A DNA stretch of 64,000 nt from an uncultured Alphaproteobacteria bacterium (GTDB lineage: Bacteria > Pseudomonadota > Alphaproteobacteria > Micavibrionales > Micavibrionaceae), in assembly GCA_937934135.1 (NCBI GenBank), contig CALHAW010000002.1, positions 1 to 64,000 on the forward strand. The letters are read 5' to 3'. Both the position numbers and the translations under genes were made by a program. The notes beneath the pieces are model-generated. The model did not search any database, was not told the DNA's origin, and saw only the letters and a list, made by a program, of their open reading frames with translations. Below, one piece after another: positions 1-64,000 of this stretch; within the stretch, counting starts at the first letter, position 1, and every line of letters starts with the position of its first letter.

Positions 1-541
<541 letters not shown>

Positions 542-589
542 CTACCTTTATATTAAGCGCGCTTATATTTTCGCGTATTTAAATTTCAA

Positions 590-3500
590 TTACTTGTTTG
601 ATTGCTTCATGTCGATATTCAGACCAAGGGCTTTTAGCTCTTTGGTTAGAACGTTGAATGATTCCGGCACACCAATTTCAAATGTGTCTTCACCCCGTAC
701 AATCGATTCATAAACTTTTGAACGACCCGCCACGTCATCTGACTTAATCGTCAGCATTTCCTGTAGCGTATAAGCCGCACCGTAAGCTTGAAGCGCCCAA
801 CATTCCATCTCTCCGAAACGCTGTCCACCAAACTGGGCTTTACCACCCAGCGGTTGTTGCGTCACAAGCGAGTATGGTCCGATAGACCTTGCGTGAATCT
901 TATCATCAACCAAGTGATGTAATTTCAACATGTAAATGATACCAACAGTCACCGGACGGTGGAATTTCTCCCCCGTACGACCATCAATCAATGTCACCTG
1001 ACCTGTTGTTGGAAGACCTGCTTCTTCTAAAAGCACATCAATGTCTTTTTCGACTGCACCATCAAAGACTGGCGTTGCCATCGGCACACCAGGGCGAAGA
1101 TTATTGGCCATTTCAACAACTTGAACATCATCCAATTTCTGAACTTTATTTTCAAATTCGCTATCACCATAGGCTTCAGACAGCTTAACGCGAAGGTCTT
1201 TTACTTCGCCCGCTGCGGGTGCTTTCTTATCGGCAAAACCGTCAATCATGTCACCAATTTGCTTCCCAAGGTTTTTCGAAGCCCATCCCAAATGCGTTTC
1301 CAAAATCTGACCCACGTTCATCCGTGATGGAACACCAAGCGGGTTCAACACGATATCAACAGGCGTACCATCTTCGGTATAAGGCATGTCTTCTTGTGGC
1401 ATAATGCGCGAGACAACCCCTTTATTACCATGACGACCCGCCATTTTATCACCGGGCTGCATTTTACGCTTAATCGCAACAAAGACTTTAACCATCTTCA
1501 TCACACCGGGCATTAATTCATCACCGCGTTGCAATTTTTCAACTTTGCTTTCAAAACGCTCTTTAATGTCATCAACCGCATTTTCAACAGTCTTTGTCAT
1601 CGCCTCAATTTCAGACATTACTTTTTCGTTCTCAATGACGATTTGACGCCATAGACCACGTTTCATGTCACCCAGATTTGCCTTCGTCAGCTTGTCACCT
1701 TTTTTCAGGCCACCATCTTTGAAGGCTTTTGCAACAGTTTGACCAGAAAGAAGCTCTTCCAAACGACCGTAAAAACCATCTTCGATGATCTTACGTTCAT
1801 CATCACGGTCTTTCGCAAGATGTTCGATCTCTTCTTGTTCAATCGCCATCGCACGTGAATCTTTATCAACACCGCGACGGTTAAACACGCGCACATCAAT
1901 AATCGTACCCACCGCACCAGATGGAAGACGCAATGATGTGTCTTTCACATCGGCTGCTTTTTCACCAAAGATCGCACGAAGAAGCTTTTCTTCTGGCGTC
2001 ATGGGCGACTCCCCTTTTGGTGTTACTTTACCAATTAAGATATCACCGGGCTGTACTTCCGCACCAATATGAACAATTCCTGATTCATCCAAATGCTTCA
2101 GGGCTTCTTCACCCACATTCGGAATATCCCGTGTGATTTCTTCCGTACCCAATTTGGTATCACGCGCCATCACTTCATATTGTTCAATATGGATCGATGT
2201 ATAAACATCGTCACGCACAATACGCTCAGACAGCAAGATCGAATCTTCAAAGTTGTAACCATTCCATGGCATAAACGCGACCAACACATTACGACCCAAC
2301 GCCAATTCACCAAATTCAGTGGACGGCCCATCCGCAATAATGTCACCCGCATTAATTTCATCACCTACTTTAACAAGTGGTTTTTGAAGCATACACGTCG
2401 ATTGGTTAGAACGTTGGAATTTTGACATTTTATAAATATCAACAACCGCTTCATCCGTTCCCAACTCTTCCGTTGCACGAATAACCACGCGGTTTGCATC
2501 CACCTGTACGACAATACCTGAACGGCGCGCCGTTACAGCCGCGCCAGAATCACGGGCTACTGTCGCTTCCATACCAGTACCAACCAATGGCGCTTCTGCT
2601 TTTAGAAGCGGCACAGCTTGGCGCATCATGTTTGATCCCATAAGCGCACGGTTCGCATCATCATTTTCTAGGAAAGGAATAAGTGACGCCGCCACAGAAA
2701 CCATCTGCTTCGGACTCACATCCATAAATTCAATTTGATCTGGTTGTGACATAAGGTTGTCACCGCTCTTACGACAAGAAACCAGCTCCGCTTCAAATCC
2801 ACCCTTATCGGTTAATTTAGAGTTCGCCTGCGCAATCACATATTTGGATTCTTCCATCGCAGACATGTAAATCACTTCGTCAGTTACTTGACCATTTTCA
2901 ACGCGGCGATAAGGTCCCTCAATGAAACCATATTTATTCACCCGCGCAAATGTCGCAAGAGAGTTAATCAAACCAATATTGGGTCCCTCTGGCGTTTCAA
3001 TCGGACAAATACGACCATAATGAGTTGGATGCACATCACGCACTTCAAATCCAGCGCGCTCACGTGTTAAACCACCTGGGCCCAGCGCCGATAGACGGCG
3101 TTTATGGGTAATTTCAGACAATGGATTGGTTTGATCCATAAATTGTGACAGCTGTGATGAGCCAAAAAACTCACGCACCGCCGCCGCAGCAGGCTTCGCA
3201 TTGATTAAATCATGCGGCATGTAAGTATCAATCTCAACCGAAGACATACGCTCACGAATGGCGCGCTCCATACGCAATAGACCCACACGGATCTGGTTTT
3301 CCATCAATTCACCAACGGAACGCACACGGCGATTCCCAAGGTTATCAATATCATCCACTTCCCCTTTACCGTCTTTCAGACCATGTAAATATTGAAGCAT
3401 CGCAATAATATCAGATTTAGTAAGTGTCCGTACTTCATCCGGCGTATCCAGATCAAGGCGGGTGTTCATCTTGTTACGACCCACATCAGAAAGGTCATAA

Positions 3501-4861
3501 CGCTCCGCATCAAAGAAGAGCGAGTTAAACAAAGCTTCCGCAGATTCAACTGTCGGTGGCTCACCTGGGCGCATCACACGGTAAATATCAATCAACGCTT
3601 CTTCACGTGTATCACATTTATCGACCTGTAATGTGTTACGCACATAAGGGCCAACATTTTGGTGATCAATGCTAAGGATCGGAAGGGTTTTGATTGAAAA
3701 TTCTTCAAACTGTACCATGTCTTCTTCGGTCAATTCATGACCCGCCTCGAAGTAAACTTGCCCCGTACCCGCATCAAAAATATCTTCCGCCAAATAAGAC
3801 CCAATCAGTTGTTCATCTTGAACCATGATATTTTTCAGGCCGCCTTCAACCAATTTCTTGGCTTTACGTGGTGTGATTTTATCACCGGCTTCGGCAACAA
3901 CGTCACCTGTTTTACCGTCAATCAAATCATGTGCTAATTTCACGCCACGGTAATTTTCCGCGATGAACGGTGTTTTCCACCCTTCAGATTCTTTTTTGTA
4001 AGGAACAGTTTCATAGAAAGTCGATAGAATTTCTTCATTCGTCATGCCTTGAACATTCAAAACATCAGGCTCAACACCTTTATCTGCGCATTCTCTCAAG
4101 TAAACTTGCGAGGCCTGCGACGGCAATGAACGCATAAACGTTGTCACAGGTAATTTACGACGGCGATCAATACGCACGAACATCAAATCTTTTGCATCAA
4201 ATTCAAAATCTAACCATGATCCACGATATGGAATAACACGGGTTGAGAAGAGATATTTACCAGAAACATGGGTTTTACCACCATCATGGTCAAAGAACAC
4301 ACCCGGCGATCTGTGCATTTGGGATACGATAACACGCTCTGTTCCGTTCACAACGAACGTTCCGTTATCTGTCATCAATGGCATATCAACCATGTAAACA
4401 TCTTGCTCTTTAATATCACGGATAGAACGCAGACCTGTGTCCTCATCAACATCAAACACAGAAAGACGCAATGTCACACGCAATGGCGCAGAGAACGTCA
4501 TGCCACGTTGCTGGCATTCCTCAACATCATATTTTGGCTGCTCCAACTCATAAGAAACATAATCAATTTCCGCCTTGTCAGAGAAATCTTTAATTGGGAA
4601 AACTTCAGTCAGAACCTTATGCAGACCCTGCATCATACGGTCATTTACTGAAATACCCGCTTGCAAGAATTGCTCGTATGAATCACGTTGCACTTCAATC
4701 AGGTTTGGCATCTGCGCGACTTCACGGATTTTTCCGAAAGAACGACGCACACGCTTCTTACCAGTGTACGAACTAATGTCGTTGGCAATACCGGTATGAC
4801 CACGGGTCACATCCTTGTTTGCGCTTAAAATTTTACCTGCTTTTTTTGCTTGTTTTGCCAT
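590..4861 (-). CDS. rpoB: RNA polymerase beta subunit
   Basis: 1423 residues, somewhat longer than the E. coli protein (1342) but usual for alphaproteobacteria. It forms half of the catalytic centre of RNA polymerase. The rifampicin-binding cluster (roughly residues 560-600) has the consensus residues of sensitive enzymes: [18 protein letters not shown] followed by LSALGPGGL. The C-terminal clamp and switch region ([20 protein letters not shown]) is present. The start was taken at MAKQAKK, after an open 365-base gap behind rplL. It is co-transcribed with rplJ and rplL upstream and rpoC downstream. Many antisense ORFs lie inside it and look like codon-bias shadows. Confidence 0.98.
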
Positions 4862-5182
4862 GAGTATCGATATCCTTAATCGTGTCTAAAAATTTGTCTC
4901 GTATTACTTTAAAATGTCATTTCTGACCTTGCCTCCTGCCGTTTACGGCCATGAGGGCTTTTTTAAAAGAGAGCAAATGAAAGCCTGTTTCAGTATCGCT
5001 TTCGTGCTGAGCTTTGCACCGTATTATGCGCCAAAGACGCAGTTAAAGGCGACAAGCAGACCTGCTTTCGCCTTTAAATTTGTTTGTTATTTAAATGAAA
5101 TAAATTTCAATGTCTAGCCTAAAAGTTAATTTTAAACCCATAATCGAAATAGATTATATTTCTAAAGGGCTTAAAGTGAATT
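4862..5182 (-). other. rplL-rpoB intergenic gap
   Basis: About 365 bases separate rplL from rpoB. The part next to rplL holds a terminator-like hairpin and the part next to rpoB a short palindromic element (both listed separately). Between them there is no convincing ORF on either strand. A region near 4985-5080 contains further weak inverted repeats that may be decayed copies of the palindromic element. In many bacteria this gap houses an attenuator and an RNA processing site that set the rpoB level below that of rplL; that role here is inference. Confidence 0.5.
4931..4958 (-). repeat. Short palindromic element 1 (ribosomal-cluster hairpin family)
   Basis: Stem CCG with loop TTTA and stem CGG, flanked by CCTG and a GAGGGC-type arm. 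Read on the minus strand it starts CCCTCAT and closely parallels element 8 near 9737, with a different stem sequence. Lies before rpoB. Confidence 0.55.
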
Positions 5183-5211
5183 AAAAGGAATGCCCAACCA
5201 TTGGACATCCC
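5183..5211 (-). terminator. Terminator-like hairpin (attenuator) after rplL
   Basis: On the minus strand a 9-bp stem (GGGATGTCC pairing with GGGCATTCC, two G-U pairs) with a 7-base loop is followed by TTTTAATT. It starts 16 bases past the rplL stop. The short, interrupted T run suggests partial termination, which would match the known reduction of rpoBC relative to rplJL in other bacteria. Confidence 0.6.
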
Positions 5212-5226
5212 GAATATTCTATTAAC

Positions 5227-5604
5227 TTATTTAAGCTCGACAGTCGCGCCCGCTTCTTCAAGCTTCTTCTTAATTTCTTCCGCTTCGTCTTTCTTCGCGC
5301 CTTCTTTAACAGGCTTCGGTGCGCCTTCAACAAGCTCTTTTGCTTCTTTCAGACCAAGGCCTGTAATTGCGCGAACTTCTTTAATCACAGCGATTTTGTT
5401 ACCACCCGCAGCGGCCAAAACAACATCAAAGTCTGTTTTTTCTTCGGCAGCAGCATCACCGGCACCCGCAGCAGCGGCAGCAGGAGCAGCAGCGGCAGCA
5501 GCAGTTACGCCCCACTTCTCTTCCAATGCTTTTGAAAGCTCCGCAGCTTCCATTACTGTTAGTGCTGATAGGTCATCAACGATTTTTTCAATATTTGCAG
5601 CCAT
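5227..5604 (-). CDS. rplL: 50S ribosomal protein L7/L12
   Basis: 125 residues, the normal length. It is the acidic stalk protein that binds translation factors on the large subunit. An N-terminal dimerisation part (residues 1-35) is followed by an Ala/Pro-rich hinge ([15 protein letters not shown]) and the conserved C-terminal domain with [20 protein letters not shown] and GAP motifs. It follows rplJ by 44 bases in the same unit. Its partner L10 binds several L7/L12 dimers. The long ORF on the opposite strand is a shadow of its biased codons. Confidence 0.97.
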
Positions 5605-5648
5605 TTTCTTTTCTCCTTATAAATGAACTATTAAATTACTAAAATTAA

Positions 5649-6164
5649 TTAAACTTTTTCTGAATACGCCTTTGTAACACCAACCATAAGCTGTGCTGGC
5701 GTCTGCGTAAGCGCGGCAATTTTCTGTGCTGGCGCTTGGATCAAACCAATAAGTTTTGAGCGAAGCTCATCAAGACTTGGCAAGCTCGCAAGCTGTTTGA
5801 CGCCATCCGCGTCCAAAACCATATCCCCATAAATACCACCCAAAACAACAAGCTTGTCATTCCCTTTGGCAAAGTTATGCGCCACTTTTGCGGCCGCAAC
5901 CGGGTCTTGTGATGTTGCCATACCCACAGGGCCAGAAAACATATCAACGATCTTTTCACCGCTCGTGCCTTTGGCCGCAATCTTCGCCAAAGTATTTTTA
6001 ACAACTTTAAAACCTACTTCGTTTTTACGCATTTCAAGGCGTAAATCCGTAATGCTTTTTGCATCCAAACCCGCATTTTGCGTCAGAACAATAATTTCTG
6101 CACTTTCCATACGGTTTTTCAGATCAACAATTTCGTCTTCTTTTCTTGCGCGGGTCATTCCCAT
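5649..6164 (-). CDS. rplJ: 50S ribosomal protein L10
   Basis: 171 residues, a normal size for L10. It forms the base of the ribosomal stalk and carries L7/L12 dimers on its C-terminal helix. The N-terminal RNA-binding part (ARKEDEIVDLKNRM, then VVKNTLAKIAAKGT) and the motif FSGPVGMA are recognisable. A good ribosome binding site (GAAGGAGC) lies just upstream of the chosen ATG. The 5' leader of about 290 bases carries an L10 leader RNA structure, so autoregulation by L10-L7/L12 is expected. It heads the rplJ-rplL-rpoB-rpoC unit, with its own promoter. Confidence 0.97.
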   Translation of the reverse strand: MGMTRARKEDEIVDLKNRMESAEIIVLTQNAGLDAKSITDLRLEMRKNEVGFKVVKNTLAKIAAKGTSGEKIVDMFSGPVGMATSQDPVAAAKVAHNFAKGNDKLVVLGGIYGDMVLDADGVKQLASLPSLDELRSKLIGLIQAPAQKIAALTQTPAQLMVGVTKAYSEKV

Positions 6165-6193
6165 TTTAATAGCTCCTTCGTCGCTTTGTTTGG

Positions 6194-6221
6194 TCTCAGG
6201 GCGGCAGGCCGCCTACGACCG
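6194..6221. repeat. Short palindromic element 2
   Basis: GGCGGC and GCCGCC arms around a two-base AG centre, flanked by CTCAG and a TACGAC arm. It lies in the rplJ leader, 30 bases before the start codon. Its loop deviates from the YAAR type of the other copies. Confidence 0.5.
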
Positions 6222-6246
6222 TTAATCTCTAAATCCTGTTTTGTCA

Positions 6247-6274
6247 GCCGTTGCGCGCTTACGCGCCTGAGGCC
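6247..6274 (-). repeat. Short palindromic element 3
   Basis: GCGCG, loop CTTA, CGCGC, flanked by a CTGAGGC arm. On the minus strand the loop reads TAAG. Nearly the same flanks as elements 5 and 6. Lies in the rplJ leader just downstream of the terminator-like hairpin. Confidence 0.6.
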
Positions 6275-6277
6275 AAT

Positions 6278-6303
6278 AAAAAAGCGATTTCTTTCGAAAT
6301 CGC
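6278..6303 (-). terminator. Intrinsic terminator-like hairpin in the rplJ leader (possible attenuator)
   Basis: On the minus strand a perfect 8-bp stem GCGATTTC / GAAATCGC closed by a GAAA loop is followed directly by six T residues. It lies between the rplJ promoter and the rplJ start codon, downstream of the L10 leader. Such a position means it must be read through or antiterminated for rplJ-rpoC expression. Attenuation is inference from position. Confidence 0.6.
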
Positions 6304-6349
6304 CTATCCAAGTACTTAAAAGTTCAATAACGAAAAAGCCTTATATCTT

Positions 6350-6378
6350 GTGTCCTGCCGCTTGCGACTTTGACGACC
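6350..6378 (-). repeat. Short palindromic element 4
   Basis: Read on the minus strand: GTCAAA, stem GTCGC, centre AA, stem GCGGC (one G-U pair), then AGGAC. This matches the family pattern GTCAWA-stem-YAAR-stem-AGGACGC with its own stem sequence. Lies in the rplJ leader between the L10 leader motif and the hairpin terminator. Confidence 0.55.
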
Positions 6379-6400
6379 TTAAAAGGTTTCTTACTTATTA

Positions 6401-6452
6401 AACTCCATCTATGTAGGCTCATTAAGTGCGCTCCACTCCTACAGTCTCGGAT
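6401..6452 (-). ncRNA. L10 leader RNA (L10-L7/L12 autoregulatory site)
   Basis: On the minus strand CCGAGAC-TGTAGG pairs with CCTACA-TAGATGG: a TGTAGG/CCTACA stem and an outer CC/GG stem separated by an asymmetric GAGAC/TAGAT internal loop, the kink-turn layout of the L10 leader family. It starts about six bases after the expected transcription start of the rplJ promoter. In known cases the L10(L12)4 complex binds this site and lowers translation of its own mRNA. Confidence 0.82.
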
Positions 6453-6464
6453 AGAATTAACGCT

Positions 6465-6492
6465 GTTATAAAGATTTTAAAACGTGCGTCAA
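6465..6492 (-). promoter_or_regulatory. Promoter of rplJ-rplL-rpoB-rpoC
   Basis: Minus strand: -35 TTGACG (6492-6487), 16-base spacer, -10 TATAAC (6470-6465). It lies directly downstream of the terminator of the repeat-protein gene and directly upstream of the L10 leader, which fixes its role. Similar TATAAC -10 boxes occur at the rplK and rpmH promoters in this window. Confidence 0.75.
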
Positions 6493-6504
6493 GAAGTTTT
6501 TAAC

Positions 6505-6536
6505 AAAAAAGGCGCGCCCCATAACGACGCGCCCTT
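6505..6536 (-). terminator. Intrinsic terminator of the repeat-protein gene
   Basis: Minus strand: AAAG followed by a GGCGCG / CGCGCC stem and a run of six T (6510-6505). It begins 11 bases after the stop of the repeat-protein gene and separates that gene from the rplJ promoter. Confidence 0.8.
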
Positions 6537-6547
6537 TAACATTTATT

Positions 6548-7588
6548 TTAATGCCATCCAAAATCCCGCGCTGTTATTGTCATCATCGCGTGGACGGCGT
6601 CATAATGCTTCCTATCCGATGTGCGTTTATTTGAATGCGTACCCTCAATCCGTGCCTTAAATTCATCAAGAGGCTTGCCAAAACATCCGGCCATCACAAA
6701 AGCCTGTTGAGGCATGCTTGGGTTTTCCACCATCATGCTATGGCGCTTTTTATCTGGCGATGCCTCAGAAACAACAACCTTAAACGCATTCAACACAAAA
6801 CCTTTTTCGGTGGTTTTAATCTTTTGTTCCTCGCGCTCTTCTGGTGTTAAGCTATGTGCAAAATCGTACAATCCTTTAGCAACGAGGTTAACAGCGTCTT
6901 CCGTCCCAGCAATAGCTTGAATATAACTTCCATTTTGGATAATTTTGACCGCCTGCGTTCCATCCGCCGCAACAAGGTGTTTAATAACCCATCCGCATGC
7001 CCCCGCATTTTTCTGCGCTAATTGATCCAGCACCCCTGTCTCAATAATCGCCCCCACCTGCGTTACATCCGCCGCCACAAGCGCTTGAATAGCAACTCGG
7101 CATTCCCACACATCTTCCTGCGCTAATGTATCGAGCACCCCAGCCTTAATAATCGCCCCCGCCTGCGTGCTATCCGCCGCCACAAGTGCTTGAATAACCC
7201 GTCTGCATTCCTCCACATCTTCCTGCGCTAATTTATCCAATACACCCGTCCCAACAATCACCCCAACCTGCGTTGCATCCGCTTCCACAAGTGATTCAAT
7301 AGCCTCTCTGCATTGCCGCGCATTGTCCTGCGCTAATTTATCCAACACACCTGTCCCAACAATCACACCCGCCTGCGTTGCATCCGCCGCCAAAAGCGCT
7401 TCAATAGCCTCTCTGCATTCCCACGCTTTTTCCTGCGCTAATTTATCCAATACACCCGTCCCAACAATCACCCCAACCTGCGTTGCATCCGCTTCCACAA
7501 GTGCTTGAATAGCAAGTCTGCATTCCTCCGCATTGTCCTGCGCCAGTGTAACAATTTCATTAATTTGATCTTGGTATGATAACGGCAT
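6548..7588 (-). CDS. Tandem 35-residue repeat protein, unknown function, inserted between rplA and rplJ
   Basis: 346 residues. After 14 residues come six tandem repeats of exactly 35 residues (15-49, 50-84, 85-119, 120-154, 155-189, and a decayed sixth at 190-224) of the form LAQ..x.ECR.AI.ALV.ADATQ.G.I...GVLDK. They look helical and solenoid-like, loosely recalling armadillo or HEAT repeats, but I do not recognise the family. A non-repeat C-terminal part (225-346) contains conserved-looking VENPSMPQQAFVMAGCFGKP. No signal peptide or membrane segment is visible, so it is probably cytoplasmic. The gene has its own promoter, ribosome binding site (AGGAAA) and terminator, so it is an independent unit set into the ribosomal cluster. 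Repeat DNA is partly identical, a sign of recent expansion. Confidence 0.85.
   Translation of the reverse strand: MPLSYQDQINEIVTLAQDNAEECRLAIQALVEADATQVGVIVGTGVLDKLAQEKAWECREAIEALLAADATQAGVIVGTGVLDKLAQDNARQCREAIESLVEADATQVGVIVGTGVLDKLAQEDVEECRRVIQALVAADSTQAGAIIKAGVLDTLAQEDVWECRVAIQALVAADVTQVGAIIETGVLDQLAQKNAGACGWVIKHLVAADGTQAVKIIQNGSYIQAIAGTEDAVNLVAKGLYDFAHSLTPEEREEQKIKTTEKGFVLNAFKVVVSEASPDKKRHSMMVENPSMPQQAFVMAGCFGKPLDEFKARIEGTHSNKRTSDRKHYDAVHAMMTITARDFGWH
6917..7546 (-). repeat. Six 105-bp in-frame coding repeats
   Basis: 630 bases made of six 105-bp units, each coding one 35-residue repeat. The stretches 7221-7293 and 7431-7503 are identical over 73 bases and exactly 210 bases apart, so a two-repeat block was probably duplicated recently. 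Confidence 0.85.
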
Positions 7589-7628
7589 AATATTTTCCTA
7601 TTTCTTCTAATTTCTAACCCAGTATGAT

Positions 7629-7657
7629 TACATAAGACACAGATACAGTTATGTCAA
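7629..7657 (-). promoter_or_regulatory. Promoter of the repeat-protein gene
   Basis: Minus strand: perfect -35 TTGACA (7657-7652), 17-base spacer, -10 TATGTA (7634-7629). It abuts the T run of the rplA terminator and lies about 40 bases upstream of the gene's start codon. Confidence 0.7.
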
Positions 7658-7658
7658 C

Positions 7659-7688
7659 AAAAAAGGCGCCCATCTCTGAGCGCCCTTT
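7659..7688 (-). terminator. Intrinsic terminator after rplK-rplA
   Basis: Minus strand: AAAAG, stem GGCGC / GCGCC around an 11-base loop, then six T (7664-7659). It ends the rplK-rplA transcript before the repeat-protein gene. Its layout resembles the terminator at 6505-6536. Confidence 0.75.
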
Positions 7689-7710
7689 TAAATTCTTAGT
7701 ACTTATCAAC

Positions 7711-7738
7711 CATAGCGCGTTTACGCGCCTGAGGCCTT
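7711..7738 (-). repeat. Short palindromic element 5
   Basis: GCGCG, loop TTTA, CGCGC followed by a CTGAGGCC arm; on the minus strand the loop is TAAA. Lies seven bases after the rplA stop. Almost identical flanks to element 3. Confidence 0.6.
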
Positions 7739-7744
7739 TAAAAG

Positions 7745-8455
7745 TTAAGCCGCCTTTTGCTCTGCCTCTGCCGCTGGATCAATCTTAATCCCAGGACCCA
7801 TTGTTGAAGATAACGTAATCTTCTTAATGAACGTTCCTTTTGCGCCGGCAGGGCGGGCTTTTTGGATCGTTTCAATGAATGATTTCACATTCTCAATCAC
7901 TTTATCCGCCGCAAAGCTGGATTTACCAACACCCGCATGAACAATACCTTCTTTTTCAGCGCGAAATTCGATCGCGCCGCCTTTGGCTGCTTCAACGGCG
8001 GTTTTAACGTCTGGTGTCACTGTTCCCAATTTCGGGTTTGGCATCATGCCTTTTGGACCCAAAATCTGACCCAGCTGCCCAACGAGCGGCATCATGTCCG
8101 GCGTTGCAATAACGCGGTCAAAATCCATTTCGCCGGCTTTGATTTTATCCATCAAATCTTCCGCGCCAATCACATCTGCACCAGCTGCTTTGGCTTCATC
8201 TGCCTTTGCATCACGGGCAAACACGGCAACACGGACGGTTGCGCCTGTTCCATGCGGAAGCGACACCATGCCACGCACCTGTTGGTCTGCATGTTTTGGA
8301 TCAATCCCAAGGTTAAGCGCAATATCGATTGTTTCATCAAATTTACGGCTTTTGGCTGATTCCTGAAGGATCTTAACCGCTTCTTCAACTGAATAAAGCG
8401 TTTCACGATCAAATTTCGCATTCACTGCTTTTAAATGTTTTGATATTTTTGTCAT
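7745..8455 (-). CDS. rplA: 50S ribosomal protein L1
   Basis: 236 residues from MTKISKHL, the usual length of bacterial L1, which binds 23S rRNA at the L1 stalk and the mobile E site. Recognisable blocks are [12 protein letters not shown], the signature region [19 protein letters not shown], and [19 protein letters not shown] longer in-frame start exists upstream but would run into rplK; the chosen ATG lies four bases after the rplK stop. rplK-rplA forms a two-gene unit that ends at its own terminator, so L1 is not directly joined to rplJ here. Confidence 0.96.
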
Positions 8456-8459
8456 GATC

Positions 8460-8891
8460 TTAACCTTCCACGACTTCAACGCCCATAGAGCGGCACGAGC
8501 CTTCAATAATTTTCATTGCGCCTTCAATATTAACGGCATTCAAATCAACCATTTTGTCTTCGGCAATTTTCTTTACTTGTGAAGAACGGATCTGCGCAAC
8601 TGTTTCGTGACCCGGATTGTTCGCACCAGATTTAAGCTTGATTGCTTCTTTGATGAAGTACGAATTAGGCGGTTGCTTCATGATGAAGTCGAATGACTTA
8701 TCTTCATAAACCGAAATCACCACAGGAATCGGCATACCTTTTTTCATGTCTGCCGTTTTTGCGTTAAATTCATCGGTAAAGGCTTTGATGTTAACACCAT
8801 GTTGACCCAATGCTGGTCCAACTGGTGGGGCCGGGTTAGCCATCCCTGCGCCAATGATCAGGCTGATTGTGCCTGTTACTTTTTTCGCCAT
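8460..8891 (-). CDS. rplK: 50S ribosomal protein L11
   Basis: 143 residues starting [12 protein letters not shown]11 binds the GTPase-associated centre of 23S rRNA. The Pro-rich N-terminal segment ([18 protein letters not shown]) and C-terminal RNA-binding part ([15 protein letters not shown], then [15 protein letters not shown]) are standard. The start was set at MAKK because the family begins there and a ribosome binding site (AAAGGAGA) lies just upstream; the reading frame stays open further up. It heads the rplK-rplA unit, with a promoter at about 9025-9054. Confidence 0.96.
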
Positions 8892-8925
8892 GATAATCTC
8901 CTTTATAGCAAAAGTTAATTCGAGC

Positions 8926-8954
8926 AGCCGTAGCGCGCTTGCACGCCTGAGGCT
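8926..8954 (-). repeat. Short palindromic element 6
   Basis: GCGCGC, TTGC, ACGC with one mismatch in the stem, flanked by CCGTA and a CTGAGGC arm like elements 3 and 5. Lies in the rplK leader, 35 bases before the start codon. Confidence 0.55.
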
Positions 8955-9024
8955 TTTCAAAAAGAGCAATCGTAGTACAGCGCATCTGGTCTTGTGTGAT
9001 GCCCACTTTCTACAATTAATTTGG

Positions 9025-9054
9025 GTTATAACGGAAACCTTCAAAGGTTTGCAA
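9025..9054 (-). promoter_or_regulatory. Promoter of rplK-rplA
   Basis: Minus strand: -35 TTGCAA (9054-9049), 18-base spacer, -10 TATAAC (9030-9025). It follows the nusG terminator at once and lies about 135 bases upstream of rplK. Confidence 0.6.
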
Positions 9055-9055
9055 G

Positions 9056-9093
9056 AAAAAAGCGCTTAATCTTATGAAAGATAAGCGCTTTTT
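9056..9093. terminator. Bidirectional intrinsic terminator between nusG and rplK
   Basis: AGCGCTTA / TAAGCGCT arms continue inward for four further pairs past one bulged A, closing on ATGA. A run of A precedes and a run of T follows, so it can act on either strand. It lies 43 bases after the nusG stop and separates secE-nusG from rplK-rplA. Confidence 0.8.
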
Positions 9094-9136
9094 ATTAAAT
9101 TTTAAGATTTTATCTTTGCCCCCTATAGCGACCCTA

Positions 9137-9667
9137 CTACTGTTTCTCTACTTGCGTATATTCCAATTCAACGGGCGTTGCACGGCCAAAGATAGAAACA
9201 GAAACCTTAAGCTTGCCTTTATCTTCATCCACTTCTTCAACAACTCCATTAAATGACGCGAAAGGACCATCAGATACTTTCACTTCTTCACCCACATCAA
9301 ATGTGATTGATGGACGGGGGCTATCAACGCCTTCTTGAATTTGCGTCATCAGCGCTTCGGCTTCTTTTTGGCTAATCGGCACGGGCTTACCATTACCGCC
9401 AAGGAAACCTGTGACCTTTGGCGTGTCTTTCACCATATGCCATACTTGGTCTGTCATATCTAATTTTGCCAACACATAACCGGGGAAGAATTTACGTTCT
9501 GCATTCACGCGTTTACCGCGCTGTACTTCAACAACTTCCTCTGTTGGGACCATAATTTCTTCAACATTTTGCGTTAATTTAAGCTTACGTGCCTTCTCAT
9601 GAATCGCGTCTGAAACCTTATTTTCAAACCCTGAATAAACATGTAATACGTACCAACGATGTGCCAT
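9137..9667 (-). CDS. nusG: Transcription termination/antitermination factor NusG
   Basis: 176 residues, the normal length. NusG binds the RNA polymerase clamp through its N-terminal NGN domain and couples to Rho or ribosomal protein S10 through its C-terminal KOW domain. The start MAHRWYVLHVYSGFE, the block FPGYVLAKLDMTDQVWHMVKDTPKVTGFLG (read in two parts) and the KOW segment VKVSDGPFASFNGVVEEVDEDKGKL are typical. It lies 103 bases downstream of secE in the same direction. Two palindromic elements fill that gap. Confidence 0.97.
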   Translation of the reverse strand: MAHRWYVLHVYSGFENKVSDAIHEKARKLKLTQNVEEIMVPTEEVVEVQRGKRVNAERKFFPGYVLAKLDMTDQVWHMVKDTPKVTGFLGGNGKPVPISQKEAEALMTQIQEGVDSPRPSITFDVGEEVKVSDGPFASFNGVVEEVDEDKGKLKVSVSIFGRATPVELEYTQVEKQ

Positions 9668-9695
9668 TTTCTTAAATCCTTTTCTTGTTTAAAAG

Positions 9696-9724
9696 CTGTC
9701 AAACGCGTAAACGCGAGGACGCTG
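9696..9724 (+). repeat. Short palindromic element 7
   Basis: GTCAAA, stem CGCG, loop TAAA, stem CGCG, then AGGACGC. Lies between nusG and secE. Confidence 0.65.
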
Positions 9725-9736
9725 TATTTTTTTAAG

Positions 9737-9765
9737 CCCTCATACCCGCAAGCGGGAGGACGCGG
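9737..9765 (+). repeat. Short palindromic element 8
   Basis: CCCTCATA, stem CCCGC, centre AA, stem GCGGG, then AGGACGC. Same 3' flank as elements 7 and 9 with a different but still self-complementary stem. Confidence 0.65.
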
Positions 9766-9770
9766 TTTTC

Positions 9771-9968
9771 CTAATTTCCCAATTCCAAAATAAAGTTCAC
9801 CATGAAGGCGATGATCTGATCCGCGAAGAACAAAAATAACGATGCCAATATCACCATGATAAAAACCGCAATTACACTGACGGTTGTTTCTTTACGGGAC
9901 GGCCACGTGACTTTTTTGGTCTCTGCCTTCACTTGATTTACAAATTCTGCTGGGCTTGTCTTGCTCAT
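9771..9968 (-). CDS. secE: Preprotein translocase subunit SecE
   Basis: 65 residues, the short single-span form found in most bacteria. SecE clamps the SecY channel in the inner membrane. The amphipathic segment VNQVKAETKKVTWPSRKETT is the family signature, followed by one membrane helix (about residues 30-52). The start MSKTSPAEF has a spaced AAGGAT-type ribosome binding site. It is the first gene of the secE-nusG pair; no tRNA-Trp or tuf gene precedes it, unlike the arrangement in many proteobacteria. The neighbouring gene upstream is divergent. Confidence 0.95.
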   Translation of the reverse strand: MSKTSPAEFVNQVKAETKKVTWPSRKETTVSVIAVFIMVILASLFLFFADQIIAFMVNFILELGN

Positions 9969-9986
9969 TTTTTAATCCTTTTTAAA

Positions 9987-10017
9987 AGCCGCCATACCGG
10001 CAAGCCGGAGGACGCTG
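9987..10017 (+). repeat. Short palindromic element 9
   Basis: GCCGCCATA, stem CCGG, loop CAAG, stem CCGG, then AGGACGCTG. Lies in the secE leader. Confidence 0.65.
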
Positions 10018-10025
10018 TTTTAAAT

Positions 10026-10053
10026 CCCGTCAAACGCATAAATGCGATGACGT
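10026..10053 (+). repeat. Short palindromic element 10
   Basis: CGTCAAA, stem CGCAT, centre AA, stem ATGCG, then ATGACG. Lies in the secE leader 10 bases from element 9. Confidence 0.6.
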
Positions 10054-10175
10054 TTTTTATCTTCTCCCGCCATAGGTTCGTAAGGTCTTGTGACCTGTTT
10101 TTGAGTATTGAACTTATTGGGAGTAATGTGGTTGTATCGAACAATAAGATTAAAATCCAGCAAAAAAAGCATGTC

Positions 10176-10754
10176 ATGACAAAAATTGTTGAAACGCCAA
10201 CCTTAAAAACGGAAAGATTAATTTTGCGCCCGCTCTCTATTGATGACGCGCCCGCTCTCCAAAAACTCTTTAATAACTGGAACATTATCAAACACTTAAA
10301 CGAAAACGTCCCTTGGCCTTACCCTGATGATGGCGCTTATATGTTTTTTAAAAACGATGTTCTGCCCCGTGTGAAAAAACACCAAGCACACATTTGGACA
10401 ATTACATTGAACAGTACCCCCATCGGCCTCCTTGAATATCGCCACACACCAAAATTTAATACGGATCAGGAAAATCGCGGCTTTTGGATTGGTGAACCTT
10501 ATTGGAATAAAGGCTACATCACCGAAGCGGTCATCACCGTCAATGATTTTATCTTTTTCGACCTTGGCGTTGAAAAAATGATCCTTGATAATTTTAAAGA
10601 AAATCTGGCTTCTCGCCGTATCAAGGAAAAAACAGGCGCCACCTTTTTAAAAACAACCACTCGCCCCCATCGCGGCGGCACCATCGAAATGGATATTTGG
10701 GAACTTACCGCAAAAAACTGGAAAGCATTTAGAGAAGAAAAAATTAGGAATTAA
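10176..10754 (+). CDS. GNAT-family N-acetyltransferase (RimJ/RimL-like)
   Basis: 192 residues. The N-terminus TPTLKTERLILRPLSIDD is the hallmark of the RimJ/RimL-type acetyltransferases, which transfer acetyl from acetyl-CoA to protein N-termini or small amines. The central part GFWIGEPYWNKGYITEAVITVNDF and the following segment LDNFKENLASRRIKEKTGA match the acetyl-CoA binding region of that group. The start was placed at ATG 10176; the frame stays open upstream across the secE leader, but the family begins here. The gene is transcribed away from secE and stands alone. The substrate is unknown. Confidence 0.88.
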   Translation: MTKIVETPTLKTERLILRPLSIDDAPALQKLFNNWNIIKHLNENVPWPYPDDGAYMFFKNDVLPRVKKHQAHIWTITLNSTPIGLLEYRHTPKFNTDQENRGFWIGEPYWNKGYITEAVITVNDFIFFDLGVEKMILDNFKENLASRRIKEKTGATFLKTTTRPHRGGTIEMDIWELTAKNWKAFREEKIRN

Positions 10755-10765
10755 AACCTATATAT

Positions 10766-10925
10766 GCTATACTCACCCCAATGTCCATTGACCATGATGG
10801 CAGCAGCCTGCGGGAGACATCGCACAGCAACAGCATTCTTTACAAAGAAGCCTAAAAACACCACCCCCCTCAACACCGTGAAACGAACGCGACAAGCGCA
10901 ATATTACGGTGAATAGGGACACACC
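10766..10925 (+). ncRNA. Candidate structured RNA with extended -10 promoter
   Basis: The 236-base gap between the acetyltransferase and pdxA has no ORF. An extended -10 box TGC-TATACT (10766-10774) would start a transcript near 10781. TGTCC-ATT (10783-10790) can pair with AAT-AG-GGACA (10912-10921), closing a 140-base domain. Inside it CACCG / CGGTG (10874 and 10907) and CGC-GACAA-GCG form a nested hairpin. It contains GGCAGCAGCC, reminiscent of bacterial SRP RNA, but not the GGAA-type loop that family needs. I see no clear terminator. The identity is unknown and the call is tentative. Confidence 0.3.
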
Positions 10926-10990
10926 CTCCCCCCACCTTCTTTTGACAAACAAACTAAGTATGAGGTGTTTTTATCAACAAAAACAATATG

Positions 10991-11995
10991 TTAGGTGGTA
11001 CGATTTTTGGCTATTTTGGCCGCAACCTTAATCGCGTTCATCAGGCTATCCGCCCGTGCAATTCCTTGGCCTGCAATATCCAGCGCCGTGCCATGATCTG
11101 GTGATGTCCGCACCACGGATAGACCCAATGTGATATTCACCCCGCCATGAAAATTAAGTGTCTTAAGCGGGATCAACGCCTGATCATGATACATGCCCAC
11201 CGCCACGTCATAGTGCGCCCGTGCTTCCTCATGAAACATCGTGTCGGCAGGGTAAGGGCCGCGCACATCTATCTCTTCGGCTTTTAATACACGCAGCGCG
11301 GGTTGGATAACCTCTTGATCTTCCAACCCAATTTTACCGTTTTCCCCAGCGTGCGGGTTCAAACCACATACTGCGATACGCGGCGACGCGATTTTATAAT
11401 CTTGACGTAATGATTCCTGAACGATCTGGACTCTATTTATAATAAGCTCCTGCGTAATCGCACGCGGCACATCTTTAATCGGGATATGTACCGTCAACGG
11501 CACCACCCGTAATTCATCTGCCGCCAACATCATAATTGGCGTTTCTGTTTTGCCCGTCACTTGTCCGCATAAATCTGCAACAAATTCCGTGTGGCCTGGG
11601 TGGTTAAACCCAATATCATACAGCGCGGCTTTATGAATGGGATTGGTCACAATGCCCGCCGCCGCACCCGTCATACAAAAATGGACGGCGCGCTCAATAC
11701 TCTCTAAAATAGCTGCACCATTTTTTGGATTCAATGTGCCAAGTTTTGGTATCTCAGGAAGATTAATGTTTAAGACAGGCAATGCGCGGTCAAAAACATC
11801 AACCGCTTGCGATGGCTCTGTAATTTCAATAAGGGGAATATCTGGATCAATCGCCTGAAGGCGCGCCATATTATCCAGTGCAAAAAAAGGATGCAAGCTA
11901 TAGTCTTTCCGCGCTTTCCATGCCTTGATCGTCAGTTCACCGCCAATTCCGGCTGGCTCACCCATCGTTAAAATAAGGGGTTTGGGCGCGCTCAC
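10991..11995 (-). CDS. pdxA: 4-hydroxythreonine-4-phosphate dehydrogenase
   Basis: 334 residues, the family length. PdxA oxidises and decarboxylates 4-phosphohydroxy-threonine with NAD in the deoxyxylulose-5-phosphate-dependent route to pyridoxal phosphate. Motifs visible: MGEPAGIGGEL at the N-terminus, NPIHKAALYDIGFNHPGHTE, and the metal-site region AVGMYHDQALIPLK and RTSPDHGTALDIAGQG. The start codon is GTG, overlapping the TGA of the xth gene (GTGA). This tight coupling is conserved in form with other paired genes of this minus-strand run. Its usual alphaproteobacterial neighbours ksgA and surA are not adjacent. Confidence 0.95.
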   Translation of the reverse strand: MSAPKPLILTMGEPAGIGGELTIKAWKARKDYSLHPFFALDNMARLQAIDPDIPLIEITEPSQAVDVFDRALPVLNINLPEIPKLGTLNPKNGAAILESIERAVHFCMTGAAAGIVTNPIHKAALYDIGFNHPGHTEFVADLCGQVTGKTETPIMMLAADELRVVPLTVHIPIKDVPRAITQELIINRVQIVQESLRQDYKIASPRIAVCGLNPHAGENGKIGLEDQEVIQPALRVLKAEEIDVRGPYPADTMFHEEARAHYDVAVGMYHDQALIPLKTLNFHGGVNITLGLSVVRTSPDHGTALDIAGQGIARADSLMNAIKVAAKIAKNRTT

Positions 11996-12780
11996 AACGC
12001 TAACTCAATCATGACAGGCACATGATCAGATGGTTTTTCCAAATCACGATACGCATTCAAAATTTTGTAAGATTTAAGCTTTGATGCCAGCGGCGGCGTC
12101 ACCCAAATATGATCAAGACGACGACCACGGTTTGATTTTTTCCAATCGCGGTTTCGGTAACTCCACCAGCTATAACATTTTTCTTCATCAGGCACGAAAT
12201 GACGGATCGCATCTTGCCACTCAATCGATGAATACATTTTACCCAATTCTTCTTTTTCAATATCCGTGTGCGACACCACTTTACGGAGTTGTTTTGAAGA
12301 CCAAACATCATGCTCGCGCGGGGCAATGTTAAAATCACCAAGCGTGATCACATTTTTTTTATTCGAATAATTCGCCGCAAAAAATTCCGTCATTTCTGCG
12401 ATAAAATCCAGCTTATGGCCAAATTTTTCATTAATTTTGCGGTCTGGCTCATCACCGCCTGCAGGGATATAAAGATTATGCAGATCAAAACCCTTCACGC
12501 TCACTGAAATATGGCGACAATCATTTTTGCCGACACGGTTATGAATTTCGGTCTTTTTAAACGGAACGCGGGAAAATATGCATACGCCGTTATAACTCTT
12601 CATGCCACTCACATGGATATGCTCATATCCTTCGGCTTCAAAAACGTCACGCGGAAACAATTCGTCAATGACTTTGGTTTCTTGAAGACAAATGATATCT
12701 GGCGCTTCTTCGCGCATAAACTGCACCACAATCGGCGCCCGAAGCCGAACCGAATTAATATTCCATGTTGCAATTTTCAT
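11992..12780 (-). CDS. xth: Exodeoxyribonuclease III (AP endonuclease)
   Basis: 262 residues. It belongs to the exonuclease III/APE1 family that cuts DNA at abasic sites and degrades 3' ends. Conserved active-site blocks are present: ATWNINSVR, CLQETKV, GDFNIAPREHDVW, a RRLDHIWVT segment and the final SDHVPVMIEL with the catalytic Asp-His. It follows ybaB by 12 bases and overlaps the pdxA start by four bases, so the three are likely co-transcribed. Placement of a repair gene next to ybaB and dnaX fits a DNA-maintenance theme. Confidence 0.93.
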   Translation of the reverse strand: MKIATWNINSVRLRAPIVVQFMREEAPDIICLQETKVIDELFPRDVFEAEGYEHIHVSGMKSYNGVCIFSRVPFKKTEIHNRVGKNDCRHISVSVKGFDLHNLYIPAGGDEPDRKINEKFGHKLDFIAEMTEFFAANYSNKKNVITLGDFNIAPREHDVWSSKQLRKVVSHTDIEKEELGKMYSSIEWQDAIRHFVPDEEKCYSWWSYRNRDWKKSNRGRRLDHIWVTPPLASKLKSYKILNAYRDLEKPSDHVPVMIELAL

Positions 12781-12792
12781 GAAAGAAAAGCG

Positions 12793-13119
12793 TTAAAACG
12801 GTAGGCTACCGGCCGCACCGGCAGGAAGGCCCATTTCTTCCATCATTGCTTTGGTTTCTTCGGCAAGTTTTAAATCTGCTTTGGCTTTGGCATCGTTCAA
12901 TGCGGCTTTGATTAAATCTTCCAACACTTCTTTTTCGTTCAAATCCATCATGGAATCATCAATTTTAATAGCGCGAATATCACCCTTACAAGTTGCAGTT
13001 ACATTGACAACGCCGCCGCCTGCCGCACCTTCAACTTCAACTTCGCCCAATTTTTCTTGCATTGCCTGCATTTTATCCTGCATGACTTTGGCTTGCTGCA
13101 TCATTTTTTGAATATCCAT
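12793..13119 (-). CDS. ybaB: YbaB/EbfC family nucleoid-associated protein
   Basis: 108 residues. YbaB proteins are small dimeric DNA-binding proteins commonly encoded next to dnaX and recR. The N-terminal Met/Gln/Lys-rich helix (MMQQAKVMQDKMQAMQEKLG), the GGGVVNVTATCKGDI core and the C-terminal Ala-rich end MGLPAGAAG are typical. It lies downstream of dnaX, with a DUF218 gene between them, which interrupts the usual dnaX-ybaB-recR order; recR is not seen in this window. Confidence 0.93.
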   Translation of the reverse strand: MDIQKMMQQAKVMQDKMQAMQEKLGEVEVEGAAGGGVVNVTATCKGDIRAIKIDDSMMDLNEKEVLEDLIKAALNDAKAKADLKLAEETKAMMEEMGLPAGAAGSLPF

Positions 13120-13150
13120 TGTTTTTATTCCTTCGTTATATTTTGATAAT

Positions 13151-13816
13151 TTATTCTGCTTTAATTAAGTGTTTTGTATAGCCTTTTTTGATCAAGGCGT
13201 CCAATGCCTCACTAACATTTTCGGGCATTTCTTGGGGTGTTTGATAGCCTTTTTTTGCATATTCAATGATGCGCTGCGTATCGCCAACCAATAAATTAAT
13301 CAGGCGTTCTTCATCATTATCTTGAATATATTGATCATAGGTCATGTTGGGAGAGGTCACAAACCAGTTAATTTCAGGCCATTGCTGTTCTGCCGTAGCA
13401 AAGGCGCGGCGTTCCATATAGGGTTTTTGAACAATCACACCTGTTGATAAGGGCGGATCACGGTCTTGCAAAAGTGCTTTGGTAAATTGGATATTTTCGC
13501 CGCAATTTGTGGCTTTATCTTCAATAATAATTTTGGCGGGATTCATGCCAATTTCGATCAGTCGATCCCTGAAAACAATGGCTTCTGCATCATCCCAATC
13601 TGTGATCAATAAATCATCCGTATGGGCAACACCACCAGAAAGCACAACAAGATCAGCAATTTTTTGGCGGAATAAAATATAAGCATGTTCAGCCACGGCC
13701 AAATTATACGAACACATCACAAAAATGAAGTCCGCCTTACGGATAGGTTTTTTAAGCTGGTTATAATCCCACAAAGCTTGAGCATAGGGACGGTCCAAAA
13801 GGGTATTCATCATCAT
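13151..13816 (-). CDS. DUF218 / YdcF-like protein
   Basis: 221 residues. It carries the DUF218 fold of the YdcF/ElyC group: a beta-strand with IFVMCSYN, then ADLVVLSGG, DDAEAIVFRDRLIEIGMNPAKIIIEDKATNCGENI and QKPYMERRAF. These proteins are thought to bind nucleotide-like or lipid carrier ligands, but their function is not settled. No membrane helix is seen, so this is the soluble YdcF type. Its ATG overlaps the TGA of dnaX (ATGA), so it is translationally coupled to it and sits where ybaB would normally follow. Confidence 0.8.
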   Translation of the reverse strand: MMMNTLLDRPYAQALWDYNQLKKPIRKADFIFVMCSYNLAVAEHAYILFRQKIADLVVLSGGVAHTDDLLITDWDDAEAIVFRDRLIEIGMNPAKIIIEDKATNCGENIQFTKALLQDRDPPLSTGVIVQKPYMERRAFATAEQQWPEINWFVTSPNMTYDQYIQDNDEERLINLLVGDTQRIIEYAKKGYQTPQEMPENVSEALDALIKKGYTKHLIKAE

Positions 13817-15522
13817 TTTTTAGTTATTTCTTTCAACTGCGCATCGGGGAAAAATTTTATAATATTCTGAACCAATGGCTGTTCTAAAATATGATTGCGA
13901 AGAGCATCTTCTTGTTCGTCGGCTTGTTGCGCCAATGTGGCCTCACCAATATCAGGAGAAACGGTTATCACCCAACGATTTCCAGTAATGGCCTTCATCG
14001 CACGGCTTAATTCTGGTGCAAGGCGTTCTGGCGCATCATCAGCGGGACGAAATTCAATCAAGCCTTCGGCTATTTTAATAGGATGCACAAACATTCTAAC
14101 CTGCGTGGCCAAGATCATATCACCATTTTTTTCCAAAACCGTGACAACATCCCGCACCGTTTTAATGGCAATAGGGTGATCTGTATTTTCTTCCGATTGT
14201 ATCTCTAGCGCAGGGGTGGCGGCCATCATGGTTTGACCCTGACTACCTGATCCTGTTCCTTGATCAGGTTGGGTTACATCAGATTGAAGTGTCGCGCCCG
14301 AAGGCGTGGGCGCATTGGCGGCGGCCTGCATTGACATTGCACTGGTTGAAGCGCTCCCCGCCTTTTCAATTTTTTTAAGTAAGTCTGCGGGATCAGGCAT
14401 ATCGGCCGCATAGGTTAAACGCAGTACGACCATCTCTGCCGCTTTTTGGGCATTGGGCGCGGTATTTACTTCCGCGAGGCCTTTTAGGATAATTTGCCAT
14501 GCGCGCGATAAAGTTGGCATGGACAGCATATCTGCTAAATTTTGAACGCGCTCTTCTTCGCCGGTGACTTGGGTATTTTTATTCGCCGGTAACGCACGAT
14601 GCTTGGTCATTTCATGAATAAGGCTCAACATATCTTGGATAATCACAATCGGGTCTGCGCCCTTTTGGTATAAATCATTCATAATGGCTAAGGATTCGGC
14701 GGGCTGCCCTTTTAAAACATATTCCAGTAGGTCTGTGATTAAAGCCTGATCAGCCATACCAAGCATCTCTTTAACTTGGGTTTCGGTCACTTTGCCTTCG
14801 CCCAAGGCGATAGATTGATCAAGTAAGCTTAAACCATCACGCACCGAACCATCCGCAGCGCGGGCAATAAGATTAAGCGCGGCAGATTCGGTTTCAGTCT
14901 TTTCTCTGCCTGCAATTTGTCCGTAATAATCCGCCAACACATCCGCATCAATACGGCGTAGATCAAAACGTTGGCAACGGGATAAAACAGTAACTGGCAC
15001 TTTACGAATTTCAGTTGTTGCAAAAATAAATTTCACATGCTCTGGCGGCTCTTCCAATGTTTTTAGCAACGCATTAAACGCCGCCTTTGAAAGCATATGC
15101 ACCTCATCAATAATATATATTTTATAACGCGCAGAGGTCGGCGCGTAACGCACCCCATCCAAAATCTCACGAATATCATCAATACCCGTGCGGCTAGCGG
15201 CGTCCATTTCCATCACATCTGGGTGGCGGTCTTCGGTAATGGCCTTACAGGTTTCACAATCATCTGTTACCCCTGTTGTTGGTCCTGCTGTGCCATCTGC
15301 CCCTGTATAATTAAGCGCCTTAGCAATAATACGCGCGGTTGTTGTTTTACCAACGCCGCGAATCCCCGTCAGCATAAAGGCATGCGCAATACGGCCGGAT
15401 TCAATGGCATTTTTCAACGTACGCACCAAAGCGTCCTGACCAATTAAATCATCAAAATTTTGAGGGCGGTATTTTCGCGCTAAAACGCGGTAAGGAACTT
15501 GTTCTTGTTCAGATTCAGACAT
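13813..15522 (-). CDS. dnaX: DNA polymerase III subunits gamma/tau
   Basis: 569 residues. It is the AAA+ clamp-loader motor that loads the sliding clamp and, through its tau tail, links polymerase to helicase. Walker A GIRGVGKTTTAR, Walker B IYIIDEVHML, sensor I region FATTEIRKVP and the arginine-finger segment SRCQRF are all present. The zinc-binding insertion is odd: where four cysteines are usual only CETC is left. The C-terminal part after about residue 380 is low-complexity and then a tau-like domain. Overlaps the next gene by four bases; a 43-codon ORF lies just upstream. Confidence 0.94.
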   Translation of the reverse strand: MSESEQEQVPYRVLARKYRPQNFDDLIGQDALVRTLKNAIESGRIAHAFMLTGIRGVGKTTTARIIAKALNYTGADGTAGPTTGVTDDCETCKAITEDRHPDVMEMDAASRTGIDDIREILDGVRYAPTSARYKIYIIDEVHMLSKAAFNALLKTLEEPPEHVKFIFATTEIRKVPVTVLSRCQRFDLRRIDADVLADYYGQIAGREKTETESAALNLIARAADGSVRDGLSLLDQSIALGEGKVTETQVKEMLGMADQALITDLLEYVLKGQPAESLAIMNDLYQKGADPIVIIQDMLSLIHEMTKHRALPANKNTQVTGEEERVQNLADMLSMPTLSRAWQIILKGLAEVNTAPNAQKAAEMVVLRLTYAADMPDPADLLKKIEKAGSASTSAMSMQAAANAPTPSGATLQSDVTQPDQGTGSGSQGQTMMAATPALEIQSEENTDHPIAIKTVRDVVTVLEKNGDMILATQVRMFVHPIKIAEGLIEFRPADDAPERLAPELSRAMKAITGNRWVITVSPDIGEATLAQQADEQEDALRNHILEQPLVQNIIKFFPDAQLKEITKK

Positions 15523-15584
15523 ATATAATCATTAAAGAGATTCAAGCCCAAGAGCAAGCATGACGGTAGAAGATTACCCAACCC

Positions 15585-15716
15585 TTAGTCTTTTTTATGA
15601 TCTTCTTGATCTGGGGTCAGGTAAGTTGCAACAATTTCATCACAAACACGATCAAGTTCACACAGGGCGGCGCGCAGGCGTGTAATAAGTTCATCTTTGG
15701 TGTAATAATCAGGCAT
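15585..15716 (-). CDS. Small hypothetical protein (43 residues) upstream of dnaX
   Basis: A 43-codon ORF reading MPDYYTKDELITRLRAAL, then CELDRVCDEIVATY and an acidic-basic tail. It is predicted helical and amphipathic, with no signal peptide. It lies 62 bases before dnaX and 85 bases after purF on the same strand, with a modest purine-rich ribosome binding site. I do not recognise a family. Codon usage resembles that of the neighbours, and the helix pattern supports a real gene, but length alone keeps confidence moderate. Confidence 0.5.
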   Translation of the reverse strand: MPDYYTKDELITRLRAALCELDRVCDEIVATYLTPDQEDHKKD

Positions 15717-15801
15717 GTTCTTTTTCTTTCTTCATCGTTATTTTATAACAAGAATATACAAGAAAAATTGTTTTATCACAAGGAGGTTTTTACGGAAGTT
15801 T

Positions 15802-17325
15802 TCACATCACTTCATGCATATCAACGGAATCATTATCCAGTTCAACATCAACAAGGTTTTTTGCTAAATCGTTACGCTTAGTCTGTAGATCCATTAAATA
15901 AGCTTCGTTAATATCATTGGTTACGTATTTTCCATCAAAGACCGAGCAGTCAAATTTACGAGATGTCCCCGCCTCATCGCTTGGGATAACGGATTCAACA
16001 AGATCATCAAGGTCCTGATATACCAGCCAATCAGCGCCAATTTCCTCTTGGATTTCTTTTTCGGTACGATCATGCGCCACCAATTCAGTTTTAGACGGCA
16101 TATCAATGCCATAAACATTTGGGAAACGGATGGGCGGCGCGGCGGAGGCAAAATAGACTTTTTTCGCGCCTGCTTGGCGCGCCATATCAACGATCTGGCG
16201 GCTGGTTGTGCCGCGCACTATGGAATCATCTACCAACAAAACATTTTTACCCTGAAATTCTAAAGGGATGGGATTTAATTTTTGTTTCACTGATTTTTTA
16301 CGTTCTTCTTGGCCGGGCATAATAAAGGTTCGGCCGATATAACGGTTTTTAATAAAGCCTTCGCGGAATTTTAAGCCTAATTGTACTGCCAGCTCCATCG
16401 CGCTTGGCCGGCTGGATTCAGGAACGGGAATGACCACATCAATATCATGATTAGGATGCAGCTTTTTAATTTTATTGGCAAGGTATTCACCCATTCTAAC
16501 GCGCGCCTTATAAACCGATGATCCATCAATAATAGAATCTGGGCGGGCAAAATAAATATATTCGAAAATACAAGGAGAGCGCACGCTATTGGTTTTTGGG
16601 GTGTAGGAATGTTGTTCCCCATTGGTGTCAATATAAACAATTTCACCTGGTTCTAGATCACGAATATCTTCAAACCCCAAAACATCAAGCGCGACACTTT
16701 CCGAAGCGAACATATAATCCATTTTACCATTTGCAGCCTTACGCCCCCCAATGATTAACGGGCGGATAGCGTGCGGGTCACGAAAGGCAACCATACCATG
16801 GCCAGAAATCACCGCGATAACCGCATAAGCCCCTTTACAACGATGATGGAGTGCCTCGACAGCAGAAAAAATATCTTCTTTTTCGAGCTTCTTTTTATCA
16901 CGCGCCTGTAATTCATGCGCCAAAATATTCAGCAATACTTCGGAATCAGAGCTGGTGTTTAAATGACGGTGATCTGTTTGGAATAGCTCTTCTGCTAATT
17001 GGTGATGATTGGTTAAATTCCCATTATGCGCAAACATGATGCCGTAAGGGGAGTTCACGTAAAGAGGTTGCGCCTCTGCGCAGCTTGAGCTTCCCGCAGT
17101 AGGATAACGCACATGGCCAATGCCAATTTTACCTTTAAGCTTGCGCATGTGGCGTGTATGAAAAACATCACGGACGAGGCCGTTGCTTTTACGGAGGTGA
17201 AATTTACCATTTTCTTCGGTGACAATACCGGCGGCGTCCTGCCCGCGATGTTGTAAAACTGTCAACGCATCATAAAGCTCTTGATTGACTTCTGATTGAG
17301 CGACGATACCGGTAATTCCACACAT
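15802..17325 (-). CDS. purF: Amidophosphoribosyltransferase
   Basis: 507 residues. It makes 5-phosphoribosylamine from PRPP and glutamine, the first step of purine synthesis. Cys2 (MCGITGIV) becomes the N-terminal glutaminase nucleophile after Met removal, so no propeptide is needed. The glutaminase blocks [11 protein letters not shown] and FAHNGNLTN and the PRPP loop [16 protein letters not shown] are intact. It starts 15 bases after the cvpA stop, the cvpA-purF order known from many proteobacteria. Confidence 0.97.
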
Positions 17326-17340
17326 TATAAAAGGACTTTC

Positions 17341-18093
17341 TTATTCGTTATAGGTTGGTTCACGGAACAAATTTTGTATTTCTTGGCGTTGTTTTTGATC
17401 ATATCCTGTGGGCGCATTACGTGTTTCTGGCTCAACCGTTTCAGGCGCTGTTTTAGGCGTAGGTTTTTTATCTTTGTTAAACAAAATATCATTTTCGAAA
17501 AGCTTATCTTTAATTTGATTTCCTTGCACTTCTTTGACTTTATCTTCAACATCCTGTGAAGATGGCAAATAGCGCGCAATAAAGCCTGATAGTTTTTCAA
17601 TGTAAAAATGCGTTTTGCTGTCAGCGAAATATTGATCTTTTGATCCTTGATCCATCAGCAGATGAAAGGGTAAATATAAAAGCGCAAGCAAAAGAACCGC
17701 GCGTAATAAGCCAAAAATAACACCAAATGTACGGTCTATCGGGCCAAGCCCCGCAGCTTTGACGGCAGCAGAAAAGAACTGCGCCAAGACAGAAATAAGA
17801 ATTACAAAAGTGATAAAAATTGCGCCATAGGCACAGGCATCGGCAACATAATGCATCGGAATCAGATCAAAAAGCTTAGCCACTTCTTGGGCGTCGTCCG
17901 TGCCATCGCCTGAAGGGGCATTCGCGCCAAACCAGTCTCTAAAAACATTCGCCAAGGGAGGGGAAAAGAAAATCGCGGCGACGATGCCGCCAATAACACC
18001 AGTAATTGTAAAAAGTTCGCGGATAAAGCCCCGAAGGAAAGAAATACCCGCAGAAACAACCAGAACAATGGCAACAACGATATCAATAATCAT
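17341..18093 (-). CDS. cvpA: CvpA family membrane protein
   Basis: 250 residues. CvpA is an inner-membrane protein first linked to colicin V export. The start MIIDIVVAIVLVVSAGISFLRG and the following GFIRELFTITGVIGGIVAA are the conserved first helices; two further hydrophobic helices lie near residues 95-120 and 130-155, including the conserved DRTFGVIFGLLRAVLLL. The C-terminal third is charged and Pro/Lys-rich, probably cytoplasmic. It directly precedes purF and follows radA by 59 bases. Confidence 0.9.
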   Translation of the reverse strand: MIIDIVVAIVLVVSAGISFLRGFIRELFTITGVIGGIVAAIFFSPPLANVFRDWFGANAPSGDGTDDAQEVAKLFDLIPMHYVADACAYGAIFITFVILISVLAQFFSAAVKAAGLGPIDRTFGVIFGLLRAVLLLALLYLPFHLLMDQGSKDQYFADSKTHFYIEKLSGFIARYLPSSQDVEDKVKEVQGNQIKDKLFENDILFNKDKKPTPKTAPETVEPETRNAPTGYDQKQRQEIQNLFREPTYNE

Positions 18094-18152
18094 GGCTTTT
18101 TAATAAGGGGTTTTATTGAATTAAGCAAGTCATCTTAGCAAGTTATGGCACT

Positions 18153-19538
18153 CTATGCCGCACGTTTTTTGATGGTGAATTGCTGTACGAGGTCATCTAG
18201 ATGATCAATTTGACGTACCTGTAAGGGATATTTAGATGTTTTTTTGGACTTTTTCGGCGGCGCAGGGATCATGGCCTGATTAAAGCCAAGTTTTGCCGCC
18301 TCTTTTAAGCGCACATCGGGTTGTGACACCGTACGGATTTCACCCGATAAGCCGACCTCCCCAAAAAAGACCGTATGGGTGGGAACAGGTTGCCCTGTTT
18401 GTGAGCTGATTAATGCGGCGGCAACTGCCAAGTCTGCGGCAGGTTCAGTAATACGAATACCGCCCGCGACGTTCAGAAAGATGTCGCTGTCTGATAGGGT
18501 AATGCCGCAGCGTGCCTCTAACACCGCCAAGACCATTGCTAAGCGACTAGAGTCCCAGCCAATCACCGCGCGGCGCGGATTTCCAAGCGCCGAAGGAGCG
18601 ACCAGCGCCTGTATTTCCACAAGCACGGGGCGCGTACCTTCTAACCCTGCCAATACGGCACTGCCCGCAACATGTTCCTGACGTTGGGATAGAAAAAGTT
18701 CTGAAGGGTTTGTCACTTCAACGAGGCCTTCTTGCGCCATTTCAAACACGCCAATTTCATCAGTGGGGCCAAAACGGTTTTTAACTGTCCGCAAAATACG
18801 GAATTGATGCCCCCGATCCCCTTCAAAATAAAGGACAGCATCCACCAAATGTTCCAAGACACGCGGACCAGCAATTTGCCCATCTTTTGTAACATGGCCA
18901 ACAAACAACACACAAATACCACGGCGTTTTGCGGCGCGAATGATTTCCTGCGCCGATGTGCGCACCTGTGTCACCGTCCCTGGCGCACTTTCAATCGTAT
19001 CAACATACATCGTTTGGATAGAATCAATGACAAGAATATCTGGCGGATCACCATCTTCCATCGACGCGATAATATCACGCACCGATGTTGCCGCCGCCAA
19101 ATCAACAGGCGCGTTATCAAGCCCCAACCGTTGCGCCCGCAAGCGCACCTGATCAACGGCTTCTTCACCGGAAACATAAAGGCAAGATTTGCCAGACAAA
19201 GCCAGCTTACAAACAGCCTGCAACAGTAAGGTTGATTTACCAATTCCCGGATCACCACCAATTAAGATGGCAGAGCCTGTTACCAGTCCGCCACCGGTAA
19301 CGCGGTCCAGTTCTGCAATGCCCGTGACATGGCGCGGTTTAGGTTCTGTTTTCCCCTTAAGCGGCACAGCATCAAGGCGTTGCCCCCCTTTGCGTCCACC
19401 AAGCCCCTTTGGGATAGAGGATTCAATGCGTTCTTCCGTAATGGAGTTCCATTCACCGCAAGATTCACATTTTCCAGACCATTTGGACGTTACCGCCCCG
19501 CAGGACTGACAGGTGTAAGAGGTTTTTGACTTCGCCAT
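18153..19538 (-). CDS. radA: DNA repair protein RadA
   Basis: 461 residues. RadA is a RecA-like ATPase that drives branch migration in recombination repair. A C4 zinc finger is seen at cysteines 10, 13, 24 and 27, then Walker A GGDPGIGKST, the RadA-specific KNRFG motif (VKNRFGPTDEIG) and a C-terminal Lon-protease-like domain (LNVAGGIRITEPAADLAVAAALIS). It is the first large gene of a run leading to cvpA and purF. A 30-codon ORF for a membrane peptide ends four bases before its start. Confidence 0.96.
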   Translation of the reverse strand: MAKSKTSYTCQSCGAVTSKWSGKCESCGEWNSITEERIESSIPKGLGGRKGGQRLDAVPLKGKTEPKPRHVTGIAELDRVTGGGLVTGSAILIGGDPGIGKSTLLLQAVCKLALSGKSCLYVSGEEAVDQVRLRAQRLGLDNAPVDLAAATSVRDIIASMEDGDPPDILVIDSIQTMYVDTIESAPGTVTQVRTSAQEIIRAAKRRGICVLFVGHVTKDGQIAGPRVLEHLVDAVLYFEGDRGHQFRILRTVKNRFGPTDEIGVFEMAQEGLVEVTNPSELFLSQRQEHVAGSAVLAGLEGTRPVLVEIQALVAPSALGNPRRAVIGWDSSRLAMVLAVLEARCGITLSDSDIFLNVAGGIRITEPAADLAVAAALISSQTGQPVPTHTVFFGEVGLSGEIRTVSQPDVRLKEAAKLGFNQAMIPAPPKKSKKTSKYPLQVRQIDHLDDLVQQFTIKKRAA

Positions 19539-19542
19539 TCTT

Positions 19543-19635
19543 TTAAGCGGTCGCTTCTTTTTCCGCCTGTAACAATTTTACAAGAGCCAAACCCGCCAAA
19601 ACCATAATTATCATGTGTAATATAAAATAGATCAT
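19543..19635 (-). CDS. Possible 30-residue single-span membrane peptide upstream of radA
   Basis: A 30-codon ORF, MIYFILHMIIMVLAGLALVK then LLQAEKEATA, ends four bases before the radA start. It would be one hydrophobic helix with a short charged cytoplasmic tail. A strong GGAGGT lies 11 bases upstream. The 196-base gap before radA contains nothing else. It resembles the many small membrane proteins missed by gene callers, but no family is recognised, and a short hydrophobic ORF can arise by chance in AT-rich DNA. Confidence 0.42.
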   Translation of the reverse strand: MIYFILHMIIMVLAGLALVKLLQAEKEATA

Positions 19636-19734
19636 AAAGAGAACATACCTCCATAAATAGAACAAATCAAGAACTTTATTAGATTTTTTTATTTTTGATC
19701 TGTGTTTTTAATATTACTGAAGAATTTCAGTATC

Positions 19735-20175
19735 CTACAGATTCGGCTGGTCCGAATCATTGGTTACATTCTGTTTTGGTGAAACTTTTTTCCCTGTCTT
19801 TTCTAAGCAATCAAGCACCCAGACGTCATAAACGGCATGATCCATCGCCGATAAAGCGGGGGAGGACGCAAACATCCAGCCTGAAAATACCCATTCTGAT
19901 TTTTCCGAATGAAGCGGTACTTCCCATACCTGAATAAAAGACGCGCTTTCCGGTTTTTCTAAGGGTTCTGATTTACGGCAGGCCTGTACCTTAATAAAGA
20001 GAGAGCCATATTGAATGGTCTCCCCCACTTTAGCTTCTAATGTCGTGGTGCGCGCGGTGGATTTATCCAAGGCCTGTATTTTCACCACCGGGTAATCAAT
20101 CATGGGCGCAGCCAAAACGGGCGCACCCATTATAAGCAACGCTATAAGGAGTAGAAAATTACTTTTCTTCATCAT
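19735..20175 (-). CDS. DUF2155 family secreted protein
   Basis: 146 residues from a start that overlaps the end of mlaD by 17 bases. An N-terminal signal peptide (KKSNFLLLIALLIMGAPVLA) is clear. The mature part has the DUF2155 pattern: ARTTTLEAKVGETIQYGSLFIKVQACRKSEP and FSGWMFASSPALSAMDHAVYDVWVLDC. The family is found next to NDUFA12 and MlaD-type genes in alphaproteobacteria and its function is unknown. The longer upstream start would lie deep inside mlaD and was rejected because the signal peptide fixes the start. Confidence 0.85.
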   Translation of the reverse strand: MMKKSNFLLLIALLIMGAPVLAAPMIDYPVVKIQALDKSTARTTTLEAKVGETIQYGSLFIKVQACRKSEPLEKPESASFIQVWEVPLHSEKSEWVFSGWMFASSPALSAMDHAVYDVWVLDCLEKTGKKVSPKQNVTNDSDQPNL

Positions 20176-20617
20176 TGCCTTGAAGGCTGAAGATAAATTG
20201 ACCGAGGAGTTGTTCCAGATTTTGAGGTGCTTGGGTATATTCAATCACACCGCCCGCTTCAATCATTTCATCAGACGCGCCTGGTTCAAGCTGCATATAA
20301 AGACCACCCAACAAGCTCTCACTTGAGATAAAAGCCGCAGTATCTTCGGGGAATTTTTTATCATTTTGGATATCTAAATAAACATCGGCAAGATACGTTT
20401 CAGGATCAAGGGTGATACGGGTTACTTGACCGACTTTCACGCCACTCACAACTACTTTATCACCCACGCTAAGCGCGCCAATACCAGAAAAACGGGCGCT
20501 GATCTCATACCCATCGGTTGATCCAATATCGGCGGAAGAATAGCTGAACGCCAAAAATAGAACGGCGACCCCGATAACAACGGCGCCTAAAACGGTTTCA
20601 ATGACATTTTTCTTCAT
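20159..20617 (-). CDS. mlaD: MlaD-family phospholipid transport substrate-binding protein
   Basis: 152 residues. MlaD is the membrane-anchored periplasmic ring of the Mla phospholipid transporter that keeps the outer membrane asymmetric. An N-terminal anchor (TVLGAVVIGVAVLFLAFSYS) precedes the MCE domain: YEISARFSGIGALSVGDKVVVSGVKVGQV and a conserved GGLYMQLEPG. The other Mla genes are not adjacent. It lies between NDUFA12 and DUF2155, an arrangement seen in alphaproteobacteria. Confidence 0.92.
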   Translation of the reverse strand: MKKNVIETVLGAVVIGVAVLFLAFSYSSADIGSTDGYEISARFSGIGALSVGDKVVVSGVKVGQVTRITLDPETYLADVYLDIQNDKKFPEDTAAFISSESLLGGLYMQLEPGASDEMIEAGGVIEYTQAPQNLEQLLGQFIFSLQGNDEEK

Positions 20618-20654
20618 AATAGTAGTCTCCTTAAAAAAAATAATTATTTAGCGG

Positions 20655-21050
20655 TTATTCTGGCGGTGTCCATGCTTCGTAATCACCCGTTGCTTTATCA
20701 CGTTGCCCCCCTTTGAGCAAATGTCCCGGAGGACGGTAAGCTTGGTTTGTACCTGTCATGTTTTGTTGATGTGGTTTTTGCCATGAACGACGGAAAGATT
20801 GATCATCCGTTGAAGGTACTTCATTTGTTTGATGGTGCATCCAACCATGCCATTCGGGGGGTATTTTTGTTGCCTCTGCCGCGCCTTTATAAATAACCCA
20901 GCGGCGCTCATGCTTATAACCCTTCATGGGTTTGGCGGTAAAATATTTATTGCCATATGGATCTAACCCAACACATTTAGCGCCACTAAAGACTTTAGTG
21001 ACCATCATCTGCACGGGGGATGCCACACCCAAAAAACTAAATAATCCCAT
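20655..21050 (-). CDS. NADH:ubiquinone oxidoreductase NDUFA12-family subunit
   Basis: 131 residues. NDUFA12 (B17.2) is an accessory subunit of complex I shared by mitochondria and alphaproteobacteria. Diagnostic features are GLDPYGNKYF near residue 30, RRWVIYKG, and EWHGWMHHQTNEVPS, followed by a Pro/Gly-rich tail with YEAWTPPE. It is the best single marker that this chromosome is alphaproteobacterial. It is transcribed with mlaD 37 bases downstream. Confidence 0.93.
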   Translation of the reverse strand: MGLFSFLGVASPVQMMVTKVFSGAKCVGLDPYGNKYFTAKPMKGYKHERRWVIYKGAAEATKIPPEWHGWMHHQTNEVPSTDDQSFRRSWQKPHQQNMTGTNQAYRPPGHLLKGGQRDKATGDYEAWTPPE

Positions 21051-21169
21051 GGATTAACTTTCTTCTCTTCACGCTTTTTTTGCGGTCTTTGCCCCGCAGC
21101 CTCATTCACGACTTTATTCTTCAGCAAAAATGGCGTAAAAGGCCAATAAGATCAAGAGGAGAAACAAAA

Positions 21170-21649
21170 ATGACAACATCCATACCAACCCCAGAAGAAA
21201 AATTAGCCGCACTTGGCTATAAACTGCCTGAAAGTGCGCCGCCGCTATTTAATTATGTGCCTTATGTTGTGGCAGGAAATATGGTTTTTGTGGCGGGGCA
21301 AGTTCCCATTGGTGGAACCCAAGAATATAAAGGCAAAGTCGGGATTGATATCGATATGGAAACCGCGCAAGAAGGCGCGAAGCAATGCGCGTTGAATATC
21401 CTGCGTCAGGTCAGTGATGCCGTGGAGGGCGATTGGAGCCGCGTTAAAAAATGCGTAAAGTTGGGTGGATTTGTGAATTGCACGCCAGATTTTGTTGATA
21501 TGTCACTGGTCATTAATGGGGCGTCTGATTTAATGGTCGATGCCCTTGGTGAAGAAATTGGCAAGCATGCGCGTTTTGCCGTAGGCGCACCGAGCCTGCC
21601 CGCAGGATTCGCCGTTGAGATTGATGCAATTTTTGAAATAACGTCTTAA
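21170..21649 (+). CDS. RidA/YjgF-family protein
   Basis: 159 residues, longer than RidA proper (about 130) and of the type with the N-terminal EEKLAALGYKLPESAPPLFNYVPYV. Family features are VAGQVPIGG, the block ALNILRQVSDAVEGDWSRVKKCVKLGGFVNC and RFAVGAPSLPAGFAVEIDAIFEI. RidA proteins hydrolyse reactive enamine/imine intermediates; the catalytic Arg in the usual RxAVGVxxLP stretch is retained (HARFAVGAPSLP). A good ribosome binding site (AAGAGGAG) precedes the chosen ATG. It is a lone gene divergent from NDUFA12. Confidence 0.9.
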   Translation: MTTSIPTPEEKLAALGYKLPESAPPLFNYVPYVVAGNMVFVAGQVPIGGTQEYKGKVGIDIDMETAQEGAKQCALNILRQVSDAVEGDWSRVKKCVKLGGFVNCTPDFVDMSLVINGASDLMVDALGEEIGKHARFAVGAPSLPAGFAVEIDAIFEITS

Positions 21650-21652
21650 TAA

Positions 21653-22012
21653 TTAGCGACACATCCGTTCTACAATTTTAATCAGGCGTTCTGGCTGTAC
21701 GGGTTTTATTACAATCGTCATAAAACCATTTCTTTGGGATTCAAGCAATAAATCGCCACCATCATTGGCGGTAATCATTGCCAATGGAAAATCATGGCCA
21801 TCTACTTTTAATCCCCGTGCCAAGGTAAAACCATCCATGGGATCCATATATTGATCAATGAGGGCGCAGTGAATTTGGTTGTTATTCGCCATATCAAGGG
21901 CATCTTCGCCATTTTCACTGATAAGTGTTTCATAGCCCGCACCCGTTAAAATACCCGACAAAAGTTGTAAGGTGGGGGCGTTATCATCAACAATTAAAAC
22001 CGTTTTCTTCAT
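21653..22012 (-). CDS. Single-domain response regulator (CheY-like receiver)
   Basis: 119 residues, a bare receiver domain without an output domain. The acidic pocket DD (residues 9-10), phosphoacceptor Asp53 (ALIDQYMDPMDG), the Thr of AMITAND and Lys of VIKPVQ are all in place, so phosphorylation is expected. No histidine kinase is adjacent. It is transcribed away from prepilin-like protein A, with start codons only 24 bases apart, so the two share a control region. The partner protein is unknown. Confidence 0.9.
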   Translation of the reverse strand: MKKTVLIVDDNAPTLQLLSGILTGAGYETLISENGEDALDMANNNQIHCALIDQYMDPMDGFTLARGLKVDGHDFPLAMITANDGGDLLLESQRNGFMTIVIKPVQPERLIKIVERMCR

Positions 22013-22036
22013 GAATATTCATGATATCCTATTTAT

Positions 22037-22714
22037 ATGAACCGCAAAACCGAAAACAAAAATGAACACATAAATGAACGGGGCAATGCCATTTTTATGA
22101 TCCTTGTTGCCGTTGCGCTTTTTGCGGCGCTGGGCTATGCGGTTACAAATTCCAGCAGAACCAGCACCACCCTTCTTACCGATGAAGAAGCCACCGCCTA
22201 TGCCAACCAAATGATGGCCTATGGCAATGAAGTGAAGACTGTTGTACGGCGGTTACAATTACGCGGATGCGATGAAACAGAAATTAGTTTTGAGAATAAT
22301 ATAGTTACAGGATATATAAATCCCAATGCTCCCTCTTCTAACAAATGTCATGTTTTTGATATTGCGGGCGGGGGACTGACGTGGCAAACATTTGATGATG
22401 CAGAAGTTATTTTTTCTGGCGCAAATGTTGTGAGCGGCGTTGGAAATGATGGCACAAATGGAACAGAGCTGAATTTCTTTGTTAGAAATATACCAACAAA
22501 TACCTGCATCACAATAAATGACAATCTAGGCAATAGTTTTACTGTCAATCCACCTGTAGAAGGCGGAACATGGGGTAAAGGACAATTTGTTGGAGATTAT
22601 GTTCTTACCAATAGCATTAGAGCGGTTGGTGTGGGATTAGACTCGCTCAAATCTGCTTGTTTTGAAGATGATGTCAGTGAGAATGTTTTTTACACAACGC
22701 TGATTGTGCGTTGA
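22037..22714 (+). CDS. Prepilin-like membrane-anchored protein A (paralogue 1 of 3)
   Basis: 225 residues. A short charged start is followed by RGNAIFMILVAVALFAALGY, a hydrophobic helix that looks like a type IV prepilin N-terminus, but with Gly-Asn at the presumed cleavage site and no Glu at +5. The rest is polar, has a GGG motif (FDIAGGGLTW), a CITIND segment, paired cysteines and ends in LIVR. Two relatives lie at 27125 and 56746 with the same N-terminus, the GGG motif and a terminal Arg. Probably exported and membrane-anchored. No known family is recognised; a minor pseudopilin role is a guess. Confidence 0.8.
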   Translation: MNRKTENKNEHINERGNAIFMILVAVALFAALGYAVTNSSRTSTTLLTDEEATAYANQMMAYGNEVKTVVRRLQLRGCDETEISFENNIVTGYINPNAPSSNKCHVFDIAGGGLTWQTFDDAEVIFSGANVVSGVGNDGTNGTELNFFVRNIPTNTCITINDNLGNSFTVNPPVEGGTWGKGQFVGDYVLTNSIRAVGVGLDSLKSACFEDDVSENVFYTTLIVR

Positions 22715-22717
22715 AAA

Positions 22718-25024
22718 CTATTCAACCGTTTCTTTATTTTGTGGTTTAGCCAGTGCGCGTTTTTCTGATTCATATTTGAAAACCAATTCTTCTTTTTTCA
22801 CATCGATTTTAACGAGGCCGCCATCAATGAGTGCGCCAAATAATACTTCTTCGGCCAGGGGTTTTTTGATTTTTTCTTGAATAACACGACCTAAAGGACG
22901 CGCGCCCATGGCGGGGTCAAATCCTTCTTTTGCCAGATAAGCGCGGGCATCATCAGTGAGTTGAATGGTGACATTTTTCTCCGTTAATTGCGCTTCTAAT
23001 TGTGCCATAAATTTATCGACAACTTTGGCAACAGTTTCTTGCGTCAACGCCTTAAACGGTACAATCGCATCAAGGCGGTTTCTAAATTCAGGCGTGAACA
23101 TTTTATTGATTGCCTCTTTATCTTCATCCACGCGCATTTCACGTTCAAACCCCATAGGGGGTTTGGCAAGCTGCGCCGCGCCTGCATTGGTCGTCATAAT
23201 CAAAATCACATTGCGAAAATCAATCGTTTTACCGTTATTATCAGTCAGCTTCCCGTAATCCATTACCTGTAAGAGCAAATTGTAAATATCAGGATGAGCC
23301 TTTTCAATTTCATCAAGAAGCAATACACAATGGGGGTGTTGATCCACTTTATCGGTCAGCAAACCGCCCTGTTCAAACCCCACATAACCTGGGGGGGAGC
23401 CAATTAAGCGAGCAACAGAATGGCGTTCCATATATTCGGACATATCAAAGCGTGATAATTCAACACCCATTGTTTTTGAAAGCTGTCTGGCCACTTCTGT
23501 TTTACCAACGCCTGTTGGGCCAGAGAATAAATAACAGCCAATGGGCTTATCCATATCACGCAGCCCCGCACGCGATAATTTAATCGCATCGGTTAGCGTA
23601 TTAATCGCGTTATCTTGGTCAAAGACAAGTGTTTTTAGGTCACGTTCCAAATTTCTCAAGGCGGATTTATCATCTTTGGTTAGTGATTTTGTGGGAATGC
23701 GGGCAATGGCGGCAACCACGCCTTCAATATCGTCTAATGTAATTTCTGTTTTACGTTTTTTTTCAGGCACTAACATTTGCGCCGCGCCAACCTCATCAAT
23801 AATATCAATCGCTTTATCGGGAAGCTTTCGATCCCCCATAAATTTAGCGGAAAGCTCTACTGCGGCTTTAATTGCTTCATCCGTATAGGTCACATTATGA
23901 TGTTCTTCGTAATATTTTTTTAAACCTTTTAAAATATTAATCGCTTCATCAATGGTGGGTTCAACGACATCAATTTTTTGGAAACGGCGCACCAGCGCAC
24001 GGTCTTTTTCAAAGTGACTGCGATATTCCTTATAGGTTGTTGATCCAATACATTTCAGCGCACCATTCGACAGGCTCGGCTTCAGTAAATTAGACGCATC
24101 CATCGCACCGCCAGAGGTTGCGCCAGCGCCAATAATTGTATGAATTTCATCAATAAATAAAATCGCTCCATCAATTTTCTCAAGCTCAGATAATACCGCT
24201 TTCAAGCGCTCTTCAAAATCGCCGCGATAGCGTGTTCCCGCCAATAATGCGCCCATATCAAGGGAAAATATTGTGGCGTCCAATAACACTTCAGGTACAT
24301 CACCATCATTAATTTTTTTGGCAAGCCCTTCTGCAATAGCCGTCTTTCCAACACCGGGATCCCCCACATAAAGTGGGTTATTTTTTGAACGGCGGCAAAG
24401 AATTTGAATGGTACGATTCACTTCTTTTTCGCGGCCAATTAAAGTATCAATCTTGCCTTCTTTGGCTTTGAAATTTAAATTTTTGCAATAAGCGCTTAAA
24501 GCTTCACGTCCTGATTTTGCGCTGCCGTTTTCTTCATTTCCATCTTCATCATCCGCTTCTTTTGAAAAAGAAATAGCGTTTTCAACGCCCGGCACTTTTG
24601 CAATGCCGTGTGAGATATAATTCACGGCATCAAAACGCGTCATATCTTGTTCTTGTAAAAAATAAACCGCATGGCTTTCACGTTCAGAGAACAGTGCCAC
24701 CAAAACATTTGCGCCCGTTACTTCTTCACGCCCCGATGATTGCACATGAATGGCGGCGCGTTGTAAAGCACGTTGAAAGGCAGTTGTTGGTTTGGCTTCT
24801 TCTGGTTCTTCATTTTTAAGATAGCCCAGCTCACTATCTAAATATTTTTCTAATTTTTCTTTCAAAAGATCAATGCCAACACCGCAAGAGCGCAAGACCG
24901 CCATGGCATCTTGATCCACCGTCAAAGCCATAAGCAGGTGTTCCAGCGTTGCATATTCATGGGTGCGATCTGTCGCCTCCATCAGAGCTTTATGCAGTGT
25001 TTGTTCTAAATTACGTGAGAGCAT
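22718..25024 (-). CDS. clpA: ATP-dependent Clp protease ATP-binding subunit ClpA
   Basis: 768 residues, the usual length. ClpA unfolds substrates and feeds them to ClpP. An N-terminal Clp repeat domain ([30 protein letters not shown] in two halves) precedes two AAA+ modules with Walker [16 protein letters not shown] and [11 protein letters not shown], and Walker B segments ILFIDEIHT and [11 protein letters not shown]. The start at MLSRNLE has a strong ribosome binding site (GGAGAAGGA); a longer in-frame start was rejected. It follows its adaptor clpS by 17 bases. Confidence 0.96.
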
Positions 25025-25041
25025 TTTATTCCTTCTCCCCC

Positions 25042-25425
25042 CTATTCTTTTTCCATCGTGCATTGGAGGGGTTGTTCATTGGCGCGGGCGAAATCCATGA
25101 CTTGGGCGACCTTGGTTTCTGCGACTTCATAGGTAAATATACCACAAATCCCAACGCCGCGGCGATGAACATGCAGCATAATATCCGTTGATTCCTGACG
25201 GGTTTTATTGAAAAAGCGTTCTAATATATGCACCACAAATTCCATTGGCGTGTAATCATCATTTAACAACAACACCTTATACATAGATGGTTTTTTAGTT
25301 TTTGGTTTAGGTTTCAGTAAAAGACCCGTTTCGCGTTCTTCCTGATGGTCATCATTACTATTCCCACCTGCATCAAAATCAGGCGGCGTTTCATCAGCGT
25401 TATGTATATAAATAAAGTCCATCAT
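25042..25425 (-). CDS. clpS: ATP-dependent Clp protease adaptor ClpS
   Basis: About 127 residues. ClpS delivers N-degron substrates to ClpA. The core [45 protein letters not shown] and final PLQCTMEKE contain the residues that form the N-end residue pocket (the DDYTPMEFV segment). The N-terminal tail is longer and more acidic than average. Several Met codons occur near the 5' end; the one beginning MMDFIYI was chosen and the exact start is uncertain. It directly precedes clpA. Confidence 0.94.
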
Positions 25426-25563
25426 AAGAGCCAAATTATGCGGTAAAACGGGAAAAAATGCCACCCATTATGGACAAATGCCTCATATAAACTTACTATT
25501 TGTAATAATCTTACGGGCGATTCGCGGCGCTCATATCTTAATCAGGGTAGACAATCATTCAAT

Positions 25564-25595
25564 TTGACGCTTTTTTAAGGTATTATTGTTATAAT
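25564..25595 (+). promoter_or_regulatory. Promoter of the D,D-carboxypeptidase gene
   Basis: Extended -10 TGT-TATAAT (25590-25595 for the hexamer) with TTGACG 20 bases upstream at 25564-25569. The -35 spacing is long, so the extended -10 probably matters most. It lies about 50 bases upstream of the start codon. Confidence 0.5.
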
Positions 25596-25642
25596 TTTGG
25601 TGTATTTCATCAAGATATTCAAAAGTCAGGGCATTGATTTAA

Positions 25643-27124
25643 ATGAACAAAATAGGGGCTTTCTTTTTAATTTCTCTTTTTGCTGTTATGGCAATCTACA
25701 GCCCTGTTCATGCGAAAGCGTCCAATAAACCGAATTTAAAATATGCGTCATTGGTCATGGATGCAGATACGGGTGTTATTTTATCCAGCCGTTATGCGGA
25801 TAAAGTTCTTCATCCCGCGTCCCTTACAAAAATCATGACAATGTTATTAACATTTGAGGCATTGGATCGTGGTGACATTACCCTGAATAGCCGTGCAAAA
25901 ATATCCCGCCGCGCCGCCAGTATGGTCCCCAGCAAGCTTAATCTACCCGTTGGGTATCGCATTAAAATTAAAGACGCCATTTATGCACTGGCGACCAAAT
26001 CTGCCAATGATGTTGCCGTTGCGCTGGCAGAAAGATTATCGGGGTCTGAGGCAAAATTTGCGGCAGCCATGACAACGCGGGCGCGAACAATAGGGATGAG
26101 CAAGACCCGCTTTCGCAATGCATCAGGCCTACATCACCCTTCACAGGTTAGTACGGCGCGTGATATGGCGAAGCTTGCGCGTTATATTTTACAGCGCTAC
26201 CCACATTATTATCATTATTTTTCTACCGCCAGTTTTACCTATCGCGGAAAAACATATCGCTCTCATAACCGTCTCATGAAAACTTATAAAGGGATGGATG
26301 GTTTTAAAACGGGGTATATTTCAAAATCTGGATTTAATCTAGTTGCATCTGCCCGCCAAGATGGACGGCGCCTTATTGGTGTTGTGTTTGGCGGACGATC
26401 AGGAAAAACCCGCAATCTGCATATGGCAGATATATTGGATAAAGGGTTTAGCAAAGCAAAACGCACACGCATTGCATCCACCAAAACACCACCGAAACCG
26501 ATATCTAAGCCAGGATTTGCGGTGGCCAGCGCTCCTGTGCTTGATAACAAAAAGAAACAGCCAGAAAGACCCGCAGGATTTACCACCCTTGCCAGTTTAG
26601 AAACAGGGCGCACCTTATCCGTCCAAAGAAATAATATAAGCCCTAATTACAAAGCACTTAACCAAAAATTACAAAGTGGGAGTTTTGGTGAAATGATTGG
26701 CGAAGGGGATTTTGACCCCAGCGCATCAAAGCGTATTGAAACGGGGTTAATCGCAATCGCCGTTCATAAGGGTGATTATAAATCGATTGCCAAGCCAAGC
26801 TTGATGGATTCAAAATCTTTTAAAGAAGATACAATACTCCCTTCCCTTACCCATCCAAAAGATATGGTGGGCAGATGGTCTATTCAGGTAGGTGCCTATC
26901 AAAACCAAACTGCCGCAGGAGCGGCCTTAAGAAAAGCACGCAATAAACTTCCCTCAAATTATGATAATGTCACGATGATTGCAGTACCATTAAGAACAGC
27001 TAATGGCATTATGTATCGCGCACGTTTAGGCGGCATGACACAAAACGAAGCAAGCAAGGCATGTACACATTTCAAAGAATGTATGCCGATCGCCCCCCAA
27101 GCCACAAAAATTGGAACGCGGTAA
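25643..27124 (+). CDS. D-alanyl-D-alanine carboxypeptidase (DacA-like, S11) with SPOR domain
   Basis: 493 residues. A signal peptide (to about residue 24) is followed by a class S11 penicillin-binding domain with the catalytic tetrad motif S60-L-T-K63, S120-A-N, and KTG near residue 220. It trims the terminal D-Ala from peptidoglycan stems in the periplasm. A Pro/Lys-rich linker leads to a C-terminal SPOR domain (SIQVGAYQNQTAAGAALRKA), which binds denuded glycan at division sites. The combination is common in alphaproteobacteria. The stop codon abuts the start of prepilin-like protein B. Confidence 0.93.
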   Translation: MNKIGAFFLISLFAVMAIYSPVHAKASNKPNLKYASLVMDADTGVILSSRYADKVLHPASLTKIMTMLLTFEALDRGDITLNSRAKISRRAASMVPSKLNLPVGYRIKIKDAIYALATKSANDVAVALAERLSGSEAKFAAAMTTRARTIGMSKTRFRNASGLHHPSQVSTARDMAKLARYILQRYPHYYHYFSTASFTYRGKTYRSHNRLMKTYKGMDGFKTGYISKSGFNLVASARQDGRRLIGVVFGGRSGKTRNLHMADILDKGFSKAKRTRIASTKTPPKPISKPGFAVASAPVLDNKKKQPERPAGFTTLASLETGRTLSVQRNNISPNYKALNQKLQSGSFGEMIGEGDFDPSASKRIETGLIAIAVHKGDYKSIAKPSLMDSKSFKEDTILPSLTHPKDMVGRWSIQVGAYQNQTAAGAALRKARNKLPSNYDNVTMIAVPLRTANGIMYRARLGGMTQNEASKACTHFKECMPIAPQATKIGTR

Positions 27125-27844
27125 ATGATCCGTTCCACCGCAATAAATACACAATCAGGTAATATTCTGGTTTATATTTTGGGTGCAGTTTTTTTATTGG
27201 GCGTGCTAACCGTAATGGTGCGCGGATCAAGCACACCTGGTGGCGGGATTGATGAAGAAGCATTGATTATCCGCGTCTCCGAAGTTCAAGAATATGGACA
27301 AGAATTAGAGCGCGCCGTTTCTTATATTTTTCAAAATGGGCATAGCGAGGCTGATATTAGATTTGCGCACCCTGACGCAAATCCCGCCTATGGCGTGATT
27401 ACCGATATTCCAACACGGCAAGTATTCCATCGTGATGGCGGCGGTGCAACATATCGTGAGCCACCCAATGGTGTACAAGCAATTCTTACACCGTGGTACT
27501 TTACAGGTAGAAATTCTGTTGATGGTATCGGAACTAACGATAATAGCGGTCAAGGGAATTTAAGAAGTGCTGATCTTACTGCTGTATTAAGTAACGTTTC
27601 AAAAAGTTTTTGTATTCTGATAAACGAAAAGAATAGCATAGAAAACACAGGTGGGAATCCACCTAAAGACGTTAACGAAATTGAATTAAACCTTCCTTTT
27701 AATGGCTCCTATGCTGAAACCTTTACGATTGGCGGTTCAGCGGGAACATTGGAAACTTTTGGTAAACTTGAAGGGTGCGTTGAAGGTGACAATACACCAC
27801 CTGTAGGGACATTTCATTATTACCGTGTTCTCTTACCGCGATAA
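27125..27844 (+). CDS. Prepilin-like membrane-anchored protein B (paralogue 2 of 3)
   Basis: 239 residues. N-terminus SGNILVYILGAVFLLGVLTV matches the hydrophobic start of the paralogues at 22037 and 56746. The body keeps FHRDGGGATY, an FCILINEK segment and a C-terminal VLLPR. Its ATG follows the TAA of the carboxypeptidase gene without a gap, so it is probably translated by coupling and may act with that cell-wall enzyme. The classical +5 Glu of prepilins is missing. Function unknown; expected location is the inner membrane facing the periplasm. Confidence 0.8.
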   Translation: MIRSTAINTQSGNILVYILGAVFLLGVLTVMVRGSSTPGGGIDEEALIIRVSEVQEYGQELERAVSYIFQNGHSEADIRFAHPDANPAYGVITDIPTRQVFHRDGGGATYREPPNGVQAILTPWYFTGRNSVDGIGTNDNSGQGNLRSADLTAVLSNVSKSFCILINEKNSIENTGGNPPKDVNEIELNLPFNGSYAETFTIGGSAGTLETFGKLEGCVEGDNTPPVGTFHYYRVLLPR

Positions 27845-27884
27845 AAGCCTTTTACTTTAAACCAGCTTGCCTATACTCATTCCC

Positions 27885-28502
27885 ATGAAAAAACGTCTTA
27901 TTCGGATTATCGTTTGCATGACTGTAGCGCTTATTGTGGCGGGTGGTATTGCGGGTTATCAAATCTCTCAAGAACAAAATAAAAATGCTAGCTTTGTAAC
28001 CGCCACCAATTTTGGTGGACCGTTTACGTTGGTTAACCAAGATAATAAAATAGTGACCGAAAAAGATTTTGAGGGACGCTGGCGGCTTATTTATTTTGGC
28101 TTCACATACTGCCCCGCCATTTGCCCGACGGAATTACAAAGAATAACGGGCATCCTTCATGATTTAGAAAACGACGCTGATCAAATCACACCCATATTTA
28201 TATCCGTTGATCCACAGCGCGATACGGTTGATGTGATGAAAAATTATATCTCTCTTTTTCATCCGCGCCTTATGGGGTTGACGGGATCAATGGCGCAAGT
28301 CGAAGAAGTAAAAAAATCTTATAAAATATATGCGGCCAAAGTAAAAGATGACACCATGACGGAGTATACTGTTGATCATTCATCTTTTATTTATTTTATG
28401 AATCCCAATAATGATTTAGTACGAATTTTTAGAATAGAAGATTCCACACAAGACATAAAAAAGGTAATAAAGGCCGCACTTAACGCATACAAAAGTGAAT
28501 AA
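27885..28502 (+). CDS. SCO1/SenC family copper chaperone
   Basis: 205 residues. SCO proteins deliver copper to the CuA site of cytochrome c oxidase and may act as thiol-disulfide enzymes. An N-terminal anchor (IIVCMTVALIVAGGIAGY) precedes a thioredoxin-like domain with the copper-binding pair C76 and C80 (YCPAICPTEL) and H165 (VDHSSFIYF). The ISVDPQRDT segment is also typical. The start was moved from an upstream TTG to ATG. Its location does not adjoin oxidase genes. Confidence 0.94.
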   Translation: MKKRLIRIIVCMTVALIVAGGIAGYQISQEQNKNASFVTATNFGGPFTLVNQDNKIVTEKDFEGRWRLIYFGFTYCPAICPTELQRITGILHDLENDADQITPIFISVDPQRDTVDVMKNYISLFHPRLMGLTGSMAQVEEVKKSYKIYAAKVKDDTMTEYTVDHSSFIYFMNPNNDLVRIFRIEDSTQDIKKVIKAALNAYKSE

Positions 28503-28576
28503 GTCGCGTTCATAATTGTCTCTTTTTATAAATTATGGTTCACTAAATCATAAGAACAATAAAAAGGGAAAATATT

Positions 28577-29818
28577 ATGACATTTAAGAAATACGCATTT
28601 ATGGGATCTTGCGCTGTGCTTGCAATTTTTGCTGCGCCATATGCAAATGCCGCTGGATTTTATATTCAAGAACAATCAGTCAAAGGACTGGGCGCGGCCT
28701 TTTCAGGTTCGTCAACATCCATTGAAGATGCCAGTACCGTTTATTTTAACCCGGCAGGCATGACCAAGTTAGAAGAGATGCAAGGAAATTTAGGTGTTCA
28801 TTTAATTGCACCGGATTCAAATTTAGAAGATACAGGCACAACCCTGCCCCCAGGAATCACCGAAAGCGATAATAATAGCAATTTCAGTATTGAGCCCGTT
28901 CCTAATGCGTATGGCGTTATCCCTTTGACTGATAAAATTTGGGCTGGTTTTGGAACTTCTGCCCCCTTTGGTTTGGGCAGTGAATATGACCATGATTTCT
29001 TTGGCCGTTACGATGCCACGCAGACAGATTTAAAAACGATTAATTTCACCACAGCAATGGCCTATAAGGCAACAGAATGGCTTTCTGTAGGCTTGGGCGT
29101 TGATGTACAATATGCCGATGCCAACTTACAATCTGCGGCTTTTGCAGGTACCGAAGGGATAAGCCGTTTAGAAGGGGACGATTGGAGCTATGGTTATAAT
29201 GTAGGCGTTCAAATTAAACCCTTTGAGCGGGCGGAAATTGGTGTTCATTATCGCTCCGCCATTAAACATGAATTGCACGGCACGATCAGCGCCGAAGGAA
29301 CAGGCGCCGGAGACTTTAGAACAACAGGGAGCGCCGATTTAGACCTGCCTGACATTGCAACATTTGGCGCTGCCTATGACCTTACAAATAAGACACGCCT
29401 TATGGCACAGGCCACATGGTTTGGGTGGAATAATTTTGAAGATATTACCGCCGTAAGCAGTGCGGGTACTGTCATTTCAAGTGTGACGCAAAACTATGAA
29501 AACACATGGGCGTTTGCCTTTGGGGTAGAGCATGATTGGAATGACCAATGGACGGTACGCGCTGGATATCAACATGACGAAACACCAACCAATGATGAGT
29601 TTAGAACAACGCGAACACCAGATGGTGACCGTAATTGGTTCAGCACAGGCGCAACGTTTAAATATACCGATCATATTGAGTTAGACTTTGCTGCTACCTA
29701 TATCGATGTAGGCGATGAGACAGTGAATGTAAGCCGTAATGCAGGACTTTCCAATGTCCGTGCAGATACAGATGGCCGCGTTGGTATTATATCTGCGGCG
29801 TTTAATTACAAATTCTAA
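28577..29818 (+). CDS. FadL/OmpP1/TodX-family outer membrane porin
   Basis: 413 residues with a signal peptide ending ANAAGFYIQEQSVKGLGAAFSG, the FadL hallmark, in which the mature N-terminus plugs the barrel. The SSTSIEDASTVYFNPAGM motif follows. Alternating hydrophobic residues and the C-terminal aromatic residue (FNYKF) indicate an outer-membrane beta barrel. FadL porins take up long-chain fatty acids or other hydrophobic compounds. With the acyl-CoA dehydrogenase, hydratase and thiolase genes nearby, fatty acid uptake is the likely role. Ends at a strong bidirectional terminator. Confidence 0.93.
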   Translation: MTFKKYAFMGSCAVLAIFAAPYANAAGFYIQEQSVKGLGAAFSGSSTSIEDASTVYFNPAGMTKLEEMQGNLGVHLIAPDSNLEDTGTTLPPGITESDNNSNFSIEPVPNAYGVIPLTDKIWAGFGTSAPFGLGSEYDHDFFGRYDATQTDLKTINFTTAMAYKATEWLSVGLGVDVQYADANLQSAAFAGTEGISRLEGDDWSYGYNVGVQIKPFERAEIGVHYRSAIKHELHGTISAEGTGAGDFRTTGSADLDLPDIATFGAAYDLTNKTRLMAQATWFGWNNFEDITAVSSAGTVISSVTQNYENTWAFAFGVEHDWNDQWTVRAGYQHDETPTNDEFRTTRTPDGDRNWFSTGATFKYTDHIELDFAATYIDVGDETVNVSRNAGLSNVRADTDGRVGIISAAFNYKF

Positions 29819-29836
29819 AACGTAAAACGATATATT

Positions 29837-29872
29837 AAAAAGCCGCGATCATCTTGATACGCGGCTTTTTTA
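29837..29872. terminator. Bidirectional terminator between fadL-like and SCP2 genes
   Basis: AGCCGCG / CGCGGCT stem with a 12-base loop, preceded by A and followed by six T. It serves the two convergent genes. Confidence 0.85.
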
Positions 29873-29894
29873 ATACATTCAATTTAACGGGATA

Positions 29895-30197
29895 TTAATC
29901 CTCAATGATTGAATTAAGCTTCATCGCCAACCCCATAGAGCCGTCTACTTTAAGTTTCCCCATCATAAAGGCCATCGTTGGATCCTGTGTACCTTCCATC
30001 AGACCTTTGAACGTATCAAGGGAGCATTTCAAGGTACAATCAGCGTCTTCATCATCATGAGAAATAACCGGCGGATTTTGTGTCGCATCTACGAAAATAA
30101 CGCCATCATCGCCAAAATCAAACTTCACCTTGGCATCCAGCCCTGCAGCCAACGCCATTTTTTCCTTAATGCTTTGCGTTACTATTTCTAATGACAT
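29895..30197 (-). CDS. SCP2 sterol-binding domain protein
   Basis: 100 residues, a stand-alone SCP2 domain. Typical elements are VKFDFGDDGVIFVDA, an acidic DDEDADCTLKCSLDTFKGLMEG and TMAFMMGKLKVDGSMGLAMKLNSI. These small proteins bind lipids or acyl-CoA in a hydrophobic tunnel. It lies close to the FadL-like porin and upstream of fatty-acid degradation genes, which supports lipid handling. It follows the ABC transporter gene by 24 bases on the same strand. Confidence 0.9.
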   Translation of the reverse strand: MSLEIVTQSIKEKMALAAGLDAKVKFDFGDDGVIFVDATQNPPVISHDDEDADCTLKCSLDTFKGLMEGTQDPTMAFMMGKLKVDGSMGLAMKLNSIIED

Positions 30198-30221
30198 TTT
30201 ATTTCCTTATTAATTTAATCG

Positions 30222-32096
30222 TTAGTTTTCTTGTAAAAAGCCACCAGACTGCATGCCCCATAATCGCGCATAAAGCCCATCTTTTTGTTTTAAAAGATCT
30301 TGGTGACTTCCATCCTCGACAATACGCCCTTCATTCATCACAATCAACCGATCAAGATGGGAAATAGTAGATAAACGATGCGCAATCGCAATAACAGTTT
30401 TTCCTTCCATCAATTTTTTTAAGCTTTCCTGAATTAATTTTTCTGATTCAGAATCCAACGCTGATGTGGCTTCGTCTAAAATTAAAATTGGCGCATTGCT
30501 CAAAATAACACGGGCAATGGCAATACGTTGGCGTTGCCCACCAGATAGTTTAACCCCGCGCTCCCCTACCATCGTATTATATCCTTCTGGTAGATCCATA
30601 ATAAAATCATGCGCATAAGCTTTTTTGCTGGCATCAATCACCTCTGCATCGGTTGCACTACTAGATCCATAGCGGATGTTATCCATTAATGAACGATGAA
30701 AAAGACTGGTGTCTTGAGGAATCAAAGCAATTTTTTCGCGTAAAACATGAAAGGGAATATTTTTGATGTTATGCCCATCAATCAAGATTTCTCCTTCATC
30801 AACATCCCACAAACGTAATAAAATCGACATAAGCGTCGTTTTTCCTGCGCCAGAAGGGCCAATTAAACCAATTTTTTGCCCATCAGGAATAATCAAATCA
30901 ATATCTTGTAAAATTTTCTTTGAATTTTGATATTGGAAATTCAATTTACTGAGCGCAATCGTACTGCTTTTTAATTCAAAATCTTTCTCTACGATCGGAT
31001 CAATAAGGTCATGTGGTGTACCAATTTCGATCAACCCTTCACGGATTGAACCAATCGATTCCATAACATCTCGAATAATGTGATGTAGCCCCCGAACTTG
31101 GGCAATCAACATGAAAAGCGTTCCCATGCTACCCACAAAAGCAGCGATAGAAAGCCTGCCTGTAATAACACCATTTCCTAAAATCCAAAGCAGTGCAGAA
31201 ACCAGCACCATAATAGAAAAATCCCGGACAATATTTTTAACACGCGCCCAGGTTGAAGACTCCATAAAGGCTTCATATACTTGTTGGCTATGTGCCGCGA
31301 CTTTAATATCTTCTGCATTTTTAGATTGAAAAAGTCGTACGAGAGCATTGTTAATCACCGCATCTGTCAACAAACCTGATGCCTGTGCGCGGCGTTTAAC
31401 AGTTCGCATCATAAATTTTTGGGAAATAAGCCCCATTTTAATAGAAGACCATAAAAAGAATATTGCCCATCCCAAGAAAAATAAACCTGCATATAGATCT
31501 GTTAAAAACATAATCACACTGACAAAAATAAGAGATATAAAAATGGGGAAAACATCCCAAACGATAAACCCTAAAACGACGTAAATTTGGCGTGATACCT
31601 CAGATATGCGATGGGCAATTTGTCCCGCTTCGCGGGTGGAAAACCATCCTGCAGAATGCCCCAATGCCCACCACGTTAATTGCCTGCGTGCAAGCGCTTC
31701 ACCGCTACCACGACTTCTATCTGCCTGACGCACAGTTAAGAAATTTGTGATAGCACAAGCGGACAACATCACAATCATAATCATAACAAGGTACGATAGT
31801 TTATCTGATGTCACTTGTCCTTCTTCAATAATATAGGACATGAACTTACCAATCACCAAAGGAATGGAGAGGTATAATATTGTAAAAAATGCTTCCAGAA
31901 TATATCCCGTAGTTAAAAACCAAACGGCGTTTTTATCTTTTAATATATTTTTAAATAAACCTATAAAAGTTGTACTAGGTTCTTGTTGGACCAATTCAGC
32001 GCTTAAATCAGGATCACGTTGTGGTACAAGCCAAGTATGTATCTTTCCAATTAAGCCTGTTAGAGGATAGTCAGTATTATTCGTTGAAAGTTTCAT
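30222..32096 (-). CDS. ABC transporter, fused permease and ATPase
   Basis: 624 residues: an N-terminal six-helix exporter-type domain (about residues 50-340) and a C-terminal ATPase with Walker A IGPSGAGKTT, Q-loop, signature LSGGQRQRIAIAR, Walker B ILILDEATSALD and H-loop IAHRLST. This is the half-transporter layout of MsbA-like exporters, which work as dimers. The substrate cannot be told from sequence. Between panC and the SCP2 gene, all on the minus strand; possible lipid export is a guess from context. Confidence 0.92.
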   Translation of the reverse strand: MKLSTNNTDYPLTGLIGKIHTWLVPQRDPDLSAELVQQEPSTTFIGLFKNILKDKNAVWFLTTGYILEAFFTILYLSIPLVIGKFMSYIIEEGQVTSDKLSYLVMIMIVMLSACAITNFLTVRQADRSRGSGEALARRQLTWWALGHSAGWFSTREAGQIAHRISEVSRQIYVVLGFIVWDVFPIFISLIFVSVIMFLTDLYAGLFFLGWAIFFLWSSIKMGLISQKFMMRTVKRRAQASGLLTDAVINNALVRLFQSKNAEDIKVAAHSQQVYEAFMESSTWARVKNIVRDFSIMVLVSALLWILGNGVITGRLSIAAFVGSMGTLFMLIAQVRGLHHIIRDVMESIGSIREGLIEIGTPHDLIDPIVEKDFELKSSTIALSKLNFQYQNSKKILQDIDLIIPDGQKIGLIGPSGAGKTTLMSILLRLWDVDEGEILIDGHNIKNIPFHVLREKIALIPQDTSLFHRSLMDNIRYGSSSATDAEVIDASKKAYAHDFIMDLPEGYNTMVGERGVKLSGGQRQRIAIARVILSNAPILILDEATSALDSESEKLIQESLKKLMEGKTVIAIAHRLSTISHLDRLIVMNEGRIVEDGSHQDLLKQKDGLYARLWGMQSGGFLQEN

Positions 32097-32125
32097 AAAA
32101 TAGCTTCTTTTTTATATATTTAATC

Positions 32126-32929
32126 TTACGGAATAATCGCCATATTATCAATTAAGCGGGTTTTTCCGAGCCATGCGGCGGCTAAAATTCTATCTGGGTT
32201 TTTGGAGTGGAATGTTTTGCTATTGCGCGCGGTTATATAATCAATTTTATCAAACCCCGCTTTTAACAATTTCACCCGCGCTGCCTCTTCATCAATATGT
32301 CTATGCGCCATGTCTTTTATAATTTTATTAAGCTGGATAGCGCTCTGATACTCTCCTTCAGATAAGTATACATTACGGGAGGAAAGCGCCAATCCATTTT
32401 CATCACGCGCAGTTGGTGCGCCAATAATCTGTATGGGAAGGTTATAATCACGCACCATGGCGCGAATAACCTGTAATTGTTGAAAATCCTTTTCACCAAA
32501 AATGGCAATGTCTGGTTTTGAAAGCACAAACATACGCGCCAACACTGTTGCAACCCCATCAAAGAAATGCGGTCGACTTTCGCCCTCTAACGGCTTTGCG
32601 ATATCGCTTGCCTTATGCGTGATTTGTGGACCATCAGGGTACACATCATCCATGGAAGGCAACCACACGGTTTGCGTGCCTATTTTTTCAAGCTTTTCTA
32701 AATCTGCCTGTAATGTTTGAGGGTAGCTATCTAAATCCTCCCCTGCGGCGAACTGTGTTGGGTTTAAGAAAATATAAGGTAGGCAAACATCCGCCGCTTT
32801 CATTCCCACCTTCACCAACGCCAAATGTCCTTCATGCAGCGCGCCCATCGTTGGGATGAGCGCGACAGTTCTACCGTTAAGAGAATTTTGAAATTCTTCA
32901 AGATCAGATAAATTTTTTATCTGTTTCAT
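32126..32929 (-). CDS. panC: Pantothenate synthetase
   Basis: 267 residues. It condenses pantoate and beta-alanine with ATP to pantothenate, a CoA precursor. The N-terminal ALIPTMGALHEGHLALV holds the ATP-binding HIGH-type motif (HEGH). Further blocks are FLNPTQFAAGEDLDSYPQTL, HFFDGVATVLARMF, FGEKDFQQLQVIRAMVRD and LALSSRNVYLS. It lies 10 bases downstream of the acyl-CoA dehydrogenase gene, so the two may be co-transcribed. CoA supply for beta-oxidation would be a sensible link. Confidence 0.97.
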   Translation of the reverse strand: MKQIKNLSDLEEFQNSLNGRTVALIPTMGALHEGHLALVKVGMKAADVCLPYIFLNPTQFAAGEDLDSYPQTLQADLEKLEKIGTQTVWLPSMDDVYPDGPQITHKASDIAKPLEGESRPHFFDGVATVLARMFVLSKPDIAIFGEKDFQQLQVIRAMVRDYNLPIQIIGAPTARDENGLALSSRNVYLSEGEYQSAIQLNKIIKDMAHRHIDEEAARVKLLKAGFDKIDYITARNSKTFHSKNPDRILAAAWLGKTRLIDNMAIIP

Positions 32930-32938
32930 AATGGTTGA

Positions 32939-34726
32939 TTAAAATTCAGACTCATTATGTGCCATTAGGCTTTCTGCGCCGGCCATAACGGCTTTAAAGT
33001 GCCAATCAGCTTCGGGCAGCATACGGGAAAAGAAGAATTTGGCTGTTTTAATTTTAGCTTCAAAAAATTCTTTATTGCCTTCACCCCCTCCATTGATAGA
33101 GGTTAATTTTTCCTGTGATATTTTCACCATTTGAATCCACATATACCCCATAGCCACCAACGCAAAATGGCGTAGATAATCAACAGATGCGGCGCCCGCT
33201 TCGGTTGGATCTTTCAACCCTTTTTGCGCTGTCATGGCGGTGGCTTGTTGTAATTTTGCAAAAGATTTAGCGAGCGGGAAAATAAATTCCTGTAATGCTT
33301 CGTCTGTTTGGTTTGTTTCAATAAATTCCTGAACAGGATGGAAGAAACGACGAAGATAACGCCCCATATGCGCACCCATTTTACGCCCCACAAGGTCCAG
33401 CGCCTGAATACCATTTGTGCCTTCATAAATCATCGCAATACGGGCATCACGGGCATATTGTTCAACACCATATTCACGAATATAACCATGCCCCCCATGA
33501 ATTTGCATGGCGAGGGACGACACTTCAAATCCCATATCGGTTTGATATGCCTTCACGATAGGTGTTAAAAGTTGTACCAAATCATCGGCTTCTTTACGGG
33601 TGGCTTCATCTTCATGATGAAGAGAGATATCTAAATTCATACCCACCCAATAAGATAAGGCACGCGACCCTTCACAAAAGGCCTTTGACGTCAGCAACAT
33701 ACGGCGCACGTCAGGATGGACAATAATAGGATCAGCGGGCTTATCAGGGAATTTCACACCATCTAGCGCCCGCATCTGCAAACGATCTTTGGCATATGCC
33801 AACCCATTTTGATAGGCAACCTCCGCAATACCAAGCCCCTGCATCGCAACACCAAGGCGCGCGGCATTCATCATCACAAACATAGCCTTAAGACCCTTAT
33901 GAGGTTCACCCACCAGCCAGCCTTTGGCGTCTTCGAGGTTCATAACGCAAGTTGAGTTGGCGTGAATACCCATTTTATGTTCAATAGAGCCACAGGCAAT
34001 GCCATTACGGCGCATATCTTCTGGCATAAATTTAGGCACGACAAAAAGAGAAATTCCTTTCACCCCTTCTGGAGCATCAGGTAAGCGAGCGAGGACAAGG
34101 TGAATGATATTTTCACTTAAGTCATGCTCCCCTGCGGAAATAAAAATCTTTGTGCCTGTTATTTTATATCCATCGCCATCCACTTCGGCTTTAGTCCGTA
34201 AAAGACCCAAATCTGTTCCGCAATGCGGTTCTGTCAGGCACATTGTTCCTGACCATTCCCCTGTAACAAGTTTTGGAAGGTAGGTATCTTTTTGTTCTTG
34301 CGTTCCAAAGTGATGCAGCGCCTCATACGCGCCTTGTGACAATCCAGGATACATACCAAAAGAAAAGTTGGCAGAACAAATCATTTCTTGCATGACCGTA
34401 TTAACCAGCGCCGGTAAACCCATACCACCAAATTCAGGATCTGCAGATACGCCGCACCATCCCGCCTGGGTAAAGGCATCATACGCTTCTTTAAATCCTT
34501 TGGGTGTTGTTACGTCACCGTCCTTCCATGTACAGCCTTCTTCATCACCACTTTGATTAAGCGGAAAAAGAACTTCTTCACATATTTTGGCACCTTCTTC
34601 GAGGATTTGATCAATTAAATCTGCGCTCGCATCCGCAAAATCAGGGATTTCGGTCAGTTTTTCTGCGCCGAGAACATCATGAAGAACGAATTTGATATCT
34701 TCCATTGGGGCATTATAAATTGGCAT
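32939..34726 (-). CDS. Acyl-CoA dehydrogenase (about 600-residue subclass)
   Basis: 595 residues, the longer subclass that includes DmdC-type and FadE-like enzymes. It oxidises acyl-CoA to enoyl-CoA with FAD. Visible elements: N-terminal MPIYNAPMEDIKFVLHDVLG typical of this subclass, FAD/substrate loop MCLTEPHCGTDLGLLRTKAE, ITGTKIFISAGEHDL, QIHGGHGYIREYGVEQYARDARI and the catalytic Glu region MIYEGTNGIQALDLVGRK. A C-terminal extension follows. Chain-length specificity is not readable. It supplies the first step of the beta-oxidation set in this window. Confidence 0.94.
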   Translation of the reverse strand: MPIYNAPMEDIKFVLHDVLGAEKLTEIPDFADASADLIDQILEEGAKICEEVLFPLNQSGDEEGCTWKDGDVTTPKGFKEAYDAFTQAGWCGVSADPEFGGMGLPALVNTVMQEMICSANFSFGMYPGLSQGAYEALHHFGTQEQKDTYLPKLVTGEWSGTMCLTEPHCGTDLGLLRTKAEVDGDGYKITGTKIFISAGEHDLSENIIHLVLARLPDAPEGVKGISLFVVPKFMPEDMRRNGIACGSIEHKMGIHANSTCVMNLEDAKGWLVGEPHKGLKAMFVMMNAARLGVAMQGLGIAEVAYQNGLAYAKDRLQMRALDGVKFPDKPADPIIVHPDVRRMLLTSKAFCEGSRALSYWVGMNLDISLHHEDEATRKEADDLVQLLTPIVKAYQTDMGFEVSSLAMQIHGGHGYIREYGVEQYARDARIAMIYEGTNGIQALDLVGRKMGAHMGRYLRRFFHPVQEFIETNQTDEALQEFIFPLAKSFAKLQQATAMTAQKGLKDPTEAGAASVDYLRHFALVAMGYMWIQMVKISQEKLTSINGGGEGNKEFFEAKIKTAKFFFSRMLPEADWHFKAVMAGAESLMAHNESEF

Positions 34727-34929
34727 AAAATCTCCTGATCAAGTGATTGTGGTGTCTTAAATTATTTTATCATAAAGAAAGTAAAGCTTCTATGAATTCG
34801 CTAAAAAATTATGACAGAAAATATTATGACATTAAATAAACTTAATTTCCTAAGATTAAGGCATTTTTAACTGCTTTAAGAGAAGCTATACTACTTAGAT
34901 ATTTTTTTAATCCATAAAGGGCTTTTTTC

Positions 34930-36462
34930 ATGACCAATCCATCCAAAGGGTATAATGACCTTAAATTTTATTTTGCGAATTTGAACACACTATTTTCCAT
35001 CCGCAATACACTTGCCGTTGATATGATGACAGCCATGCCGCTCGGCAGTATGAAACGCCGTATTAACGATATTTCATCTATTACGAAACGTATCTATGCC
35101 GAAACAACAACGCCGACTGTTACAAAATTGCTTGATGATGTTGAAAATCAAATTGCACAAAGCAATGACGGGTGGAACGCATGGGATCTGCAAAATGTTA
35201 TAGAGATGCGCCGGATTCATTCGCATCTTTCTGCCTTGCCCCCTGAACTTTATATTGCATCTGTTAAGGCATCCAATGAAGGACGCCGTATGCATGCTAT
35301 TGCTTTAGCAAATGGAGATTGGAGCGAGGCAGAGCCTTACATTCAAAAAGTTGTAGATTTATACAAACAAATTGGAGATTTAAAACAAAAGAAATTTAAT
35401 ACCGCAACGCGGTATCGTGCGCTTCTTTTGGGATATGCCAATGATATTTCAACGCGTCAGATTGATGATTTATATGATTCATTATTAGGCCCTCTTCAAA
35501 CGCTGTATGGCAAAGCCCTTGAAAAGCAAAATGCACAAAATAAGCCGACGCCCCTTGATGGAGATTTTTCTAAAACAGATCAAATGTGGCTCAATAAAAC
35601 TGTTCTTGAAATGATGGGTTTTGATCTAAATAGTGGGGGTATTTACCAATCCTCCCTATCCCCGATGACCGGTGGTAACCCTGAAGATGTGAGGATTTTA
35701 GTGCGTTGTGGAGACAGTAATTGCTTCCTCGACTCCCTCGAAGATACGCTTTATCAGGGCGCGCGTGGGCTTTATTATCAAAACCTTCCCGAAGAATGGC
35801 GTAATCAACCCGTAGGTCAAGACCAAGGAGCGATTATGCTGAACGCCGTTAGTCAGTTATATGAAACAATGATTGGCCGCACGCCAGAATTTTTTGATTT
35901 TGTATCAGTGCGTGCCGAAGGTGTGTTTAGACAATTTAAAAATAAATCATTTGATCCTGAAAATTTATATAAATTGAAAAAAATTATTCATCAAACATCT
36001 GTACGTAATGACGCCGATGAATTTTCAAAAATCTTTCATGACATGCTGCGTTATCGTATCGAACGGGACTTAATGAATAGTGATTTATCCGTTAAGGATA
36101 TTCCTGAGAGGTGGAACGAAGAAAGCAAGGCATTATTAGGGGTTACCCCTGCGACTTTACAAGAAGGCGCGCTACAAAATCCGGATTGGTTTACGGGTCG
36201 CTTTGGGTTTATTCCAACCAATACGCTATCGCATATTATTGCAGCGGAACTGCATCAAAAAATTGATACACAAATTGAAGATCTACCCGGACAAATTAAA
36301 AAAGGGCAGTTTAAAGAAATGGGCGCTTGGCTTAAAACCAATATACATGAAGTGGGGAAAAGCAAAGGCACGTTTGCAACCGTCAATGATATTTTAGGGC
36401 GGGAACCAAGCGGTGATGCGCTGATTAAGCACCTTGAGCGTCGTTATTTGACGGATAAATAA
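34930..36462 (+). CDS. M32 carboxypeptidase (Taq-type) homologue lacking the metal site; probable pseudoenzyme
   Basis: 510 residues, the full length of M32 metallocarboxypeptidases, colinear throughout: N-terminal coiled helices (YNDLKFYFANLNTLFSI), PEDVRILVR, the helix that normally carries HExxH, and the C-terminal GRFGFIPTNTLSHIIAAEL and WLKTNIHEVGKSKG. At the HExxH site the sequence is Y275-Q-G-A-R279, so both His ligands and the catalytic Glu are gone. About 29 residues on, the usual HESQS is L304-N305-A-V-S, so the third ligand Glu is Asn. The scaffold is intact while catalysis should be lost; a binding or regulatory role is likely. Single gene with its own upstream gap. Confidence 0.85.
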   Translation: MTNPSKGYNDLKFYFANLNTLFSIRNTLAVDMMTAMPLGSMKRRINDISSITKRIYAETTTPTVTKLLDDVENQIAQSNDGWNAWDLQNVIEMRRIHSHLSALPPELYIASVKASNEGRRMHAIALANGDWSEAEPYIQKVVDLYKQIGDLKQKKFNTATRYRALLLGYANDISTRQIDDLYDSLLGPLQTLYGKALEKQNAQNKPTPLDGDFSKTDQMWLNKTVLEMMGFDLNSGGIYQSSLSPMTGGNPEDVRILVRCGDSNCFLDSLEDTLYQGARGLYYQNLPEEWRNQPVGQDQGAIMLNAVSQLYETMIGRTPEFFDFVSVRAEGVFRQFKNKSFDPENLYKLKKIIHQTSVRNDADEFSKIFHDMLRYRIERDLMNSDLSVKDIPERWNEESKALLGVTPATLQEGALQNPDWFTGRFGFIPTNTLSHIIAAELHQKIDTQIEDLPGQIKKGQFKEMGAWLKTNIHEVGKSKGTFATVNDILGREPSGDALIKHLERRYLTDK

Positions 36463-36563
36463 CGCTTATTGTCAAAAACCAATATTTTCTGTAATGTCAC
36501 GGGGTGAAGTCAGTAGATTTCACCCCATTTTTATGGAGAGAGAAAATAAAAAAGGATTTTAAA

Positions 36564-36866
36564 ATGAGAAAATTATTTGGATTAGCATTCATTTTGGGTG
36601 CAACAGTGACATTATCTGCCTGTGGAGCCATCCCTGAATGCCGTCAAGAGCTTGATGAATGCACATATGGTGGCCCTTATACGGAAGAACGTACAGTTGA
36701 AGCAGGAAAACGTGTTGCCGTCGTCGCACCAGCGCCGGCCATTCCGGTTATCGCGCCAACACCGGCGCCGGTTCCTGCGCCGGTTGTAGCGCCAGTCCCT
36801 GCGCCTATTCGTGATATTGAAGTGATCCGTAGTGCGGAACCACAATTCAAGCAAATCTCTAAATAG
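36564..36866 (+). CDS. Small proline/alanine-rich lipoprotein
   Basis: 100 residues. A signal sequence MRKLFGLAFILGATVTLSAC carries a lipobox (LSAC) with Cys20, so it should be a lipoprotein. The next part has three more cysteines (ECRQELDECTYGGPY) and then a low-complexity stretch of Pro-Ala-Val repeats, likely an extended rod, ending in charged residues. The start was placed at the lipoprotein Met, with AAGGAT upstream; a longer frame was rejected. A strong terminator follows. No family is recognised. Confidence 0.8.
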   Translation: MRKLFGLAFILGATVTLSACGAIPECRQELDECTYGGPYTEERTVEAGKRVAVVAPAPAIPVIAPTPAPVPAPVVAPVPAPIRDIEVIRSAEPQFKQISK

Positions 36867-36890
36867 AGCTTTACTATAAGAATTTACAGA

Positions 36891-36928
36891 AGCGGCGCCC
36901 GTTATTTAATCGGGATGCCGCTTTTTTT
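36891..36928 (+). terminator. Intrinsic terminator after the lipoprotein gene
   Basis: AGCGGC / GCCGCT outer stem and CCCG / CGGG inner stem, followed by seven or more T. It lies between the lipoprotein and rhodanese genes. Confidence 0.85.
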
Positions 36929-36944
36929 ATAAAAGGATGTATAG

Positions 36945-37328
36945 ATGACTGTTACCGCCGCCAATTTTGTTGAGCGAATAAAAACAAACCCTGACCTATC
37001 TGTTTTGGACATTAGAAGTGCATTAGAGTTTTCAACACTTGTGCTGGATTACCCTGTTGTTCATATACCGCTCGACAATGCGAAGGCAGATATAAAAACA
37101 GAAAATTTTAAAGACCCCACTTATATATTATGCAAGGCAGGCCCGCGCGCACAAATGTTGAATGATTATTTAAATGATATTGGCGTCACGCATTTCATCG
37201 TGATTGATGGCGGGATTTTGGGATGTGCGGATCATGGCGCAAAAATTAATATTAAACGCCAAGATGTCAATCCCATGCAAATTCAAGAAGCCGTCCAGAT
37301 GTCTGTACAAGCTTATATGATGAGTTAA
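36945..37328 (+). CDS. Rhodanese-domain protein
   Basis: 127 residues, one rhodanese domain. It starts with AANFVERIKTNPDLSVLDIRSALEF, the usual first strand and CH2A-like motif, and carries the active-site loop ILC63-KAGPRAQ, with Cys63 able to take up a sulfane sulfur. The sulfur acceptor is unknown. It is a short gene after a terminator, with an AAAGGATG ribosome binding site, and is convergent with the GlpM-like gene (four-base overlap of the ends). Confidence 0.88.
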   Translation: MTVTAANFVERIKTNPDLSVLDIRSALEFSTLVLDYPVVHIPLDNAKADIKTENFKDPTYILCKAGPRAQMLNDYLNDIGVTHFIVIDGGILGCADHGAKINIKRQDVNPMQIQEAVQMSVQAYMMS

Positions 37329-37669
37329 GTGATAAATTTTTTACTAAGGTAGAAAATAAACACAGCAGAAACAAACCAAAAAGCCAAAGCCGTTGAAACA
37401 GCATAAATAAATTTTATACCGCCATTTAATAAAATATAAAAAGCACCCAAGTAAATTAAGTAAGCCACCATCGCCAAAAAACCGAATAAGATGATATGCT
37501 TTACCTGCTCCGCGCCTCCAATCTTAAAAGCCATGATATGAGCGAATAAAGTCAAAGTAGGAAAAAGAGGCGCAAGACCTGAAAGAAAGTAAAAATTAGT
37601 CCGGCTTAAAAATGCAATTAACACTGCCACTGCCGCACCAATAACTGCATTTATTATATAATAAAGCAT
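37325..37669 (-). CDS. GlpM/YdgC-family membrane protein
   Basis: 114 residues with four hydrophobic helices. The segment FYFLSGLAPLFPTLTLFAHIM corresponds to the conserved core of the GlpM/YdgC family (YIAGLIPLFPTFALIAHY in E. coli). The family's role is not settled; in Pseudomonas GlpM was linked to alginate and glycerol metabolism. The start ATG touches the stop of the gene encoding the FadN-type enzyme, so it is translationally coupled to fatty-acid degradation genes. Confidence 0.82.
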   Translation of the reverse strand: MLYYIINAVIGAAVAVLIAFLSRTNFYFLSGLAPLFPTLTLFAHIMAFKIGGAEQVKHIILFGFLAMVAYLIYLGAFYILLNGGIKFIYAVSTALAFWFVSAVFIFYLSKKFIT

Positions 37670-40086
37670 TAGTTTCTCAATGGCTTACCTGTCGTGAGCA
37701 TATGTTCGATACGATCTTGGCTACCTTCGATACGGACCAAGCGCATAAATTCTTCCCGTTCTAATTTGAACATATCATCTTCATGCATTGGCACGGTCCA
37801 GTCAGCATTTTCACCGCCCGTTAATACATGTGCTACCGCGCTGGACACCACGCCATCATACGGCGTTGCCTTGCCTGATTTTTGCAAATCAACCACGGCT
37901 AATTCCAGCGCAAGCTTTCCTGTGGGGCCTGGTAACCTTAAGTCCTCAACCGGTTCAGGCGCAGCATAATCTTTGGCCAGTTCCAACGCTTTTTCTTTTG
38001 CATCGAATAATAAACGATCCCGATTCATTGTGATTCCATCTGTGTTACGTAGGTATTTATATTCTTTTGCCTCTTGCGCAGATTTAGCCACTGTTGCCAT
38101 AGCGATGAGTTCAAATGCTTTACGCACCGCGCCCATTGGTGTGTTTTTAGGGCTAAACCAGAGTCTCTTACCACCTGTGGCTTTATCATATTGTTCGCGC
38201 TCAGCCTGTTGATAGCGTTTCACCATCTCAACACAGCCGCCCCATGCGGGCAGTAAACCAACGCCAACCTCAACCAAGCCAGTATAGGTTTCGGCATGTG
38301 CCTGTACATGATCTGCATAAAGGGAAATTTCGCATCCACCACCCAAAGCCATACCGCTTGGCGCAGTAACAACAGGGAATGGTGCATATTTCAGCGCCTT
38401 ATACATCGCCTGACCGCCATCAACGAGGGATTGAATTTGGGGCCACATAGCAATATTCATCGCAAAAATTGCGAGGCCTAAATTCGCGCCCGCAGAAAAA
38501 TGTGACCCTTCGTTATAAATAACCATGGCTTTATATTTTTCGCCATCAATCATCTTCATTGCTTTTTTATAGGCTTCAAAAACTTGATCATCGAGGGCAT
38601 TCATTTTACCCGTAAATTCGACACAAAGAACACCATCACCAATATCCCAGACAGATGCACTACCCGTTTTAATAACAGGGTCATTTGAAAGCTTAATATC
38701 ACGGAGCAACAATACGCCGTCCGCACGTTTTACTTCATGGTATTTTCCATCTGTGCCAAAGGCTTGAATTTTACCGTCTTCAACGCGGTAGAACGTGCCA
38801 TCCCCAACAGCGTCAAGGATTTCAGGCACTTCGATATTTTCAGCGCGCAGGCGGTCTGCAAAATATTTAGGGCCACTTATTTCTTTTGACCCTAAGGCAT
38901 CTATCATTTCGAACGGGCCTTTTTTCCAATTTGTTCCCAAACGCATGGCTTCATCGATTGAGTAAATATCATCAGAGATTTCAGGAACAAGAGACGCGGC
39001 ATAGGCCAAAGTTTGTGATAAGACTTTCCATGCGTAGTGACCGCCTTGGTCGTCTGTTTCAACAACCGCGCGCAGACCTTTTTTACCGGCGCTTACAGAA
39101 GCAAGTTTTTTCTTATTGCTTTTGCGATATTGGGCTTCATCAAATTTTTCAGGGTTTAAATCTAAAGTTTGTTTTTCTTTTGATCCTTTTGGTGCGTCAG
39201 GATTAAGGCGGTAAAACCCTCCCTTACCTTTGCGGCCATTATAACCTGCGTCAATCATCCCTTGGACGAATGGATAATCTTTGTAAATTTTGCGATATTG
39301 GTCGTCTTTTGGCAGGCTTGATAGCATCGAATTGGCCAAATAGGGCATTAAATCCACGCCAACCAAATCAATCAAACCAAACACAGCGGTTTTAGGAACG
39401 CCAATCGGTTTTCCCATGACGGCATCGGCGACTTCCAACGGAACATTGTCTTCTACCGCCACGTTTAGCGCGGTCTGCATCCAAAATACAAGCAGGCGGT
39501 TCACAATAAAACCAGGTGTATCTTTACAATGCACGACCCCCTTACCAAGGCGCACATCGCAAAATTCATGGATAATTTTTGTTGCATCATCGCGCGTTCG
39601 ATCCCCAGTAATAATTTCAAGCAAGCGCATATAACGCGGCGGATTGAAAAAATGCGTGATCATAAAATCTTTAACAAAGTCAGCGGGCTGCCCTTCGATT
39701 AATTGGCTCAGCGGCATAGTTGACGTGTTTGACGTTACGATAGAACCTTTTTTGCGGTGCTTTTGTATTTTCTCATAGGTAGCATGTTTGATTTTTAAAT
39801 CTTCCAGCACCACTTCCACAATCCAATCACAATCAGAGATCTTTTCTAAATCATCTTCTAAATTACCAACCTCAATCAATTTTGCATTGCGTTTTGACAT
39901 GAACGGCGCAGGGTCATCAGCCTTTAGCATTTTGGCAACGGCGCCCTTGGCAATAACATTACGGTCTTGTGAATCTTTAGGAACAATATCCAGCAACACA
40001 ACAGGCACGCCCGCATTGGCAATTTGCGCGGCAATCCCGCTTCCCATTAATCCCGCACCGATAACCGCAACTTTATTGATTGTCAT
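37669..40086 (-). CDS. 3-hydroxyacyl-CoA dehydrogenase / enoyl-CoA hydratase (FadN-type)
   Basis: 805 residues. The dehydrogenase comes first: NAD-binding VAVIGAGLMGSGIAAQIANAG, THFFNPPRYMRLLEII and FIVNRLLVFW within the first 310 residues, then a second dehydrogenase C-terminal domain. The C-terminal half is a crotonase: HFSAGANLGLA and MALGGGCEISLYADHVQAHAET. This order is opposite to E. coli FadB and matches Bacillus FadN. It hydrates enoyl-CoA and oxidises 3-hydroxyacyl-CoA. Its start overlaps the thiolase stop region, forming a pair equal to fadBA or fadNA. Confidence 0.94.
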   Translation of the reverse strand: MTINKVAVIGAGLMGSGIAAQIANAGVPVVLLDIVPKDSQDRNVIAKGAVAKMLKADDPAPFMSKRNAKLIEVGNLEDDLEKISDCDWIVEVVLEDLKIKHATYEKIQKHRKKGSIVTSNTSTMPLSQLIEGQPADFVKDFMITHFFNPPRYMRLLEIITGDRTRDDATKIIHEFCDVRLGKGVVHCKDTPGFIVNRLLVFWMQTALNVAVEDNVPLEVADAVMGKPIGVPKTAVFGLIDLVGVDLMPYLANSMLSSLPKDDQYRKIYKDYPFVQGMIDAGYNGRKGKGGFYRLNPDAPKGSKEKQTLDLNPEKFDEAQYRKSNKKKLASVSAGKKGLRAVVETDDQGGHYAWKVLSQTLAYAASLVPEISDDIYSIDEAMRLGTNWKKGPFEMIDALGSKEISGPKYFADRLRAENIEVPEILDAVGDGTFYRVEDGKIQAFGTDGKYHEVKRADGVLLLRDIKLSNDPVIKTGSASVWDIGDGVLCVEFTGKMNALDDQVFEAYKKAMKMIDGEKYKAMVIYNEGSHFSAGANLGLAIFAMNIAMWPQIQSLVDGGQAMYKALKYAPFPVVTAPSGMALGGGCEISLYADHVQAHAETYTGLVEVGVGLLPAWGGCVEMVKRYQQAEREQYDKATGGKRLWFSPKNTPMGAVRKAFELIAMATVAKSAQEAKEYKYLRNTDGITMNRDRLLFDAKEKALELAKDYAAPEPVEDLRLPGPTGKLALELAVVDLQKSGKATPYDGVVSSAVAHVLTGGENADWTVPMHEDDMFKLEREEFMRLVRIEGSQDRIEHMLTTGKPLRN

Positions 40087-41214
40087 TTACACACTCTCCA
40101 ACACGATCGCCGTTCCTTGCCCGCCGCCGATACACATGGTAGCAAGGCCGAGTTTTTTACCTTCGCGTTGCATCAAACTAGCGAGCTTGCCTGTGATCCG
40201 TGCGCCTGATGCACCCAATGGATGTCCCATTGCCACAGCGCCCCCATCAAGATTAAGCTTTGCGCGGTCAATTTTTAAACCCTTTACAACAGATAAAGAT
40301 TGCGCGGCAAAGGCTTCGTTTAATTCAATAATATCAATGTCATCAATGGACAAGCCTGCACGCTCTAACGCTTTTTTAGAGGCGGGAACAGGGCCAATTC
40401 CCATTGTTGCGGCGGCGCATCCGGCCACACCGACAGATTTAATCCGTGCCATAATCGGTAAATTATGCCTCTTCGCATATTCCTCGGAAGCCACCAAAAC
40501 AGCGGACGCGCCATCAGTAAGCGGAGAGGACGTTCCCGCGGTTACGGTACCATCTTTATCAAAAGCGGGTTTTAACGCGGCTAATGCTTCCTTTGTTGAT
40601 CCCTCACGAATACAGCCATCTTCGGTAACGCCATCAATCGGGACAATTTCATCCTTAAATTTTCCTGCGCTGCGCGCGGCAGCGGCTTTGTTTTGAGAGT
40701 CGACCGCAAATTCTTCTTGGGCATCACGATCAATTTTATATTCTTCGGCTAAATTTTCTGCTGTTTCCCCCATGCCCATATAGGCAGTGGGATACACATC
40801 CATCATAGCGGGGTTCGGCATAGGGTTAAAGCCACCCATTGGAATACGCGACATGCTTTCAACGCCAGAGCAAATAAACACATCACCTGCGCCCATTTGA
40901 ATATAACCTGCCGCCATTTGAATGGTCGTCATCGATGATCCACAAAAGCGGTTTACTGTTGCGCCTGCAACGCTATCGGGAAGGCCTGCCAGTTGCCCGA
41001 CAATCTTAGCCAAATTAAAGCCTTGCTCTGCCTCAGGAAAAGCGCAACCCATTATAATGTCTTCAATATCATCAACATTCACGCCCGTTTCCGTGACCAA
41101 TGCCTTAATAACGGCCGCCGCCATATCATCAGGGCGAGTTTTCGCCAGCGCACCTTTATTGGCAAAGGTAAAAGGGGAACGTTTATAACCACATAAAACA
41201 ACGGGAGTGTGCAT
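40087..41214 (-). CDS. fadA: Acetyl-CoA acyltransferase (thiolase)
   Basis: 375 residues. It cleaves 3-ketoacyl-CoA with CoA, the last step of beta-oxidation. The nucleophile is C91 (VNRFCGSSM), with a later NEAFAAQSL, GGAVAMGHPLGASGARI carrying the His, and CIGGGQGTA with the second Cys. It is the promoter-proximal gene, with the FadN-type gene directly after it (stop and next start touch) and the GlpM-like gene third. A clear ribosome binding site (AGAAAGG) precedes the ATG. Confidence 0.94.
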   Translation of the reverse strand: MHTPVVLCGYKRSPFTFANKGALAKTRPDDMAAAVIKALVTETGVNVDDIEDIIMGCAFPEAEQGFNLAKIVGQLAGLPDSVAGATVNRFCGSSMTTIQMAAGYIQMGAGDVFICSGVESMSRIPMGGFNPMPNPAMMDVYPTAYMGMGETAENLAEEYKIDRDAQEEFAVDSQNKAAAARSAGKFKDEIVPIDGVTEDGCIREGSTKEALAALKPAFDKDGTVTAGTSSPLTDGASAVLVASEEYAKRHNLPIMARIKSVGVAGCAAATMGIGPVPASKKALERAGLSIDDIDIIELNEAFAAQSLSVVKGLKIDRAKLNLDGGAVAMGHPLGASGARITGKLASLMQREGKKLGLATMCIGGGQGTAIVLESV

Positions 41215-41413
41215 GGGAAGCCTTTCTGAATGTGAGCCTGCATTAACAAAATAGAGATTATATTATAATCTGCAAGAGGTCTATAAAGGGTTAAAATCTT
41301 TGGTCATAATACTATATTAAAATTATTTATGGCTTTGGAGTAATCACGCTTTGACAGATTTCCCCAATAACGGTAAGACTGGGGCAGAATTTCCAAATGA
41401 AAAGGTTTATAAT

Positions 41414-41800
41414 ATGTCTAAAGGTTTAAAAAGAATTTGTATGAATTGTGGTGCGCGGTTTTATGACCTCGCAAAAAGCCCAATCATCTGTCCTTCTTGT
41501 GATACGGAATTTACTGGCGAAATTAAAGTCAAAAGCCGTCGTGGCCGTCCCCCTGCCGAAGATAAGCCCGTTAAAGCCGTTGAAAAAACAGCGCCCGTTA
41601 TTGAAGAGGATGATGTTGAAGACATTGATCCTGATGATGATATCGTAAGCCTGGATGATGTGGATGAAGATGACGACGTGAAAGCCGATGAAGAGGATGA
41701 CGACGCGGCCACTATGCCAAGCGATTTAGACGACAACTTCGATAGTATCGACGATGAAGAAGATGATATTGAAGAGGACGACGAAGAAGAAACAAAATAA
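41414..41800 (+). CDS. TIGR02300-family zinc-ribbon protein
   Basis: 128 residues. The N-terminus MSKGLKRICMNCGARFYDLAKSP, followed by CPSCDTEF, gives a CxxC...CxxC zinc ribbon. A basic patch (KSRRGRPPAED) is followed by a very acidic Asp/Glu tail. This layout is that of the alphaproteobacterial TIGR02300 family of unknown function. The start at MSKG matches family members; the frame is open further upstream, where a TTGACA -35 (41351) with a weak TAAGAC -10 may lie. Its terminator overlaps the end of the convergent next gene. Confidence 0.88.
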   Translation: MSKGLKRICMNCGARFYDLAKSPIICPSCDTEFTGEIKVKSRRGRPPAEDKPVKAVEKTAPVIEEDDVEDIDPDDDIVSLDDVDEDDDVKADEEDDDAATMPSDLDDNFDSIDDEEDDIEEDDEEETK

Positions 41801-41815
41801 TATTTTTTGAATTAA

Positions 41816-42325
41816 TTAAAGGGCGCGTTTTGAGATATCTTCAAACGCGCTCTTTTTTTGTTTCATCATTGCTGCATTGATAGATTCACACGTCATTGAT
41901 GTCGGTTTAATGCGGTAAATCCCTAAGACGTGATCCACATCGATCATCGTTCCGCTTTGCACTTGGCGCATAATCAAAGAAGCCGCCTCTAAAAAACGGA
42001 GAGCAGATTGATTATCTAAGATAACGGGGCAAGACATTATTTTGGGTGCGGTTATTTTAAATTTATGCGGAGCATTATAATCAAACGCAATAGAAAAACT
42101 TAAAACAGGGCGTTCATAATATTCATTATAAATATTATATTCCCATGATTTAATAAAAATCGTATAGCGGTTCAAATCAGATTGATTCACCTTATAACAC
42201 AGCCCTTTTATTTTGGCGTGTTCGGGATCTTTGGTAAAGGCGCGCGCCTTCACTGTGTTAATGGTTTTAAAATATTTACAATGCGATAGGCGAAAGATAC
42301 CTTCGCGCGCAATCTCTTGGCACAT
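41816..42325 (-). CDS. Hypothetical protein
   Basis: 169 residues, no recognised family. It has no signal peptide or membrane segment. Aromatic- and basic-rich N-terminal half (SHCKYFKTINTVKARAF, then YTIFIKSWEYNIYNEYYERP), three or four scattered cysteines, and a helical middle (NQSALRFLEAASLIMRQVQ). AT content rises here compared with the TIGR02300 gene, marking the start of an accessory patch. The upstream region (42326-42589) holds no other supported gene. Coding status rests on length and amino-acid make-up. Confidence 0.65.
   Translation of the reverse strand: MCQEIAREGIFRLSHCKYFKTINTVKARAFTKDPEHAKIKGLCYKVNQSDLNRYTIFIKSWEYNIYNEYYERPVLSFSIAFDYNAPHKFKITAPKIMSCPVILDNQSALRFLEAASLIMRQVQSGTMIDVDHVLGIYRIKPTSMTCESINAAMMKQKKSAFEDISKRAL
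41819..41859 (+). terminator. Terminator of the TIGR02300 gene, overlapping the end of the convergent ORF
   Basis: GGCGCGTTTTGA pairs with TCAAACGCGCT over an 7-base loop, followed by eight T. The stem also codes the last residues of the convergent ORF at 41816. Confidence 0.75.
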
Positions 42326-42589
42326 AGTAATAATCCCTGTTTTTTTACAGCTTTAATGCTGCTTATTATTTTTTGATTAAACTTAGTAGAAACCAAAATT
42401 CTCAAAAAATCAAGGAAATTCGAATTACTCCACCGTAACTTGATTGTGTAGTAAGGGGATATTGTGTGGCATAGGTTTTTTTGTTGTTCTTCGGTTTTTT
42501 TTAGATGATAATACAAACCCCTTAACATCACCAATGACCGATTTTTTCAATAAACGACTGAAGAAATACTCTCATTTTCTTTTTGTTTT

Positions 42590-42799
42590 GTGATTCTCTT
42601 ATTTCAGAGACAATATGTTCAAAATTCATCACATAGTGGTCGCCGTACATTCATTACAAATGCCGCTAAGAAAATATCATCTGTTAGTGGATCCATGCGT
42701 GATGTTCAAATGTTAGCACGTCATTCAAATTTGAATATGACACAAAGATATGTGGAATTTGATGTTGAAGCACAGAAGAAGATTGTCGATATTATTTAA
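42590..42799 (+). pseudogene. Tyrosine integrase C-terminal remnant 1
   Basis: A 69-codon fragment opening at GTG. It holds only the last catalytic part of a phage-type tyrosine recombinase: SSHSGRRTFITNAAKK (HxxR), LARHSNLNMTQRY (His and the nucleophile Tyr) and the end AQKKIVDII. The N-terminal DNA-binding domain and first catalytic Arg are missing. The same 174-base segment is repeated 374 bases downstream at roughly 80 percent identity by eye. It is a decayed integrase, not a working gene. Confidence 0.75.
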
Positions 42800-42840
42800 T
42801 TATTTATCTTCCAATGGGATGCCAATCTCTACCTTCCTGA

Positions 42841-43173
42841 TTGGATGATTCAATGAAAAATAATCAATATACAGATTATGCTTCTGATTGTTCAAAATCA
42901 GGACGAATTATTAAAACAGGTCGCAATCGCGATACAACTCCACAAGTGATCGTGAATGTATTTTATAATTGGTATCAGAAAATGGGATTTATAGGTTGTT
43001 CATCACATAGCGGAAGACGAACCTTTATAACAAACGCCGCAAAGAAAATATCATCTGTTGGCGGATCAATGCGTGATGTTCAAATGTTAGCGCGTCATTC
43101 AAATTTAAATATGACACAGCGATATATTGAAGCAGATACAGAAGCCCAAAAGAAGATTGTCGATATTATTTGA
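42841..43173 (+). pseudogene. Tyrosine integrase C-terminal remnant 2
   Basis: A 110-codon fragment (opening at TTG, or ATG at 42853) that reaches further 5' than remnant 1: TPQVIVNVFYNWYQKMGF is the segment before the catalytic box in this integrase family, followed by CSSHSGRRTFITNAAKK, LARHSNLNMTQRYIE and AQKKIVDII. The first catalytic Arg and the N-terminal domain are still missing. No N-terminal pieces were found upstream. The pair marks an old integration or recombination site between the TIGR02300 gene and glmS. Confidence 0.75.
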
Positions 43174-43275
43174 ATTTGAGTATTAAATAATAACTGATAA
43201 ACTCTTCTATACCTTGTTAAGTAATATATCATGCTTCCGAATTCTACAGAGAAGCATCTCAACATTCAAAAAATA

Positions 43276-43304
43276 TTGACATAACGCCGAGCGTGTGATA
43301 AACA
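43276..43304 (+). promoter_or_regulatory. Possible promoter of the 43341 ORF
   Basis: Perfect -35 TTGACA (43276-43281) and a weak -10 TAAACA (43299-43304) 17 bases apart, ending 36 bases before the start codon. Confidence 0.4.
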
Positions 43305-43340
43305 CTCTTTATAAAATAAACGTATATAGAAATTTATACT

Positions 43341-43940
43341 ATGAATGATAACACTGAAATCACTATACACAGCCAAGATGAAGGAGAGAACATTGATTAT
43401 TTTTTGTCAGGCCCTTTCCTCAAAAAAGAACTTCTTGGAGATAAAAAAGCTTATAGTGAAGCAATAAAAAAAAGAGCACTTCCAATAACAGTATTATCTA
43501 GCACTGCAGCCGCTGCCGCTGCGGGATCTCTTCCATTTTTAGGTTTAGCCGCTTATTCAGATTCAATTGGCTCTGTTAAAGAGTTATTTAACGTCATAAC
43601 ATTGCTCCCCAGAGCTATCCTAGACAATCAAGCATTACAATTAATCTCTGGAGTTGTTGCGTTACCTGTCGGTGCGGTAACTGCTTTTTTTACTTATGAA
43701 GCTCAAGAAAAAGCCGCCCATAATAAAGCTGGTCTGGGATATATAGGCATCAATATGCTCATTGCTAGTGATAAAGAAATTCAAGATTTTATTGGGAACA
43801 ATGACCCAGAAATCACAGAACAAGTTAAAGAATTTTCAAGGAATTATCACAAAACACTCTCTGGATCTATGCTCTACGATCAAACTCAACGCCCTGAAAC
43901 TGGTTTTGGTGAGCGTTTTACTTATAATGGATCCCCATAA
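43341..43940 (+). CDS. Hypothetical membrane protein
   Basis: 199 residues of unknown family. Two hydrophobic stretches, an Ala-rich one near residues 48-75 (TVLSSTAAAAAAGSLPFLGL) and VVALPVGAVTAFFTY near 112-127, suggest two membrane helices with soluble ends. The N-terminus is acidic and polar; the C-terminus is polar with a Gly/Pro end. It has no strong ribosome binding site. Its AT-rich composition and position beside integrase remnants suggest acquired DNA. Confidence 0.6.
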   Translation: MNDNTEITIHSQDEGENIDYFLSGPFLKKELLGDKKAYSEAIKKRALPITVLSSTAAAAAAGSLPFLGLAAYSDSIGSVKELFNVITLLPRAILDNQALQLISGVVALPVGAVTAFFTYEAQEKAAHNKAGLGYIGINMLIASDKEIQDFIGNNDPEITEQVKEFSRNYHKTLSGSMLYDQTQRPETGFGERFTYNGSP

Positions 43941-43973
43941 ATATTGAATGAACTTTGTTCTCTTAGCATAAAC

Positions 43974-44291
43974 CTAAAGATAAATGATTGAAAAATCATG
44001 TATCTCTAGAGGATATTCCCTATTCAAACGCTCATCCCTTATTGCTTTCTTCGCTATAATTGAATGAACGTGTGGTCCTCTAAATGCCCTGTTTCTAACC
44101 GTTTTGTAGTCCTTTTCATTCAAATAATCAGCGATTTTATTATAGCTTAGCCCCTGATCTCGCAGACTTTTAATGACTTTATAAAGTTCTTCCTGATATT
44201 CAGAATAAGGTGAAACCCACAGTTTCGTTGAGCGTAAGACCAGATTAAAAGTGATATAGGGTGTCAGCCGTAAACCCCCGAACAAAATCAT
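43974..44291 (-). CDS. Small helix-turn-helix protein (recombinase-associated type)
   Basis: 105 residues. The middle part YKVIKSLRDQGLSYNKIADYLNEKDYKTVR followed by FRGPHVHSIIAKK resembles the HTH segment of recombinase-family proteins, and short free-standing relatives occur in marine alphaproteobacteria. This is a DNA-binding fold without a catalytic domain. Its start overlaps the glmS stop by four bases (ATGA), so it is likely translated after glmS. Function is unknown; a link to the neighbouring integrase remnants is only positional. Confidence 0.65.
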   Translation of the reverse strand: MILFGGLRLTPYITFNLVLRSTKLWVSPYSEYQEELYKVIKSLRDQGLSYNKIADYLNEKDYKTVRNRAFRGPHVHSIIAKKAIRDERLNREYPLEIHDFSIIYL

Positions 44292-46117
44292 TCCACCGTG
44301 ACAGATTTTGCTAGGTTGCGGGGTTGGTCTACATCTGTACCTTTGGCAACAGCGATGTGATAGGAAAGGAGCTGTATGGGGATTGTATAAAGAAGCGGCG
44401 CAACGAAGGGGTGAACTTCACCAAGTGTCACAGACCAACTGGTTATATCTTTCATTTTGCGTGTGCCTTCACCATCAGAAAATAAAAGAATTTTACCACC
44501 ACGCGCAACGGTTTCTTGGACATTCGACAGTGTTTTTTCAAAAAGTGGATCATTTGATGGCGCAACAACCACCACAGGAACATTTTCATCAATCAGTGCA
44601 ATCGGGCCGTGCTTCATTTCTCCTGCTGCGTAGCCTTCTGCATGGATATAAGAAATTTCTTTCAGCTTTAACGCCCCTTCCATTGCGATTGGATATAAAC
44701 TGCCACGGCCAATATAGAGCATGTCGCGTACGTTACAAACTTGCGTTGCTATCGCTTTAATTTCTTCATCATGGTTTAAAATTTCTGCGGCAACTTTAGG
44801 AAGATGGCGTAATGCATTTGAAAACTCTTTGCGTTCATCATCCGCAATCTTATTACGCTTAAACGCCAACGCCAAGGCAAGGCATGCCAGGCTTGTTAGC
44901 TGTGTTGTGAATGCTTTGGTTGAAGCCACGCCAATTTCTGGACCAGCCAATGTATGCAAAATCAAATCAGATTCCCGTTCAATCGTACTTTCGATTGTAT
45001 TAACGATAGACAGAATTTTTTGCCCTTCACGCTTACAATAACGGAGGGCTTCGAGTGTATCGAGCGTTTCCCCTGATTGTGACACAAAAATACAAAGTCC
45101 ATTTTCTGGCATGGGTGCTTCGCGGTATCTAAATTCTGATGCAATATCAATTTCACATGGAATACGCACAATTTGTTCAAACCAATATTTGGCAACCATA
45201 CAGGCATAAAACGCCGTGCCACATGCTACCAAGGTTAAACGCGGAGCGTTATTAATCGCCTCCACAATATCATCAGGTAATGTAATTTCGCCTGTGGCAG
45301 GGTTAATAAAACTATTTAATGTATCACCAATAACGGCGGGTTGTTCATAAATTTCCTTCAACATGAAATGGGGATATTCCCCCTTCCCCGTTGTTGCGCC
45401 AGATTGCGCGGTGACGCGGATTGGGCGCTCTATATTATCATTGGCTTCGGTATAGATGCGGACAGAGTTCCCTGTCACGGTCACGCGATCGCCATCTTCA
45501 AGGAAAGATATTTTTTTCGTTAGCGGCGCAAGCGCATAAGAATCGGAGGCTAAGAACATTTCATTTTCACCATACCCCACAGCCAACGGCGTCCCCTGAC
45601 GCACGCCAATCATTAAATCATCTTTGCCTGAGAAAATAAGCGCCAGCGCATAGGCTCCTTCTAATCGGGAGAATGTTTTATCGGCGGCATCTTGGGGGGT
45701 TAAGCCCTGATTCAAATAATGCGTGATCAAATGGGCGATGACTTCAGTATCCGTTTCTGTTTCAAAACGGCATTGTTGCTTTTGCAGTTCTTCTTTTATA
45801 TCTGCGTAATTTTCAATAATACCATTATGCACAACAGCCACTTTTTCTGTGGCATGGGGATGCGCGTTATTGGTTGTTGGCATTCCATGGGTTGCCCATC
45901 TGGTGTGACCAATACCAATACGTCCTTTCAATGGTGCGGCATCTAAGGCTTCTTTTAAATTTACTAATTTCCCTTGGGCGCGTTGACGGACAATATTTCC
46001 CTGATCCAGCGTCGCAATCCCCGCAGAATCATATCCCCGATATTCTAAGCGCTCTAACCCTTCTAAGATAAAAGGTGCCACATCACGGTGACTGATAATT
46101 CCGATAATTCCGCACAT
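44288..46117 (-). CDS. glmS: Glucosamine--fructose-6-phosphate aminotransferase
   Basis: 609 residues. It makes glucosamine-6-phosphate from fructose-6-phosphate and glutamine for cell-wall synthesis. Cys2 (MCGIIGII) is the glutaminase nucleophile; GHTRWATHGMP and VVHNGIIENY follow. Two SIS domains bind the sugar phosphate (FVSQSGETLDTLEALRYCK and RGSLYPIAMEGALKLKEISYIHAEGY), and the C-terminus ends in the conserved DQPRNLAKSVTVE. It directly follows glmU (three-base gap), and so the two steps to UDP-GlcNAc are co-expressed. Confidence 0.97.
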   Translation of the reverse strand: MCGIIGIISHRDVAPFILEGLERLEYRGYDSAGIATLDQGNIVRQRAQGKLVNLKEALDAAPLKGRIGIGHTRWATHGMPTTNNAHPHATEKVAVVHNGIIENYADIKEELQKQQCRFETETDTEVIAHLITHYLNQGLTPQDAADKTFSRLEGAYALALIFSGKDDLMIGVRQGTPLAVGYGENEMFLASDSYALAPLTKKISFLEDGDRVTVTGNSVRIYTEANDNIERPIRVTAQSGATTGKGEYPHFMLKEIYEQPAVIGDTLNSFINPATGEITLPDDIVEAINNAPRLTLVACGTAFYACMVAKYWFEQIVRIPCEIDIASEFRYREAPMPENGLCIFVSQSGETLDTLEALRYCKREGQKILSIVNTIESTIERESDLILHTLAGPEIGVASTKAFTTQLTSLACLALALAFKRNKIADDERKEFSNALRHLPKVAAEILNHDEEIKAIATQVCNVRDMLYIGRGSLYPIAMEGALKLKEISYIHAEGYAAGEMKHGPIALIDENVPVVVVAPSNDPLFEKTLSNVQETVARGGKILLFSDGEGTRKMKDITSWSVTLGEVHPFVAPLLYTIPIQLLSYHIAVAKGTDVDQPRNLAKSVTVE

Positions 46118-46120
46118 ATT

Positions 46121-47458
46121 TTATTGCTCATCTTTAAGTTGGTTTTTCATTTTGCGATACTCGCTCGCCCATCCAGCGTGGTTTTCTTGGCGCGCGCGCG
46201 CCACAGCCATCGCATTTCCGGGAACATTTTTATTAATGGTTGAATTGGCCGCTAAAATCGCGCAATCGCCTACTTCAACAGGCGCAATCAATGTGCTGTT
46301 TGATCCAATAAATACTTCTTTGCCAATAATTGTTTGGTGCTTAAAAAAGCCATCATAATTCGCAATTACAGTTCCCGCGCCAATATTCGAATTTTCACCA
46401 ATCATTGCATCCCCTAAATAAGACATATGCTTTGCTTTTGCCCCTGCGGCAACGTGGCTACGGTTCACTTCGATGAAATTACCAATCGATGCGTTTTTAC
46501 CAATAATTGATTGGGGGCGAATACGCGCAAAAGGTCCAACTTCTGCGCCTGTTTTAATTTCCACCCCTTCAAGGTGAGAAAACGCATAAAGCGTTACGCC
46601 ATCTGCAATGGTAACGCCTGTGCCAATAAAGACGTTGGGTTCAATCGTAATATCCTGTCCTAATTCTGTATCCCACGATAAAATAACTGTATCAGGGTCA
46701 ATCATTGTCACGCCATTTTCCATGGCTTGTTCACGCAGCGCTACCTGCGCCATATATTCATGTGCAGAAAGTTCAACACGGTTATTAATACCCCATGATA
46801 TTTCACTATCAGTTATAAAAACCTTTGTTTTAATACCCTCAGCCTTTGCCAAAACAGGTACATCCACCAAGTAATATTCATTTTGGTTATTATCATTTTT
46901 AAGCTGTGACAGCCATTTAGATAAGTTTTTTGCGCTTGGAAAACAAAAATTTCCTGCATTGCATACTTCAATATCGCGCTCTGACTCATCACAATCTTTT
47001 TCTTCGACAATCCGTTCAAGGTAACCATCCCCTTCCAATAACATACGGCCTAAACCCATATTGGATGGTGGAATAACGCCCATCACACTCAATCCATCAT
47101 AAGAAACCATTTCTTCCAAAATATCTGGATCAATAAAGGGTTCATCGCCCAGTAAAATAAGAACACGCCCTTCAAAATCTTTTAATAATTCCATCGCGGG
47201 CTTTACGGCATCGCCTGTTCCATTTTGTTCAACTTGAATAGCGACATCATGTGGCGCAACAGCCGCGGCGACATCATCCATATCTGGCGCCGTCACCACA
47301 ATAATTTTATCTGGACTCAACGTTTCAGCCGTTTCAACAACCCAATTAATCATAGGGCGCCCCGCTACCTTATGCATGACTTTAGGGAGAGAGGATTTCA
47401 TCCGTGTGCCTTTTCCAGCAGCAAGGATAATAACAGCAAGAGGGTTTTTAATAGTCAT
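46121..47458 (-). CDS. glmU: Bifunctional UDP-GlcNAc pyrophosphorylase / glucosamine-1-phosphate acetyltransferase
   Basis: 445 residues. The N-terminal uridyltransferase has LAAGKGTRMKSSLPKVMH and the nucleotide-sugar binding QNGTGDAV region; the C-terminal half is a left-handed beta helix with hexapeptide repeats and the acetyl-CoA site (RSHVAAGAKAKHMSYLGDA, then GAGTVIANYDG). It forms UDP-GlcNAc for peptidoglycan and lipid A. First gene of the glmU-glmS pair. Confidence 0.97.
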   Translation of the reverse strand: MTIKNPLAVIILAAGKGTRMKSSLPKVMHKVAGRPMINWVVETAETLSPDKIIVVTAPDMDDVAAAVAPHDVAIQVEQNGTGDAVKPAMELLKDFEGRVLILLGDEPFIDPDILEEMVSYDGLSVMGVIPPSNMGLGRMLLEGDGYLERIVEEKDCDESERDIEVCNAGNFCFPSAKNLSKWLSQLKNDNNQNEYYLVDVPVLAKAEGIKTKVFITDSEISWGINNRVELSAHEYMAQVALREQAMENGVTMIDPDTVILSWDTELGQDITIEPNVFIGTGVTIADGVTLYAFSHLEGVEIKTGAEVGPFARIRPQSIIGKNASIGNFIEVNRSHVAAGAKAKHMSYLGDAMIGENSNIGAGTVIANYDGFFKHQTIIGKEVFIGSNSTLIAPVEVGDCAILAANSTINKNVPGNAMAVARARQENHAGWASEYRKMKNQLKDEQ

Positions 47459-47530
47459 GAGATTAATTTAAAAGAAGAGGGATTAAAAACAAGTCACATC
47501 ATATTTCACAATATTTCAGAAAGCACGGGT

Positions 47531-48418
47531 TTATTTCTTTAAAGTCAAAGCCTTCGTTCCATCATCATAAGATGTCATATGCATAAATAATGTTCCATAG
47601 GATGTTTTGACCATCACCTTTACTGGAATGGCGGGCTTGCCTTCTGCGACTTTAGCAAACCAAACGGTTGGAATCTTCCCCCGCTCACGCCCTTGTTCTT
47701 GGATAGAAAGCCACCCACGCGGTTTTTTATGCCATGCTCCCGCAACGGGTTCGACCTCAACCGTGCATTGCACTGCGGGGCCGCTATAGACGTTCCATTT
47801 GGACGCTTCCAATATAACTTCAGATTTTTGTTTAAAATGAATTTTATAGCGCCGCTTTCCATCAAAAACTTCATCTGTCCCATCACATTTGTTTTGCGCA
47901 GCTACCATCTGCATTGTATTAAGTGTGCTGGTTAAAATATCTGTCGTACCATTCGTTAATTTAGAATCCACTGCTTTCACTTTTTTCTTTTTGCCATCAT
48001 CAATGATTTTTAAACCATCAAAGCTGGTATCTTTATTATAGCGATAGGTTTTTGTTTCTTCCGAACCGCGCCATGTGGCGGTTGATTGATGCATTTCTGG
48101 ACGATTAATCGTTCCTGCCCAACCATGACTTTCAAATATACCATCCCACGGTGCTAAGCGCCCTAAAAGCCCGTACGTTTTCGCCGTTAGCACTGAGCTA
48201 TATCGTGCGTCATCAGAAAAACTTAAATTAAGGTTGGCTTCTAACGCATGAATGCCGCCTGCATAAACGTGATATTGAACAGATTGTTTTTGTTCCTTGT
48301 CTTGCTCTTGCGCAATAGACGGTGCAATAAGAAAAAAATTAAGTGTAAAAACCAAGAAGAGCGCAAGGCGTTGCGCCTGTCCCTTCTTTAAATTTTTTAA
48401 GGCCGTTATTTTCATCAT
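47531..48418 (-). CDS. DUF3108 family secreted protein
   Basis: 295 residues. An N-terminal signal peptide (LKKGQAQRLALFLVFTLNFF, cut after IAQ) leads to a DUF3108 domain with YHVYAGGIHALEANLNLSF, TYGLLGRLAPWDG and GKRRYKIHF. The family is periplasmic and uncharacterised. The first 80 bases overlap the 3' end of the FemAB-like gene in another frame; the start is kept because the signal peptide needs the basic residues encoded in the overlap, and GGTGG lies just upstream. Confidence 0.85.
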   Translation of the reverse strand: MMKITALKNLKKGQAQRLALFLVFTLNFFLIAPSIAQEQDKEQKQSVQYHVYAGGIHALEANLNLSFSDDARYSSVLTAKTYGLLGRLAPWDGIFESHGWAGTINRPEMHQSTATWRGSEETKTYRYNKDTSFDGLKIIDDGKKKKVKAVDSKLTNGTTDILTSTLNTMQMVAAQNKCDGTDEVFDGKRRYKIHFKQKSEVILEASKWNVYSGPAVQCTVEVEPVAGAWHKKPRGWLSIQEQGRERGKIPTVWFAKVAEGKPAIPVKVMVKTSYGTLFMHMTSYDDGTKALTLKK

Positions 48419-49319
48419 TTATTCCACCTAAATCTAACTGTTTCACACCATATGCTTGTAGCACGGTTCGGGCTTGCCATAGCAATAAATGATGCGCGCA
48501 ATAATGCCGCCCTTTATCCGAAGACCACCCCACCTGATAGGTCGCGGTTTGGCCATGTTTTAAAAACATCATCATGGCGATAAGTACATCACCTTTTGAC
48601 AGCTTCCCAATGACCATAGGATTCTGTTTTGTTGAAAATCGGGCTAAATTATCCAGAAATTTAGGCGAAGCACCACCATATCCCCGAATTGCCTTATCTT
48701 GCGCATATTCACGACGTAAATCAGGGTAAAACTTCCCCTGATCATCCCATTCGGTACGAATTTCACCCAAAGATAGGTTTTTTTCTGCTTTTTGAAGGCT
48801 GCCGCGCCAATTTGGACGCAATGTTGGCTCTGCTTCTAAATCCCACCATAAAGTGTGATAAGACCCCTCTTCAGTCTTTTTCAACAAGCCGGTTTGTTTG
48901 ATTAAAGCGTGCGCGGTTGCGCCGCCTTCAATTTCAGGGATGATGCGGCGTTTACGCCCAAAACGCGGCGGGAATTGTTGATTAAAGACATCAAAAAATA
49001 ATTTAATATGCGCTGCGCCGCCAAACCCATCAAACCAGAGCGGCCCCCGATCCAAAATAACACCATGAAATAAATTCCACAAAACACCCGCTTCTAATAA
49101 TTGAACTAATCCTGCCTCAACGCCATTAATTTTAATAAGCCCCCAACGCGCCTTTTGCCGGGCAGTTAATGCCATTGCCTGCGCATAATGATAGCTTTGT
49201 AAAATATTAGATTGCGCAATTTTATCAAATCGTTCCTGCCATTCTTTTAATGACAAAATATTCCATTCAATGGAACATCCAGTATTGGGTTGATTTTTTT
49301 GAAGATAAGAAGCGTGCAT
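48339..49319 (-). CDS. FemAB/BioF2-type GNAT acyltransferase
   Basis: 326 residues. It has the split GNAT fold of FemAB-like and CelD/BioF2 proteins: SNILQSYHYAQAMAL and WGLIKINGVEAGLVQLLE at the N-terminus and, later, VIGKLSKGDVLIAMMMFLKHGQTATYQVGWSS, AHHLLLWQARTVLQAYGVKQLDLGGIN and GLKKFKEGTGA. Such enzymes add amino acids to peptidoglycan bridges or modify exopolysaccharides. The acceptor is unknown. It overlaps the next gene by 80 bases and is divergent from the channel gene. Confidence 0.85.
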   Translation of the reverse strand: MHASYLQKNQPNTGCSIEWNILSLKEWQERFDKIAQSNILQSYHYAQAMALTARQKARWGLIKINGVEAGLVQLLEAGVLWNLFHGVILDRGPLWFDGFGGAAHIKLFFDVFNQQFPPRFGRKRRIIPEIEGGATAHALIKQTGLLKKTEEGSYHTLWWDLEAEPTLRPNWRGSLQKAEKNLSLGEIRTEWDDQGKFYPDLRREYAQDKAIRGYGGASPKFLDNLARFSTKQNPMVIGKLSKGDVLIAMMMFLKHGQTATYQVGWSSDKGRHYCAHHLLLWQARTVLQAYGVKQLDLGGINDENNGLKKFKEGTGATPCALLGFYT

Positions 49320-49361
49320 AAATTCTTATTTGACGGAAGTGAATTTAATCTGCACTCTGAC

Positions 49362-49811
49362 ATGGATATGATACTGACTCAACTTTTTATCGGCTGTTTT
49401 ATGATTGGTGTGACCGTGTTTATTCACGCCATTATTTTAGACACGTTGGTGACACTTTTGAAAAAAGCAGGGCCTACTTGCTATCGCACGCTCAAAACAT
49501 TTTGGGAAATCCCCCTTATGATTGGCACGGTTTTAGGGGTGTTTTTGGCTCATGTGATTCAAATTTGGCTTTGGGCGCTTTTATTCTTATGTCTTGCGCC
49601 AGAAATATTACCAGACCTTGAAGCAGCAATTTATTTTTCAACCAGCGCATTTACAACTGTTGGTTTTGGAGATGTGTTTTTAGATAAAGAATGGCGCCTC
49701 TTAAGCGCCTTTGAAGCCGCAAATGGTTTTATACTTTTTGGGTGGAGTACGGCATTTATTTTTGAAGTAATTTCAAAAATTTATAAGGATGAACAAATTA
49801 AAAAACATTAA
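49362..49811 (+). CDS. Two-helix potassium channel-like protein
   Basis: 149 residues with about four hydrophobic helices. The pore loop FSTSAFTTVGFGDVFLDKEWR contains a TVGFGD selectivity filter, the signature of K+ channels of the Ion_trans_2 type. No regulatory RCK domain is attached. Two Met codons (49362, 49368) compete as the start; the longer frame upstream overlaps the divergent FemAB-like start and was rejected. The C-terminus is lysine-rich and ends just before the M48 gene. Confidence 0.85.
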   Translation: MDMILTQLFIGCFMIGVTVFIHAIILDTLVTLLKKAGPTCYRTLKTFWEIPLMIGTVLGVFLAHVIQIWLWALLFLCLAPEILPDLEAAIYFSTSAFTTVGFGDVFLDKEWRLLSAFEAANGFILFGWSTAFIFEVISKIYKDEQIKKH

Positions 49812-49814
49812 AAT

Positions 49815-50900
49815 CTATTCATTCAGCTTCCCTTTATCTGCTTTCAAAGCTTCTACAGTTTTTTCTTCGGGTATCAACGGTAAGCCCTTTGCTTTTTTCG
49901 CATTAATTTCCTTTACCGTGGCTTCTAAGGCAACGAAACGATGGGAATCTGAAGGGTGGGAGCCACCAACCGCATCGATGCCTGCGGGGTTTTCTGCCGC
50001 CATGCGGCACCAAAAATAAGGGGCATTATCAATGTCATACCCTGCCCGCGCCGCATGATAGAGTCCGACATAATCTGCCTCTGCTTCAAAGTCTTGTGAA
50101 AAGGCAGCTGCCCCTAAATTTGATCCTAAATTCATGACATTAATCCCTGTCGCCACAGAAATCGCACCGCCAAACACCACACCAATCATTGCATTGCCTT
50201 TTTTAGATTCAATATGTTTACGTGAATTATGCGCAATTTCATGGCCTATAACCAGGGCAAGCTCTTCATCTTTTTGCGTCATTTTCATCATCTGTCGGGT
50301 GAAGAATATACTTTCACCGTCGGCGTAAGCATTTACGACAGGCTCCTCGCTCAAATAAGCGCGCCCACCACAGCTGGCCACGGGTGTTACAGCCACAGTA
50401 TGCGGCGTGCCATCACGGTTAATCACAAAAGATGTGGTTTCATTTAAACGATCTTTATCATAGATATAAGTCATTAATTTTTTATTCCCGCGCTTACCCG
50501 TAGGAATTTTCTTACCATTCACCTGTGTAATCACATCCCCTTCTTGAAACGTACCAACAGCTGGCGTATCCGCCGTTATGTAATAAATTGTTGGGCGACT
50601 TCGTAGTCCGTGAATACGCTCTGCCGCGCCGCGGAATTTATCCGTATAGACGTCCACATTATCAACATGAAAACCGTAAAAAGGGCGAACCTTATTATGA
50701 GGGCAAATATCTGCATTCGCAATAAAGATTGGGGCAGCAATATTCTGAAGGCGGGTAAAATGCTTATGCGTTTCTTTTAAGGCAATATCACGTTGAATTT
50801 CTGCCTCGCGCTCAGCCAAATCTTTATTTACATCGGGGAATTGCGTTGTAGGGGCACATGCGGTTATAACAAGGGAGATTATAATTAATAATTTTTTCAT
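49815..50900 (-). CDS. M48 family metallopeptidase lipoprotein with PDZ domain
   Basis: 361 residues. A signal sequence [15 protein letters not shown] has a lipobox, so Cys15 should be lipidated. A PDZ-like segment ([20 protein letters not shown]) precedes an M48 zinc-protease domain with [16 protein letters not shown] (HExxH) and the third-ligand helix [19 protein letters not shown]. The layout fits periplasmic quality-control proteases of the BepA/LoiP kind. The start was placed at MKKLL rather than the longer open frame. Divergent from dapD with 21 bases between start codons. Confidence 0.92.
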
Positions 50901-50921
50901 GATCCAAATATAGGGAAAATA

Positions 50922-51746
50922 ATGACCAATTTGCAAGACATCATCAACCAAGGGTGGAATAAGCGCGACACCATCAACGTACAAACAACGGGTGATATAA
51001 GGGATGCCGTTCAAACCGCACTGAATGATCTAGATCAAGGGAAGTCGCGCATTGCAGAAAAAACATCTGATGAGTGGGCTGTGAATCAATGGCTTAAAAA
51101 AGCAGTGCTTTTGTCTTTCCGTTTAAATGACATGAATATAATTGAAGGCGGCCCCCATGGGTCAGGCTGGTGGGATAAAGTGCCTTCTAAATTTAACGGT
51201 TGGGGCGCGGCAGAATTTAAGGCCGCTGGCTTTCGCGCCGTTCCCAATGCTATTGTCCGCCATTCTGCCTATATTGCGCCCAATGTCGTGCTGATGCCCA
51301 GCTTCGTTAATCTTGGCGCATATGTTGATGAAGGGACGATGGTTGATACATGGGCGACCATTGGGTCATGCGCACAAATTGGGAAAAACTGCCATATTTC
51401 TGGTGGAACAGGCATTGGCGGCGTTCTTGAACCGCTTCAGGCTGGCCCCGTTATTATCGAAGATAATGTATTTATCGGCGCCCGCTCCGAAGTCGCCGAA
51501 GGCGTTATCGTCGAAGAGGGTTCTGTTATCTCTATGGGCGTATTTTTAGGCGCATCCACCAAAATTGTAGATCGGGCGAGTGGTGAAATCACCTATGGCC
51601 GCGTCCCAGCCTACAGCGTCGTTGTACCCGGTACATTACCGGGGAAAACACCCGAATCACCCCATCTTGCCTGCGCCGTTATCGTGAAGCGTGTAGACGC
51701 CAAAACCCGCTCAAAAACAGGAATAAATGATCTTTTACGCGACTAA
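50922..51746 (+). CDS. dapD: Tetrahydrodipicolinate N-succinyltransferase
   Basis: 274 residues. It succinylates tetrahydrodipicolinate on the way to diaminopimelate and lysine. N-terminal helical domain (to about residue 100) with [15 protein letters not shown] is followed by a left-handed beta helix: [22 protein letters not shown] and [31 protein letters not shown]. The family's GMGVFLG-like loop ([10 protein letters not shown]) and basic C-terminus are present. Monocistronic, starting from the short gap shared with the M48 gene. Confidence 0.97.
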
Positions 51747-51843
51747 AAACGGCTTATCCTATAATAATATTGCGTATTTACCATATTTGGTTGCGATATC
51801 GCCCTGATTCACGCTAAAAACCTTGGTAATTTATAGGGTTTTA

Positions 51844-52254
51844 ATGAGTATGTATTCACTTTCTTATTGTTTTGATAATAGCTTTTCCGCGAAGAAAGCC
51901 TTCGTTAGTGAAGAGGTTATTCGTCTTAACCATGAAATGTTTCGTGGGTATTGTTTTAAAATTTTAAATGCAAGAGAACTCCCTCTTTCAAGTATTGCTT
52001 TTACTTTTTATTTGCGTCTCGTTAGCCAATCAGACAAAGAACTAAGAAAAGATAAAAGCACTTATCGTGAACAGCATGAAGAAAGTCATATGGTCACTTT
52101 AGATGCGCTTCTTGATGTTGTAGGAATGGATTGGATCGATGAAGAAGAATATGGCTCAATAGATGTTTTATTTACAGCTTGTGTTTTACACGACGTTATT
52201 GAAGATTTAAAATTTCACCAAATTATATCCATCATTATTTATGTGCTGGTTTAA
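51844..52254 (+). CDS. HD-domain protein, N-terminal part (frame broken)
   Basis: 136 residues from ATG 51844. The C-terminal part has the first half of a RelA/SpoT-type HD domain: YREQHEESHMVTLDALLDVV and FTACVLHDVIED with the metal-binding His116-Asp117. After ED the frame runs into an unrelated tail of 15 residues. In the -1 frame the protein continues naturally (KISPNYIHHYL...) into the ORF at 52260, so the gene is one HD protein split by a frameshift. The break sits on T-TTA-AAA (52206-52212). No synthetase domain is seen. Confidence 0.65.
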   Translation: MSMYSLSYCFDNSFSAKKAFVSEEVIRLNHEMFRGYCFKILNARELPLSSIAFTFYLRLVSQSDKELRKDKSTYREQHEESHMVTLDALLDVVGMDWIDEEEYGSIDVLFTACVLHDVIEDLKFHQIISIIIYVLV

Positions 52255-52259
52255 AAAGT

Positions 52260-52925
52260 ATGCTTAATAATAAAATTATTAAGAATCATGATTACGTACA
52301 AAAAACGTTGGAAAGTCGGCAGGCTATTCAAATTGTATCTTTATTATCTCGCACAAATGAACATGGTGCATCTATCCACCAAGATGATCGAATTATGCAA
52401 GCTAATCAATGGTTAAAACACCCGTACGCATATGTAATCAAAATGATTGATTGGTCAAATAAATTGCAAACAATGGCAGGCGTTGAGCATTTTGAAAAAG
52501 AAGAACTTGGGCGTATGGGAAAAGTTTTAAATGAAACCAGCCTTCTTTTTGTTGATGAACAACAGGCTTTTACACATCAAGCTGTAAAAAAATATCCCTC
52601 TTTAGAAAACGTATGCGAACCATTGGAAGGGATAATGGGTTCTTTATTTCATATTTTAAATACCTATAAAAAATTAAAAACAAAAGAAATTTATTTTAAT
52701 CCTGAAGTTGCAAAGCCATTTAATTTAGAAAATAATTTAAAAAAAGCAGCACCGCTTATCAACGCTTTACCTACTGGTAATAATTATATTGGTCCTCTCA
52801 CAGAACGCTTAAATAATATGAAAGATCAAGACCCAGAAATTAAATCTTTTCTTAAATACATGGTACAGCCCGCTTTTATAAACTTTCAAAGCACTGTACC
52901 AGCATTACAGCATAAAATTATGTAA
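52260..52925 (+). CDS. HD-domain protein, C-terminal part (frame broken)
   Basis: 221 residues from the first ATG in this frame, but the frame is open back to 52203, just past the likely break. The segment YAYVIKMIDWSNKLQTMAGV matches the second HD-domain block that in SpoT-like hydrolases reads VIKLADRLHN. The remainder is helical and has no recognised family. Read with the upstream ORF it completes an HD phosphohydrolase of about 360 residues. The ribosome binding site for an independent start is poor. Confidence 0.6.
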   Translation: MLNNKIIKNHDYVQKTLESRQAIQIVSLLSRTNEHGASIHQDDRIMQANQWLKHPYAYVIKMIDWSNKLQTMAGVEHFEKEELGRMGKVLNETSLLFVDEQQAFTHQAVKKYPSLENVCEPLEGIMGSLFHILNTYKKLKTKEIYFNPEVAKPFNLENNLKKAAPLINALPTGNNYIGPLTERLNNMKDQDPEIKSFLKYMVQPAFINFQSTVPALQHKIM

Positions 52926-53086
52926 ATTTATCTTTTTTCCGCCGCAATATTTCATTAAAAAATCACTTTTTCGAACTTTTTTTGTAACAAATTGGCATTA
53001 CGTTCGAACCATAAGATGAAGTTCAAGACATTATTCTTTATACCCTTTTAGAATAATTGAATTTCTCTTTTGGACCCTAAACCCTG

Positions 53087-53136
53087 GCCTGCATGCTGTC
53101 GTCTCTCCCTTTATGACACATGCAGGTCTTTTTTTA
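53087..53136 (+). terminator. Strong intrinsic terminator before truA end
   Basis: CCTGCATG / CATGCAGG outer stem, one bulged C, then TGTC / GACA, around a 14-base loop, followed by a T-rich run. It acts on the plus strand, 160 bases after the HD gene, and overlaps the stop of convergent truA. It may end the HD-gene transcript or a separate short RNA. Confidence 0.8.
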
Positions 53137-53895
53137 TTCATAGGCAATATCATGTAAATAAAGCCCATAGGCTGGTGCGGTTGGCCCGCCCTTGGTTCTA
53201 TCTTTGGCTTCTAAGGCAGTTTTTACATCTTCGGGTTTCCATTTTTCTTCCCCCACCAATGTTAACGTCCCCACAATATTGCGCACTTGATGGTGCAAAA
53301 ATGACATGCCGCGGACGGTAAATAAAATATCATTCCCATTTATAATAGGCGTAACCGCAATCATTATTTCATCAACGGAGCGAATTGGTGATGTAGCCTG
53401 ACATTCACTATCACGAAAGCTGGTAAAATCATGCTCCCCAATAAGGTATTTTGCACCTGCACGCATAGCATCAATATTGAGCGGTTTTTTACGCCACCAT
53501 GAAAACCCTTCCTCCAACGCCATTTTATAAGGGCGATTAGCCACACGATATTGATAGGTTTTTGTTTTTGCACCAAACCGTGCATGAAATTCTTCTGGCA
53601 CTTCTTGTGCATGCACTACCGTAATTGGTTGCGGCCGTAAATGTGCATTAATGGCTTTACACAATTCAAATGCAGATAAAGTGCGCTCTCCATATTCTAA
53701 ATCAAAATGGGCGGCCTGCCCGCGTGCATGCACCCCCGCATCTGTACGCCCCGCGCCGATAATTTTAATATCTTGTTGGCAGAATTTTTGAATTGCTTCT
53801 TCCACCGCAACCTGAATAGTTGGCACATCTGGTTGGCGTTGAAAACCAGAATACCTCGCCCCATGATATTCAATAATAATCTTCCAGCGCGTCAT
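53134..53895 (-). CDS. truA: tRNA pseudouridine synthase A
   Basis: 253 residues. TruA makes pseudouridine at positions 38-40 of tRNA anticodon arms. The catalytic Asp lies in GAGRTDAGVHARGQAAHFD; YHGARYSGFQRQP and the C-terminal FTVRGMSFLHHQVRNIVGTL are conserved. Its ATG overlaps the fmt stop by four bases, giving the order rmuC-def-fmt-truA on the minus strand. Confidence 0.96.
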   Translation of the reverse strand: MTRWKIIIEYHGARYSGFQRQPDVPTIQVAVEEAIQKFCQQDIKIIGAGRTDAGVHARGQAAHFDLEYGERTLSAFELCKAINAHLRPQPITVVHAQEVPEEFHARFGAKTKTYQYRVANRPYKMALEEGFSWWRKKPLNIDAMRAGAKYLIGEHDFTSFRDSECQATSPIRSVDEIMIAVTPIINGNDILFTVRGMSFLHHQVRNIVGTLTLVGEEKWKPEDVKTALEAKDRTKGGPTAPAYGLYLHDIAYE

Positions 53896-54827
53896 ATTAA
53901 AACATCACTTATTTTAAGATAGCCGCCATTAAGGGCGGCTTGAATATCCATCGGTTTTTTATTTTCTGGCTGAAGAATTTGGAGCTGGAGCATAGTCTTT
54001 TCGCCACAAGCTACTTTTCCGCGTTTCAAAATTGTACCATGCGGTGAAGTACTTTTTTCTTCGCATATATCGGCTTTAAGAATTTTTAAACGCTTGCCAC
54101 CATTATCCAGACACCATGTTCCCGGCCATGGGTTGAGGCCACGTATTTGACAATCAATTTCTTGTGCCGTTTGACGCCATATAATTTTTCCATCCTCTTT
54201 GTTTAGTAATTTACAATAAGTCGCCCCTTCTTCATCCTGTGGTGATGAGGATAAGGTTCCCGTCTCACTCAACCCAACCAAGATTTTCATTAAATTTTGA
54301 ACACCTTTTCCCCAAAGAATTTTGTTTATTTCAGTAAAGCTTTTGCCAGCAATTTCTATTTTTTCTTGCACTAATATTGGCCCTGCATCCATTTCTTTGA
54401 CAAGGCGCATAACGCTCACCGCGGTCTCTTTATCCCCTTTCCAAATTGCGTATTGAATAGGGGACGGTCCACGCCAACGCGGTAATAAGGACGGGTGAAT
54501 ATTGACACAGCCATGCTTTGGCGCATTTAAAATCACCTGAGGGAGCAACATACCGTAGGCCGCGACGATGGCGATGTCTAAATCATGTTCTTTAAATATT
54601 TGAACATCTGTATCACTTTTAAAATTTACGGGATAATGAACAGGAATATTATGCTCAAGCGCATACGTATGCACTGGCGTATTTTGTAATTGGCGCTTAC
54701 GCCCCGCTTCACGGGGGGGCTGGGTATAAATACACACAAGCTCATGCTCAGAATTTTTAAGCGCCTCGATTAAAGGTAGCACAAAATCTGGTGTCCCCAT
54801 AAAGCCAATGCGTAACGTCTTAATCAT
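53892..54827 (-). CDS. fmt: Methionyl-tRNA formyltransferase
   Basis: 311 residues. It formylates initiator Met-tRNA using 10-formyl-tetrahydrofolate. RIGFMGTPDFVLPLIEAL starts the protein; the folate-binding and catalytic region includes GCVNIHPSLLPRWRGPSPIQYAIWKGD with the conserved Asn-His and, later, MRLVKEMDAGPILVQEKI. The C-terminal tRNA-binding domain holds CQIRGLNPWPGTW. It overlaps both def and truA by four bases, so the three are translationally coupled. Confidence 0.96.
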   Translation of the reverse strand: MIKTLRIGFMGTPDFVLPLIEALKNSEHELVCIYTQPPREAGRKRQLQNTPVHTYALEHNIPVHYPVNFKSDTDVQIFKEHDLDIAIVAAYGMLLPQVILNAPKHGCVNIHPSLLPRWRGPSPIQYAIWKGDKETAVSVMRLVKEMDAGPILVQEKIEIAGKSFTEINKILWGKGVQNLMKILVGLSETGTLSSSPQDEEGATYCKLLNKEDGKIIWRQTAQEIDCQIRGLNPWPGTWCLDNGGKRLKILKADICEEKSTSPHGTILKRGKVACGEKTMLQLQILQPENKKPMDIQAALNGGYLKISDVLI

Positions 54828-55423
54828 AAGGCAGACGCATCTTTGTTGAATTTACGCATTTTTTTTAAAATCATATTGCGTTTAAGGGAGGAAATATAAT
54901 CAATGAACAACACTCCATTTAAATGATCAATTTCATGTTGAACACAGACGGAATCAAGCCCTTCAAATTCTTCCTCATAGGTCACACCATCGATATCTTG
55001 GTAGGTGACTGTGACAGAGGCAGGGCGCACCACATCGGCATATTGCCCTGGCATAGATAAACATCCTTCTTCGTAAATAGATTTTTGTTCTGATTCCTGC
55101 ACTATTTTTGGATTAATAAAAACGCGTGGTTTACGGGCTATCTCTTCTTCATTTTGACCACTGCGATATCCTGCTTCTATCTGAAGGACACCATTTATTT
55201 CTTCGCCATATTGCCATGACCCTTCGGGTAAATCCATCACAAACATACGGTTCAAAATACCTACTTGATTAGCCGCTAGCCCAATGCCACGGCCATCATA
55301 CATGGTATTAATCATTTTGGAGGCCTGCGCCTGAATATCGGCCGTAATATTTTCAATAACGGATCCTGTTTGTTTTAAAATAGGGTCAGGCACATTTACA
55401 ATTTTATAAATATTGTTGCTCAT
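54824..55423 (-). CDS. def: Peptide deformylase
   Basis: 199 residues. It removes the formyl group that Fmt adds. The three signature motifs are GIGLAANQVG, EEGCLSMPG (metal Cys) and QHEIDHLNGVLF (HExxH). It is slightly longer than the E. coli enzyme because of an insertion near residues 70-100. It sits between rmuC (two-base gap) and fmt (four-base overlap). Confidence 0.96.
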   Translation of the reverse strand: MSNNIYKIVNVPDPILKQTGSVIENITADIQAQASKMINTMYDGRGIGLAANQVGILNRMFVMDLPEGSWQYGEEINGVLQIEAGYRSGQNEEEIARKPRVFINPKIVQESEQKSIYEEGCLSMPGQYADVVRPASVTVTYQDIDGVTYEEEFEGLDSVCVQHEIDHLNGVLFIDYISSLKRNMILKKMRKFNKDASAL

Positions 55424-55425
55424 AA

Positions 55426-56706
55426 TTACGCCGCTTCATCTTCATTTTTAAGAAGTTTAGGAGGTAGGGATTTTGATGTTTTCACACCCATTTCTTTTAA
55501 TTTTTCTGTTTGCCCTAAAATATTACCACGCCCATCAGTTAATTTATTCATCGCAGAATCATAGCTGCCCTCCAACGTTTTAATATTTTTTCCAATATTT
55601 TGCATATCCGTTACAAACCCAACCATTTTATCATAAAGCGCCCCACCTTTTTTGGCGATCTCATCGGCATTATCATTTTGCCGCGCAAGCTTCCAAAGCG
55701 ATTCAATGGTACGAAGGGAAGAAAAGAGCGTTGAAGGACAAACAATCGCCACGCCCTTATTCCACGCAAATTCATGCAAGCTACGGTCTTCTTGAAGTGC
55801 GAGCATATAGGCGCTTTCAATCGGGATAAACATCAAGACAAAGTCAGGCGTGCCGAGGCTTTCTGTATCTTGATAGCGCCGCGCTTCTAACTCTTTGACA
55901 CGCTCTTTAACGGCCGTTAAGTGTGCTTTTAGATAGCTTGCGCGTGCCAGATCATCGTCGCGTTCATTGAAAAATCTTTCATAGGCCGTTAAAGATACTT
56001 TGGAATCAATAATCACATGCTTTGCATCAGGTAAGTTTACAATTACATCTGGTTTTTGTTTTTTACCATCAGCATTTTTTAATGCCATGCCTTCCCCTTG
56101 GAGAATATAATCATCACCTTTGCGAAGACCCACATCTTCCAGAATTTTTTCTAACATGACTTCACCCCAATCCCCCTGGACTTTAGAATCTCCTTTCAGG
56201 GCGTTGGTTAATCCTTCAGCTTGTAATGTAATTTTATCATTCGCATCAACAATCATTTTGATCTGCTCTTTAAGCGCAAAAGATTCTTTGGCTTGCTGTC
56301 CAAAAGAATCATTCACTTTTTTTTCAAAATCAACCAGCTTATCTTTTAATGGTGATAAAATTCCATCAAGGCTTTCTTTTGATTGTTGTTTAAAGGCCGT
56401 GTTTTTTTCATCGAAGATGCGGTGCGCCAAATTTTCAAACTGTGCTTCAAATTTCTTACCCGTATCCAGTAAGCTTTCTTTTTCTGTTTGTAAGCGCACT
56501 AGGTCTTTTTCTAACTCATTATTAGACTCTAATAAATGATCGATCCGCTCCATCAACGTTTCACGCCGTTTTGTTGCCGTGCGCAGGCTAATAAATAAAA
56601 GGACTGCGCCGATTGCCAACCCAATAGCAATCCCTGAAACAGCAGATAACGGGTCATGTGCCACCGTTCCCAAATTAAAAAATGATAAATCTATTGTTTT
56701 TTCCAT
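55426..56706 (-). CDS. rmuC: RmuC-family DNA recombination protein
   Basis: 426 residues. A membrane anchor near the N-terminus (GIAIGLAIGAVLLFISLRTA) is followed by a long coiled coil (about residues 45-170) and the RmuC nuclease-like core: GDWGEVMLEKILEDVGLRKG, PDVIVNLPDAKHVIIDSKVSL and FVLMFIPIESAYMLALQ. RmuC limits inversions at short repeats, probably as a PD-(D/E)XK nuclease. The start at MEKTIDL was chosen because the longer frame runs into the divergent prepilin-like gene. Confidence 0.94.
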   Translation of the reverse strand: MEKTIDLSFFNLGTVAHDPLSAVSGIAIGLAIGAVLLFISLRTATKRRETLMERIDHLLESNNELEKDLVRLQTEKESLLDTGKKFEAQFENLAHRIFDEKNTAFKQQSKESLDGILSPLKDKLVDFEKKVNDSFGQQAKESFALKEQIKMIVDANDKITLQAEGLTNALKGDSKVQGDWGEVMLEKILEDVGLRKGDDYILQGEGMALKNADGKKQKPDVIVNLPDAKHVIIDSKVSLTAYERFFNERDDDLARASYLKAHLTAVKERVKELEARRYQDTESLGTPDFVLMFIPIESAYMLALQEDRSLHEFAWNKGVAIVCPSTLFSSLRTIESLWKLARQNDNADEIAKKGGALYDKMVGFVTDMQNIGKNIKTLEGSYDSAMNKLTDGRGNILGQTEKLKEMGVKTSKSLPPKLLKNEDEAA

Positions 56707-56745
56707 GATAGAATAGAGAATAAACCAAACGGGGGACGAAAAACA

Positions 56746-57396
56746 ATGATTAAGGCACATGAAAACGGAAATGCCATGGTGTATATCCTGATTGCCGTCG
56801 CTTTATTTGGGGCATTAACCCTTACTTTGTCCCGTCAGAATAGTAATGCCGATGGGCAAGATTTAAGTGATGAACTGGTTGCGCTTTATAGTACTGAATT
56901 ACTTGAATATATCGCCAGCGCCCAAAATGTGGTTGGTATGATGTTATCAACGGGGACTACAATCGATGAGCTGGACTTTGTTCTTCCCAATGACCCTGCC
57001 TTTAACACGCCGCCCAACATTCATAAGGTCTTTCATCCTCAAGGGGGCGGTTTAAATCATAGACCCAATATAAAAGATGACATCGCAACAGATGCCGCAT
57101 CACAATGGGTAATTAATAGAAATGTAAATGTAGAATGGACCACAAGCCCCAGTGACGATATTCTTTTTACTGCTTACTTCATTAACCGCGATATATGCGC
57201 CAACATTAATGAACAAATCACCGGTGAATCTACAATTCCCGCAACATCAAACCCCCATGCTAACTATTTCCTCAACACTGGCAACACAGATTTAGATATA
57301 ACCGAATGCGCAGATTGTGATGGGTATGCCACCCTTTGTGTTGAAAATGATACAGGCAACAATTATTCGCTCTATAATATTATTGCGGCGCGATAA
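56746..57396 (+). CDS. Prepilin-like membrane-anchored protein C (paralogue 3 of 3)
   Basis: 216 residues. N-terminus ENGNAMVYILIAVALFGAL is closest to a consensus of the three paralogues (others at 22037 and 27125). The body has IDELDFVLP, IHKVFHPQGGG and a CANINEQ segment, then cysteine-rich ECADCDGYATLC and ends in AAR. A single anchor with a periplasmic domain is expected. It is divergent from rmuC, with 39 bases between start codons, and convergent with engB. Function unknown. Confidence 0.8.
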   Translation: MIKAHENGNAMVYILIAVALFGALTLTLSRQNSNADGQDLSDELVALYSTELLEYIASAQNVVGMMLSTGTTIDELDFVLPNDPAFNTPPNIHKVFHPQGGGLNHRPNIKDDIATDAASQWVINRNVNVEWTTSPSDDILFTAYFINRDICANINEQITGESTIPATSNPHANYFLNTGNTDLDITECADCDGYATLCVENDTGNNYSLYNIIAAR

Positions 57397-57408
57397 GACC
57401 CAATACGC

Positions 57409-58041
57409 TTAAATAAGCGACGTGATCGTCGCCCGAAGCTCTGGTAGGCCTTGGTTTTTCAAAGAACTGGTTTCCAAAAATTCTGGGTGCGCGGCGGGGT
57501 GTTTTTTCAAAATAGCGCGCAAATCCGCTTTGATTTTTTCCATTTCTAATTTCTTAGACTTATCGCATTTGGTCAGGACAATACGATAAGACACTGCGGC
57601 CTCATCCAACATTGTCATTAAATGTTCGTCACTTTCTTTCATACCATGGCGCCCATCAACCAAGATAAACACGCACCGTAAATTAGGGCGCCCGCGTAAA
57701 TAATTACGAATAAGTTTATCCCATTCATTACGAATGGATTTTGATACCTTGGCATAGCCATAACCAGGCATATCTACGATATAAACTGCTCCGCCTAAAT
57801 CAAAAAAGTTAAGTTGTTGCGTCCGCCCCGGTGTATTAGATGTGCGCGCCAAATTTCCACGCCGCGTCAGGCCATTAATAAGCGAAGACTTACCCACATT
57901 AGAACGCCCTGCAAATGCGACCTCTGTCCGGTCAGCGGCAGGGAGTTGTTCTAACCCCGCAACCCCCAACACGAAATCACACGGACCCGAAAAAAGGAGC
58001 CGCGCGCTTTCAAGATCAGCATCAGAAAATTCTTCTGACAT
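57409..58041 (-). CDS. engB: Ribosome biogenesis GTPase EngB (YihA/YsxC)
   Basis: 210 residues. It assists assembly of the 50S subunit. G1 AFAGRSNVGKSSLI, G2/G3 region TSNTPGRTQQLNFF and VDMPGYGYAKV, and G4 VLTKCDKSKK are intact. It follows yidC by two bases on the same strand, the usual alphaproteobacterial order rpmH-rnpA-yidD-yidC-engB; argB, which often follows, is absent here. Confidence 0.96.
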   Translation of the reverse strand: MSEEFSDADLESARLLFSGPCDFVLGVAGLEQLPAADRTEVAFAGRSNVGKSSLINGLTRRGNLARTSNTPGRTQQLNFFDLGGAVYIVDMPGYGYAKVSKSIRNEWDKLIRNYLRGRPNLRCVFILVDGRHGMKESDEHLMTMLDEAAVSYRIVLTKCDKSKKLEMEKIKADLRAILKKHPAAHPEFLETSSLKNQGLPELRATITSLI

Positions 58042-58043
58042 GA

Positions 58044-59930
58044 TTATTTCTTCTTTTTCTTTTTAGGTTTTGGCGGTGATATTTTTTTCGGATTCGCCTC
58101 TTCTTTTGGTTCTGGCTTTTCTGCTGCCGTTATTTCTGTTGCTTTCCCTTCTAACACTTCGCCATCAGCTGGCGTTTTCTTTTTTCCTAGAATGTTACCA
58201 ATAATATCAATTTCTACACCCATACGGCGCATAATCACATATTGTTGAATGACAGAAAGAAGGTTATTGAACGTCCAGTAAATCACAAGACCTGCCGCAA
58301 ATTGCGCCAAGATAAATGTCATCATCCACGGCATCAGGCCAATAATTTGCGCCTGTACTTTATCTGTTGGGGGTGGTGATAAAGTGCGCTGTAATAACAT
58401 CGTAATCAACATCAAACACGGCCACGCCCCAATCATCATGAATTGCGGTAAATCAAGAGGAATTAAGCCAAACAAGTTGAAAACAGAGGTCGGGTCAGGC
58501 GCAGAAAGATCCTGAATCCAGCCATAAAATGGCGCATGGCGCATTTCAATGGTGTTCGATAATACTTTAAAAAGGGAAAAGAATATCGGAATTTGAATTA
58601 AAATAGGCAAACATCCTGCCATCGGGTTCACTTTTTCTTTTTGATAAAGCTTCACTAATTCTTGTTGTAGTTTTTGTTTGTCGTCACTGTATTTACTACG
58701 TACTTCATACATTTGCGGGCCAAGTTGGCGCATTTTTGCAAAAGATTTAAATGATGTATTGGCCAGCGGAAAAACACAAATCCGTAATACAACCGTAAAG
58801 AGAATAATGGCCACACCAAAATTCCCTACAAAACCATAGAAAAAATTAATCACAAAAAAGAACGGGCGCGTTAGAAAATAAAACAATCCAAAATCAACTG
58901 CCAAATCAAAATGAGGGATATCCCACTGCTTCTCATATTTTTCCAAAAGCGACAATTTTTTTGCGCCAGCAAAGAAATTAATTTTGGACTCGATCATATT
59001 GCCACGGGTAACAACCATCGCAGGGCCCATCACATCACTTTGATATCGGTCTTTAATATTGTCCGTAATACCTTTGGTGTATGTCATGCGAAATTTAGAT
59101 TGCTGCGCCTGATCTGGTACCAACGCCGTTAGCCAGTTTTTTGTTGTTAACCCGACCCAACCACCAATCACATCAGATTGAATTTTGGGTTCTTTTTTCA
59201 TTTTGCCGTAATCTTTTTCAATAAATTCATCGCCAAAATATCCCATTGGGCCTTCATGAATAATAAAGCGCCCTTGGAAATCTTCGGGTAAACCACGGCG
59301 TACCGCCAAAGAATATGGGTATAATGTCACATCATCACGGCCATTATTAATGACTTTATTCACAACCGTAAAACCATAATCTTCATTGACGGAGACGACT
59401 TGTTGGAAGGTTAAACCTTGTCCATTTTCCCACTGTAATTGGATCGGCTTGCCAGGGGCCAAAACATCCCCTGCAATTTTTTGCCACTGACTTTTTGAAT
59501 CTGGTACTTTGATATTTTTATCTGCAGTAACCCAACCATGTTCAACATATTTTGGAAATGGTGAATTGGCAGGTGATAAAACATGCACTTCTTCGGCGCG
59601 CTCTACCGTTTTAAAATAATTTTTTAAACTTAAATCATCAAGACGGGCGCCCGTTAAGTTAATTGATCCCTCAATTAAATCATTCTTAATTGGGACACGA
59701 ACATTAGATTGCACAGATGCCGCGCGCGGCACTTCTGAATCGATGGTCATACCGCCTGCGGCTTGCACTTTTGCTACTTCTTGTTTTGCAACAACCTGCG
59801 CTGCTTTCATCGCTTCCATTTTGGGGGCTAAAACAAAATGGTCATAGGCGAACCAAAGAAGAATGGATATCACCCCGAAAATAATAAGATTACGCATATC
59901 ATCGGGGTGCATTTGGTCTTTACGCTGCAT
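58044..59930 (-). CDS. yidC: Membrane protein insertase YidC
   Basis: 628 residues. YidC inserts and folds inner-membrane proteins. It has an N-terminal helix (RNLIIFGVISILLWFAYDHF), a large periplasmic domain of the Gram-negative type (about residues 60-350), and the conserved five-helix core: FFYGFVGNFGVAIILFTVVLR, QQELVKLYQKEKVNPMAGCLP, QIPIFFSLFKVLSNTIEMRH, and the last helices WMMTFILAQFAAGLVIYWTFNNLLSVIQQ split over two. A Lys-rich tail may contact ribosomes. Confidence 0.97.
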   Translation of the reverse strand: MQRKDQMHPDDMRNLIIFGVISILLWFAYDHFVLAPKMEAMKAAQVVAKQEVAKVQAAGGMTIDSEVPRAASVQSNVRVPIKNDLIEGSINLTGARLDDLSLKNYFKTVERAEEVHVLSPANSPFPKYVEHGWVTADKNIKVPDSKSQWQKIAGDVLAPGKPIQLQWENGQGLTFQQVVSVNEDYGFTVVNKVINNGRDDVTLYPYSLAVRRGLPEDFQGRFIIHEGPMGYFGDEFIEKDYGKMKKEPKIQSDVIGGWVGLTTKNWLTALVPDQAQQSKFRMTYTKGITDNIKDRYQSDVMGPAMVVTRGNMIESKINFFAGAKKLSLLEKYEKQWDIPHFDLAVDFGLFYFLTRPFFFVINFFYGFVGNFGVAIILFTVVLRICVFPLANTSFKSFAKMRQLGPQMYEVRSKYSDDKQKLQQELVKLYQKEKVNPMAGCLPILIQIPIFFSLFKVLSNTIEMRHAPFYGWIQDLSAPDPTSVFNLFGLIPLDLPQFMMIGAWPCLMLITMLLQRTLSPPPTDKVQAQIIGLMPWMMTFILAQFAAGLVIYWTFNNLLSVIQQYVIMRRMGVEIDIIGNILGKKKTPADGEVLEGKATEITAAEKPEPKEEANPKKISPPKPKKKKKK

Positions 59931-60023
59931 GGAGTTCTCTTTTTTAAAGGTTTTATTTTATATGTCTTAAGGGGCGTTTATATCTGATCAACCCGCGCCG
60001 TGCAATATACTCTAACAATAAGA

Positions 60024-60236
60024 TTACGGCACAGGATCATCATGCGGCGCATGGTTCCATGGGTGGCATTTCAATAATCGCTTAATCCCAAGGAACAGCC
60101 CTTTTAAAACGCCGTGCTTTTCGACGGCCTGCGCCGTATAGGCGGAACATGTCGGTGAAAAACGGCAATTTGCACCCATTAAAGGTGACATTAAATAAGC
60201 ATAGCCTTTTATCAGCTTAATGATAATAAACTTCAT
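60024..60236 (-). CDS. yidD: Membrane protein insertion efficiency factor YidD
   Basis: 70 residues from MKFIIIKLIKGYAYLMSPLM. The family block CRFSPTCSAYTAQAVEKHG and the Lys-Cys-His-Pro-Trp segment (KCHPWNHAPHDDPVP) are diagnostic. YidD aids insertion of membrane proteins together with YidC. Its ATG overlaps the rnpA stop (ATGA); yidC starts about 95 bases further on. Confidence 0.93.
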   Translation of the reverse strand: MKFIIIKLIKGYAYLMSPLMGANCRFSPTCSAYTAQAVEKHGVLKGLFLGIKRLLKCHPWNHAPHDDPVP

Positions 60237-60622
60237 GAAGCAATATCCTGTACAATATTCATCTTCTTTAAGCACCAAATCAGATCATTCCTTAAATCTG
60301 AAAAATCACGCTTCTCGCTCTCAACACGCCCTATTAAAACAATGTCTAAGTTTTGGGACTGATATAAAGGTAGAATTTCTGCGGCGGCGGCGCGTAATCT
60401 GCGTTTTACCCTGTTGCGCGTGACGGCTAACTTGCTGACGCGCTTACTCACCGTAAAACCAACACGTAAAACGCCCACTTCATTGCTCGCTGTTTCAACG
60501 ATCATGCCTTTTGATACCCATTTACGGCCCTGTTGGTCTTTAATCGCTTTTTGAACGCGCAAAAAATCAGCCCGCTTTCGAAGGCGGGCTATGTCTTTAT
60601 TTTTATTTTCTGTGATCGTCAT
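60233..60622 (-). CDS. rnpA: Ribonuclease P protein component
   Basis: 129 residues. The protein partner of RNase P, which matures tRNA 5' ends. Family features are RLRKRADFLRVQK at the N-terminus and the RNR motif region FTVSKRVSKLAVTRNRVKRRLRAA. It lies 38 bases after rpmH and overlaps yidD. Codons near its 5' end form a terminator-like hairpin (listed separately). The track of rpmH, rnpA, yidD and yidC is conserved near the replication origin in many bacteria, though no dnaA is seen here. Confidence 0.95.
   Translation of the reverse strand: MTITENKNKDIARLRKRADFLRVQKAIKDQQGRKWVSKGMIVETASNEVGVLRVGFTVSKRVSKLAVTRNRVKRRLRAAAAEILPLYQSQNLDIVLIGRVESEKRDFSDLRNDLIWCLKKMNIVQDIAS
60561..60589 (-). 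terminator. Terminator-like hairpin within the 5' part of rnpA
   Basis: Minus strand: GCCCGC / GCGGGC stem with an 8-base loop, followed by TGATTTTTT, inside the first 20 codons of rnpA. It could lower transcription from rpmH into rnpA. It may equally be chance, as the codons are also conserved protein sequence. Confidence 0.4.
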
Positions 60623-60660
60623 ATCGCCAAGCTATCTTAGCTTTGGCGTGAAGGCAATAA

Positions 60661-60795
60661 TTACGCTGATAAGCGCTTACGTCCTTTTGCACGGCGTGCC
60701 GTAATCACGTTACGACCATTTTTTGTGGCCATACGGGATCTAAAACCGTGTCTACGTTTACGTACTAGTTTACTTGGTTGAAATGTGCGTTTCAT
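60661..60795 (-). CDS. rpmH: 50S ribosomal protein L34
   Basis: 44 residues, too short for standard ORF cut-offs. Sequence [19 protein letters not shown] then [25 protein letters not shown] is a standard L34. It starts the rpmH-rnpA-yidD-yidC-engB row and has a canonical promoter 37 bases upstream. Confidence 0.97.
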
Positions 60796-60831
60796 CGCGC
60801 TCTCCGCTTAAATTCTTAAAATTAGAAGCTG

Positions 60832-60860
60832 GTTATACGGTCTTGTATATAATTTGTCAA
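60832..60860 (-). promoter_or_regulatory. Promoter of rpmH
   Basis: Minus strand: perfect -35 TTGACA (60860-60855), 17-base spacer, -10 TATAAC (60837-60832). Same -10 box as the rplJ and rplK promoters in this window. Confidence 0.8.
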
Positions 60861-60999
60861 ACCTTTCTAACGCCCGATATGCCCTAATATCGTGATTAAG
60901 GCTTGCGAATTCACTATAAACTGGCATTATGGCAGTTGATTGGGGAGAATTTCTTCCTTTTTTATTATAAATTTTAATGACTTAAAGGAATACCGCGCC

Positions 61000-61620
61000 A
61001 TGTATATGGATGATCGATGGAACCCCGTACAGGGCGATGAACTCACTGGATTTTTGGAACAAATTAATCCTGTTGGCGATAAATATAGCGTCACGCCGAC
61101 CACAACACAGGTCGATTGGTGTCCGCTTCCTTTTTATGACCAGGTCGCACTTATCCGTGTAAAAGACCCCGCTTGGACGCCGCGTAATCTCTTTATTTAC
61201 TACCTAACAGATCAGGGAAACCTATATTGGCTTAATGGAACATCCCCACCAATTCATGAAATTAATGCCAAAGCACCGGTTAAAATTACAGATGATAACG
61301 TATTGGACTACTTACGTTTTTTCTGTTTTTTCGTGCGTGGCGAAGAAGGCCCGTTTCTTGTTGCTGAAAGCATGGAAGACACGTATGTCCCCAAAGATTT
61401 AGACGATAAAACCCGCACGGTGATTGAAGGCACAATCCGCCCCGCAAGCTTTGAAAGCAAAGATGATGCAGGAAATTGGATGTGTGATGCGGTTGTTTAC
61501 TATTCTAACGCTTTATTTATCGCCAATTTCTCGGTTCAACCAGGTGGGATGATCGAAATGTTGGATGATGAGCCTATTGCAGCGGATCTCCCCATTAAAA
61601 TTGATGCGCCTGTCTCTTAA
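61000..61620 (+). CDS. Hypothetical protein
   Basis: 206 residues from MYMDDRWNPVQGDELTGFL; this start follows AAAGGA, whereas the frame stays open upstream. No signal peptide or membrane helix. The protein is acidic, rich in Asp, Trp and aromatic residues (DWCPLPFYDQVALIRVKDPAWTP split over the line), with two YYL/VYY-like segments and an overall alpha/beta look. I do not recognise a family. It is a lone gene, 204 bases after the divergent rpmH, and precedes the IcmC/IcmD-like gene by 143 bases. Confidence 0.72.
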   Translation: MYMDDRWNPVQGDELTGFLEQINPVGDKYSVTPTTTQVDWCPLPFYDQVALIRVKDPAWTPRNLFIYYLTDQGNLYWLNGTSPPIHEINAKAPVKITDDNVLDYLRFFCFFVRGEEGPFLVAESMEDTYVPKDLDDKTRTVIEGTIRPASFESKDDAGNWMCDAVVYYSNALFIANFSVQPGGMIEMLDDEPIAADLPIKIDAPVS

Positions 61621-61728
61621 TCAGACTTCCCTTTAACCAAATCGTAACGCTTTGATATTATTATCATTTTATAATGATAGCGTTGGAAAGGGACTCTGAC
61701 GTCAAATTTTTATTACAGCACGGCCTTA

Positions 61729-61737
61729 TGCTATAAT
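61729..61737 (+). promoter_or_regulatory. Extended -10 promoter of the 61764 gene
   Basis: TGC-TATAAT with the hexamer at 61732-61737, 26 bases before the start codon. No good -35 box lies at the usual distance, as expected for an extended -10 promoter. Confidence 0.5.
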
Positions 61738-61763
61738 AAGAATATAATAAATAAGGGGTATAC

Positions 61764-62804
61764 ATGTTTAAGAAATTTTTATTGAAATTACTGCCTGTCT
61801 TATTGATGGTCGGGTTTGTTATATTATTTACCGACTCCGCTTTTGCGCAAGATGGCGCACTCCCCGGAAATTCAGATGGATCACCAGGCGCAGGTGGTGG
61901 ACGTGATACTAGAGGAGCGGCTGGGCAAACACTTGGTTCTGTTATTAAAAATCTCTTTACGTCAACAGCAGGCGTACCCGATTTATTCGCAGCCTTTTCC
62001 TATCTTTTCGGCCTCATTCTTGGAATATGGGGGATTTTCAAATTAAAGGCACATGTCGAAAACCCAAACCAAGTCGAAATTTGGGACCCCATGAAAAGAT
62101 TTTTGGCAGGGGGTGCTTTCTTTGCGCTTCCTTTCATGTTGGCTGTTGTTCAAAATTCTCTAAACCCTGAAGGGGAAGGCAACCTAGAAGGAAGTAGTTT
62201 TAACACCAAAGACGCTTCTGGGACGGGGCTAGATGGAAAGCTTGTTGATCTGGTGCGGGATATATGGGAGCCAATGCAATTCCTGATGCTTGGGTTTTGT
62301 TATCTCGCTGGAATCATCTTCATTATTATTGGTATTTCACGCCTGTTAAAATCAGAACAAGAAGGCTCCAAAGGCCCCCTTGGCTTTGGCACAGTCATGA
62401 TGTTTTTAGTGGGAGGCGTTTTGCTTTCTATCAATCCTATACTGGGTGCGGCGGTCAACTCCCTCTTTCAAACGGGCGCAGAAAACAACGCCGCTTTAAC
62501 ATATACAGACGGTTTAGGGGACGGCGGAAAACATGCAAATGCCGTAATTGGTGCCATCATGGCCTTTGTCTCCATCATAGGCTTCATAAGCTTTATACGC
62601 GGATTCTTTATTATGAAAGACGTTGCCAATGGGAATGGGCAGGCATCCGTGATGGCAGGAATAACACATATTCTTGGCGGGGCGCTTGCCGTTAATTTGG
62701 GCGGGTTTATTAAGGCTGTACAATCCACATTAGGTATCACCGAATTTGGCTTAACCATCAGCTCGGCAGAGCCTTATCTCACAAGTGTGGCGTTCCTTGC
62801 TTAA
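61764..62804 (+). CDS. IcmC/IcmD (DotE/DotP)-like membrane protein with three paired-helix modules
   Basis: 346 residues. A signal peptide (FLLKLLPVLLMVGFVILFTD, cut after AFAQ) and a Gly-rich linker precede three similar two-helix modules: AFSYLFGLILGIWGIFKLKAHV then AGGAFFALPFML; GFCYLAGIIFIIIGISRLLK then MFLVGGVLLSINPI; and AFVSIIGFISFIRGFFIMKD then ITHILGGALAVNLGGF. Each resembles the small inner-membrane components IcmD/DotP and IcmC/DotE of type IVB secretion systems (hydrophobic helix, basic loop, glycine-rich second helix). No other secretion genes are nearby. A strong ribosome binding site (AAGGGG) precedes the start. Function is unproven. Confidence 0.6.
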   Translation: MFKKFLLKLLPVLLMVGFVILFTDSAFAQDGALPGNSDGSPGAGGGRDTRGAAGQTLGSVIKNLFTSTAGVPDLFAAFSYLFGLILGIWGIFKLKAHVENPNQVEIWDPMKRFLAGGAFFALPFMLAVVQNSLNPEGEGNLEGSSFNTKDASGTGLDGKLVDLVRDIWEPMQFLMLGFCYLAGIIFIIIGISRLLKSEQEGSKGPLGFGTVMMFLVGGVLLSINPILGAAVNSLFQTGAENNAALTYTDGLGDGGKHANAVIGAIMAFVSIIGFISFIRGFFIMKDVANGNGQASVMAGITHILGGALAVNLGGFIKAVQSTLGITEFGLTISSAEPYLTSVAFLA

Positions 62805-62846
62805 TTAAACATTGCTGTTCCCTGCGAATAAAACCATAATTTTGAT

Positions 62847-63218
62847 ATGACCTTGCACGACTCAACCCCTGACTTCATTCCACAATTTAACAAAGATGGT
62901 CTTATCGGCGCCATTGCCCAAGATTACATTACAAAAGACGTGCTAATGATGGCCTGGATGAATGAAGACGCCCTACAAAAAACCATTGAAACGGGTGAAG
63001 TCCATTATTGGAGCCGATCAAGACAAGAATTATGGCATAAAGGCGCCACCAGCGGCGCAACACAAATTGTAAAAGAAATAAGAATTGATTGCGATCAAGA
63101 CGCGCTCTTACTCATTATTGAGCAAAAAAATACCGATGCATGCCATACGGGAAGACCGTCCTGTTTTTATAGAAAAATGGAAAATGGAACGCTTATATTT
63201 GACCCCGAAGGCCTTTGA
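62847..63218 (+). CDS. hisI: Phosphoribosyl-AMP cyclohydrolase
   Basis: 123 residues, the stand-alone form without the HisE pyrophosphatase. It opens the adenine ring of phosphoribosyl-AMP in histidine synthesis. Conserved blocks: [53 protein letters not shown] (metal-binding Asp-Cys-Asp) and [14 protein letters not shown] with the zinc cysteines. It stands alone between the IcmC/IcmD-like gene and a signalling gene, away from other his genes. Confidence 0.95.
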
Positions 63219-63374
63219 GCCTTTTTTTAAGAGCAAAGTGTGATATTTTATAAATATCGAATCCCTGACAAATATTCGATCCTTGCCTCAACCTCTTCTT
63301 AATGATTTTTTGCTAAAATAAGGAATAAATACGTGACAAATTTTAATATTTTAAGGGAGGGGAAGTAGTAATCG

Positions 63375-64000
63375 ATGGCGCAGGTCAAACAGTCAAAATC
63401 TGTACCGCGCTCAAGACTCAGTCATATCGGTGACCCCTACGACACAATGAACGCCCTTAACCCACTAGAACAAAAAACAAAACACACGATGAAGAATTTC
63501 TTTATCTCTGGCTCAGCGCAAATTTGGAAAAGCCGCTTGAGTTGGCGTATCGCCAGCGTTGTCTTTTTAACTATTCTAATTATTCAGGCCGCGACCTTCA
63601 TTTTAACAGTTCAAGAAAAAGAGCGCGAACAATTTAAACAAATTGAAGAAATCGCCCGCTCTGCAATTACACCAGCTTTGGAAACAACCGCAGGCATGTT
63701 ATCTTCACCGCTCACCCAAAGACAAGCCAACCGCGTTATTTCAACAACAATCGTAAATGGATTAAGTGTTTATTCAACAGATTTACATCTACTGGGACAG
63801 TATGGTGAACCCGTTGCCACAATGATGCTCTCGCTTGATAATATTGGCCGCACTTATCGCAGCCCTGATGGTAGTTCTTACGAATTTATTCTACGGCCCA
63901 ATGATCTCAGAAAGCCTTATATTATTATTGCACGAATTAATTCCGAAGATATAAATCCTTATATTATAAACCACGCCAAAGAATCCGTGATTATCATGTT
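63375..64000 (+). CDS. Membrane signalling protein, N-terminal part (runs off window)
   Basis: About 208 codons seen, open at the right edge. It begins MAQVKQSKSVPRSRLSHIGD after a strong GGGAGGGG ribosome binding site. A cytoplasmic stretch of about 56 residues is followed by one membrane helix (57-79, WRIASVVFLTILIIQAATFI) and a periplasmic region starting with a coiled coil (QEKEREQFKQIEEIARSA). This is the layout of sensor kinases or cyclase-type receptors, but the output domain lies outside the window, so its class cannot be named. Confidence 0.7.
   Translation, partial: MAQVKQSKSVPRSRLSHIGDPYDTMNALNPLEQKTKHTMKNFFISGSAQIWKSRLSWRIASVVFLTILIIQAATFILTVQEKEREQFKQIEEIARSAITPALETTAGMLSSPLTQRQANRVISTTIVNGLSVYSTDLHLLGQYGEPVATMMLSLDNIGRTYRSPDGSSYEFILRPNDLRKPYIIIARINSEDINPYIINHAKESVIIM

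Follow-up and report, generated by a model that had tools for sequence, protein, structure and literature searches.

Carboxypeptidases of family M32 (Pfam PF02074), among them PfuCP, TthCP1, BsuCP and TcMCP-1, are microbial proteins that are related in fold to ACE and ACE2. The motifs of the family are listed in PMC7918520, and PMC7044196 names Arg348, His234, His408 and Tyr420 as the residues with which the B. subtilis enzyme (BsuCP) binds its substrate. Pseudopeptidases, in which catalytic residues have been lost within a conserved and selected lineage, are known from several metallopeptidase families. In alpha-MPP and the bacterial M16B pseudo-subunits of family M16, a dead metallopeptidase paralogue stands beside a live one, and alpha-MPP is essential to the function of its live partner. 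In Gone early (M13) and the M14 proteins CPXM1/2, AEBP1 and Ecm14, active-site residues have been replaced and function has been retained (PMC11266112, for both groups). A term search of this 2024 review of metallopeptidase pseudopeptidases did not find "M32". Likewise, no published M32 pseudopeptidase was found among titles and abstract openings in open-licence PubMed Central, and PMC4765119 and PMC9534799 do no more than refer to a tool and mention M32 peptidases.

The window is the whole stretch of DNA analysed, 64,000 nucleotides from a member of the Micavibrionaceae. At 34930..36462 (+) it contains an M32 gene whose product, by its sequence, would be a pseudopeptidase. The reading frame begins with ATG and runs for 510 codons with zero internal stops, and it is therefore intact, as had been claimed. 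The Pfam profile PF02074 (Peptidase_M32) matches the 510-residue protein at 301.8 bits, compared to a cut-off of 25.1, and profile positions 2-489 of 489 align to residues 11-506. A phmmer search of the PDB returned 8 M32 sequences, the best with an E-value of 1.3e-45. An AlphaFold model made from an alignment of 57 window and locus proteins has a mean pLDDT of 93.9 and a pTM of 0.93. Its best structural match is 3dwc_A (Z 47.5, 1.6 Å over 496 residues), and the eight M32 entries listed all match closely (Z 42.5 to 47.5), while ACE2 and oligopeptidases match more loosely, at a Z of about 22. A further comparison in support of the M32 fold gave a TM of 0.94. We take the matches at this level other than ACE and ACE2 to be oligopeptidases of family M3. 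The NCBIfam search gave zero matches for the protein, but it is uninformative, since two live M32 controls also had none. By descent and by fold, over its full length, the protein is a member of M32, in agreement with the earlier note, which had been made from the sequence alone.

The active site of this protein has been rewritten. In three printed PDB alignments (5e3x, 1k9x and 3hoa), HExxH aligns to Y275-Q-G-A-R279 (35752..35766, +), the third-ligand segment HESQS aligns to L-N305-A-V-S (35839..35853, +), and QDxHW aligns to Q416-N-P-D-W420 (36175..36189, +). The protein thus has neither the HExxH nor the Glu of HESQ, and it reads GALQNPDW at GxxQDxHW. The zinc and catalytic columns are H, E, H and E in all 76 other M32 proteins of the tree described below, while YQGA is present in 19/19 members of the clade to which the window protein belongs. 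Residue 279, which follows it, is R in 15 of these, K in 2, C in 1 and S in 1. Residue 305 is N in 16, and T, E and D in one each; it is E in 76/76 others. In QNPDW, N417 is found in 17/19 and D419 in 18/19, at columns that are D and H in 76/76 others. Lys367 (36028..36030, +) stands in place of an invariant Tyr (K in 17 and R in 2 of 19; Y in 76/76 others), and Asn431 (36220..36222, +) stands in place of the substrate-binding Tyr (N in 16/19; Y in 76/76 others). One further residue that is invariant in the 76 proteins, a Tyr at position 427, is F in 17/19 clade members. Both the PDB alignments and the clade columns therefore bear out the replacements first proposed, of HExxH by YQGAR and of the third ligand by Asn305.

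Other M32 motif residues have been kept. Arg359 (36004..36006, +), the Arg of the IRxxAD motif, is present in 18/19 clade members and in 76/76 others, and the window protein reads VRNDAD at this motif, with V at the first position. The Asp of the motif, Asp363, is Gly in 3/16 orthologues. Within the clade, D253 is conserved in 17/19 (E in 2), and R255, R374, Q416 and W420 are each conserved in 19/19. At the HPF and DxRxT motifs, the protein reads SPM and DVRIL, so that D and R are retained and the His and T are gone. The live sister enzymes read (H)NPV and DTRLV at these columns, and deviation here is thus, on its own, no mark of inactivity. In the live sister clade, the HPF His column is N in 34/38 proteins, and a His is found one residue earlier in 36/38 (for example, L038 and L047). 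By motif, without superposed coordinates, the BsuCP residues Arg348, His234, His408 and Tyr420 correspond to R359, residue 244, D419 and N431. Residue 244 is S in the window protein and N in most live sisters.

A displaced zinc site was rejected. Neither HExxH nor HxxEH occurs anywhere in the window protein, where a second HExxH would have told against the proposal, or in the other 18 clade members. There is also no clade-wide HxxE pattern that could mark a new metal site, HxxE being present in 4/19 proteins. By sequence, the protein is catalytically dead, as had been proposed, with its zinc ligands and catalytic residues replaced. Its groove would lack the metal chemistry and most of the catalytic contacts, yet the substrate-binding Arg, identified by motif, is retained.

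Dead-type copies form a defined lineage. A family search of 104 Micavibrionaceae genomes, which set aside the short fragments G024, G060:C158 and G077:C21, found such a copy in 19. Orthologues are present in 16 genomes, namely the window's own (G000) and 15 others at 63-74% identity. Ten of them, with the window's own genome among these, make up 10/10 members of its genus, and the other 6 come from three other genera. Deeper dead-type relatives are found in G023 and G061 (41-42% identity) and in G078 (39%). A tree was made of 95 M32 sequences, with an arbitrary root, after the fragment L031 and the partial distant M32 proteins L053 and L054 had been dropped and duplicate records collapsed. In this tree the 19 dead-type proteins form one clade with support of 1.0, and the position of G078 within it has support of 0.93. 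This clade pairs with a clade of 38 live HEGGH proteins, also with support of 1.0; two of the 38, L017 and L023, belong to another family of the order. The replaced residues are conserved across orthologues, and the close relatives carry the dead motif, although normal motifs in close relatives had been named as what would speak against the proposal. Orthologues from other assemblies show these replacements as well, and for this reason sequencing or assembly error and chance were rejected as explanations.

The deeper members suggest an order for the losses. In G023 and G061, HExxH is gone and the third ligand is still acidic (E and D, respectively), so HExxH would have been lost first and the third ligand later. 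By bit score alone, the G078 copy, at 359 bits, falls within the range of live copies, which is 352-407 bits. For this reason, 19 further M32-like matches from the family and one from the order (G507) were read. HExxH is present in 18 of these 20 and YQGA in 0. In the remaining two, distant copies from G032 and G060, the sequences HERIGH and HERLGH are found, along with an acidic DEARA; these proteins (L227 and L228), from one other genus, have one residue more between the His and no QDxHW. They possibly form another altered branch of M32, to judge by these motifs. In a class survey of 385 genomes, of which 196 had an M32 match, HExxH was present in 67/67 sequences read from outside the family (27 + 40). 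Two of the last 40 missed the HESQ pattern, but they read HESES and HEAQA, with the Glu present. An order survey (142 genomes, E limit 1e-100) and a phylum survey (398 genomes, E limit 1e-80) yielded no further members of the dead clade among the matches listed and read within those limits.

Most genomes that carry the dead-type copy also carry its live sister. A second M32 gene with HEGGH was found in all 9 other members of the genus, in the other 6 orthologue-bearing genomes and in G078, and so 16/19 genomes with a dead-type copy have both. The live paralogue has a complete HExxH, ESQ and QDxHW, and its copy in G004 is 36% identical to the dead protein over 505 residues. It also lies in a different neighbourhood. 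In four sister loci that were read, the live gene is found upstream of threonine synthase. In G009 it is preceded by a Lys-rich repeat gene, and an antisense frame of such a gene is found in G006 and G017. The contig of G004 begins just before the live gene, as do the contigs of several sister assemblies.

The window's genome differs from these relatives in having lost the live gene. A search for an active paralogue had been proposed, and it was run with both PF02074 and a live query; each found the dead copy only. On contig C38 of this genome, the Lys-rich repeat gene ends with a stop at 379 and threonine synthase starts at 528, with no M32 gene between them. Here (L135:1-1928), the Lys-rich repeat gene abuts threonine synthase at the site where sister genomes have the live M32. 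The repeat gene has no Pfam match and, by eye, is presumably H1-like. Since it directly adjoins threonine synthase, the live M32 has been lost, and since the flanking genes are contiguous, an assembly gap was rejected as the cause. A live copy elsewhere in the genome is unlikely because the assembly is 97% complete. In the window's species, the dead gene would not depend on the live one. G023 and G061, which are 90% and 85% complete, also have a dead-type copy and no match in the live sister clade, and both carry another, distant HEGGH M32.

The dead clade has been maintained by purifying selection over the whole M32 fold, and in genomes that carry both, its rate of evolution does not exceed that of the live sister enzyme. 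Among the 15 genomes with both genes, which give 105 genome pairs, the mean protein distance is 0.316 for the dead gene compared to 0.325 for the live gene, and in 47/105 pairs the greater distance is that of the dead gene. There are 201 invariant positions of 510 in the dead protein and 197 in the live one. Ratios of dN to dS were obtained with NG86, as YN00 returned a value for just one comparison. Of 10 dead/live pairs, 8 had at least one gene with a dS that exceeded 2.7 or was undefined. In the two pairs with the least saturation, dN/dS is 0.088/1.66 and 0.078/1.49 for the dead gene, which is about 0.05, and 0.139/1.72 and 0.086/1.41 for the live gene. The window's copy compared with that of G005 gives 0.200/1.76, a ratio of 0.11, and comparisons of this copy with those of G004, G006 and G007 are saturated. 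A decaying pseudogene was rejected on the grounds of the conserved clade motif, a constraint equal to that of the live sister and the low dN/dS. The earlier claim that the gene is not decaying, which had rested on the intact frame, is thus upheld on further grounds.

The window's own copy has evolved faster than its relatives. In Tajima tests with G003 as the outgroup, its unique changes number 71 vs 19 against G005, 70 vs 20 against G004 and 70 vs 20 against G007; with G002 as the outgroup, the numbers are 59 vs 25 against G005, 59 vs 26 against G004 and 55 vs 28 against G007. Against G006, which has the live gene, the excess is small, at 54 vs 34 (p 0.03), or 54 vs 40 with outgroup G002 (p 0.15). 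The excess over G005, G004 and G007 is larger than for the neighbouring FadE, FadA, SCP2-like and SCO1-like proteins. Among the 8 neighbouring families compared, F8 shows a similar rate in G000 and FadB is moderately fast vs G004 and G005; with outgroup G003, PanC has changed more slowly than in the relatives. The window's copy breaks 5 otherwise invariant columns, none of them among the active-site residues examined. At 34930-34960, most of the N-terminal tail that precedes GY(N/Q/K)DL is missing; the other 15 orthologues have this tail, which often ends in EPA. Constraint on the dead copy may have eased somewhat in this genome once the live gene was lost.

It is moderately probable that the protein is a non-catalytic M32 pseudopeptidase that binds a ligand in its old groove and acts independently. 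The computed alignments and tree show that an M32 gene, sister to the live HEGGH enzyme, lost all three zinc ligands and the catalytic Glu, together with the Tyr that binds substrate and, in QDxHW, both Asp and His. The new form then became fixed, with Y275, Q276, A278, R/K279, N305, K/R367, N417, D419 and N431. New basic residues (R279 and K367), along with Asn and Asp, would stand where the zinc centre was. The protein would be cytosolic and probably dimeric, as known M32 enzymes are, and would probably function by binding instead of cutting. The basis of this reading is that Arg359 has been retained while the metal chemistry has been lost. The most likely ligand would be a peptide or protein C-terminus, held through Arg359 and left uncut. 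A "peptide or substrate binder" had been suggested from the first, and the retained Arg favours this suggestion, which is so far a possibility. The protein would act alone, serving to bind, to scaffold or to sense, and would not be an obligate subunit of the live M32; it has been kept without its live sister in G000, and G023 and G061 likewise have no match in the sister clade. On the other side, the IRxxAD motif of Arg359 may have been kept for structure, the replaced positions, taken together, are not significantly more conserved than the rest (11/20 invariant vs 196/510; Fisher p 0.16), and the window's copy is the fast one among its relatives.

An arrangement in the style of alpha-MPP and beta-MPP, in which the dead protein forms a heterodimer with the live M32 as a regulatory or structural subunit and tunes its activity or holds its substrate, is unlikely. 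The live sister is present in 15/16 orthologue genomes and in G078, as such a partnership would have it. Moreover, the M32 enzyme ChtCP dimerises via helices 1 and 2 (PMC7918520), and the corresponding span, residues 6-59, is enriched in clade-specific invariant residues, with 12/50 (hypergeometric p 0.003 against all positions and 0.057 against invariant positions). The faster rate of the G000 copy relative to G005, G004 and G007, which is greater than for most neighbouring genes, and its shortened tail would also fit the loss of a partner. However, the excess is weak against G006, and F8 and, to a lesser degree, FadB are fast as well. G000, with a single M32 gene and no syntenic live one, keeps an intact dead copy with all of the replaced residues, whereas alpha-MPP is essential to a live partner. 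G023 and G061 also lack a live-sister match, albeit with a distant HEGGH M32 present and with the completeness given above. The idea of a regulator of a live paralogue has thus lost ground, and an obligate regulator is unlikely in a genome that has lost the live sister and kept the dead copy. The fast window branch leaves room for a looser link between the dead copy and the live enzyme.

A new enzyme, in which the rebuilt site of Tyr, Gln, Arg, Asn, Lys and Asp catalyses a different, metal-free reaction, is a rather doubtful alternative. The replacements are specific and nearly fixed, for example Lys/Arg367 in 19/19 and Asp419 in 18/19, and their pattern is more ordered than simple loss would give. 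However, a binding site or a need for stability would equally yield conserved substitutions, and the sequence suggests no reaction or substrate. It is very unlikely that the protein is a structural remnant on its way to loss, or a moonlighting fold in which the groove is not used. The dead type is found in just 19/104 family genomes, and the window's copy, with its shortened tail, evolves rather fast. Against this stand 16 full-length orthologues, two pairs with a dN/dS of about 0.05, the same degree of constraint as in the live enzyme and a predicted fold with a pLDDT of 94, and even the window's copy has broken only 5 otherwise invariant columns and spared the active-site residues.

The probable binder differs from the described systems in its family and its setting. 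It shares whole-length homology and fold with the M32 carboxypeptidases, along with the IRxxAD Arg, the D and R of DxRxT and the Q and W of GxxQDxHW, and unlike them it has the zinc ligands, the catalytic Glu, the QDxHW Asp and His and the substrate Tyr replaced. Gone early and the M14 pseudopeptidases belong to other families and are eukaryotic. The earlier note had spoken of a new kind of pseudoenzyme. As a kind, pseudopeptidases were already known; a case in family M32 appears to be new, within the limits of the literature searched. The system is suited to clean study since it offers many orthologues, a deeper branch in G023 and G061 with the third ligand still acidic, and a live sister in most of these genomes. 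There is in addition one genome with only the dead gene, and the case as a whole makes the role of a metal-free peptidase groove directly addressable.

The dead gene lies in a conserved neighbourhood. A fadE-like acyl-CoA dehydrogenase gene (32939..34726, −) is divergent from it, 203 bp away, followed by panC, for pantoate-beta-alanine ligase (32126..32929, −), and a gene for an SCP2-like small protein (29895..30197, −; family F5, with the Pfam SCP2 match shown for the G035 homologue). Downstream are genes for a fadB-like 3-hydroxyacyl-CoA dehydrogenase / enoyl-CoA hydratase (37669..40086, −) and a fadA-like thiolase (40087..41214, −). The small gene downstream of the M32 gene is presumably lipoprotein-like. 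As a whole, 28577-41214 is a conserved cluster of FadL porin, SCP2-like, panC, fadE-, fadB- and fadA-like genes. The fadE-like gene is found upstream and divergent, with 0-2 ORFs between, in 15/16 orthologue genomes and in G078; in the sixteenth, G006, the contig ends at the fadE side. A fadB-like gene is found downstream, within the stretch read, in 14/19 genomes. The pairing of panC with fadE recurs in relatives that have no dead M32. In one of these, G035, SCP2-panC-fadE and a comparable small downstream gene are present and the M32 gene between them is missing. At this empty site (L136, G035:C63), the space from fadE to the small gene holds a 212-aa ORF instead. A terminator-like hairpin with an 11-pair stem and a T run follows the M32 gene (36501..36526, +), which suggests that the gene is transcribed alone, although this hairpin is a consensus match only; the region holds 4 sites of this type, compared to 1.9 in shuffled sequence. 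A promoter scan gave signal at or below the shuffle level.

The gene neighbourhood alone hints at a link with fatty-acid oxidation or with its regulation, and does not in itself show such a role. A bolder and rather improbable form of the binder reading is that the fixed Tyr-Gln-Arg-Asn-Lys-Asp site would capture the C-termini of peptides or proteins, or some other carboxylate, and would signal to the genes for fatty-acid oxidation next to it. If this were true, the carboxylate captured could even be a metabolite of the acyl-CoA pathway, and the protein would found an M32 pseudopeptidase subfamily, with a peptidase turned sensor that has outlived its catalytic sister in the window's genome. 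Elsewhere in the window, an ORF of 1423 aa is found at 590-4861 (−).
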